Shown piece by piece: positions 1-35,762 of a stretch of 35,762 bases of DNA. How positions within the stretch are numbered: position 1 is the first letter of the stretch; each line of letters starts with the position of its first letter. The position numbers and the translations under genes are program-made. The stretch is taken from NCBI GenBank assembly GCA_937146805.1, contig CAKZRR010000051.1, forward strand, positions 1 through 35,762. The letters are read 5' to 3'. Source of the stretch: an uncultured Owenweeksia sp. GTDB lineage: Bacteria; Bacteroidota; Bacteroidia; Flavobacteriales; Schleiferiaceae. The notes beneath the pieces were generated by a model, which had not been told where the DNA came from, searched no databases, and saw nothing but the letters and a program-made list of their open reading frames with translations.

Positions 1-1
1 C

Positions 2-187
2 TTGTACTCCTATCACAACCGAATAAAACAACGCATTACCAATAACGAGCTGGTAAAGTTTGAATACCTCGAAAAGTACAAAAACATTTCACCTTGCCTA
101 ATGCTCTATTTTTCAACCGAACCCTACCTTAGGCCCATCCGTGAACATCGATTTGAAGAATATGAGGAAATTTTAAAAGGTTTTTAA
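2..187 (+). CDS. C-terminal end of an unknown protein (cut by window start)
   Basis: An open frame enters from the left edge and ends with TAA at 185-187, so about 61 C-terminal residues are visible. The first codon in frame is a TTG that could serve as a start, but the frame is open to the window edge and a longer gene is more likely. The piece is rich in charged and aromatic residues and contains a compact PCLMLYF stretch followed by EPYLRPIREHRFEEYEEIL. I do not recognise the family. No signal peptide or membrane segment is visible in this part. Confidence 0.45.
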   Translation: MYSYHNRIKQRITNNELVKFEYLEKYKNISPCLMLYFSTEPYLRPIREHRFEEYEEILKGF

Positions 188-497
188 TGATTACACCTAG
201 TTATTGGGTCTAAAAACCGTGTCTAAACTTTGGCTTAAAGTCTATAGTTTTTACATTAGTCCGAAAACCAACCAACCTAAATTGACGAACAGGCAATAGT
301 TCGTTATACAAAAAGGTACTTTGGAAGAGGTGTTAAATCCATGATATTTTAATTAGCGGACTGAAAGTTTGCTTCGTGAATAGAGAAAACAGCACATAAT
401 TGATTCCTTCGATGGAGGTTAAAATATTTATAGAAGCTAAAGTAGCTGCAATGAAATTGCTAGGCTTTAACCTCTAACTAGAAAATAAACAGTGAAA
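188..497. other. Non-coding stretch with a long inverted repeat
   Basis: About 300 bases with no convincing open frame on either strand. The left part (188-410) is plain AT-rich sequence with GTCTAAA occurring twice near 208-226; I see no promoter consensus in it. The right part (413-476) contains the inverted repeat described separately. No tRNA or known RNA family was recognised. Confidence 0.5.
413..476 (+). repeat. 11-bp inverted repeat enclosing smaller hairpins, upstream of a secreted-protein gene
   Basis: The arms TGGAGGTTAAA (413-423) and TTTAACCTCTA (466-476) pair over 11 positions, ten Watson-Crick and one G-T. The 42-base interior contains a second perfect hairpin, GCAAT-GAA-ATTGC (448-460), and an AGCT repeated at 435-438 and 444-447. 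The element ends 21 bases before the ATG at 498. It could be a structured 5' leader, a terminator of the upstream gene without a T tract, or a DNA-level repeat. The pairing is seen directly; the role is unknown. Confidence 0.4.
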
Positions 498-1175
498 ATG
501 AAAAGAATAAAATTAGTCTTCTTCATAGCTATTATATTGCCATTAACAGTTTATTCTCAAGTAAACGAGGTAGAGGATAGTTTGACTCATTACCTGAGAA
601 ATTTAAAAGTTATCAATGCCTGCCTTGATTCTAATCTTAACGCTGATTACAGGATTTTAGATGACCCCAAACTTCGTGATTTTTTTAGGCAAGTTGATTT
701 GAATGGAGATTATAAAATACAGAATAGCAGTAAGTTTAAGGAACTTGCTGACCTATTGAAAAGTGCGGAACGGGAGTCAACAAAGGCTTGTCTTTTACCA
801 ATTATTAGAGTTCTAGACCCTAACGCAAATGAGATATACAGAAGTAACTGCATGGTGTCCCCAAGAGTATTTCCGTTTACCAGTTACTGCGCGGAAGAAC
901 CCGTTCAATATTTAGTCTTGTTCTACCTTCATTTTACACAGGTCAATCCAATTAATTTAAAACAAAGAGAAGCCTTTTCCAAAATTGAGTTAACCAAGAA
1001 AGATTGTGATAAATATTATGTCTTATCTCAAGAGGATTATGCATTAATATATGAGAGGTATTATGTTTGGCTGAAACGAAAGTTGGATGGCAAAAAGCAA
1101 AAAAAGAACCCTCTTTCAGGCAGTAAATATAGATGGGTGGTTGAAGTTGAAAAAATGAAAAGTAAAATTCCTTAG
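498..1175 (+). CDS. Small secreted protein of unknown function
   Basis: A 225-residue protein with a clear N-terminal signal peptide: MKRIK, a hydrophobic core, then VYSQ as a likely cleavage region near residue 21. The mature part has five scattered cysteines and no motif that I recognise, so it is probably periplasmic or extracellular. ATG 498 is preferred because it puts the positive residues directly before the hydrophobic core; a GTG two codons upstream (492) is also possible. It stands alone, preceded by a structured non-coding stretch and facing the convergent MBL-fold gene. Function not known. Confidence 0.6.
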   Translation: MKRIKLVFFIAIILPLTVYSQVNEVEDSLTHYLRNLKVINACLDSNLNADYRILDDPKLRDFFRQVDLNGDYKIQNSSKFKELADLLKSAERESTKACLLPIIRVLDPNANEIYRSNCMVSPRVFPFTSYCAEEPVQYLVLFYLHFTQVNPINLKQREAFSKIELTKKDCDKYYVLSQEDYALIYERYYVWLKRKLDGKKQKKNPLSGSKYRWVVEVEKMKSKIP

Positions 1176-1210
1176 ACGTCATTTCTTTTTCAAAAAGCCG
1201 ATTCGCAGCA

Positions 1211-1972
1211 TTACACCTCCACCCTTAAACCATCGTAGGCCAAACTAATTCCTTTGGGTAAATCCAACACCACTTTTTTGTGCAAACCCATTTGGTGGCT
1301 AACATGGGTAAAAAAGGTTTGGGCTACCCCTAACTCCTGCGAAAGCTTAATGGCCTCTTGCAACGAAAAATGAGAATGATGGCTTTCCTTTCGCAAGGCG
1401 TTGAGCACCAAATATTCACTTCCCCTTATTTTATTCTGATTTTCTTCATCAATATAATTGGCATCTGTGATATAGGTAAAATCACCTATCCTAAAACCAA
1501 AAATAGGCAGTTGCCCGTGCATGGCCTTAATAGGGCTAATCTCAATATCTCCTATTACAAAGGGCTTCGTGGTCAAATCAAACAACCTAATCTGGGGTAT
1601 TCCCGGATAATCGGCATTATCAAATATATAGGCATATTGCTGTTTAAGCCTGGCCTGCACACGGTCGTTAGCGTATAAATCTACTGGCTTTTTATTCAAA
1701 AAGTTAAAGGCGCGCACATCATCCAGTCCCGCTGTATGGTCTTGATGTTCGTGGGTAAAAACTATGCCATCTAGCTTGATAACTCCTTCTCGTAACATCT
1801 GCTGCCTAAAGTCAGGCCCAGCATCTATGGCAATAGTGGTAGTGCTTGATTGCACCAATAAGGAGGAACGCAAACGCGCATCGTAGCTACTATTAGATTG
1901 GCATACTACACAAGTACAACCAATTACTGGAATTCCCTGTGAAGTGCCTGTTCCTAAAAAAGTGAATTTCAT
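1211..1972 (-). CDS. MBL-fold metallo-hydrolase, PhnP / cyclic-phosphodiesterase-like
   Basis: A metallo-beta-lactamase-fold hydrolase of 253 residues. The start at 1972 (MKFTFLGTGTSQG) is chosen because the family begins exactly with this beta strand and GTGTS loop; an in-frame ATG nine codons upstream (1999) is less likely. The metal motif HEHQDH lies at residues 74-79, and further His residues follow in AMHGQ and near the C terminus (THVSHQMG). A GCTCVVC cluster at residues 18-24 matches the extra zinc-binding cysteines typical of PhnP-like enzymes. PhnP cleaves phosphoribosyl 1,2-cyclic phosphate, but Bacteroidota homologues are usually not in phosphonate operons, and there is none here, so the substrate is uncertain. 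Probably cytosolic. Confidence 0.85.
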   Translation of the reverse strand: MKFTFLGTGTSQGIPVIGCTCVVCQSNSSYDARLRSSLLVQSSTTTIAIDAGPDFRQQMLREGVIKLDGIVFTHEHQDHTAGLDDVRAFNFLNKKPVDLYANDRVQARLKQQYAYIFDNADYPGIPQIRLFDLTTKPFVIGDIEISPIKAMHGQLPIFGFRIGDFTYITDANYIDEENQNKIRGSEYLVLNALRKESHHSHFSLQEAIKLSQELGVAQTFFTHVSHQMGLHKKVVLDLPKGISLAYDGLRVEV

Positions 1973-2072
1973 CAAAATATTTTCTCTTAAAAAGGCCAAA
2001 AAATTACGTTAAAAAAAGAACTTTGCCTGAGTTTCTTGTAATATTACTCAGAAATAACCCTAGTACCCAGTC

Positions 2073-3506
2073 ATGGAACGTATTATACTTTCTACCAGCC
2101 AAAAGGCTTTAAAAATAAACCTCAACGAAAACATTTACGGAACCTTTGCCGAGATAGGCGCAGGGCAAGAAGTGGTTCGTCATTTTTTTAGAACGGGTGG
2201 AGCCTCGGGCACCATTGCTAAAACAATGAGTGCTTACGATAAAGACTTTAGCGATGCCATTTACGGTACAGAGGAAGATGGACGCTATGTTACAGAATCG
2301 CGCTTACGCAAGATGATTGAGCATGAGTATCATTTAATTGAGCAACGTTTAAGTAGAAAAAAGAATCCCAACCGTTGCTATTTTGCCTTTTCAGATACGG
2401 TTGCTACCATCAATTTTACCAAAAAATTTAAAGGCCACGGCTGGATGGGACTTCGTTTTCAGTTGGACCCAAAAGAGGAACCGAATGATGTGATTTTTCA
2501 CATTAGAATGAAAGAAGAAGAGGCTTATTTACAACAGGAAACTATTGGTATTTTAGGAGTAAACCTTATTTACGGTTGTTTTCATATCCGCAACAACCCT
2601 GAGGAGTTACTACGCTCGCTGTACGACAACATTGCCAAGTACAAAATAGAGATAGACATGGTACACTTTGAAGGCCCTGCCTTTGAAGCGGTGGATAACC
2701 GACTAATGTCTTTACAGCTTATTAAAAACGGCATGACGGATGCGGTGATTTTTGGCCCAGAAGGGAAAAATATTTTACCAGCAGCTTTGCTTTACAAAAA
2801 GAATATTTTGGCTTTGCGTGGAAGTTTTAGGCCCGCAACCAAGGTAAACTTGGATATGATTAAAACCGGCTACAGTAACTTTATTAAAGAGCGAAAGGTA
2901 GATCGTGAAAAGCTGGTGGTGCTGTTTGAAATTACATTAAATAACCTAAAATCGGAAGGGGAAATTGACGAGCAAGACTTTTTAGATAGAGCCGAAATTT
3001 TATGTTCATTAGGACAAACCGTATTAATATCTAACCACCAAGAGTATTACAAGCTGGTAGAATATTTTTCGAGGTACACCGAAGAGCGTATGGGGCTTAT
3101 TATGGGCGTTACCAACCTCTTAGAGCTTTTTGATGGCAAGTACTACCGTAGTTTAAAAGGGGGCATTTTAGAAGCCTTTGGTATTTTATACTCTACTGAT
3201 TTAAAGCTATATGTATATCCCTCTCAACCTACCACCGAAAGTAAAATTGAAGATTCTACCAGCATCAAAATTCATCCAAGGTTTAAACCTTTGTATGACT
3301 TTTTGATATCTAACCGAAGGATTATTGATATTGAGGATTACGATCCAGAAATTTTACAAATATTTTCGCGCGATATTCTGCGTAAAATACGCAATGGCGA
3401 AAAAGGCTGGGAGTATGCACTCCCTGCTTTTGTAGATAATTTAATTCGTGAAAAAGGCTTGTTTGGTTACAGTGCCAAAACTGGTGAATTGAAAGAGAAG
3501 GAATAA
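2073..3506 (+). CDS. Conserved protein of unknown function (about 480 aa)
   Basis: A 477-residue soluble protein with no signal peptide or membrane segments. The N terminus contains TFAEIGAGQEVVRHFFRTGG and AGTIAK-like segments (SGTIAKTMSAYD) that I associate with a conserved bacterial family found in Bacteroidota and some other phyla; database names for that family are inconsistent and I do not trust them. No catalytic motif of a known enzyme class is evident. It stands alone, divergent from the MBL-fold gene and convergent with the cysteine desulfurase. The ATG at 2073 is the only early start that keeps the conserved N-terminal segment. The gene is surely real, judging by its length and composition; the function is unknown. 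Confidence 0.8.
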   Translation: MERIILSTSQKALKINLNENIYGTFAEIGAGQEVVRHFFRTGGASGTIAKTMSAYDKDFSDAIYGTEEDGRYVTESRLRKMIEHEYHLIEQRLSRKKNPNRCYFAFSDTVATINFTKKFKGHGWMGLRFQLDPKEEPNDVIFHIRMKEEEAYLQQETIGILGVNLIYGCFHIRNNPEELLRSLYDNIAKYKIEIDMVHFEGPAFEAVDNRLMSLQLIKNGMTDAVIFGPEGKNILPAALLYKKNILALRGSFRPATKVNLDMIKTGYSNFIKERKVDREKLVVLFEITLNNLKSEGEIDEQDFLDRAEILCSLGQTVLISNHQEYYKLVEYFSRYTEERMGLIMGVTNLLELFDGKYYRSLKGGILEAFGILYSTDLKLYVYPSQPTTESKIEDSTSIKIHPRFKPLYDFLISNRRIIDIEDYDPEILQIFSRDILRKIRNGEKGWEYALPAFVDNLIREKGLFGYSAKTGELKEKE

Positions 3507-3534
3507 AAACCTAAAATACGTAGCACTTGCAAAA

Positions 3535-3574
3535 GCAAGCAGCAACTTATAAAGTTACCGCTTGCTGTGCTTGC
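3535..3574 (+). terminator. Possible terminator hairpin between convergent genes
   Basis: GCAAGCAGCAA (3535-3545) pairs with TTGCTGTGCTTGC (3562-3574) over 11 bp with a two-base bulge, followed by AATTCTTTTAAT. A second, shorter hairpin, CTTGC-AAAA-GCAAG (3526-3539), overlaps its left arm. It lies 29 bases after the stop at 3506 and reaches into the end of the convergent cysteine desulfurase gene. The T tract is weak. Confidence 0.3.
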
Positions 3575-4716
3575 AATTCTTTTAATACATCCATCACATA
3601 ATCCAGCTCCTCTTGGGTATTGTTCTTTCCAATAGAAAAACGAACAATAGGATCTGTATTTTCAGGATCGATTGCACTAATAACATGCGAACCTTTACTA
3701 CTACCGCTGGAACAGGCACTGCCACCACTGGCGGCAATTCCGTTCATATCTAAACTAAATAAATGCATTCCGCCACTAGGCAAACTGGGTAAACTTACGC
3801 TTAACACAGTACAAAGGCTACGATCTAAATCCGCACTTAAGCCATTAAAATACACCCCTTCCATTTCGTTTTTTAAGCGACCAATAAAATACTCTTTTAA
3901 AGCTACAATACGGTTATTCTCTTCTTCCATACTTTCGATAGAAAGTTGCAAAGCCTTATGCATACCTGCTATACCCAGTAAGTTTTCGGTACCACCGCGT
4001 TTACCTCTTTCTTGCGAACCTCCGTTAATAAACGGTGCTTGCTTTAAGCCGCTGTTTACATACATAAAGCCCACCCCCTTAGGGCCGTAAAACTTATGGG
4101 CCGAAGCCGCTAAAAAATCAATATTTAGCTCTTGTAAATCCAAGACATGATGCCCCATGGTTTGAACCGTATCCGTATGAAAATAAGCAGAATATGTCTT
4201 ACACATATCCCCCACCCTTTTTAAATCTAAAAAGTTACCTACCTCATTATTGGCATGCATTAAGGTTACCAAAGTGGGCTCACCATCCTTCAATAAACTC
4301 TCTAAATGGTTGTAATCTATCTCACCTTTATCCAGCAAATTTACCAGCTCTACCTTTACATCAAAACAGCTCCCCACTGCCTCAGCCGTATGCAATACCG
4401 CATGGTGCTCTAAAGGGGAAGTAATAATTCGAGTTACGCCTAAATCTCTTACAGCACAATTAAGCGCTGTATTATCGGCTTCGGTACCACCTGCCGTAAA
4501 AACAATCTCCATAGGCGAGCAGTTTAAACTTTCGGCAATGTATTTACGAGCACCTTCCAAAATACCCTTGGAGGTTCTTCCAAATTGATGGGTAGAAGAT
4601 GGATTACCGTAAGGACCATTAATGGCTTCTATCATGTATTCTTTAACCTCTTCACGCAAAGGCGTAGTAGCGGCATTATCTAAATACACTTTCATTATTT
4701 TTTTTGAATCACTCAT
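3547..4716 (-). CDS. Cysteine desulfurase (NifS/IscS family)
   Basis: A PLP-dependent class V aminotransferase-fold enzyme that removes sulfur from cysteine, giving alanine and a protein persulfide for Fe-S cluster or thio-cofactor assembly. Visible motifs: YLDNAATTPL near the N terminus, HANNEVG at about 154-160, the PLP lysine in SAHKFYGPKG (K208), RGGTEN at about 240, and the catalytic cysteine C335 in GGSACSSGS. Length 389 fits the family. The start could also be the ATG at 4695 (MKVYLDNAATT), which is where many homologues begin. A -7 promoter element lies at 4739-4746. No scaffold or other Fe-S gene is next to it, so the exact pathway is open. Confidence 0.92.
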   Translation of the reverse strand: MSDSKKIMKVYLDNAATTPLREEVKEYMIEAINGPYGNPSSTHQFGRTSKGILEGARKYIAESLNCSPMEIVFTAGGTEADNTALNCAVRDLGVTRIITSPLEHHAVLHTAEAVGSCFDVKVELVNLLDKGEIDYNHLESLLKDGEPTLVTLMHANNEVGNFLDLKRVGDMCKTYSAYFHTDTVQTMGHHVLDLQELNIDFLAASAHKFYGPKGVGFMYVNSGLKQAPFINGGSQERGKRGGTENLLGIAGMHKALQLSIESMEEENNRIVALKEYFIGRLKNEMEGVYFNGLSADLDRSLCTVLSVSLPSLPSGGMHLFSLDMNGIAASGGSACSSGSSKGSHVISAIDPENTDPIVRFSIGKNNTQEELDYVMDVLKELQAQQAVTL

Positions 4717-4738
4717 TTCAAAACATTGTTAGGGCTGG

Positions 4739-4746
4739 CAAAAGTA
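4739..4746 (-). promoter_or_regulatory. Bacteroidota -7 promoter element for the cysteine desulfurase
   Basis: Reading on the minus strand this is TACTTTTG, a full match to the Bacteroidota -7 consensus TAnnTTTG. Transcription would begin about 6 bases downstream, giving a leader of about 16 bases to the ATG at 4716 or 37 to that at 4695. No good -33 TTG is seen at 17-21 bases. Confidence 0.4.
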
Positions 4747-4762
4747 TTTAATTGCCGCTATA

Positions 4763-6160
4763 TTAATCTTGTAGGTTAGCCGCCATTTGGTTAAATAAGT
4801 TTACAAACTCATTACCCAGCTCGGTAGCCCTATCGGGCGATTTTGCCTCAGTGTACACTCTAATAATCGGTTCGGTATTCGATTTTCGTAAGTGTACCCA
4901 TTCATCCGCAAAATCTATTTTCACGCCATCAATAGTAGAAATATTCTCGTGGCTAAATTTAGCCTCTGCTTGTTTTAATAGTCCATCCACATCCATTCCC
5001 GCACTAAGCTGAATTTTATTCTTAGCCATAAAGTATTGTGGGTACGATGCTCTTAACTCACTCATTTTTTTACCACAGGTTGCTAAATGCGAAAGCACCA
5101 GAGCCACCCCTACCAGCGAATCGCGGCCGTAATGTAAGTCGGGTAAAATAACGCCTCCATTTCCTTCACCTCCCAAAACAGCTTGCTCCTCTTTCATGGT
5201 AGTTACCACATTTACCTCGCCCACGGCACTGGCAAAATACGATTGTCCGTTTTGTTGAGCCAAATCGCGCAAAGCACGACTGCTGGATAAATTACTCACC
5301 ACAGCGCCTGGTTTTTTAGGAAGTAAATAATCGGCACAAGCCACCAAGGTATATTCTTCGCCAAACATTTTTCCATCTTCTGATATCAAGGCTAATCTAT
5401 CTACATCAGGGTCAACCACCACACCTAAATCACATGACTTTTCACTTACCGTTTTCATGATTTCCGATAAATGCTCTTCCAATGGCTCGGGGTTATGTGG
5501 AAACTGCCCATTGGGCTCACAATAAATCTTTTCTATTTGGCTTACGCCTAATCGCTTTAGTACATACGGAATAGCTATTCCACCACTCGAATTAACAGCA
5601 TCTACCGCCACCCTAAAATTGGCCTTGGTAATAGCCTCCACATCAATGTAGGGCAAAGCTAAAATAGCATCCACATGTTTTTCTAAAGCATCGCTCAACG
5701 TTTTTACCGAACCTAAATCAGCTACTTCCGCAAACGTGAAGTTATCGGCCGCAGCCAAGTCTAATATTTTTTGACCTTCAGCAGCATTCAAAAATTCACC
5801 TTTATGGTTTAATAGCTTAAGAGCATTCCATTGTACTGGGTTATGCGATGCCGTTAATATAATTCCACCTTGAGCCTCTTCAAAAACCACCGCCATCTCT
5901 ACAGTAGGCGTAGTTGACAAACCCGCATCTAAAACATTAATTCCTAAACCTATTAAGGTATTCTGCACCAAAGCTTGAATCATAGGACCTGATGGGCGGG
6001 CATCGCGACCTAAAACCACCGTGCATTGGCTACCATATTCCCCTTTTAGCCAAGTTCCGTATGCGGCTGCAAACTTCACAGCGTCTAATGGTGTCAGGTT
6101 GTCAGCAACCTTACCACCTATGGTTCCACGTATTCCTGATATCGATTTTATAAGTGTCAT
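4763..6160 (-). CDS. glmM: Phosphoglucosamine mutase GlmM
   Basis: Converts glucosamine-6-phosphate to glucosamine-1-phosphate, the step leading to UDP-GlcNAc for peptidoglycan and lipid A; cytosolic. The alpha-D-phosphohexomutase signatures are all present in 465 residues: GIRG at 9-12, the phospho-serine loop TASHNP with S105, the metal loop DPDVDR at 250-255, the sugar-binding GGEGNGG, and the phosphate-binding RKSNTEP near the C terminus. The GGEGNGG loop and overall length favour GlmM over phosphomannomutase or phosphoglucomutase, though this cannot be settled by eye. It ends 46 bases before the cysteine desulfurase start, on the same strand, and has its own -7 element at 6194-6201. Confidence 0.88.
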   Translation of the reverse strand: MTLIKSISGIRGTIGGKVADNLTPLDAVKFAAAYGTWLKGEYGSQCTVVLGRDARPSGPMIQALVQNTLIGLGINVLDAGLSTTPTVEMAVVFEEAQGGIILTASHNPVQWNALKLLNHKGEFLNAAEGQKILDLAAADNFTFAEVADLGSVKTLSDALEKHVDAILALPYIDVEAITKANFRVAVDAVNSSGGIAIPYVLKRLGVSQIEKIYCEPNGQFPHNPEPLEEHLSEIMKTVSEKSCDLGVVVDPDVDRLALISEDGKMFGEEYTLVACADYLLPKKPGAVVSNLSSSRALRDLAQQNGQSYFASAVGEVNVVTTMKEEQAVLGGEGNGGVILPDLHYGRDSLVGVALVLSHLATCGKKMSELRASYPQYFMAKNKIQLSAGMDVDGLLKQAEAKFSHENISTIDGVKIDFADEWVHLRKSNTEPIIRVYTEAKSPDRATELGNEFVNLFNQMAANLQD

Positions 6161-6193
6161 TCAGTATTTTTTCTTGATTTTAAGCAATGCTGG

Positions 6194-6201
6194 CAAAGAT
6201 A
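6194..6201 (-). promoter_or_regulatory. Bacteroidota -7 promoter element for glmM
   Basis: Minus-strand TATCTTTG, a full match to TAnnTTTG, 33 bases before the ATG of glmM. No -33 TTG at the preferred distance; the nearest is 15 bases away. Confidence 0.4.
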
Positions 6202-6318
6202 GAAAAGAGACCCTGCCAATAAAGTAAAAACCTTTTGTTAATTAATTTGTGAAAAATAGGGTACATGGCGCAGAATTTGCCACGTTACTATTAAATAATT
6301 TAGGTAAAACTTGTTGCC

Positions 6319-7725
6319 ATGTTAGAAAACGATGAAAACGGAGAATTTGAAAATCGCAAAGAAGTGGTTTCTAGGTTTCAACAGATGATTTCTAGCAATC
6401 AGGAATGGTTTTTTGATGTAGCTGAATTTGAAAACTTGGCAGATCACTTTTTTGTAAAAAGTGATTTTAAAATGATGGTGAAGTCTCTAGAGCTTGCCAA
6501 CAAGCTTCATCCACAAAATAGTGACCTTTTATTGCAATTAGCCGAAGCTTACGCTTCCGTTAATAGAATAGACAAGGCAGAAATTTGTTTACGAAAAATA
6601 TCAGATTTAGACCCGAACAACTCGGAAGTGTATATGTGCTATGGCCATATTTACAGCAAAAAAGGCAAACACACTTTAGCTATTAGCTATTTTAAAAAGG
6701 CCTTACAACTAAGCAAATATCCCGAAGATACTTGGGCCATGCTGGCCAACGAATATCAAATGGTTAGAAATTTTGATTTAGCCTTGAAATACCACAGACT
6801 TATTTTGGAAAACGATGCCAGTAATGAAGTGGCTGCTTTTAATGCGGCACTTTGTTTTGATATGCTCGAAAAAAATAAGGAAGCCATTCAGTTTTTCAAC
6901 AAAATAATTGATTTAGACCCCTACAACGAAAGTGCATGGTACCATGTTGGTACTTTTTATTCTAAAGACAAAAATTACGATTCGGCTTTAAACGCAATGG
7001 ATTTTTGCCTAGCTATTGATGACTACTTTTTAGCAGCATATTTTGAGAAAGGCCGCATTTACGAACGCACTTTTAGATATCAGGAAGCCGTTGAGACCTA
7101 CCTTTCTAGTTTAGATTTTGAAGGCGATACAGGCTATACTTTTTACAAAGTAGGTATTTGCTATGTCAATCTCTTTAAGCCGCATAAAGCGCTTAGCTAT
7201 TTGCTTAAAGCGGTAAACGAAGATCCCATGCTGGACGAAGCTTTTTACGAGCTGGCCTTACTAAAAGATGAGCAAAAAGCTTGGCAAGAAGCCATTCACT
7301 ATATTGATAAAGCCGTTGAAATTAGTCCAGAAAATACCGATTACCTTTTTACGGCTGCCGAAGTGTATAAAAGAGCTGGGATGCTTAATGAGGCTGAAGG
7401 TTTTTACAGCAAATTGATTGAACTGGGTTTTGTAGAAGCCAATGTATTTATTGACTATGCCGAACTTCTCTTTGATTTGTGTGAGTTTGAGCTAGGAATG
7501 AGCACACTTTACCAAGGCATTCAAGCCAACCCTACCTCAGCCGATATGAACTACCGAATTGCTGGCTACCTTTATAAACTAGACGAAAAAGACGAGGCCG
7601 TAATTTACTTTAAGAAAGGTTTGAGTCTTGATGCCGATAGACGATTTTTCTTTTTTGAGCTATTTCCAAAATTGCAAAAAGAAACGCTCTTGCAGGATGC
7701 CATTATTGCACAGGGTTTAATATAA
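6319..7725 (+). CDS. Tetratricopeptide repeat protein
   Basis: A 468-residue protein made almost wholly of TPR units of about 34 residues from about residue 40 to 440, for example the segments ending in LDPNNSEVYMCYGHIYSKKG and the unit around DLDPYNESAWYHVG. There is no signal peptide or membrane segment, so it is probably cytosolic. TPR proteins act as binding scaffolds; the partner cannot be read from the sequence. It is the last plus-strand gene before the pigment cluster and converges with the halogenase-like gene with only 12 bases between stops. Just before its ATG lies a 12-base sequence also present upstream of the cluster's main operon (see findings). Confidence 0.88.
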   Translation: MLENDENGEFENRKEVVSRFQQMISSNQEWFFDVAEFENLADHFFVKSDFKMMVKSLELANKLHPQNSDLLLQLAEAYASVNRIDKAEICLRKISDLDPNNSEVYMCYGHIYSKKGKHTLAISYFKKALQLSKYPEDTWAMLANEYQMVRNFDLALKYHRLILENDASNEVAAFNAALCFDMLEKNKEAIQFFNKIIDLDPYNESAWYHVGTFYSKDKNYDSALNAMDFCLAIDDYFLAAYFEKGRIYERTFRYQEAVETYLSSLDFEGDTGYTFYKVGICYVNLFKPHKALSYLLKAVNEDPMLDEAFYELALLKDEQKAWQEAIHYIDKAVEISPENTDYLFTAAEVYKRAGMLNEAEGFYSKLIELGFVEANVFIDYAELLFDLCEFELGMSTLYQGIQANPTSADMNYRIAGYLYKLDEKDEAVIYFKKGLSLDADRRFFFFELFPKLQKETLLQDAIIAQGLI

Positions 7726-7737
7726 TGTTGATAGGTC

Positions 7738-8976
7738 TTAATCCTCGGATTGTTGTATCTTAATTACTTTTGATAAAGTACTAAGTATCTTTTCATGCTT
7801 AGTTACCATTGGATTGGTTGTATCCCAAACATAACCCGCCAATACCGAACAAATTTGCTTCTTAAATTGTTCTAGTTGATGGCTAGCAAAGAAAATTTGA
7901 GGCAGCTCTCCTGAATACCAAGCTTTGATGTAAGAGCTAAATACAGACACACCTCGTTGGATATACTCTACATAGTCTTTCTCCCAGTTTACTTCAATAT
8001 TGTTTAAAGTACTACTCACCAACTTAGCAGCTTGTACGCCAGATTCCATAGCCAATGTTACTCCCGAAGAAAAAATTGGATCAATAAATTCTGTGCTGTT
8101 TCCTGTAAGCACATAGCCCCTACCATAAAACTGCTTTACGCCAATGGCATAACCCTTAATCTCGTTAACGGGGCTTACAAACCTGTAGTTACCAACTTTA
8201 GTACGTAAGGTTTTATTTTCATCAATCTGCGACCTCAGTTTCTCTTCCGCATCTCCAGGTAAGTCTGCCAAATCATTGATCGCTCCAACTACTCCTATTG
8301 ACAATTTACTTTTAGAAAGAGGAATTAACCAACACCAAGAATCATTTGACAAACAAAACACCTCAATACTATCCTTTCTATACTCTCCATCAAACACCTC
8401 AGCGTGGGCAAAAACGGCCGCCCTAGGCGGATGGATTGATGGTTTATCTAAATTAAGCATTCGAGGCAAAACGCGGCCAAAGCCACTGGCATCAATCACA
8501 TACTTACTTTTAACACTTAACTGTTTACCTTCATTGTTTTCATACTGTACAATTTGATGCCCTTCTAAAAAATCAACATTTTTCACCGTACATCTATACT
8601 GTACTTGTGCTCCTTTTTTAGCCACCTCATCTGCCAATACTTTATCAAACTTTGATCGCTCTACCTGCCACGCAAAATCTGCTCCTTCACTATATCTTTC
8701 CGAAAAATCAAAATGACATTCTTCGTTATCACTGGCAAAAACAGCTCCATTTTTAATTTGAAAATTTGACTTATTAACGGCAGATAACAAATCTGTTTCG
8801 GCCAACAGATCTTGGCACCTAGGCAATAAGCTCTCACCTATTACAAACCTTGGGAAGCTACTTCTTTCTAAAATAGTTACATCATGCCCTAGTCGTAGTA
8901 ATTTAGCAGCGGCCAAAGTACCAGCAGGGCCAGCACCTATTATTAAAACCTCACACTCTTCTTGGTAATTAGGCAT
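7738..8976 (-). CDS. FAD-dependent oxidoreductase, flavin-dependent halogenase-like
   Basis: A 412-residue flavoprotein. It has the FAD-binding GAGPAG at residues 14-19, GESLLP at 47-52 and DASG at 162-165. It also has WCWLIP at 214-219, which fits the WxWxIP signature of flavin-dependent halogenases, and a lysine (K75, QIKNGA) near where halogenases carry the catalytic lysine. These point to the halogenase / geranylgeranyl-reductase branch of FAD monooxygenase-fold enzymes. Some flexirubin pigments are chlorinated on the ring, so halogenation of the p-coumaroyl starter or ring is a reasonable guess, but a hydroxylase or reductase is also possible. It overlaps the upstream CrtISO-like gene by 8 bases and is the last gene of the minus-strand unit. 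Confidence 0.75.
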   Translation of the reverse strand: MPNYQEECEVLIIGAGPAGTLAAAKLLRLGHDVTILERSSFPRFVIGESLLPRCQDLLAETDLLSAVNKSNFQIKNGAVFASDNEECHFDFSERYSEGADFAWQVERSKFDKVLADEVAKKGAQVQYRCTVKNVDFLEGHQIVQYENNEGKQLSVKSKYVIDASGFGRVLPRMLNLDKPSIHPPRAAVFAHAEVFDGEYRKDSIEVFCLSNDSWCWLIPLSKSKLSIGVVGAINDLADLPGDAEEKLRSQIDENKTLRTKVGNYRFVSPVNEIKGYAIGVKQFYGRGYVLTGNSTEFIDPIFSSGVTLAMESGVQAAKLVSSTLNNIEVNWEKDYVEYIQRGVSVFSSYIKAWYSGELPQIFFASHQLEQFKKQICSVLAGYVWDTTNPMVTKHEKILSTLSKVIKIQQSED

Positions 8977-10492
8977 TATTAATTTTATCTATTAAATACT
9001 TTTTATCCATAAACTCAGAACAAGTTACCAAGGCACTAATACTAACCCCCAAAATACCATGTAAGTTTATATTTTGCCCTGTAAAGTATAAATTCGGCAC
9101 CTTAGTTTTGGGGGTAATAAAGCTTCGTAATGGCGAATTTTTATCCTTTACCACTCCATACAAAGAACCATCCAAATTACCAATATAATCTCTAAAAGTG
9201 AGTGGTGTACTACTGTGCACAGATTGAATACAATCGTTCAATTCAGGGAACTTTTTTGCCGCTATTTTTAGCAATTTCTCTTCCTTCATTTTTTTAAAAG
9301 CTTCATAAGCTTCTCCTCTATCTCCATTTTTCGCCACCGTATTAAAGGTCTCCAACCAAGGTTTCATTTCATCTATACTCATATAGGTTAAAAGTATTAC
9401 ACCTTTAGCGTATTCACCTTGGTTCTTATGAGCCGGGGTGCTCAACATGTATCCTTCTGGCCACAAATCAAAATCTTTGGTTTCAACCGCTCCCCAAACG
9501 GAGTCCATATCTTTATGCACGTAATAGTTATGATTTCGATACTTGAAAGAATTAGGCTTGCACACCACATGTGTAACAAAAGTAGAAACGGTATTTTCCA
9601 ACTTTGAAATTCTGTTGAAGTACGATTTACGAATGGAACCCGAGGGCAACAGTTTAAGTGTACTACTTGGATGCGCATTTGAAATAAAATTTTTGCCGTA
9701 ATACTTTTCGCCTTCAGAGGTAACAGCTGCATCAATATTACCCTCTACCATTTCAAATGAAACTACATCTTTGCGCTTTAACACTACCCCCCCCATTTCG
9801 TGTACTTGCTTGGATAAATACTTAGCTATTTGTGATCCACCATCTACGCAACGATAACTACTTTCTATGTAAGTATTAATAACTAAAGCATGTACATACA
9901 ATGGTGTTTTATCCGCTTCTCCGGCATATAGCACATTGTTTCCTGCCAACACCGCAGCAAGTTTTTCATTACTTGTTAAACTATCAATATACTCTTTAGC
10001 GCCCACCGTTAAGCTATCATCCTCAAGGTAATTACTCTCTTCAAAGTTTAGGTTATACATCGGAAACCGCAAGCACACCTCTTTCATTTTGGCACAATAG
10101 GCATCAATAGCAGCGTGTTCATCAGCAAACTGCCGTTTTAATGTAGCTGCAAATTTTTCATACCCTTGGGCAAACCAATACTCATTTGGGTCATCGTAAA
10201 AAGAGATTACATCAAATCTATCTTCATCCATTTTTAATAGATGTAACTTATCCATCAGGTTGAAGTACTTAAAAATTTGATGCAAATTTTGCCCTTTATC
10301 TAGCCCTCCTATATAATGTACGCCTGTATCAAAAATCACTTTATCGCGACTAAACACTTGCAAGTTCCCTCCTATTTGATGATTCTTTTCTAGAACACAA
10401 ACTGAGTAACCTTCATCTGCCAAAATATAAGCACATTGTAATCCACCTAATCCGCTTCCTACAATTACAAAATCATATACCTGCTTACCCAT
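8969..10492 (-). CDS. Phytoene desaturase / carotenoid isomerase-like FAD oxidoreductase
   Basis: A 507-residue protein with an N-terminal dinucleotide fold (VGSGLGGLQCAYIL at about 11-24, then CVLEKN and GGN) and a C-terminal FAD contact (YFTGQNINLHGILG). This is the layout of the CrtI / CrtISO family, which acts on conjugated polyenes. No carotenoid genes are nearby; the location in an aryl polyene cluster suggests action on the polyene chain, for example cis-trans isomerisation or desaturation, but that is inference. It lies 3 bases after the MMPL fusion gene and overlaps the next gene by 8 bases, so the three are almost surely co-transcribed. Confidence 0.8.
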   Translation of the reverse strand: MGKQVYDFVIVGSGLGGLQCAYILADEGYSVCVLEKNHQIGGNLQVFSRDKVIFDTGVHYIGGLDKGQNLHQIFKYFNLMDKLHLLKMDEDRFDVISFYDDPNEYWFAQGYEKFAATLKRQFADEHAAIDAYCAKMKEVCLRFPMYNLNFEESNYLEDDSLTVGAKEYIDSLTSNEKLAAVLAGNNVLYAGEADKTPLYVHALVINTYIESSYRCVDGGSQIAKYLSKQVHEMGGVVLKRKDVVSFEMVEGNIDAAVTSEGEKYYGKNFISNAHPSSTLKLLPSGSIRKSYFNRISKLENTVSTFVTHVVCKPNSFKYRNHNYYVHKDMDSVWGAVETKDFDLWPEGYMLSTPAHKNQGEYAKGVILLTYMSIDEMKPWLETFNTVAKNGDRGEAYEAFKKMKEEKLLKIAAKKFPELNDCIQSVHSSTPLTFRDYIGNLDGSLYGVVKDKNSPLRSFITPKTKVPNLYFTGQNINLHGILGVSISALVTCSEFMDKKYLIDKINNA

Positions 10493-10495
10493 ACT

Positions 10496-13400
10496 TTATT
10501 TTTGTTCTAATAAATAGGTTTGATTACTACTTGCCCTATTGCTATCTAATCTCTTTAGTTTCCAATTATTTTCATTTGCAATCTGCTGCAATTTATCCAA
10601 ACTTAAAAAAGTAAGCTGATGTTCACTTTTATTAAATTTCAACATTTTGGTTGACCATCTTTCGGTTCTTTCGGTTACATGATGTTGATTCGTATTGATA
10701 AATCCATCTCGCAGAAGTATTCTTCCGCTTGGCAAGGCCATTTTCATGCAATGATGCAATACCTCCTCTTGGCGTTTTGATGGCAAATAGTGCAGCGTAT
10801 CTTTAATAATATAGGTACTTGCTGCTTTTGGTAATGATACGTTTAAGTCCTCCTGTGCAAACAAAGTGTTGTCACCTTTAAGGTAATTATTTTGAGCAAC
10901 TTGTATTTTCTTAAGGTCATAATCCCACGCTACAAGCTGCCTTTGTGAACCTGTTAAGTGCAACATTAAGGTAAGGTAACCGTAGCCACAACCTAAGTCA
11001 TAAATAAGACCTCCTTTAGGGCAATGTTCATGAAAAGTTTCAAAGTTATTTTCTAACCTAAGCTTAATTTTCAAGTACCACTCCAATACAGGACCTTTAT
11101 AAATGTAACTAGCTATTAATCTCTTTTTAAAGTAAGCGGCACACTCCTTTTTATCTCTAAGCTCGTTAAAGTTTGCCTTAAAATACTTAGAAATCAACTT
11201 TGTTCTTTCCGAATAGTTTGTACCAAACTCCTCATCTGTAGCTTTTACTCTATCCAATATTTTAATGGTGGTATGGCCACTCTGTAAGGTATAATCGTTT
11301 TTCTTAATGGTATCATTAAAACCGTGCAGAATTACAGGTAAAATGTTCAATTTCAGCTTTTCGGCTGCTAAAAAAGCACCCTTATGAAATCGAGCAATTT
11401 TGCCACTTACCGACCTAGTACCCTCAGGAAAAATAGCCACGCTAAAACCATCGGCTACCGCCTCTTGCATTAACACCATGTTTTCTTCTACATTTTTTAC
11501 CGAGGTAGGAAACCCAGCATAGCGCACTAACCAACCAAATAAAGGTGAGTTCCAAACCCACTCATTGGTTAAAATAATAATTTTGGGGTGCAACATTAAC
11601 AAAGCCAATATATCTACAAACGATTGGTGATTGGCTATAATAACAGCGGGTTCTTTAAAGGTTTCCTTATTGGGGTTTACTATTTGTTTGCGCACGTTGG
11701 GCATCAAGTATACCACTGTTTTTGCAAACCTACTCAGTATCCAAACTATAAGAGGCCTTTTAGACCTGCGTGGGGCGGGGAAAAGCCAAAACAAGGGCAA
11801 TAAAGTGGTAAGTATAATAGACCCTAGAGCGAAATAACCAAAAGCAATAGTGCTTGCTACAAGCACATACAAACTTAGTGGGGCTATTTTTTTATGAGCA
11901 CGCTTTGTTACCGCGAAATGAAACATTATTGGCTGCAACAAAATGGATACCAAGGCTATACATACCATACCAATTACAGACAAAAGTGCTATAGATTGCA
12001 AAGCTGGGTGCTTGGCAAAAATTAGAACACCTGTACCTATAACCGTGGTAGTAACAGAAAGAATAATAGCACTTTGGTAGGATCTAATTTTATTTTTACC
12101 CCACTTATATTTACTCAAAAGGCCATCAGACATAAAAATGCAAAAATCATCTCCAAGACCAAACACAAAGGTGGTTACCATTACGTTTACAAAGTTGAAT
12201 TTAATATCAAAAATGGAGCAAATGCCTAGTATCCATATCCAACTAATCACCATTGGTAAAAAGGTGAGTAAAGCCAACTCTATTCTACCATAATTAATAA
12301 GCAACACCAAAAAAACCAAACCCGAACTAAGCGCCAATAAAAGATTAAAATTATCACTCACTACTTCCATTAAGCTATTTGCCATCAAGCTTTTATCCAC
12401 TAAAAGCACCGGCAGGTCGGCCAATAGTTCTTGCACAGCAAAAACACTATCTGCTGGTAAATTCACAATGGATATAAGCTCGAAACCTTGGCTTGATTGA
12501 CTAATAAAGTTTTTAAATGAGCCCGTAAAAAGCAACATACTATCAGGTGCTTCATAGGCCTTAGGCTCATTTTCGAGTAAATTGACAAAGGAGGAAAAAC
12601 TCCCATTTTTAAAACCAAAACTTTCACCTTCTTTATCAAAAAGGTGACTCCAATTTAAGTGTTTTTCTTGAGCTCTTTGTTTCCAATAAGCGGCTCTAGT
12701 CGCTGCTTCATCTTTGGTAACAAAGATATTTGACAAAGAGACAAAGTCATTTATCTGATCTTTTTGCACATACCTACTTAACCGGAAACTTAGAGCATTT
12801 ACATTTTTTAAAGCTTCATTAAACGTATTACCCTTACTTACTAAATACACCGTTTTATTTTGCCCATCCGAAGCGGTAATCACCTTTTCAGCCTTTGTCA
12901 AAAATTCATCTTCGTAGTTTATTTTTCGCAGGTCATTTTCAAATTGTACCGAGGGTGCAAAAAAGGCCATTACTATGGTGATGGAAGCCAAGGTAAACAC
13001 AATTCTTTTTTTTGATAAAACAGCTGGTAAGGCTCTAGGATTGTTATTATCTAACTCATTAGTTTTAAAAGTAACTTTAAAAATAGTGAGAAGCGGAGGT
13101 AAGCCAAACAGTACAAATAATAGAGCACCTATTAGAGATAAGGCAGCAAACAGCCCAAAATCTGTAAGTACTTCAGATTTTAAAAACAGTAAACTTAAAA
13201 AAGCTAAAACCGTGGTTAAGCAGCTAATGGCCAAAGCATGACTTATTCCTTCTTTTGTTTTTGAAACGGATTTACTGTGCTTAAAGTGTGTAAAAAAATG
13301 AAAGGCATAATCCAGCATAATACCCATTACAATGGAACCCGCACCAATGGATAAAATAGAAATATCTCCCTTTAAAAGGTAAATTATTCCAAGCGAAAAA

Positions 13401-14293
13401 GAAAAGCCAAACACCGATGGAAGCACAAACCATATGGGCATAGACCATTTTTTATAATACCATAAGAGGAGTACTAAAATGCCCAAGCCCGCCAATGAGA
13501 GGGTAAGCCGCGTATCACTTTTAATAACCTCTCCATTTTTATGAGCCATCAAGGCTCCTCCAAACACATGTACTCGCAGTCCGCTATGCTTATCTCCAAA
13601 ATGGCTTATTGTCTTTTCTATTTCTTGAACCAACTGAGCACTCTTCTCTGTGTCAGCCGTTGAAAACGCTAAATCTAAAAACAAAATTCCGTGGGAGTTA
13701 TCTTTGGTATAAAGACGATTTTCCTCCCAATTAAATTCGGCTGCTTCGCTCAAAGCTCCAATTGGCTTTAAAACTTGCCCCATTAATCCAGCCGGGTCTC
13801 GTAATATCCAGTCTTTTAAAGCATAGCCTTCAGGTGATTGCAAGCTACGTATCCCTCGCTCTATAGCTTGATTTACGTACGTAGAGTCTAATTGATCAAA
13901 AAACTTTTTTTGCTGATCAACTGGCAAATAGTGTGGTAAATAATCGTAAAAATATTGAAAGGAATTAAGTTGTTGGTCTGCGCTAAATTGCCAAACCACC
14001 TCTTTAACTAAGCTATCGGTAATCCCCTCCAATAAAACACCTAGCTCTTTAATACCACTTTTCACCGAATCGGATGGATACTCATTAGAATTACCTACAG
14101 CAAAAACAATCTTACTGGCGAGAGGTGATTTTTTGAAAAAATTTTGGTATTCCGCTAGTTTAGCGTCCTTAGGAAAGGCCTTGTTTACATCTTGATCTAT
14201 TTTTAACTGCGTTGCGAAAAACAAAAAAAATACCCACAACCCTAGCATAACACCCAAAAGCAACTTTGGGCTTTTTATAAAAAAATCACGCAA
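10496..14293 (-). CDS. MMPL transporter fused to PlsC acyltransferase and methyltransferase
   Basis: A 1265-residue three-part protein. Residues 1-800 form an MMPL/RND-like exporter: a first membrane helix at about 10-30, a periplasmic loop, helices at about 262-405, a helix at about 430-448, a second loop and helices at about 650-795. After a further hydrophobic linker (about 803-840), residues 870-1040 are a PlsC-type acyltransferase with NHQSFVD (the HX4D motif, H889 to D894) and FPEGTR at 955-960. Residues 1095-1265 are a class I methyltransferase with DLGCGYGY at 1099-1106. Proteobacterial aryl polyene clusters encode these three activities too, as separate proteins. The fusion suggests that acylation, methylation and export of the polyene lipid occur at one inner-membrane complex. 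It is the first gene of the divergent unit. Confidence 0.9.
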   Translation of the reverse strand: MRDFFIKSPKLLLGVMLGLWVFFLFFATQLKIDQDVNKAFPKDAKLAEYQNFFKKSPLASKIVFAVGNSNEYPSDSVKSGIKELGVLLEGITDSLVKEVVWQFSADQQLNSFQYFYDYLPHYLPVDQQKKFFDQLDSTYVNQAIERGIRSLQSPEGYALKDWILRDPAGLMGQVLKPIGALSEAAEFNWEENRLYTKDNSHGILFLDLAFSTADTEKSAQLVQEIEKTISHFGDKHSGLRVHVFGGALMAHKNGEVIKSDTRLTLSLAGLGILVLLLWYYKKWSMPIWFVLPSVFGFSFSLGIIYLLKGDISILSIGAGSIVMGIMLDYAFHFFTHFKHSKSVSKTKEGISHALAISCLTTVLAFLSLLFLKSEVLTDFGLFAALSLIGALLFVLFGLPPLLTIFKVTFKTNELDNNNPRALPAVLSKKRIVFTLASITIVMAFFAPSVQFENDLRKINYEDEFLTKAEKVITASDGQNKTVYLVSKGNTFNEALKNVNALSFRLSRYVQKDQINDFVSLSNIFVTKDEAATRAAYWKQRAQEKHLNWSHLFDKEGESFGFKNGSFSSFVNLLENEPKAYEAPDSMLLFTGSFKNFISQSSQGFELISIVNLPADSVFAVQELLADLPVLLVDKSLMANSLMEVVSDNFNLLLALSSGLVFLVLLINYGRIELALLTFLPMVISWIWILGICSIFDIKFNFVNVMVTTFVFGLGDDFCIFMSDGLLSKYKWGKNKIRSYQSAIILSVTTTVIGTGVLIFAKHPALQSIALLSVIGMVCIALVSILLQPIMFHFAVTKRAHKKIAPLSLYVLVASTIAFGYFALGSIILTTLLPLFWLFPAPRRSKRPLIVWILSRFAKTVVYLMPNVRKQIVNPNKETFKEPAVIIANHQSFVDILALLMLHPKIIILTNEWVWNSPLFGWLVRYAGFPTSVKNVEENMVLMQEAVADGFSVAIFPEGTRSVSGKIARFHKGAFLAAEKLKLNILPVILHGFNDTIKKNDYTLQSGHTTIKILDRVKATDEEFGTNYSERTKLISKYFKANFNELRDKKECAAYFKKRLIASYIYKGPVLEWYLKIKLRLENNFETFHEHCPKGGLIYDLGCGYGYLTLMLHLTGSQRQLVAWDYDLKKIQVAQNNYLKGDNTLFAQEDLNVSLPKAASTYIIKDTLHYLPSKRQEEVLHHCMKMALPSGRILLRDGFINTNQHHVTERTERWSTKMLKFNKSEHQLTFLSLDKLQQIANENNWKLKRLDSNRASSNQTYLLEQK

Positions 14294-14350
14294 ATCAACT
14301 AGCTAATTATTGACAACATACAAGCGCCCTACAGGCAATTGCTTCTAACG

Positions 14351-14358
14351 CAAAACTA
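14351..14358 (-). promoter_or_regulatory. -7 promoter element for the MMPL fusion unit
   Basis: Minus-strand TAGTTTTG, a full match to TAnnTTTG, about 58 bases before the ATG at 14293. The same octamer, with the following base also shared, lies before the other minus-strand unit of the cluster (30482-30489). No -33 TTG at the usual spacing. Confidence 0.45.
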
Positions 14359-14439
14359 CTATATAACCAATAGTAATTGGCAGACTCACCTGCATATTTG
14401 CAGGGTTAATTATTGTTGCTAATCATTACTGGCTCAAAG

Positions 14440-14506
14440 CAGCAATGCTGTAGGTAAATTAACCTATTTAGGTTATGTTTGCAGGTTACCATACTTTAGG
14501 TAAAAC
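14440..14506 (+). promoter_or_regulatory. Promoter region of the main operon with repeated AGGTWA-like half-sites
   Basis: A full -7 match, TATGTTTG, lies at 14474-14481, about 49 bases before the ATG of the ammonia-lyase gene. Around it are five copies of a TAGGTA/TAGGTT-like half-site: 14451, 14461 (reverse), 14469, 14482 (CAGGTT) and 14497. Two of them form a perfect 6-bp-armed inverted repeat, AACCTA-TT-TAGGTT (14461-14474), directly touching the -7 box. A separate odd palindrome, CAGCAATGCTG, is at 14440-14450, where a -33 element would be expected to start. This looks like a regulated promoter, but no regulator gene is in the window. Confidence 0.45.
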
Positions 14507-14529
14507 ACCGCAAACTATTCTATAAATCT

Positions 14530-16035
14530 ATGTTGTTAAGCGACTTCGATTCCTACATCAAAGGAACCAAGACTTTTAAAATCAATGATCAAAGCCTAGA
14601 AAGTGTTAGAGCTTCTCATAAATTTTTAGAGAATTTTGCAAAAGACAAAATTATTTATGGGATTAACACTGGTTTTGGGCCAATGGCACAATACAAAATT
14701 GCCGAAACCGACCAGGTTCAATTGCAATACAATCTTATTCGAAGCCATGCTAGCGGACAAGGCGCACCGCTAAACCCTAGCTATACCAAAGCCGTAATGC
14801 TATGCAGAGTTAACACCTTGTGCTTAGGGTTTTCAGGTGTAAGTATAGATGTGGTAAAACAACTTGAAACCTATATTCAAAATGAAATTTACCCCATAAT
14901 ACCTACGCATGGAGGCGTTGGTGCAAGTGGTGACTTGGTACAGTTAGCGCACTTAGCATTAGGATTAATTGGAGAAGGCACATGCTGGTATAAAGGTAAG
15001 ATTGAACCCGTAGAAGAAGTATTAAAAGAATTGGAAATAGCTCCATTAGAGCTAAAACTAAGAGATGGCTTGGCATTGATAAACGGCACTTCATGCATGA
15101 GTGGTATTGGCATGATAAACCTTATAGATGCGCAAAAGCTACTTGAGTGGTCCACTAAACTCGGGGCTATTATTAACGAGCTGGTAGAGTCTTATGATGA
15201 TTCATTTTCTGAGCCCTTAAACGCCAGCAAAAAACACCCTGGCCAACAAACTGTTGCTCGCAATATGCGCAAAGCCCTAAAGGATAGCCTTCGAATTAAA
15301 AAAAGAGAAGAACATCTTTTTAAAAATTCAGAAAACGAATCCTCTATCCCAAATAGAGAAAAGGTACAGGAGTATTATTCGTTTAGATGTATTCCCCAAA
15401 TTTTGGGTCCTATATTAGATGAATGGACGGAGACCAAAACAATTTTAGAAAATGAGATAAACTCAGCCAACGACAACCCCATTATTGATGTTGAAAAGCA
15501 AAATGTTTATCACGGAGGAAATTTTCATGGAGACTATGTGAGTTATGCCATGGATAAGCTAAAAATTGGTATTACCAAACTAGGAATGCTTAGCGAACGT
15601 CAGCTAAACTATTTACTCAACGACAAGCTAAACGACCGCTTTCCTCCTTTCCTAAATATGGGCAAACTTGGGTTTAACTTTGGTATTCAAGGCATACAGT
15701 TTACCGCTACCAGTACAGCAGCCGAAAATCAATCCCTCTCTTTTCCAATGTCTGTGCATTCTATTTCGAATAACAACGATAATCAAGACATTGTAAGCAT
15801 GGGTACTAATGCTGCCTCCATTTTTAAAAATGTTTTAGACAACACTTTTGAGGTAATAGCCATTGAAAGTATTGCGGTAGCACAAGCTATAGATTGTCTG
15901 CCTTCGCAAGAAGGTTTAAGCACAACGGCCAAAGAGTTTTATAAAGAAATACGAACCTTGGTAAAACCTATTTTAGACGACAGACCCTTATCCTCAGAAA
16001 TATCAGGATTAAAAAATCACATTAAACTCAACTAG
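14530..16035 (+). CDS. Tyrosine ammonia-lyase (MIO-dependent aromatic amino acid lyase)
   Basis: Removes ammonia from tyrosine to give p-coumarate, the starter unit of flexirubin-type aryl polyenes. The 501-residue protein has the MIO-forming Ala-Ser-Gly at 132-134 inside GGVGASGDLVQ, the catalytic tyrosine in YGINTGFGPM (Y43), SANDNPI and YHGGNFHG. It closely resembles the characterised F. johnsoniae tyrosine ammonia-lyase as I remember it, including NLIRSH (S72-H73 at the selectivity position) and NNNDNQDIVSMGTN near the C terminus. Histidine as substrate is less likely given that resemblance, and there are no histidine-degradation genes nearby. First gene of the 17-gene plus-strand operon; the next start is 2 bases after its stop. 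Confidence 0.92.
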   Translation: MLLSDFDSYIKGTKTFKINDQSLESVRASHKFLENFAKDKIIYGINTGFGPMAQYKIAETDQVQLQYNLIRSHASGQGAPLNPSYTKAVMLCRVNTLCLGFSGVSIDVVKQLETYIQNEIYPIIPTHGGVGASGDLVQLAHLALGLIGEGTCWYKGKIEPVEEVLKELEIAPLELKLRDGLALINGTSCMSGIGMINLIDAQKLLEWSTKLGAIINELVESYDDSFSEPLNASKKHPGQQTVARNMRKALKDSLRIKKREEHLFKNSENESSIPNREKVQEYYSFRCIPQILGPILDEWTETKTILENEINSANDNPIIDVEKQNVYHGGNFHGDYVSYAMDKLKIGITKLGMLSERQLNYLLNDKLNDRFPPFLNMGKLGFNFGIQGIQFTATSTAAENQSLSFPMSVHSISNNNDNQDIVSMGTNAASIFKNVLDNTFEVIAIESIAVAQAIDCLPSQEGLSTTAKEFYKEIRTLVKPILDDRPLSSEISGLKNHIKLN

Positions 16036-16037
16036 CT

Positions 16038-16778
16038 ATGTCAATTCAATCTTGCGCACTTGTTACCGGAGGATCACGCGGTATAGGACGAGAAATTTGC
16101 CTCAAACTAGCCACAGACTTAGGCTACCATGTACTGATTAATTATGCCTCAAATAGAGATGCCGCAGCAAGCTGCTTAGCCGAGATTAAAAGCAAAGGCG
16201 GAACTGGAGACTTGTTACCCTTTAACGTAGCCAGCTTTGACGAGGCCGAAAATGCCCTAGAAGAGTGGCAAAAGAATAACACCGATAGCAAAATTGAAGT
16301 ACTGGTAAACAATGCAGGCGTTACCAAAGACGGTTTGTTTGTTTTTATGGAAAATAACGACTGGAACACCGTACTTAATACCAGCCTTGGTGGTTTTTAC
16401 AACCTGAGCAGGTTATTGATAACAAAAATGGTTCGCCAGCGCTATGGCCGTATCATCAATTTGGTTTCGTTATCTGGATTAAAAGGCACACCCGGCCAAG
16501 TAAATTATTCGGCCGCAAAAGCAGGCGTAATTGGTGCAACCAAGGCGCTTGCCCAAGAGGTAGCAAAGCGAAACATTACGGTTAATGCTGTAGCACCCGG
16601 TTTTATTAGTACAGATATGACCAAAGATCTAGACGAGAAGGAACTTAAAAAATTGGTACCAATGAACCGATTTGGAAACCCGGAAGAAGTAGCTGACTTG
16701 GTAAGTTTTTTAGCCTCTAAAAAAGCAAGCTACATTACGGGCGAGGTAATTAATATTAACGGTGGAATTTACTCCTAA
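16038..16778 (+). CDS. 3-oxoacyl-ACP reductase (FabG-like SDR)
   Basis: A 246-residue classical short-chain dehydrogenase/reductase with TGGSRGIG at 10-17 (NADP(H) binding), NNAG at 91-94, and the catalytic Ser144, Tyr157 and Lys161 (YSAAK). The N-terminal and C-terminal features (GGIYS end, ITGEVININGG) fit FabG. In this operon it would reduce the beta-keto group after each extension of the polyene chain, as ApeQ does in the E. coli aryl polyene system. It is not the only place for fabG in such genomes, so this is a dedicated paralogue. The next ketosynthase ATG is 4 bases past its stop. Confidence 0.9.
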   Translation: MSIQSCALVTGGSRGIGREICLKLATDLGYHVLINYASNRDAAASCLAEIKSKGGTGDLLPFNVASFDEAENALEEWQKNNTDSKIEVLVNNAGVTKDGLFVFMENNDWNTVLNTSLGGFYNLSRLLITKMVRQRYGRIINLVSLSGLKGTPGQVNYSAAKAGVIGATKALAQEVAKRNITVNAVAPGFISTDMTKDLDEKELKKLVPMNRFGNPEEVADLVSFLASKKASYITGEVININGGIYS

Positions 16779-16782
16779 ATCT

Positions 16783-18009
16783 ATGAATCAAAGAGTAGTA
16801 ATAACAGGTATTGGCATCCATTCTTGTCTAGGCAACTCAGTTGACGAAGTAACAGACTCCTTATACCAAGGCAAAAGTGGAATTGTTCTTGACCAAGATC
16901 GTAAAACTTTCGGGTTTAGATCTGGATTAACGGGCAGCGTAACTCTACCAAACTTAAAGGGTAAATTAGGAAGACGAGACCGTGTGGGTCTTTCTGAAGA
17001 AGCCATTTACGCTTACGAAGCTACTTTACAGGCTCTTGAACAGGCCAAGTTAGACACCGATTTTCTCGAAAAAAATGAAACCGGAATTTTATTTGGAAAC
17101 GATAGCTCTGCCAAAGCCGTTATGCAGGCCATCGATTTAATAAGAGAAAAAAAAGACACCACTTTACTGGGTTCAGGATCCATATTCCAATCCATGAACT
17201 GTACGGTAAGCATGAATCTTTCTACCATTTTTAAGCTTAAAGGAATAAACTTTACCATAAGCGCGGCTTGTGCTAGTGGCTCGCACAGCATTGGTTTAGG
17301 ATTTCACTTTATTAAATCGGGTATGCAGGATCGCATTATTTGCGGAGGGGCCCAAGAGGTAAACCCTTATGCCTTTGGGAGCTTTGATGGCTTAGGAGCT
17401 TTTTCTATTCGCGAAAATGAGCCTCAGCAAGCTTCACGCCCCTTTGACAGAGATCGAGACGGCCTAATTCCAAGTGGTGGCGCGGCTACTGTAATATTAG
17501 AATCGTTAGAATCGGCCCAAAAAAGAGGAGCACCCATTTTAGGTGAATTAGTGGGATATGGCTTTTCTTCCAACGGTGAACATATTTCCAACCCCAATTT
17601 AGACGGGCAAGTACGTGCTCTAAATATGGCGTTAAAGCAAGCACAACTTGATGCCAAAACAATTGACTATATTAATGCCCATGCTACCTCAACCCAAGTT
17701 GGAGATACCTTTGAGGCCAGAGCACTGGATCAAGTATTTGGAGAGCACCGCCCATTAATAAGTTCAACAAAATCAATGACGGGCCATGAGTGCTGGATGG
17801 CAGGCGCTAGTGAAATAGTGTACACACTTTTAATGATGAATAATGATTTTGTCGCGCCAAATATTAATTTTGCCAATCCGGATGAAGATTCGGCCAAGTT
17901 GAACATTGCCACGGAAACAACCGAAACTAACTTAAACTGTTTTCTATCAAACTCTTTTGGGTTTGGCGGCACCAATTCATCCCTTATTATTAAGAAATTT
18001 AAAAATTAA
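16783..18009 (+). CDS. Beta-ketoacyl-ACP synthase (FabF-like), ketosynthase 1
   Basis: A 408-residue condensing enzyme with a complete active site: Cys163 in SAACASG, His300 in NAHATS and His335 in SMTGHE. ATG 16783 is preferred because MNQRVVITGIG is the normal family start; a GTG at 16762 would overlap the reductase gene. It should extend an ACP-bound chain with malonyl-ACP. It is followed after 6 bases by an acyl carrier protein, which may be its usual partner. The C terminus ends in the normal SFGFGGTNSSLI motif, so the gene is intact. Confidence 0.9.
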   Translation: MNQRVVITGIGIHSCLGNSVDEVTDSLYQGKSGIVLDQDRKTFGFRSGLTGSVTLPNLKGKLGRRDRVGLSEEAIYAYEATLQALEQAKLDTDFLEKNETGILFGNDSSAKAVMQAIDLIREKKDTTLLGSGSIFQSMNCTVSMNLSTIFKLKGINFTISAACASGSHSIGLGFHFIKSGMQDRIICGGAQEVNPYAFGSFDGLGAFSIRENEPQQASRPFDRDRDGLIPSGGAATVILESLESAQKRGAPILGELVGYGFSSNGEHISNPNLDGQVRALNMALKQAQLDAKTIDYINAHATSTQVGDTFEARALDQVFGEHRPLISSTKSMTGHECWMAGASEIVYTLLMMNNDFVAPNINFANPDEDSAKLNIATETTETNLNCFLSNSFGFGGTNSSLIIKKFKN

Positions 18010-18015
18010 TGCCGC

Positions 18016-18273
18016 ATGGAAAAAACGATGACCAAAGAAAAAATCATCGAAACCATCAATGAGTTTTTGGTTGAAGAATTTGAGGTTGAAGCCAACCTTA
18101 TTACTCCAGATGCCAACCTAAAAGACACCTTAGACCTTGATAGCTTGGACTATGTGGATTTAGTTGTAATTATTGAAAGTAATTTTGGCTTTAAAGTTAC
18201 AGGCGAAGATTTTGTAGGAATTGAAACATTCCAACATTTCTACGATTTTGTAAACAAACGCCTAAATGGCTAA
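18016..18273 (+). CDS. Acyl carrier protein 1
   Basis: An 85-residue acidic four-helix protein with the phosphopantetheine site DSLDYVDL; the attachment serine is S43. Length and acidity are normal for ACP. A second in-frame ATG four codons in (18028) could also be the start. It carries the growing polyene chain or the starter unit. It overlaps the next acyltransferase gene by 8 bases. No phosphopantetheinyl transferase is in the window, so it must be activated by one encoded elsewhere. Confidence 0.9.
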   Translation: MEKTMTKEKIIETINEFLVEEFEVEANLITPDANLKDTLDLDSLDYVDLVVIIESNFGFKVTGEDFVGIETFQHFYDFVNKRLNG

Positions 18274-19129
18274 TTGGAAAGGCCAAAGCAAAGGAACACC
18301 GGCAGGTTACAAATTTTTTATTGTAATTATTAAAAACTTAGGTTTAAGGCCTGCTTACCTTCTTTTGTATCCTGTTGTTACGTATTACTACTTTTTTTCA
18401 AAGGCCTCTAATAATGCTATAAAGCAATATTTTAACAACCTTACGCAATTCCACACTAGTCACATTAAAACCTCGCGCTTTAAGCTTTATCTAAACATGG
18501 GTAAGGTTTTAATCGATAAAATCGCGCTATTATCCAATAGTACGTCTCCTCCAAAAGTAATTCACCAAGGCGGTGATAACTTACAAAACCTAGTTAAAAA
18601 CAATTCGGGTGGTTTTTTAATTAGCGCCCATATAGGTAATTGGGAAGTAGCTGGCAGTTTACTTAAAAGGCTAGATGCTAAAATAAACATTGTACTGCTT
18701 GATGGTGAAACAGAGGCTATTAAAAAGGTGATGAATAAAGCTATTGGTAGTCGGAGCTTTAATATTATACCTATGAAATCAGACATGTCTCATGTGTTTA
18801 AAATTCACCAAGCAGCTCAAAACAAAGAGCTCATCTGCATTCATGGTGATCGGTTTTTACCTGGCAGCAAAACTATTGAGGCTAGCTTTTTGAATAAAAA
18901 GGCCTCATTTCCCCTAGGCCCTTTTAGTATGGCGGCAAAACTTGAGCTACCAGTAGCTTTTGTATATGGCCTAAAACAAGAAACGGGCTTCTATAATTTT
19001 TACTGCAGTACACCTTTAGTTGGTCAAAACTCCGCAGATACAATTTTTGCTTCTTACCTTGCTTCCCTACAAACAATGGTGTCTAAATATCCACACCAAT
19101 GGTACAATTTTTATCCCTTTTGGAGTTAA
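18266..19129 (+). CDS. LpxL/HtrB-like lysophospholipid acyltransferase
   Basis: A 287-residue membrane-associated acyltransferase of the lipid A lauroyltransferase family. It has a hydrophobic segment at about 17-44 and the catalytic HIGNWE (HX4E, H122 to E127). The distance from N terminus to motif fits the family. Since LpxL enzymes take acyl groups from ACP, this one may move the finished polyene, or a fatty acid of the same lipid, from ACP to a lipid acceptor. It lies directly after an ACP gene, overlapping it by 8 bases. It is unlikely to be the housekeeping lipid A enzyme given this setting. Confidence 0.85.
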   Translation: MANWKGQSKGTPAGYKFFIVIIKNLGLRPAYLLLYPVVTYYYFFSKASNNAIKQYFNNLTQFHTSHIKTSRFKLYLNMGKVLIDKIALLSNSTSPPKVIHQGGDNLQNLVKNNSGGFLISAHIGNWEVAGSLLKRLDAKINIVLLDGETEAIKKVMNKAIGSRSFNIIPMKSDMSHVFKIHQAAQNKELICIHGDRFLPGSKTIEASFLNKKASFPLGPFSMAAKLELPVAFVYGLKQETGFYNFYCSTPLVGQNSADTIFASYLASLQTMVSKYPHQWYNFYPFWS

Positions 19130-19133
19130 ACAG

Positions 19134-19568
19134 ATGGCACTCATTAACAAACAAGAAATAGAACAGTATATACCGCAAAAGCAACCTATTGTAATGGTTA
19201 ATGAACTGTTGAAAAACACAGAAACTACTACGGTATCTAGCTTTACTGTGGAGACCTCTAATATATTTTGTGAGGGTGGCGAATTACAGGCACCTGGATT
19301 AATTGAGAATATTGCGCAAACAGCCGCTCTTAGAATGGGTTACCTAGCCAGCCAAAACGAATCTCAAAAGGAGCCACCAGTAGGGTTTATTGGTGCAATC
19401 TCAAAACTCTCTATTAAAACAACACCTAAGGTTGGTACCCTACTAACCACTACCGTAAGCATATTAAACGAAATTTTTGGCGTAACTCTAATTAAGGGTG
19501 AAGTATTTTGTGAGGGACAAGAAGTGGCTCAATGCGAAATGAAAATTGTAATCAGTTCGGCCGAATGA
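19134..19568 (+). CDS. Hotdog-fold 3-hydroxyacyl-ACP dehydratase, ApeP/COG4706-like
   Basis: A 144-residue hotdog protein starting at ATG 19134 (MALINKQEIEQYIP), 4 bases after the previous stop; an upstream in-frame ATG inside the acyltransferase gene is rejected. The helix APGLIENIAQTAA carries Glu58 where FabZ has its catalytic Glu. The usual HFPG loop with the catalytic His is absent, replaced by FCEGGELQAPG, and the PH of related N termini is PQ here. This matches the ApeP-type dehydratase family of aryl polyene clusters. It probably works together with the second hotdog dehydratase at 26019-26378 (see findings). Confidence 0.8.
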   Translation: MALINKQEIEQYIPQKQPIVMVNELLKNTETTTVSSFTVETSNIFCEGGELQAPGLIENIAQTAALRMGYLASQNESQKEPPVGFIGAISKLSIKTTPKVGTLLTTTVSILNEIFGVTLIKGEVFCEGQEVAQCEMKIVISSAE

Positions 19569-19984
19569 AAGATTTAAAGGCCTTTACTGAGTTTAAAGTT
19601 CGCTTTAGCGAAGTGGATAGCATGCGTGTAGTTTGGCATGGCAACTACCTAAAGTATTTTGAAGATGGCAGAGAAGCTTTTGGCTTACAGCACGATTTAG
19701 ATTATTTAAAATTATACGATTTAGGGTTTTTAACACCTATTGTACATACCGAACTCGACTTTAAGTGGCCACTTAGATATGGAGACACAGGAGTTATCGA
19801 AACTCGTTTAGAATCTTGCCTTGCTGCCAAAATCATTCATCATTATCGCATTTATAATGCACATACCGAAAAAACTTTAGTAACAGGTAAAACCATTCAG
19901 GTGTTCACCGATATTAAGGGGCAGTTGATACTTAATAACCCCGATTTTTATCAAAATTGGAAAAAGTTAAAAGGACTTAGCTAA
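19565..19984 (+). CDS. 4HBT-family acyl-CoA/ACP thioesterase
   Basis: A 139-residue hotdog thioesterase. The segment SEVDSMRVVWHGNYLKYFED holds the 4-hydroxybenzoyl-CoA thioesterase pattern, with Asp18 as likely catalytic residue, followed by the HGNYLKYFEDGREAF helix. ATG 19565 overlaps the stop of the dehydratase gene in an ATGA arrangement, which suggests translational coupling. In aryl polyene clusters such enzymes are thought to release stalled or finished chains from ACP; which of these applies here is unknown. Its stop is directly followed by the ATG of the next ketosynthase. Confidence 0.85.
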   Translation: MKDLKAFTEFKVRFSEVDSMRVVWHGNYLKYFEDGREAFGLQHDLDYLKLYDLGFLTPIVHTELDFKWPLRYGDTGVIETRLESCLAAKIIHHYRIYNAHTEKTLVTGKTIQVFTDIKGQLILNNPDFYQNWKKLKGLS

Positions 19985-21097
19985 ATGGATGTATTTGCCG
20001 GAGCCACTGCAGCTATTTGCCCTTTGGGAGATAATTTAGAAGTGATTTTTGAACAAATGTGTTTTGGTAAATCTGGAATTAAGACAAGTGAAAATTGTTT
20101 CGATTTACCGGGAGATCATTCGCTCGCTATAATGCCTCCGGGTTATGAGTCGCCAATGAGCAAACTAAAAACGATGCTTTGCAGAAGCATTGACGACAGC
20201 CTTCTTAAACTCACCCAACCCAAGTTACTCACCGACTCAAATACACAAGTGGTTATTTGCAGCACCAAAGGAGAAATTAATAAGCTTAGCACCAAAAACA
20301 GCAACGAGGCCGGCTTATATACTTTGGGTAATTTTGTAAAAAATCATTACAAACTAGCACATACGCCACTCATTATTTCAAATGCTTGTGTAAGCGGTAT
20401 TTCTGGAATAATTAATGGCGCTAGATCACTAAAAAGTAAACAAGCACAAAACGTATTGGTGATAGGAGCTGATTTAGTAAGCAAATTTACTTTAAGTGGC
20501 TTTCTTTCTTTTTTTGCCACCGATGAACAAGTTTGTCGACCATACGATTCAGATAGAAAGGGTATAAACTTAGGTGAAGCTGCAGCTTGTATTTGGATGA
20601 GCTCAAATGCAGGTATTTTTAAAAAAGCAACGGCTAAGTATCTGGGAGGTGCATGCGTAAATGATGCAAACCACATCTCTGGCCCATCACGCACCGGTGA
20701 AGGCTTATACCGAGCCACAAAACTGACCCTACAAGAAGCCAACTTACAACCCCAAAGCATAGATTATATTAATGCCCATGGCACGGCAACCCAGTACAAT
20801 GATGAAATGGAGGCTATTGCATTTAACCGATTACAGCTCCAGAACACACCACTAAACAGTTTTAAAGCATATCTTGGACACACCTTAGGAGCCGCTGGTC
20901 TAATTGAATCTGCCATAGCCTTAAAGTGCATGGAAAACAACACTTTACTTACCAGCCTAGGTTTTAAAAAACAAGGCACAAGTCAATCTTTAGAGGTTAT
21001 CACCCAAACACGTTCACGAGATATTCAAACCATACTTAAAACAGGATCGGGATTTGGAGGAACCAATGCTGCTGTAATTTTTAGTAAAAATGGATAG
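19985..21097 (+). CDS. Beta-ketoacyl synthase, ketosynthase 2 (short form)
   Basis: A 370-residue condensing enzyme, about 40 residues shorter than FabF, with the shortening mostly in the N-terminal half. The active site is complete: Cys135 in SNACVSG, His265 in NAHGTAT and His299 in YLGHTLG. The C terminus is the usual GSGFGGTNAA. The ATG directly abuts the thioesterase stop (TAAATG). It overlaps by 8 bases the next gene, a ketosynthase-like protein without the cysteine, so the two may form a heterodimer. Confidence 0.85.
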   Translation: MDVFAGATAAICPLGDNLEVIFEQMCFGKSGIKTSENCFDLPGDHSLAIMPPGYESPMSKLKTMLCRSIDDSLLKLTQPKLLTDSNTQVVICSTKGEINKLSTKNSNEAGLYTLGNFVKNHYKLAHTPLIISNACVSGISGIINGARSLKSKQAQNVLVIGADLVSKFTLSGFLSFFATDEQVCRPYDSDRKGINLGEAAACIWMSSNAGIFKKATAKYLGGACVNDANHISGPSRTGEGLYRATKLTLQEANLQPQSIDYINAHGTATQYNDEMEAIAFNRLQLQNTPLNSFKAYLGHTLGAAGLIESAIALKCMENNTLLTSLGFKKQGTSQSLEVITQTRSRDIQTILKTGSGFGGTNAAVIFSKNG

Positions 21098-21683
21098 CTT
21101 ATACCTACAGTCATTTGCCCAAATTGATGCTAAAGGATTTCGCCTTAACGGAAAAACCCTCCTGCCTTATCATTCAACCGATTTCCTAAAAAAAATATAC
21201 CAGCAGCAGAAACTCCAGTACCCAAAGTTTCATAAAATGGATACCTTATGTCAAATGGGCTTACTAGCCAGCGAAATAATTTTAAAGGAAGACAACCTTA
21301 TAGAAAGTATTGAAAGCCATGAAATTGCTTTGCTATTTGCCAATGCTCAATCTAGCTTACAAAGCGACCAAACACATATTTTAAATTTTAGTGAAAATCA
21401 AGCCAGCCCGGCCAATTTTGTATATACACTACCCAATATAGTGCTTGGTGAAATTTGCATCCGCCATAAGCTCTACAGCGAAACTAATTTCTATATTTTT
21501 GAAAACTTCGATATTGAAAAACTACTAAAACAAGCTACAATACTTTTAAGTACTACGCAGCATAAAATGTGCCTCTTAGGTTGGATTGACTCTATTGAGG
21601 AGAAACCAAACTGCCATTTGTTTTTATTAAACAAAACAGGCACCGTGCAAGCCACTAAAAAACATTTACAAGCGCTAATTTAG
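21090..21683 (+). CDS. Ketosynthase-like half protein without catalytic cysteine
   Basis: A 197-residue protein that matches the N-terminal half of beta-ketoacyl synthases of the aryl polyene type (PF13723-like): SPANFVYTLPNIVLGEIC corresponds to the stretch just before the active site. The region that should carry the cysteine reads NFYIFEN, with no Cys, and the C-terminal half with the two histidines is missing. This is a normal, intact short gene of these clusters and not an obvious pseudogene, as it is tightly placed between KS2 and ACP2. Likely a non-catalytic partner or chain-length factor; the assignment rests on pattern and context. Confidence 0.65.
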   Translation: MDSLYLQSFAQIDAKGFRLNGKTLLPYHSTDFLKKIYQQQKLQYPKFHKMDTLCQMGLLASEIILKEDNLIESIESHEIALLFANAQSSLQSDQTHILNFSENQASPANFVYTLPNIVLGEICIRHKLYSETNFYIFENFDIEKLLKQATILLSTTQHKMCLLGWIDSIEEKPNCHLFLLNKTGTVQATKKHLQALI

Positions 21684-21696
21684 AGCTCAACAGACC

Positions 21697-21951
21697 ATGG
21701 AAAATTTAGAAGAAAAACTAAAAACACAAATCATAACACAACTTAATCTTGAAGAAGTTGGAGTAGAAGACTTTGGAAATGACGATCCTATATTTGGAGA
21801 TGGCTTGGGGCTAGATTCAATTGATGCCTTAGAGTTGATTGTATTATTGGAAAAAGAATATGGCTTAAAAGTGGCTAACCCCGAAGAGGGTGGTAAAATT
21901 TTTACCAGCATAAATACGATGGCAAACTATATTAGAGAAAACACCAAGTAA
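21697..21951 (+). CDS. Acyl carrier protein 2
   Basis: An 84-residue acidic ACP with the attachment site GLDSIDALEL; the serine is S41. It is clearly different from ACP1 (GLGLDSID against LDLDSLD), so the two may serve starter and extension, or polyene and fatty acyl chains. Aryl polyene clusters of E. coli also have two ACPs (ApeE and ApeF). It lies 13 bases after the ketosynthase-like half protein and 2 bases before ketosynthase 3. Confidence 0.9.
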   Translation: MENLEEKLKTQIITQLNLEEVGVEDFGNDDPIFGDGLGLDSIDALELIVLLEKEYGLKVANPEEGGKIFTSINTMANYIRENTK

Positions 21952-21953
21952 GG

Positions 21954-23144
21954 ATGGAAATTGCCATTACAGGCATGGGTATTGTTTCGGCTATAGGAAA
22001 CAATGTTGCCGAAAATTTTGCTGCCTTAAAACTGCAAAAAACGGGTATAAAAAAAGCGGTGCATCTAGACAGTCGTCTTAAAAACTCCCATGCCTTTGGC
22101 GAAGTTAGTTTATCCAACAGCAAGCTAAAAGAAGAGCTTGGCATTAGCGGCAATCAAAGCATAAGCCGTTCAAGCCTTTTAGGAATTAAGGCAATAAAAG
22201 AATCCATCGAGGGGTTGCCAAAAATTGAAAATACAGGTTTAATATCAGGAACGACCAATGGAGGAATGGACCTGAGTGAAGCCTTTTTTAAAGAGTGGCA
22301 ACAGCAAAATAATCTTAAAAATATTGAAGCTCTTTTAACGCATGATTGTGGCGATACTACCCTTAAAATGAGTCAGTATTTTGGCAACTTTGATTATATC
22401 AACACCATTAGCACAGCCTGCTCTTCGGCTGCCAACGCTTTTATCCTAGGATCCAACCTGCTAAAAACCAAAAGATTAAATAGAGTAATAGTAGGAGGTG
22501 TTGATCCTTTAACTTTTTTTACCGCCAATGGTTTTAACTCACTTATGATTTTAGATAAGGAATGGTGCAAACCCTTTTCCGAAAACCGAGCAGGGTTAAA
22601 CTTAGGAGAAGCAGCTGCCTTTTTAGTACTTGAAAACCTAGCTGATGCTAAAGCTCATAATCATCCTGTAAAAGCAATGCTTACTGGCTACGCCAACACA
22701 AATGATGCCTATCATCAAACCGCCTCATCTGCCCAAGGTGATGGTGCCTTTTTAGCCATGAAACAAGCCCTTGCCCATGCTAGTTTACATCCAAATAATA
22801 TTGATTACATAAATGCCCATGGCACAGGTACCAAAAACAACGATGCCTCGGAATGGGCTGCATTACAAAGAGTTTTTGGTAAAAAAACACCTCCTTTTAG
22901 CAGCACCAAATCATTTACTGGTCACACACTGGGCGCTGCCGGTGCCGTAGAAGCTGTTTACAGCCTGCTTGCTATTCAACATCAAGTACTGTTTCCCAAC
23001 TTAAATTGCCAAAATTCACTCACCCAAAATGTGGCGTCTCCCATCAGTTCAGTTGCGTCAAGCGCGATAGATCATGTGCTTTCAAACTCCTTTGGATTTG
23101 GAGGAAATTGTACTTCATTAGTTTTTTCTAAACCCCAAATCTAA
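21954..23144 (+). CDS. Beta-ketoacyl-ACP synthase (FabF-like), ketosynthase 3
   Basis: A 396-residue condensing enzyme with Cys156 in STACSSA, His289 in NAHGTGT and His324 in FTGHTLG, and the C-terminal NSFGFGGN. It is the most canonical ketosynthase of the operon. It stands directly before a chain-length-factor-like gene (7 bases apart), the same order as in type II polyketide systems, and would be the counterpart of the E. coli ApeO-ApeC heterodimer. Start ATG 21954 gives the normal MEIAITGMGIVS. Confidence 0.9.
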   Translation: MEIAITGMGIVSAIGNNVAENFAALKLQKTGIKKAVHLDSRLKNSHAFGEVSLSNSKLKEELGISGNQSISRSSLLGIKAIKESIEGLPKIENTGLISGTTNGGMDLSEAFFKEWQQQNNLKNIEALLTHDCGDTTLKMSQYFGNFDYINTISTACSSAANAFILGSNLLKTKRLNRVIVGGVDPLTFFTANGFNSLMILDKEWCKPFSENRAGLNLGEAAAFLVLENLADAKAHNHPVKAMLTGYANTNDAYHQTASSAQGDGAFLAMKQALAHASLHPNNIDYINAHGTGTKNNDASEWAALQRVFGKKTPPFSSTKSFTGHTLGAAGAVEAVYSLLAIQHQVLFPNLNCQNSLTQNVASPISSVASSAIDHVLSNSFGFGGNCTSLVFSKPQI

Positions 23145-23151
23145 ACACACT

Positions 23152-24084
23152 ATGCCACTTTTTTTTGAGGGTTCTTCCAGCATTTCGCATCAATCACCTA
23201 GTGCCAACAAAAAACTTAGTTTACTCAAGCTATCTAATGAACTTAACCCCTTAATAGAACCCCAGTATAGCCAAAAACTTAAGCCAGCAAGCTTAAGGCG
23301 CATGAATAAACCCGTAAAAATGGGCAGTTACTGTGCCGCAAGTTTAACGGAGGAAAATGAACAAACACAAGGTATTATTGTAGGTACTGGCTTGGGATGC
23401 ATTAACGATACCGAACGCTTTCTTAGTGATACCATTGAGCAAAAGGAAGGAACCTTATCACCTACGGCCTTTATGCAATCAACCCACAACTCGCTGGCCG
23501 GCCAAATTGCTCTACAGCAGAAAAACAAAGCTTACAATATGACTTTTGTGCAAGGCGCTATTTCTTTTGAAAAAGCTTTAGAAGATGCACAAATGCAATG
23601 CGAATTACAGCCACCGTCATCCTTACTTGTAGGAGCCGTAGATGAAAACACCATGCAATTAGAAGTTTTACTTGATCATTTATCTTCTAAACTTTCTGTT
23701 AATAAGCCATTTATTGGTGAGGGAGCTAACTTCTTTAAAGTAGGGTCAAAACACCAACCTAGCACCATAGCCGAATTAACTTATTTAGACACTTCTAGTA
23801 AAAACGAATCGGAAAGTGTATTTTTAGACCGTAATCAAATTAACACAGAAAGTTTTGATTGGATACTAAATGGTGGATTTGACTTGAACAGTAACTCCAA
23901 TGTACTTAATTTTAAAGAGTACTGCGGAGAATACTATACGGCCACGGCCTTTGCATGTCACCTAGCATTGCTCGCTTTTCAAAACCTTTTGGCAAATGCC
24001 CCAGCAGCGGTTGGGTCTGTTTTGATTCTAAATAAATTTGGATTTTATAAAAGCGTAATAACCCTGGAAAATGTTAAAATTTAA
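23152..24084 (+). CDS. Chain-length-factor-like ketosynthase homologue (Gln in place of Cys)
   Basis: A 310-residue ketosynthase-fold protein. The conserved N-terminal features are kept (GTGLGC at 79-83, SPTAFMQSTHNSLAGQIA), but the active-site cysteine is replaced by Gln134 (MTFVQGA), the substitution typical of chain-length factors in type II polyketide synthases. The C-terminal half is shortened and has none of the catalytic histidine motifs. It would pair with ketosynthase 3 and set the polyene length. Its end overlaps the deacetylase gene by 14 bases. Confidence 0.75.
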   Translation: MPLFFEGSSSISHQSPSANKKLSLLKLSNELNPLIEPQYSQKLKPASLRRMNKPVKMGSYCAASLTEENEQTQGIIVGTGLGCINDTERFLSDTIEQKEGTLSPTAFMQSTHNSLAGQIALQQKNKAYNMTFVQGAISFEKALEDAQMQCELQPPSSLLVGAVDENTMQLEVLLDHLSSKLSVNKPFIGEGANFFKVGSKHQPSTIAELTYLDTSSKNESESVFLDRNQINTESFDWILNGGFDLNSNSNVLNFKEYCGEYYTATAFACHLALLAFQNLLANAPAAVGSVLILNKFGFYKSVITLENVKI

Positions 24085-24838
24085 ACCCCTTCGCGTTCTT
24101 TTTGTACTTCTTTTTGTGGCAGGCATAGCCTTGTATTATTTTCAAATGGCTGAGATATGGATGCTCATAAGCCTGGTATTCTTGTATCTTATTTTACTGG
24201 CTTGGGGCTCTAGCACTATTAAAAGTCAGTTTTTTACACCTACCATTTCTAAGTTAAAAAACGAAAAGCAAATTGCCATTACCTTTGATGATGGACCACA
24301 CACCAATACACCCGAAATTTTAGAAATATTAGATAAACACAATGCCAAGGCCACCTTTTTTTGCATTGGTAGCCAGGTAGAGGCACATCCAGAAATAGCC
24401 AAACTTATTGTTGAAAAAGGACACACTATAGGCAACCATAGCTACAGCCACTCTACATCATGGGGATGGATGAGTACCAAAAAAATAAAAAAAGAAATTA
24501 GCCAAACACAAGAAAGCATTGCCAAAGTAACAGGCGTTAAACCTCATCTGTTTAGACCTCCTTTTGGCGTAACGAATCCGCAAGTTTCAAGAGCTTTAAA
24601 ACAAAGTGAATTACAAACTGTTGGCTGGAACCTAAGAAGCCTTGACACCAAAATTAAAGAACCCAAAAAGCTTTGGGAACGTGTTAAAAGTAAATTGGAG
24701 GGGCGAGCCATTATACTTTTTCATGATACCATGCCACATAGCAATAAAGTGGTAAATGCTTTGCTCAACACCTGTGCTAAACGTGGCATCGAAATTGTCC
24801 CTATTGATACATTATCTCAAAATAACGTACATGCTTAA
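24071..24838 (+). CDS. Membrane-anchored polysaccharide deacetylase (NodB domain)
   Basis: A 255-residue protein with two N-terminal membrane segments (about 8-24 and 28-46) and a complete NodB domain: TFDDGPH (D73, D74), the zinc histidines in GNHSYSH (H123, H127), RPPFG (R162) and LFHD (H218, D219). All catalytic residues are present, so it should be an active metal-dependent N-deacetylase. Its presence in a pigment operon, with a glycosyltransferase three genes later, suggests that it deacetylates an amino sugar such as a GlcNAc in a glycolipid carrier. It overlaps both its neighbours (14 bases before, 8 after). Confidence 0.88.
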   Translation: MLKFKPLRVLFVLLFVAGIALYYFQMAEIWMLISLVFLYLILLAWGSSTIKSQFFTPTISKLKNEKQIAITFDDGPHTNTPEILEILDKHNAKATFFCIGSQVEAHPEIAKLIVEKGHTIGNHSYSHSTSWGWMSTKKIKKEISQTQESIAKVTGVKPHLFRPPFGVTNPQVSRALKQSELQTVGWNLRSLDTKIKEPKKLWERVKSKLEGRAIILFHDTMPHSNKVVNALLNTCAKRGIEIVPIDTLSQNNVHA

Positions 24839-25457
24839 ATATATTTGGCTGAGTGTTTTCCTTATCCCCCACTTAGGCCTATCCCAAAATTTAACTCCCT
24901 GTAAAAATCCCGCCCAAGCGCTTACAATTTTTCAAGAAATAAACACAAAAAATCAAAGCTTAGCCTGCGACTTTATCCAACATAAGCACTTTAGCTTTAT
25001 GGATAAACCTTTAATTTCGGAAGGGAAGTTTTACTATCAACAACAGGAAAATCTTCGTTGGGAATATCAAACCCCCATTAAATATATTTTAATAGTTAGC
25101 GATGGACTTATTAAAATTAGTGAGGACGGCCAAACAAAAGAGTACTCGGCCAACGCCAACGTTTTGTTTAAAACCATTAAGGAAACCATTATGGGTTGTG
25201 TGAATGGCAGTATTGTTAACGACCCAAAATACACCACTCAATTTTATGAAAATGAAAATGAACTTCAACTTAAGCTAACCCCTAAGGGCAATGATATTAA
25301 AGACTTTATGGCCGAAATAAACATTTATGTAAATAAGCACAAGGGGCATATTAATAAGTTACTGTTGATAGACGGTGCCAAAGACAGCACGGAGATAATT
25401 TTTGAAAACATTGAAATAAATCAACCCATTGAAGCGCTCCTTTTTAAAAAGCTATAA
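24831..25457 (+). CDS. LolA-like outer-membrane lipoprotein carrier
   Basis: A 208-residue periplasmic protein. The start at ATG 24831 overlaps the deacetylase stop and gives a clear signal peptide (MLKYIWLSVFLIPHLGLSQ). The mature part has LolA character: SLACDFIQHKHFSFMDKPLISEGKFYY and ENLRWEYQTP, the strand pattern that binds a lipid tail. LolA moves lipoproteins to the outer membrane; cluster-linked LolA proteins in aryl polyene systems are thought to move the hydrophobic pigment. A housekeeping LolA is expected elsewhere. Next gene overlaps by 29 bases. Confidence 0.82.
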   Translation: MLKYIWLSVFLIPHLGLSQNLTPCKNPAQALTIFQEINTKNQSLACDFIQHKHFSFMDKPLISEGKFYYQQQENLRWEYQTPIKYILIVSDGLIKISEDGQTKEYSANANVLFKTIKETIMGCVNGSIVNDPKYTTQFYENENELQLKLTPKGNDIKDFMAEINIYVNKHKGHINKLLLIDGAKDSTEIIFENIEINQPIEALLFKKL

Positions 25458-26022
25458 ACTCATTTGGGTGGTAGCAGCATGGGCTAGCTTAAGTTTTTGC
25501 GCCCACGCCCAAAACTCCAACATTAACCATCCCTATCTTTTAGAAAAATCTTCATTTTTTAAAACCAGCTTTAATTGGGGTGAACTTTCGGTGGCTGGCA
25601 CCATGGCCGTAAAATTTGTAGATCAAGGTAACTTTAGGGTATCAATAGCGAGTGGTATGGGAGGAACACTTCTTGACCTTGAATGGATAGACGGAAATAT
25701 GGAAATTCATTTTATACCGGAGGTAATGAACAAAAAGATGCTTTTAAAACAGTTAGAGAAAGATCTCTCTTTAACCTTTTTGGCCATACTCCATAATGCG
25801 CACTTTAAGGATGACTATCTATTTAAAAATAACTCAAAAAAGTTTGAGGTGGATCTAGATGAAAAGTATCGTCCTAGCCAAGTATGGCAACTTGGTTTTT
25901 TTAATGGAAAGAAAAAGTCTTTGTCATTTTTCTATAAAAATGAAAAAATTGAAACGGTAAGTATGTCTCATAAAAGGCGAAACGTACATTTGCAACTTAC
26001 TAATTTAAGTCCCTCTACTTGA
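25429..26022 (+). CDS. Secreted LolB-like protein of unknown function (TTG start)
   Basis: A 197-residue protein starting at TTG 25429, inside the end of the LolA gene. No ATG precedes the hydrophobic segment, and this TTG gives a good signal peptide (MKRSFLKSYK, a hydrophobic stretch, CAHAQ at about 28). The mature part is rich in beta strands, including GELSVAGTMAVKF and GGTLLDLEW, like the opening of LolB-type or DUF3261 proteins of aryl polyene clusters. I propose an outer-membrane receptor or periplasmic partner of LolA, but the family is not recognised with certainty. The Cys in SFCAHAQ could be a lipobox variant; the context is not a clean one. Confidence 0.6.
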   Translation: MKRSFLKSYKLIWVVAAWASLSFCAHAQNSNINHPYLLEKSSFFKTSFNWGELSVAGTMAVKFVDQGNFRVSIASGMGGTLLDLEWIDGNMEIHFIPEVMNKKMLLKQLEKDLSLTFLAILHNAHFKDDYLFKNNSKKFEVDLDEKYRPSQVWQLGFFNGKKKSLSFFYKNEKIETVSMSHKRRNVHLQLTNLSPST

Positions 26023-26378
26023 ACGACTTTTACAAATTACAGAAAATCACCAAGCAACATTTAGCTAGTTTTGAGGCTCAAATAACCTTAAACCCAAGAG
26101 CAGATGTTTACCGTGGTCACTTCCCCAATCAGCCCATTGCTCCAGGAGTTTGTTTGGTACAAATGGTAACAGAGATAGTTAGTGCACATCTTGACAAGAA
26201 ACTGGCATTAAAGACCGCGAGGCAAATCAAATTTTTAGCCGTGGTAAATCCCAATGAAGTGCCAGAGTTAACCTTAGAAGTTACTCTATCCGAAAGTGAA
26301 ATTGGTCAAAATTTTAAATGCACTGCGCACTTTGAGAATCAAAAATTTTTCAAAATAAGTGGAGAACTTAGCGAGTAA
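26019..26378 (+). CDS. Hotdog-fold 3-hydroxyacyl-ACP dehydratase, FabZ/ApeI-like
   Basis: A 119-residue hotdog dehydratase beginning with TTG 26019, which overlaps the previous stop (TTGA). The loop YRGHFPNQPIAPG carries the catalytic histidine (H34) as in FabZ, but the residue 14 places later, Glu in FabZ, is Gln48 in VCLVQM; a Glu follows at 52. It should dehydrate the beta-hydroxyacyl chain to the trans double bond of the polyene, probably as a complex with the other hotdog dehydratase at 19134-19568. Its end overlaps the glycosyltransferase gene by 20 bases. Confidence 0.8.
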   Translation: MNDFYKLQKITKQHLASFEAQITLNPRADVYRGHFPNQPIAPGVCLVQMVTEIVSAHLDKKLALKTARQIKFLAVVNPNEVPELTLEVTLSESEIGQNFKCTAHFENQKFFKISGELSE

Positions 26379-27510
26379 CCCCTTAGGGATATTAATTGCC
26401 ATACCCACTTATAATAATGGAAATACGCTGGCTAGAGTATTAGATAAAACACTGGCACTTGGCTATCCCATTTTGCTAATAAACGATGGCTGCACTGATA
26501 ACAGTGCCAACATACTAAGTAGTTACGCTCAAAAAATTAATCTCATCACCTTTCCAAAAAACAAAGGAAAAGGAATGGCGCTTAGGGCCGCCTTTGAATT
26601 TGCATTAGCCCAAAACTATCAACACTTAATTACGTTAGATTCAGATGGACAGCATTTCCCCGAAGATGTGTCTTGCTTTGTTGAAAAGATACAACAAAGC
26701 CCTCATTCGTTGATTATGGGTGCTCGTAAGCTCAAGGAAGAAGGAGCCCCAACAAAAAGCTCATTTGGAAACAAGTTTTCTAACTTTTGGTATTACCTAG
26801 AAACTGGTATAAAACTACCCGATACGCAAACTGGGTTCAGATGTTATCCGCTCAAGTATCTTAAAAATATTAAACTCTACACCAGTAAGTTTGAACTAGA
26901 AATTGAAGTTATAGTAAAACTAGCCTGGAAAGGTGCCAAGGTGCATAGCGTACCTATTAAAGTTAAATACGACCCCGAAGAACGAGTTTCTCATTTTAGG
27001 CCCGGTGTTGATTTTTTTAGAATTAGCGTACTAAATACTTACCTAGTCTTTTTAACACTTCTGTGGTATTTGCCCAAGCGCCTTTTTAGTAAAAACATTT
27101 TTAAGTTAATTTGGAAAGAAGCTGTAAAAGCAGATGAAAGCAATTTAAAAAAAGCTCTTTCAATCGGTTTTGGTTTTTTCTTTGGGATAGTTCCTATTTG
27201 GGGATTTCAACTTCTAATAGGTATTCCATTTAGTATTGCTACTAAACTTAATAAAGTTTTGTTTGTGACTGCAGCCCATATCAGCATACCTCCTATGATT
27301 CCTCTAATAGTTGTGGCCAGCTATAAAACAGGCCAATGGCTACTGGGCACTCCTCAGGTTGTATTACCAAAAATAAGTGAAATTACCCTCGAAACGATTC
27401 ATACCAATTTTGTGATTTATGCTTGGGGAGCCATAGTACTAGCCGTAATCATAGGACTCGTAACCACGCTATTATCTTGGGTCGTTTTGCATTTTACACG
27501 TAAAAAGTAA
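26359..27510 (+). CDS. GT2 glycosyltransferase with C-terminal DUF2062 membrane domain (GTG start)
   Basis: A 383-residue protein. Residues 10-240 form a GT2 domain of the DPM1-like type: IAIPTYNN, LLINDGCTDNS at 39-49 and the metal-binding LDSDGQH at 93-99, a motif common to enzymes that use polyprenyl-phosphate or lipid acceptors. Residues about 270-375 are DUF2062 with membrane helices (GFGFFFGIVPIWGFQ). The GTG at 26359 lies within the end of the dehydratase gene and is the only start that keeps the first strand. Last gene of the operon; its stop is 3 bases from the end of the convergent ligase. Likely builds the sugar part of a polyene glycolipid, by inference. Confidence 0.82.
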   Translation: MENLASNPLGILIAIPTYNNGNTLARVLDKTLALGYPILLINDGCTDNSANILSSYAQKINLITFPKNKGKGMALRAAFEFALAQNYQHLITLDSDGQHFPEDVSCFVEKIQQSPHSLIMGARKLKEEGAPTKSSFGNKFSNFWYYLETGIKLPDTQTGFRCYPLKYLKNIKLYTSKFELEIEVIVKLAWKGAKVHSVPIKVKYDPEERVSHFRPGVDFFRISVLNTYLVFLTLLWYLPKRLFSKNIFKLIWKEAVKADESNLKKALSIGFGFFFGIVPIWGFQLLIGIPFSIATKLNKVLFVTAAHISIPPMIPLIVVASYKTGQWLLGTPQVVLPKISEITLETIHTNFVIYAWGAIVLAVIIGLVTTLLSWVVLHFTRKK

Positions 27511-27522
27511 GGATCACTTTTT
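27502..27522. terminator. Possible bidirectional terminator hairpin at convergent stops
   Basis: AAAAAGT (27502-27508) and ACTTTTT (27516-27522) are 7-bp inverted arms with a 7-base loop. They cover the stop codons of both convergent genes. On each strand the hairpin runs into or ends in a T run. The stem is mostly A-T, so it may be weak. Confidence 0.35.
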
Positions 27523-28776
27523 TCTAAGATCTTTTATTAGAATGGGCTTTCTACTTTGATTGGCAAACCGCTTGTTATAGATAAAATCTCTATCTACAAA
27601 AACAACTTCGGGGCTAACGCGTAAACCCGCTTGCAATCTCTGCTTTATCTCTACTTGTTCTTTTTCAGAACAATGACAAAAAATACGCAGGGTATCATTT
27701 GCCAAGTCATCCGTATCTATTTCCAAATAAAAACTTTTCACGGCTTTTATTCCGTTCAAAACATCAAAAACCATGTTAGGAAAAAGTGTTGTCCCTTTTA
27801 TTTTCAACATTTGCTGCTGCCTCCCTAAAACAGGGCCTAAGCGTAAACCCTCTCTATTACAGTTACATTTATCCTCAAAATATTGACATAAATCGCCTGT
27901 TTTAAAACGAATAAGTGGCATACCTTGTACTCCCAAGGGTGTTACAACCACCTCTCCAATTTCTCCATTTTTAACCTGCTGTCCTTTTTCATTTACCACC
28001 TCCGTATAAATAAGGTGTTGCTGTGAATGCACACCAGAAAACTCGGAGCAAGCCGTAAAAGCTGTAGCCATTTCGGTGCAAGCATACGTAGAGATTAGCT
28101 CCACATTCCATTGCTCTTTTATTTGCTTTGCAATGGCGCCCAATTTCATCTCCTTGTTCCATACCGGTTCTCCAATGCAGATTATTTTTTGCACCGAACA
28201 ATCATTAATAGAAATCCCGTTGGACTGGGCATATTTAATAAGCATAGGGACAAACGAAGGAACGGCAATTAGGACCGTAGGTTTAAAATCTAAAATGTTT
28301 TTCCATTGCATAGCCAAAACACCCGGACCCGTTCTAATAAAAGAAGCCCCTAAAGCTCTAGCACCATAGTGATAAGCCAAACCTGCCATAAACTGCTTGT
28401 CCATGGTAGTGGTAAGTTGAATGGTATCGGTATTGCTGCATCCCCCGATTTGAAAAGAACCTTTTTCGTTGATCGCCAATCGTTGCAAATCCGATTCCGT
28501 TAAAAAATTTGCTACCGCTTTACCCAAAGTTCCTGATGTACTGGCAAAATCCAACACTTCGTTTCTATCTACCGCCAAAAAGCTCCAGTTGTCCTTTGCT
28601 ATATCATCTTTTGTGGTAAAAGGAAGTTCGGCAAAATCGCCTGTCGTTTTTAGGCTAGCCACCGTAAAACCTTTTCCCAACTTTTGGCGGTAAAAAGGCG
28701 AATTAGTATGCGCATACTTCAGCTGCAATAGCAGCGCCTCACTTAAAATAACTTCTTCTATTTGCTTTCTAGGCAT
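27514..28776 (-). CDS. PaaK-like acyl-CoA/acyl-ACP ligase (adenylating)
   Basis: A 420-residue adenylate-forming enzyme of the phenylacetate-CoA ligase family. It has the phosphate loop STSGTLGK at 79-86, the YACTEMAT motif at 231-238 that binds AMP, RFKTGDL at 290-296, and the short C-terminal domain beginning around GRQQQMLKIKG. Three cysteines near 297-306 (CQYFEDKCNC) lie where many PaaK homologues have a Cys cluster. In this cluster it most likely activates p-coumarate from the ammonia-lyase and loads it on CoA or directly on ACP, the role of ApeH in E. coli. It overlaps the upstream C45 gene by 19 bases. Confidence 0.85.
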   Translation of the reverse strand: MPRKQIEEVILSEALLLQLKYAHTNSPFYRQKLGKGFTVASLKTTGDFAELPFTTKDDIAKDNWSFLAVDRNEVLDFASTSGTLGKAVANFLTESDLQRLAINEKGSFQIGGCSNTDTIQLTTTMDKQFMAGLAYHYGARALGASFIRTGPGVLAMQWKNILDFKPTVLIAVPSFVPMLIKYAQSNGISINDCSVQKIICIGEPVWNKEMKLGAIAKQIKEQWNVELISTYACTEMATAFTACSEFSGVHSQQHLIYTEVVNEKGQQVKNGEIGEVVVTPLGVQGMPLIRFKTGDLCQYFEDKCNCNREGLRLGPVLGRQQQMLKIKGTTLFPNMVFDVLNGIKAVKSFYLEIDTDDLANDTLRIFCHCSEKEQVEIKQRLQAGLRVSPEVVFVDRDFIYNKRFANQSRKPILIKDLRKK

Positions 28777-30449
28777 TCTTGCAATCTATCTCTAATCTGT
28801 TGTTCCTCAGCCTTTGAGGCCACTACTTTGGTTAATGCTTGTTGATAAGCTTCAGCTGCTTTGGCTGACTCACCTTTCTCAAAATAATAATTACCAACCA
28901 ACTGATATGTTAAGTACAAATTGGGATTTGAATTTATAAAATGCCCTATTTCTTCATCCGATAATTCGAGTGGTGCGCCTGTTAGCGTAAAATCAACAAT
29001 AGACCATTTAACAGCGTTGTAATGTTCAAATTTTTGATACTCCGTACTATTTAAAAACGGGTCTGCTTTTATTGTTTGACTGGCCATATGGATTGGTACT
29101 ATTCTTTTGGCAGCACTGGTTCTATCGTCAAAAACTGAGTCTAAATCGTAACAAACAAAGGCACCTAACTGATAGGGATTTGTAGAAACCCACATTTTTT
29201 TCTCAGCAGGTTTAAAAACTATTCCATGATGGGCCAATAATTGATTAATCGCCAAGGTATTTCCCAATCCAATATCTTGATTATTCACGCCCTTCATATC
29301 TCGCAAAACAGCAACGGCCTGCAGCACAGTCATTTTCTTGTTGCCATTCACCAATTCCTCCATTCTTTTTAAGCGTTGCTTAGAGTCCGAATTTTCCAGG
29401 TTCTCCTTATTGGATTCTTCGTTGCTAAAAGTGCTACTTTGATAGTGGTTTGAGCAGCTTAAGCTGGATGACTCCACTTCATAAATTCCTGTTTTACCGG
29501 GCGATTTCTCAATAATAGCTGCCTTATTTTCCTTTCCCGAACCTATCAGCAACGATTCCGAAACAAAAATATCACTCTCCTTAGCAATCGCATAGGCCTC
29601 ATTAATAGTGGTGGCATACTGCAAAATCCTTCTTGCCAAAATAGAAATAGGCATTTTGGCGCTGGTGGGCACCACCGATTTTGATGCGTTGATAGTTACA
29701 GTTAAACCATGCTCATTCATCCCTGAAACAACCCCCATTAAACCTGCCCACGAATAGCTTGCAAAAGCATATCCACTATCTGGCTTTATAAAGCTGAGCA
29801 CTTTATCCTGGCTAAAATCCGCTCCCATATAAAAATCAAAATTTCTACCAATTAGCAGATCTCCATCTGCACTAGCGCTATCCCATACCGCAAAAGAGGT
29901 ACAACCCACTAAGCTTAAATCTTGTAGAGCATGCCCAATATCATGAGCCGCATGATAATTTAAAATACGGTAATAGGCGGGGGCAATGTGTGTGTATTTA
30001 TCTGAAAACGACTTAGAAACACCATATATTTCCCTAAGATACTCCTCCGGAATATGCTCGTCCATATTTCTATTAAACCAGCCCACAAAAAACTTCAAGA
30101 AAAAACGAAAAACGGAAGAAGGCACTAATCGCTCTATCTGCGTTACAAAATAGTCCTCCTGTAGTTCTATTTCTTTTTTGGCCAATTTGCCATAAACCAA
30201 GCCCCTTTCAAACGGGCTGCCTTCAATGTACATTTCAAAAATCCCGAACTCATTTTTACGGTACCATGAGTTGTTCATAAAACGGACATCCATCTCCTTG
30301 TTTACCTGTGCATTCAAAACTCCTGGCGAAACATCCGAAATAGCAGGTGTATCTACCTGAATCGCCCACAAAAAACAAATCGCAAAAATTACCAGAAACA
30401 AAAACGATCCTATAAAAAATCGTTTTAGAAATTTACCAATAGCTGGCAT
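28758..30449 (-). CDS. C45/AAT-like Ntn-hydrolase acyltransferase with TPR tail
   Basis: A 563-residue protein. An N-terminal membrane anchor (about 11-31) is followed by a domain of the acyl-CoA:6-aminopenicillanate acyltransferase / peptidase C45 type. Its nucleophile would be Cys183 in LVGCTSFAVWD, with GRNFDF following at 201-206 and NEHGL further on, typical of this Ntn-hydrolase family. In the fungal enzyme the Cys is freed by self-cleavage; the Gly-Cys here is compatible with that. The C terminus (about 490-563) is TPR-like (YQLVGNYYFEKGESAKAAEAYQQAL). The topology suggests a periplasmic enzyme. It may form the ester or amide between polyene and acceptor; the substrate is unknown. First gene of a two-gene unit. 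Confidence 0.78.
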   Translation of the reverse strand: MPAIGKFLKRFFIGSFLFLVIFAICFLWAIQVDTPAISDVSPGVLNAQVNKEMDVRFMNNSWYRKNEFGIFEMYIEGSPFERGLVYGKLAKKEIELQEDYFVTQIERLVPSSVFRFFLKFFVGWFNRNMDEHIPEEYLREIYGVSKSFSDKYTHIAPAYYRILNYHAAHDIGHALQDLSLVGCTSFAVWDSASADGDLLIGRNFDFYMGADFSQDKVLSFIKPDSGYAFASYSWAGLMGVVSGMNEHGLTVTINASKSVVPTSAKMPISILARRILQYATTINEAYAIAKESDIFVSESLLIGSGKENKAAIIEKSPGKTGIYEVESSSLSCSNHYQSSTFSNEESNKENLENSDSKQRLKRMEELVNGNKKMTVLQAVAVLRDMKGVNNQDIGLGNTLAINQLLAHHGIVFKPAEKKMWVSTNPYQLGAFVCYDLDSVFDDRTSAAKRIVPIHMASQTIKADPFLNSTEYQKFEHYNAVKWSIVDFTLTGAPLELSDEEIGHFINSNPNLYLTYQLVGNYYFEKGESAKAAEAYQQALTKVVASKAEEQQIRDRLQECLESK

Positions 30450-30481
30450 ATAACGGAGGTGTATTGTAAAAAATAAAAGTC

Positions 30482-30489
30482 CAAAACTA
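30482..30489 (-). promoter_or_regulatory. -7 promoter element for the C45-ligase unit
   Basis: Minus-strand TAGTTTTG, a full TAnnTTTG match 33 bases before the ATG at 30449. It is the same octamer as the one upstream of the MMPL fusion unit (14351-14358). No -33 TTG at normal distance. Confidence 0.4.
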
Positions 30490-30621
30490 CCTAATAATTT
30501 TGTGCTTTTAAACTTTCAAGCCCAGCATCCTTTATTAACTTTTCGCCTGTATTCAATTTAACTCCATCCGCTGCCCTTCCTGTTTATTTTAGTTTCTTTG
30601 CGGCCAACAAAACCGTAAAAA

Positions 30622-31581
30622 ATGGCATCAGTTTCTCTTATTTTAAAAGGCATGGCTATGGGTATGGCCGAGGTAGTACCAGGCGTATCGGGTGGCACCA
30701 TTGCTTTTATAACCGGTATTTACGAACGTTTGCTGCTATCCATAAAGGCCATTGACTTAAACCTACTGCAGCTTATTTTTAAGGGAAAAATTAAAGACGC
30801 CTGGACCAAAATAGACGGCAACTTTTTAGCTCTACTCATTGGCGGTATGGGCGCGGGTATTGTAGTAGGTGTTTTTGCCATTACCTGGTTGCTCGAAAAT
30901 CAACCCATCGGTATTTGGTCCTTCTTCTTTGGGCTTATCCTAGCCTCCTGTTTGGTAATTGGTAAAGATATTAGCCAATGGAACATTACCAATGTAGTAG
31001 CGCTGGTGCTAGGAACTGGCTTAGTATATTACGTTACGGTAGCGGTGCCTAGCTCTGGAAACGAAGCCCTTTGGTTTGTATTTATTTGTGGAGCCGTGGC
31101 TATTTCAGCACTACTATTGCCCGGATTATCAGGTAGTTTTATTCTACTTTTATTAGGCATGTACACCTACATCATTCCTAAAGTAAAAGACTTATTATCA
31201 GGTGATTTATCAGGTATTATGGTAATTGTAGTTTTTGCGGTAGGTTGTCTTACGGGCTTGCTTAGCTTTTCAAGGGTACTTACCTGGGCCTTTAAAAATT
31301 TTAAAAATGTAACCTTGGCATTTTTAACGGGCTTAATGCTGGGCTCCCTTAACAAAGTGTGGCCTTGGCAGCAAGTGCTTAGCACCTCTATAAACGATCA
31401 TGGCGAAGAAAAAGTGGCCTTTTCTAAAAGCGTATTACCTAGCACTTTTAGCGATTTAAGCGATAACTTTTTATACGGAAATCAAGCCCAAGTAGGCATT
31501 GCTATTGGCTGCATAATTTTTGGTTTTGCTTTGGTGCTTTTGATGAGCCACTTTGGAGCCAAAAACAACGCCACCGACTAA
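30622..31581 (+). CDS. DUF368 membrane protein, probable polyprenyl-phosphate translocase
   Basis: A 319-residue integral membrane protein with about nine to ten helices. The N terminus MAMGMAEVVPGVSGGTIAFITGIYERL and the inner repeat LLLPGLSGSFILLLLGMY are the DUF368 hallmark. Members of this family (PopT) have been shown to recycle undecaprenyl phosphate across the inner membrane in other bacteria. Start ATG 30622 directly precedes the conserved region. It is divergent from the C45 gene and 35 bases before aroE; a link to the glycolipid part of the pigment cluster is possible but unsupported. Confidence 0.87.
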   Translation: MASVSLILKGMAMGMAEVVPGVSGGTIAFITGIYERLLLSIKAIDLNLLQLIFKGKIKDAWTKIDGNFLALLIGGMGAGIVVGVFAITWLLENQPIGIWSFFFGLILASCLVIGKDISQWNITNVVALVLGTGLVYYVTVAVPSSGNEALWFVFICGAVAISALLLPGLSGSFILLLLGMYTYIIPKVKDLLSGDLSGIMVIVVFAVGCLTGLLSFSRVLTWAFKNFKNVTLAFLTGLMLGSLNKVWPWQQVLSTSINDHGEEKVAFSKSVLPSTFSDLSDNFLYGNQAQVGIAIGCIIFGFALVLLMSHFGAKNNATD

Positions 31582-31616
31582 ACGATTATGTACGCATCCG
31601 ATAAAAATATAGGTTT

Positions 31617-32342
31617 ATGAAACTTGGTTTAATCGGAAAAACATTGAGTCATTCCTTTTCTCAAAAATATTTTAATGCTAAGTTTTTGCAGCTTTCGCTG
31701 GGTGGATATAGCTACCACAATATAGAATTGGAAAGTATAGACTTGTTCCCAAAATGGCGTGCGCAAAACCCGCTTTACCAAGGGTTGAATGTTACCATCC
31801 CTTATAAAAAAAGTATCCTCCCTTTTTTAGATGCACTTAGTAAAGAGGCAAAGGAAATACAAGCCGTAAATACAATAGCCTCTAAAAATGGAAAACTAAT
31901 TGGCCACAACACCGATTGGATTGGTTTTACCGAAAGCTTGCGACCATTGTTAAAACCGTGGCATCGAGAGGCACTTATATTAGGAAATGGTGGTGCTGCC
32001 AAAGCTGTGGCCTATAGTCTTAAAAAACTAGGAATCTCTTTTAGTATTTGCAGCCGACAACCTGCCACAAATTGCCTTAGTTATGCCGAGGCCAACGAGC
32101 GCTTAAACGGTACTTTTTTGGTAATAAATACCACCCCTTTAGGGAGCTTCCCCCAATTAAATGAAATGCCTGCGGTAAACACCGAAAAGCTCAGTAAAAA
32201 GCATTTAATTTATGACCTTATTTACAACCCCTCCGAAACCCTTTTGCTACAAAAAGCAAAGCTGGCCGGGGCGCAAATTAAAAATGGCGAACAAATGCTG
32301 TTAATTCAAGCAGAAAGAGCCTTTGAAATTTGGAATGAATGA
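31617..32342 (+). CDS. aroE: Shikimate dehydrogenase AroE
   Basis: Reduces 3-dehydroshikimate to shikimate with NADPH in the aromatic amino acid pathway. The 241-residue protein is somewhat short for AroE but has all key features: the shikimate-binding SHSFS at 11-15, NVTIPYK with the catalytic lysine (K64), NTDWIGF with D100, and the nucleotide-binding GNGGAAKA at about 123-130. A cytosolic enzyme. The pathway supplies the tyrosine that the pigment cluster uses, but aroE is followed by unrelated genes, so proximity may be chance. Confidence 0.92.
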   Translation: MKLGLIGKTLSHSFSQKYFNAKFLQLSLGGYSYHNIELESIDLFPKWRAQNPLYQGLNVTIPYKKSILPFLDALSKEAKEIQAVNTIASKNGKLIGHNTDWIGFTESLRPLLKPWHREALILGNGGAAKAVAYSLKKLGISFSICSRQPATNCLSYAEANERLNGTFLVINTTPLGSFPQLNEMPAVNTEKLSKKHLIYDLIYNPSETLLLQKAKLAGAQIKNGEQMLLIQAERAFEIWNE

Positions 32343-32350
32343 TAACTTTG
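32323..32350 (+). promoter_or_regulatory. Bacteroidota-type promoter for the DUF349 gene
   Basis: TTG (32323-32325), 17 bases, then TAACTTTG (32343-32350), a full -7 match. This is the only promoter in the window with both elements at an acceptable spacing. It lies over the end of aroE and would give a leader of about 10 bases before the ATG at 32367. Confidence 0.45.
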
Positions 32351-32366
32351 CAACAAAGCAATTACA

Positions 32367-34439
32367 ATGGATAGTGGACAAGATATGCTTCCGAATAAGG
32401 AAGAGAACGAAAAAAACGAAAACAGCACACCCGCTGTTTCTAACGAGAGTGCAGCTGTAAACAACGAAACTACTGACGAAGTAGCCGAAAGCTCTGAAAC
32501 CCCTAAAGTACATCCCGCGAAAGCGGAAGTAGAAAGCGCAACAGAAGTGGACGCAACAGATGAGGAGATGGAGGCAGAAGATGATACGGCAGAGGTACAC
32601 TCGGATGAAGATGAGCATGATGAGCATGAAGTTCACGAATTAGTACTACCCGATTATTCGCATTACGAAGGAGAAGCTTTGGTGGCTGAGGCGGAGAAAT
32701 TGCTAAAAAGTGAACCTATCCAAAAGTTAAAAAATCATTTTGATGAGATTCGTAAAAGCCTGTTAAAACAGCTAAACGATGAACGAAAAAGTCAGCTAGA
32801 TGCCTTTATTGAACAAGGCGGTGTGGAGATGGACTTTGAGTACATACAACCGCTTCGTGAAAAATTTAGAAGCATTTTTAGTGATTATCGTAATCGCAGA
32901 CAAAAGCATTATAAAGAGCTGCAAGACACCTTAGAAAACAACCTGCGTATTAAGCTGGCCTTGATTGAAAAAATTAAGGAAATTGTTACCAAGGATGAGT
33001 CTATTGGCGATACGTTTAAAGAGTTTAACGCCTTACAACAAGAATGGCGCAATACTGGGCCGGTGCCACGCAACGACTCTAACGACCTTTGGCGCACCTA
33101 CCATCACCATGTGGAGAATTTTTATGAGTTTATAAAAATTAATAAGGAGCTACGCGATTTAGATTTCAAGAAAAATAAAGAAGCCAAAGAAGCCTTAATT
33201 GTAAAGGCAGAAGCTTTGGCGGAGATTGAACGTATCTCGGATGCCTTTAAAACGTTACAAGGCTTACACAAACAATGGAAAAACATTGGCCCTGTAGAGC
33301 GCGAGTTACGCGAGCCCCTTTGGGAGAAATTTAGTGAGGTAACTAAAACATTACACGATAAGCGTGAGGCTCATTTTGAAGAACTTAGAGAAAAGGCTAC
33401 CGAGTTAATAGAAAAAAAGCGCGCCTTAATTGCCGAAGTAAAAGCTTATGATGTAAGCCAAATAAACAGCCACCAAAAATGGCAAGATGGCATTAAACAG
33501 ATGGAGACCTTTAGGGAGGCTTTTCGCAAGATAGGTAGAATTCATCACCCCGATAACGATGCTATTTGGGATGAGTTCAGAGCCTCTTTGCGCAACTTTA
33601 ATCATCTAAAAAACGATTATTACAAAGCGCAGAAAAAGCAGCACCACGATAATCTAGGCAAAAAAAGAGCACTGGTAGAAGCGGCCGAAGGTTTAAAGGA
33701 AAGTGACGACTGGAAAAACACCACCAACCAATACAAAAAGCTACAAGCCGATTGGAAAAAAATTGGGCATGTTCCAAAATCGGAATCGGATAAAATTTGG
33801 AAACAGTTTAGAGGCGCTTGTAATCACTTTTTTGATAGACTTACCGCCCACAACAAAGATAGAGACGCTTCTTTTGTGGGGAACTACGATGCCAAAGTAG
33901 CCTTGCTAGAAACCTTAAAGGCTTTAAAGCCTGAAAAGGAAAAGCAAGCAGAAACGGTAAAGGAATTGAAGAAAATGATAGGCCAATGGAAGAGCATTGG
34001 TATGGTACCTAGAGATAAAATGGGCATTGAATCGGACTTCAACAAAGCGTTGGACGCCCAATTTAAAGCCGTGGACTTAGATCGTAAGGAATCGCAACGC
34101 ATTCGTTTTGAAAACAAAATGGACGGCCTTAGCAGTGGCGGTAACGACCGAGCTTTAACCCGCGAGCGACAAGCCATTCGCAACCAAATGGATGAGGCTA
34201 CCCGTGAGCTAAACCAATTGGAAACCAATATGAGCTTTTTTAGCAGTAGCAGCCCCAACAGTCCGCTATTAAAAGAAGCTAACAAGAACATAAATCGCCA
34301 AAAAGAGCAAATTGAGCAGCTTAAAGAGCAGCTTAAAATGGTAACTATTAAAATTAGAGAAATAGCGAAAGCTAACGAACCTCAACCTGAAACAGATGCA
34401 GGTGAAGGTGCCGAAAACACAGCAGAAAGTAGCGAATAA
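32367..34439 (+). CDS. DUF349 repeat protein
   Basis: A 690-residue soluble protein. The first about 95 residues are strongly acidic and probably disordered. Five helical DUF349 modules follow, each marked by a W-x-x-x-G-x-V-like motif about 77 residues apart: EWRNTGPV (about 225), QWKNIGPV (about 302), AFRKIGRI (about 384), DWKKIGHV (about 461) and QWKSIGMV (about 539). The last 100 residues are coiled-coil (INRQKEQIEQLKEQLK). The family is common in Bacteroidota and its molecular role is unknown; no signal peptide is seen. It has its own promoter and is followed after 33 bases by an MFS gene. Confidence 0.88.
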   Translation: MDSGQDMLPNKEENEKNENSTPAVSNESAAVNNETTDEVAESSETPKVHPAKAEVESATEVDATDEEMEAEDDTAEVHSDEDEHDEHEVHELVLPDYSHYEGEALVAEAEKLLKSEPIQKLKNHFDEIRKSLLKQLNDERKSQLDAFIEQGGVEMDFEYIQPLREKFRSIFSDYRNRRQKHYKELQDTLENNLRIKLALIEKIKEIVTKDESIGDTFKEFNALQQEWRNTGPVPRNDSNDLWRTYHHHVENFYEFIKINKELRDLDFKKNKEAKEALIVKAEALAEIERISDAFKTLQGLHKQWKNIGPVERELREPLWEKFSEVTKTLHDKREAHFEELREKATELIEKKRALIAEVKAYDVSQINSHQKWQDGIKQMETFREAFRKIGRIHHPDNDAIWDEFRASLRNFNHLKNDYYKAQKKQHHDNLGKKRALVEAAEGLKESDDWKNTTNQYKKLQADWKKIGHVPKSESDKIWKQFRGACNHFFDRLTAHNKDRDASFVGNYDAKVALLETLKALKPEKEKQAETVKELKKMIGQWKSIGMVPRDKMGIESDFNKALDAQFKAVDLDRKESQRIRFENKMDGLSSGGNDRALTRERQAIRNQMDEATRELNQLETNMSFFSSSSPNSPLLKEANKNINRQKEQIEQLKEQLKMVTIKIREIAKANEPQPETDAGEGAENTAESSE

Positions 34440-34472
34440 AGTCCTGTTGTGTTGGCTCACCAAAAATAAAGG

Positions 34473-35762
34473 ATGACAAAAAAGATAAAGAATGCTTGGG
34501 CGTTTTACGATTGGGCCAACTCGGTATATTCCTTAGTAATTGCCTCGGCTATTTTCCCCATTTATTATAATGCGGTAACGTCTTCCGAAGCAAGTTCAGA
34601 TGTGAACTTGTTTGGGTTTACACTCAACAACAATGCGCTGTATAGTTATTCGTTGTCCTTTTCATTTTTGGTGGTGGCGCTGCTGTCTCCCCTACTTTCG
34701 GGGATTGCGGATTCAAACGGGAAGAAGAAAAACTTTTTGCGTTTTTTCTGTTATTTAGGTTCCGTCAGTTGTGCTTCGCTGTATTTTTTTACAGGGCCTA
34801 ATTTAGTTTACGGACTGGTAGCTAGCATTTTAGCCAGTATAGGCTTTTGGAGCAGCATTGTTTTTTACAACTCCTTTTTACCCGAAATAGCACCACCCGA
34901 AGAACAAGATGCGCTGAGCGCCAAAGGTTTTTCGTTGGGTTATATTGGTTCTTCTATTTTACTGATTGTAGTTTTGGTGTTGGTACAAATGCCCGAAACT
35001 TTTGGTTTTGAAAACTCGGGAAGCGCTACGCGCTTTAGCTTTTTACTGGTAGGTGCTTGGTGGATGGGTTTTGCCACCTATACCTTGCGCTACCTGCCCA
35101 ACAACCCTTATCACAAAAAGCCGCAAGAGCGTTATATTTGGAAAGGATACCAAGAACTGCGCAAGGTTTATCGCCAGTTATCAGAACATAAATCACTAGG
35201 TAAATTTTTAGGCAGCTTTTTCTTTTTTAGCATAGGCGTGCAAACGGTTCTTTTATTGGCTAGCTTATTTGGCAGTGAAGAGCTGGGCTTAGATTCCTCC
35301 AAACTTATCGTAACCATACTACTGATTCAATTTGTGGCCATAGCAGGCGCCCATCTCTTTGCACGGATAGCTCGCAAAAAGGGCAATTTAATAGCCTTAA
35401 AAATTAGCATTGGTATATGGGTATTACTATGTGTTGGTGCTTACACACTTAGTAAAACCGACCCTTGGGTAGAATACAAGTTTTACGCCTTGGGTGCCAT
35501 TGTAGGTTTAGTTATGGGTGGCATACAATCGGTAAGCCGTAGTACCTACTCTAAGCTGTTGCCCGAAACACAATCGCATGCCAGTTTTTTTAGTTTTTAC
35601 GATGTAGCCGAAAAAGTGGCCATTGTATTGGGCACCCTTATTTATGGTTGGTTAGTACAAATTACGGGCAGCATGAAAATGAGCATACTAGCCCTCAGTG
35701 TGTTCTTTATTATTGGTTTTGTACTTATGCTACGAGTTCCAAAAACTAAGGAGGTACACTAA
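34473..35762 (+). CDS. MFS transporter, UMF1 / Atg22-like
   Basis: A 429-residue membrane protein with about 12 helices. AWAFYDWANSVYSLVI at the N terminus is the signature of the UMF1 (Vps22/Atg22-like) branch of MFS, and GGIQSVSRSTYSKLLPE is the conserved segment in the second half. The substrate of bacterial UMF1 proteins is not established; fungal Atg22 exports amino acids from the vacuole. The stop codon coincides with the last three bases of the window, so the gene is complete. Start ATG 34473 gives the normal short N terminus. Confidence 0.87.
   Translation: MTKKIKNAWAFYDWANSVYSLVIASAIFPIYYNAVTSSEASSDVNLFGFTLNNNALYSYSLSFSFLVVALLSPLLSGIADSNGKKKNFLRFFCYLGSVSCASLYFFTGPNLVYGLVASILASIGFWSSIVFYNSFLPEIAPPEEQDALSAKGFSLGYIGSSILLIVVLVLVQMPETFGFENSGSATRFSFLLVGAWWMGFATYTLRYLPNNPYHKKPQERYIWKGYQELRKVYRQLSEHKSLGKFLGSFFFFSIGVQTVLLLASLFGSEELGLDSSKLIVTILLIQFVAIAGAHLFARIARKKGNLIALKISIGIWVLLCVGAYTLSKTDPWVEYKFYALGAIVGLVMGGIQSVSRSTYSKLLPETQSHASFFSFYDVAEKVAIVLGTLIYGWLVQITGSMKMSILALSVFFIIGFVLMLRVPKTKEVH

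Follow-up and report, generated by a model that had tools for sequence, protein, structure and literature searches.

How can a polyene cluster remove water from its intermediates when neither of its two hotdog dehydratases carries a complete catalytic dyad? The question arises from the window, a stretch of 35,762 nucleotides of an uncultured Owenweeksia sp. In FabA/FabZ-type hotdog dimers, each active site combines the loop histidine of one subunit with the central-helix acid of the other subunit. Each FabZ chain carries the whole dyad, and a FabZ dimer has two active sites. In the window, the two residues are distributed over two genes. The preliminary description had suggested a heterodimer with one composite site, and this is the best reading of the sequences and of their analogy to a known enzyme.

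Two hotdog proteins of a flexirubin-type cluster

The cluster is of the flexirubin type, because it encodes the tyrosine ammonia-lyase FlxA (14530..16035, plus strand), which scored 796.4 bits with the equivalog NF053541 (cut-off 700). Pigments of this class serve as a chemotaxonomic marker of Bacteroidota, and in Chitinophaga pinensis their cluster encodes FlxF and FlxS, which were proposed as dehydratases (PMC3992019). For the window genes, these names were assigned by gene order and family, not by direct comparison with the C. pinensis sequences. A ketoreductase (16038..16778, plus strand; PF00106, 179.7 bits) probably supplies the beta-hydroxyacyl substrate, judging by position and family. 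The genes flxF and flxS lie within one gene run, 6.45 kb apart. A third hotdog gene of this run (19532..19984, plus strand) encodes a thioesterase of the YbgC/FadM type and stands outside the dyad; it scored 52.7 bits with PF13279 (cut-off 25.5) and 66.7 bits with TIGR00051, below the cut-off of 68.7.

The FlxF-type (ApeP-like) subunit comprises 144 amino acids (19134..19568, plus strand), was assigned from translation, profiles and predicted fold, and is the proposed donor of the catalytic glutamate. Glu58 (codon GAG, 19305..19307, plus strand) lies within APGLIENIAQTAAL and is the Glu of the ExxxQ motif on the central helix. The full translation contains no histidine at all, and the GHFP loop is absent. 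This confirmed the preliminary coordinates and numbering, together with the reading that Glu58 is present and the HFP histidine is missing. Profile alignments placed Glu58 on the Glu of the ExxxQ motif of FabZ, which rules out an alignment slip as the origin of the split. A MAFFT alignment of FlxF with the FabZ of the genome was excluded from this placement, because the FabZ row was displaced by several columns around Glu58.

The FlxS-type (ApeI-like) subunit has 119 amino acids (26019..26378, plus strand; translation, Pfam and predicted fold) and is the proposed donor of the catalytic histidine. Its start codon is TTG and overlaps the upstream stop codon as TTGA. His34 (codon CAC, 26118..26120, plus strand) is part of the GHFP motif within YRGHFPNQPIAPGV. 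Further on, Gln48 (26160..26162, plus strand) occupies the position of the FabZ Glu and the ApeI Asp, as aligned with the FabZ of the same genome; here, too, the preliminary assignment of both residues was correct. One helical turn past Gln48 follows a conserved acid, Glu52 (26172..26174, plus strand).

A complete dyad is thus encoded by neither gene. The FabZ criterion, His and Glu in one chain, applies to neither protein, and their scores with the FabZ equivalog NF000582 were 33.2 and 30.9 bits (cut-off 113). The genome encodes one FabZ with both residues. It forms the C-terminal end of an open frame of 476 residues; LpxC-FabZ fusions typically have about this length. Judged by the frame lengths of the profile-search matches, none besides the FabZ-type frames was long enough for a FlxF-FlxS fusion.

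Conservation and co-occurrence of the dyad halves

The 122 distinct FlxF relatives comprised 80 sequences from a peptide scan and 42 from a profile search. The search peptides of the scan included IENIAQTA, and each of the 80 scan-derived relatives contains this exact peptide; the retrieval itself thus fixes their Glu58. The profile search had no motif filter, and Glu58 and Gln62 were present in 42/42 of its sequences. Only two of these 42 have the exact IENIAQTA; neighbouring residues vary (IEHMAQS, IENTAQT etc.). HFP occurred in 0/122 relatives. A displaced histidine was also ruled out, by the window protein without any histidine and by residues 36–57, where histidine occurred in at most 6 of the 124 aligned sequences at any column.

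His34 was found in 103/103 FlxS-type sequences, window included, which had been retrieved by protein or profile similarity, a route favouring the GHFP stretch itself. Position 48 is Gln in 95 of these 103 sequences; the others have Glu (4), Leu (2), Gly (1) or Ala (1). Position 52 is acidic, Glu or Asp, in 99/103. The counts for Glu58, HFP, His34 and Gln48 show that the split is not confined to this window. By sequence, the complementary loss of half dyads is a family trait widely conserved in Bacteroidota and common to many of them.

FlxS was present in all 41 FlxF-bearing genomes of two overlapping samples of 196 and 296 genomes. The order sample of 196 genomes contained FlxF in 36 genomes, FlxS in 37 and both in 36 (FlxF profile A1, E ≤ 1e-20; FlxS profile P0002, E ≤ 1e-10). 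In the single genome with FlxS only (G027), the contig with FlxS stops short of the expected place of FlxF. In the phylum sample of 296 genomes, both proteins were detected in the identical 25 genomes at E ≤ 1e-20. The fetched flanks alone contained FlxS at 16 of 80 FlxF loci, and at 15 of the 49 loci with at least 8.5 kb downstream. Whole-genome searches covered 79 of the 80 genomes of the scanned loci, L065 being left out, and yielded FlxS at E ≤ 1e-20 in 37/39 and 32/40 genomes (69/79). Partial FlxS genes at contig edges were present in 2/79 genomes (G503 and G525). FlxS was missing in the whole-genome searches of 8/79 FlxF-bearing genomes (G461, G466, G498, G506, G513, G516, G522 and G527), all of which are metagenome assemblies by their titles. 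Such a co-occurrence is expected of any two core genes in one cluster and is no proof of contact.

Relationship to ApeI:ApeP and other dehydratases

ApeI and ApeP (PDB 6QSR, Xenorhabdus doucetiae) have been described in print as a heterodimer that holds only one active site, so the precedent named in the preliminary description is real. In both systems, two separate hotdog genes sit in an aryl-polyene cluster alongside ketosynthases, ACP, reductase and thioesterase. The ApeI and ApeP genes compared were those of E. coli CFT073 and of seven plasmid records. ApeP resembles FlxF in the Glu of ExxxQ and the absence of HFP (8/8), and ApeI resembles FlxS in the His of GHF (8/8) and in a gene apart from that of the Glu subunit within the same cluster. 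The one-site principle is thus already the published one. That a clean split is special to this cluster was not supported, since ApeP and ApeI carry the Glu and the His in the same way and Gln48 is usual among the FlxS relatives found. Differences do exist. At the acid position, ApeI has Asp in 8/8 sequences, whereas FlxS mostly has Gln (95/103); this Asp is not known to define the published heterodimer. None of the ApeI sequences (0/8) is acidic at position 52, in contrast to FlxS. A further difference lies in the order sample, where 33 of the 36 genomes with FlxF carry a pair of adjacent FlxF genes.

Profile comparisons, based on only 8 ApeP, 8 ApeI and 9 FabZ sequences, place FlxF nearest to ApeP (E 1.1e-17; FabZ 2.2e-14, ApeI 0.23) and FlxS nearest to ApeI (E 8.2e-18; FabZ 3.9e-14, ApeP 0.15). 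The FlxS-ApeI match covers 75 columns, versus 96 for FlxS-FabZ. With Pfam, FlxF had no match to PF07977 (FabA-like) or PF22817 (ApeP-like) at E ≤ 0.1 and did not reach the curated cut-off of the latter. A PF22817 search of the genome gave no match, and control genomes gave none either; at E ≤ 0.1, the family matched 10 of the 53 members of the FlxF alignment A1 (best 8.1e-6). FlxS scored 28.8 bits with PF07977 (cut-off 23) and 24.9 bits with PF22818 (ApeI-like), below the curated cut-off of 28.5. PF22818 matched 39 of the 40 members of the FlxS alignment A2 at E ≤ 0.1. By sequence profile, FlxS is a relative of the ApeI-like family that lies below its membership cut-off. A cispentacin-type decarboxylase was rejected as the identity of FlxS (NF058663, 17.1 bits, cut-off 140; passages on AmcE in PMC10698177).

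The AlphaFold2 models of the single chains had pLDDT values of 94.9 for FlxF and 94.0 for FlxS. The FlxF model aligned with the ApeP chain 6qsr_B (Z 19.9, rmsd 1.9, 139 residues aligned) in a tie with FabZ chains, which reached VIA Z values of up to 20.3. The predicted fold of FlxF is equally near to FabZ and ApeP. The best VIA match of the FlxS model was the ApeI chain 6qsr_A (Z 15.6, rmsd 2.2, 112 residues aligned), in a tie with 8ayd and 3esi; FabZ chains reached a Z of 15.3. The 6QSR chains share 16% and 21% sequence identity with the FlxF and FlxS models, respectively.

A further close counterpart is the C. pinensis pair, with the same pathway and the same pair of functions. It is worded as 'a dehydratase (FlxF, FlxS)', and a shared site is not mentioned in the passages on the cluster (PMC3992019). 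The literature search yielded no report of a flexirubin dehydratase as a heterodimer and one paper naming both FlxF and FlxS, and the literature passages found on flexirubins contained no biochemistry of the dehydration step. With the FabZ and FabA homodimers, the window proteins share the hotdog fold, the ExxxQ helix motif in FlxF and the GHFP loop in FlxS, but each Flx protein holds one dyad residue. Modular polyketide synthases contain double-hotdog dehydratase domains with one site each, the His coming from one half and the acid from the other. There, both halves belong to one chain, whereas the two genes here are 6.5 kb apart.

Catalytic residues of the proposed heterodimer

FlxF and FlxS very likely form one heterodimeric 3-hydroxyacyl-ACP dehydratase, with a composite His34/Glu58 site, of the aryl-polyene synthase for flexirubin. 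The two proteins, homologues of ApeP and ApeI, would be its subunits. The single working site would combine His34 of FlxS with Glu58 of FlxF, and the mirror site would be dead, with no His from FlxF and Gln48 from FlxS. The heterodimer may then strip water from each beta-hydroxyacyl-ACP made by the reductase of the cluster, yielding a conjugated polyene. The analysis shows the residues, their conservation, the co-occurrence, the homology to ApeI and ApeP and the predicted folds; the physical pairing, the composite site and the reaction are inferred. The mechanism is probably right and its kind already known, because the profiles lie nearest to ApeP and ApeI and a single-site heterodimer has been published.

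The conserved acid at position 52 suggests another arrangement, a FlxS homodimer that uses His34 and a shifted acid, Glu52 (QxxxE for ExxxQ). FlxF would then be a Glu-only hotdog protein with another role, such as substrate or ACP binding, isomerisation or that of a regulatory partner. Position 52 takes the place of the FabZ-type Gln, which in related dehydratases lies close to the active site. Three of the four sequences with Glu48 have no acid at position 52, and 98 of the 99 sequences without an acid at position 48 have one there. This inverse pattern was noticed post hoc, and it has no statistical weight because the tree shows only four changes at position 48, with one independent pair on well-supported branches. 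ApeI, with Asp48 and no acid at position 52 (8/8), nonetheless acts as a heterodimer. The homodimer also leaves the invariance of Glu58 in FlxF (42/42) without a clear reason and is improbable.

A FlxF:FlxS complex could also form and use residues other than His34 and Glu58, or one subunit could be purely structural. Mycobacterial HadAB sets an example, as a heterodimer with the whole dyad in one subunit. Neither FlxF nor FlxS can be the sole catalytic subunit by the classical mechanism, because each is without the other half of the dyad, and both halves are invariant in the counted relatives; this variant is quite improbable. FlxF, FlxS or both might instead obtain the missing residue by pairing with the housekeeping FabZ. 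The one FabZ of the genome could donate it from its intact dyad, but its position at the C-terminal end of the 476-residue frame and the constant presence of FlxS in the 41 FlxF-bearing genomes make such a pairing highly improbable.

The data indicate that FlxF and FlxS should be co-expressed and that annotation of either single gene as a FabZ-like dehydratase misleads. One-site catalysis can be tested more cleanly on the Gln48 form than on ApeI, whose own Asp remains. An extension of the proposed heterodimer seems rather unlikely: FlxS would not simply have lost its acid but shifted it along the helix by a turn (from ExxxQ to QxxxE), and genomes with two adjacent Glu-only FlxF genes would form two alternative dehydratases that share one His subunit, for example for early and late chain lengths of the polyene. 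The mirror site may then retain a non-catalytic role. Clusters with two FlxF genes provide a natural test of subunit exchange.

FlxF, FlxS and the proposed composite site

The FlxF-type (ApeP-like) hotdog protein FlxF (19134-19568, + strand) has 144 aa, with Glu58 located in LIENIAQTAA. Its translation lacks the GHFP loop and contains no histidine in the whole protein. The FlxS-type (ApeI-like) hotdog protein FlxS (26019-26378, + strand) has 119 aa, with His34 in GHFPNQP, Gln48 and Glu52. It starts with a TTG codon, which overlaps the stop of the upstream gene as TTGA. Glu58 and His34 were confirmed at codon level, and the translations agree with the preliminary description, in which FlxF has Glu58 without the HFP histidine and FlxS has the GHFPNQP histidine and Gln48.

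In FabA/FabZ dimers, each active site is built from a histidine on one chain and an acid on its partner. In an FlxF:FlxS dimer, FlxS His34 and FlxF Glu58 would form one composite site. The mirror site would lack both dyad residues. We infer that the two proteins pair and that the pair is active.

Conservation and co-occurrence

Scanning a single genome for each species turned up 80 loci with an FlxF relative. All 80 have the exact IENIAQTA, but their Glu58 was not counted, because this peptide was used in the search and itself dictates the residue. Profile searches of genomes added 42 distinct FlxF sequences, only two of them with the exact IENIAQTA. Glu58 and Gln62 are present in 42 of 42, and the intervening and neighbouring residues are variable. 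HFP was found in none of the 122 FlxF relatives (80 scanned and 42 profile-found). The FlxS set comprises 103 distinct sequences including that of the window (E < 1e-20). All 103 have His34, although gathering by protein or profile similarity favours the GHFP stretch. Position 48 is occupied by Gln (95), Glu (4), Leu (2), Gly (1) or Ala (1). Every relative counted keeps its own half of the dyad and nearly all are without the other half, a pattern to be expected from selection on a single composite site.

At two other positions, the window proteins differ from most relatives. FlxF has Ala53, where Glu is kept in 114 of 123 sequences, and FlxS has Ala28, where His is kept in 97 of 103. The congener G116 has Glu53 in FlxF but Ser28 in FlxS; the losses are therefore uncoupled there.

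FlxF and FlxS occur together. In an even draw of 196 Flavobacteriales genomes, FlxF (family profile A1, E <= 1e-20) was present in 36 and FlxS (single query, E <= 1e-10) in 37, including all 36. In the exception, G027, the FlxS contig stops inside the upstream deacetylase gene, short of the expected FlxF place. In a Bacteroidota sample (n=296), the identical 25 genomes had both genes at E <= 1e-20. The two overlapping samples pooled contain both genes in 41 genomes and FlxS alone in one. Among the 79 searched genomes behind the 80 scanned FlxF loci, FlxS (E <= 1e-20) was present in 69, a partial match lay at a contig edge in two and FlxS was not found in eight, which are metagenome assemblies by title. 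Any two genes that one cluster needs should co-occur in this way, so the co-occurrence supports a common pathway more than physical contact.

Relation to the aryl polyene dehydratases ApeI and ApeP

The precedent named in the preliminary description is real: PDB 6QSR is titled 'The Dehydratase Heterocomplex ApeI:P from Xenorhabdus doucetiae'. Reference sequences were the E. coli CFT073 genes, identified by gene order against a table in an excerpt of PMC8253772, and seven clusters from plasmid records. ApeP resembles FlxF, with the Glu in ExxxQ and without HFP (8/8). ApeI shares the GHF histidine with FlxS (8/8). Against small reference sets (ApeP n=8, FabZ n=9, ApeI n=8), profile comparisons pair FlxF with ApeP (E 1.1e-17; FabZ 2.2e-14; ApeI 0.23) and FlxS with ApeI (E 8.2e-18; FabZ 3.9e-14; ApeP 0.15). 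The FlxS profile matched the ApeI chain 6qsr_A with E 7.7e-11, second to 3esi; the FlxF profile matched the ApeP chain 6qsr_B with E 0.0025 only, below eleven FabZ-type sequences.

Single-chain predictions were confident (pLDDT 94.9 for FlxF, 94.0 for FlxS). The best structural match of predicted FlxS was 6qsr_A (Z 15.6, rmsd 2.2, 112 aligned); 8ayd (15.3) and 3esi (15.2) tied with it. Predicted FlxF matched 6qsr_B (Z 19.9, rmsd 1.9, 139 aligned) in a tie with many FabZ chains (top 20.3); the modelled fold by itself does not separate ApeP from FabZ.

According to the excerpt of PMC8253772, the E. coli pigment was abolished in most deletion mutants of predicted core biosynthesis genes. Mutants named there with full or partial pigment are apeA, apeD, apeF, apeJ and apeK; apeI and apeP are not among them. 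In the literature collection searched, no paper combined flexirubin with heterodimer and dehydratase. The one-site mechanism is already known for the sister ApeI:ApeP system, and FlxF:FlxS is a conserved flexirubin version of this arrangement. In mechanism, the earlier proposal of a heterodimer with one complete and one empty site is largely right. The clean split is not peculiar to this cluster, since relatives keep Glu58 (42/42) and His34 (103/103).

FlxS differs from ApeI at the acid position, with Gln in place of the ApeI Asp (8/8). One helical turn on, position 52 is Glu or Asp in 99 of 103 FlxS, whereas ApeI has no acid there (0/8). The ExxxQ of FlxF, ApeP and FabZ thus becomes QxxxE or QxxxD in 94 of 103 FlxS (QxxxE at 26160-26174 in the window). 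The acids are nearly exclusive: three of the four FlxS with Glu48 lack the acid at 52, and 98 of the 99 without an acid at 48 have it (52 only, 98; 48 only, 3; both, 1; neither, 1). In a tree built without both columns, position 48 changed four times, with only one independent pair on well-supported branches, so the apparent inverse pattern is only a lead. From dimer geometry, acid 52 would point to the His-less mirror site in the heterodimer and would face His34 in an FlxS homodimer. FlxS acting as a homodimer is kept as a rival, mainly because of this acid.

For the FlxF:FlxS heterodimer, gene number is a further difference. Of the 36 Flavobacteriales genomes with FlxF, 33 have two FlxF-type genes side by side, for example L131:1441-1914 and L131:1918-2385, and also in L120, L118 and L139. 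Eighteen of the 33 second copies were aligned, and all 18 have the Glu (e.g., IENTAQTCS). The match to one copy crosses one stop codon in G134, G172, G177 and G187. A single copy is present in the window's genome, in its congener G116 and in G095. With two FlxF genes around one FlxS, subunit exchange is possible.

The surrounding flexirubin cluster

The gene run opens with the flexirubin tyrosine ammonia-lyase FlxA, which scores 796.4 bits against NF053541 (cut-off 700). After it come genes for a ketoreductase, for ketosynthases, for two acyl carrier proteins (recognised by reading the translation), for an acyltransferase and for a thioesterase. Chitinophaga pinensis has the same kind of cluster; in an excerpt of PMC3992019, the proposed source of its double bonds is 'a dehydratase (FlxF, FlxS)'. 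The names FlxF and FlxS were given here by gene order and family, set against this cluster description only. A ketosynthase with the Cys motif (19985-21097) precedes a short KS-like protein without it (21090-21683, 197 aa), and a second one (21954-23144) precedes another such protein (23152-24084, 310 aa). By their motifs, both pairs look like KS/CLF pairs, again with one complete site per heterodimer. A single frame of 1265 aa (10496-14293, - strand) combines an MMPL-type transporter with an acyltransferase and a methyltransferase; the E. coli aryl polyene cluster has a separate gene for each. Beside the cluster, an FAD enzyme (7738-8976, - strand; tryptophan-halogenase match 90 bits, cut-off 21) may modify the pigment.
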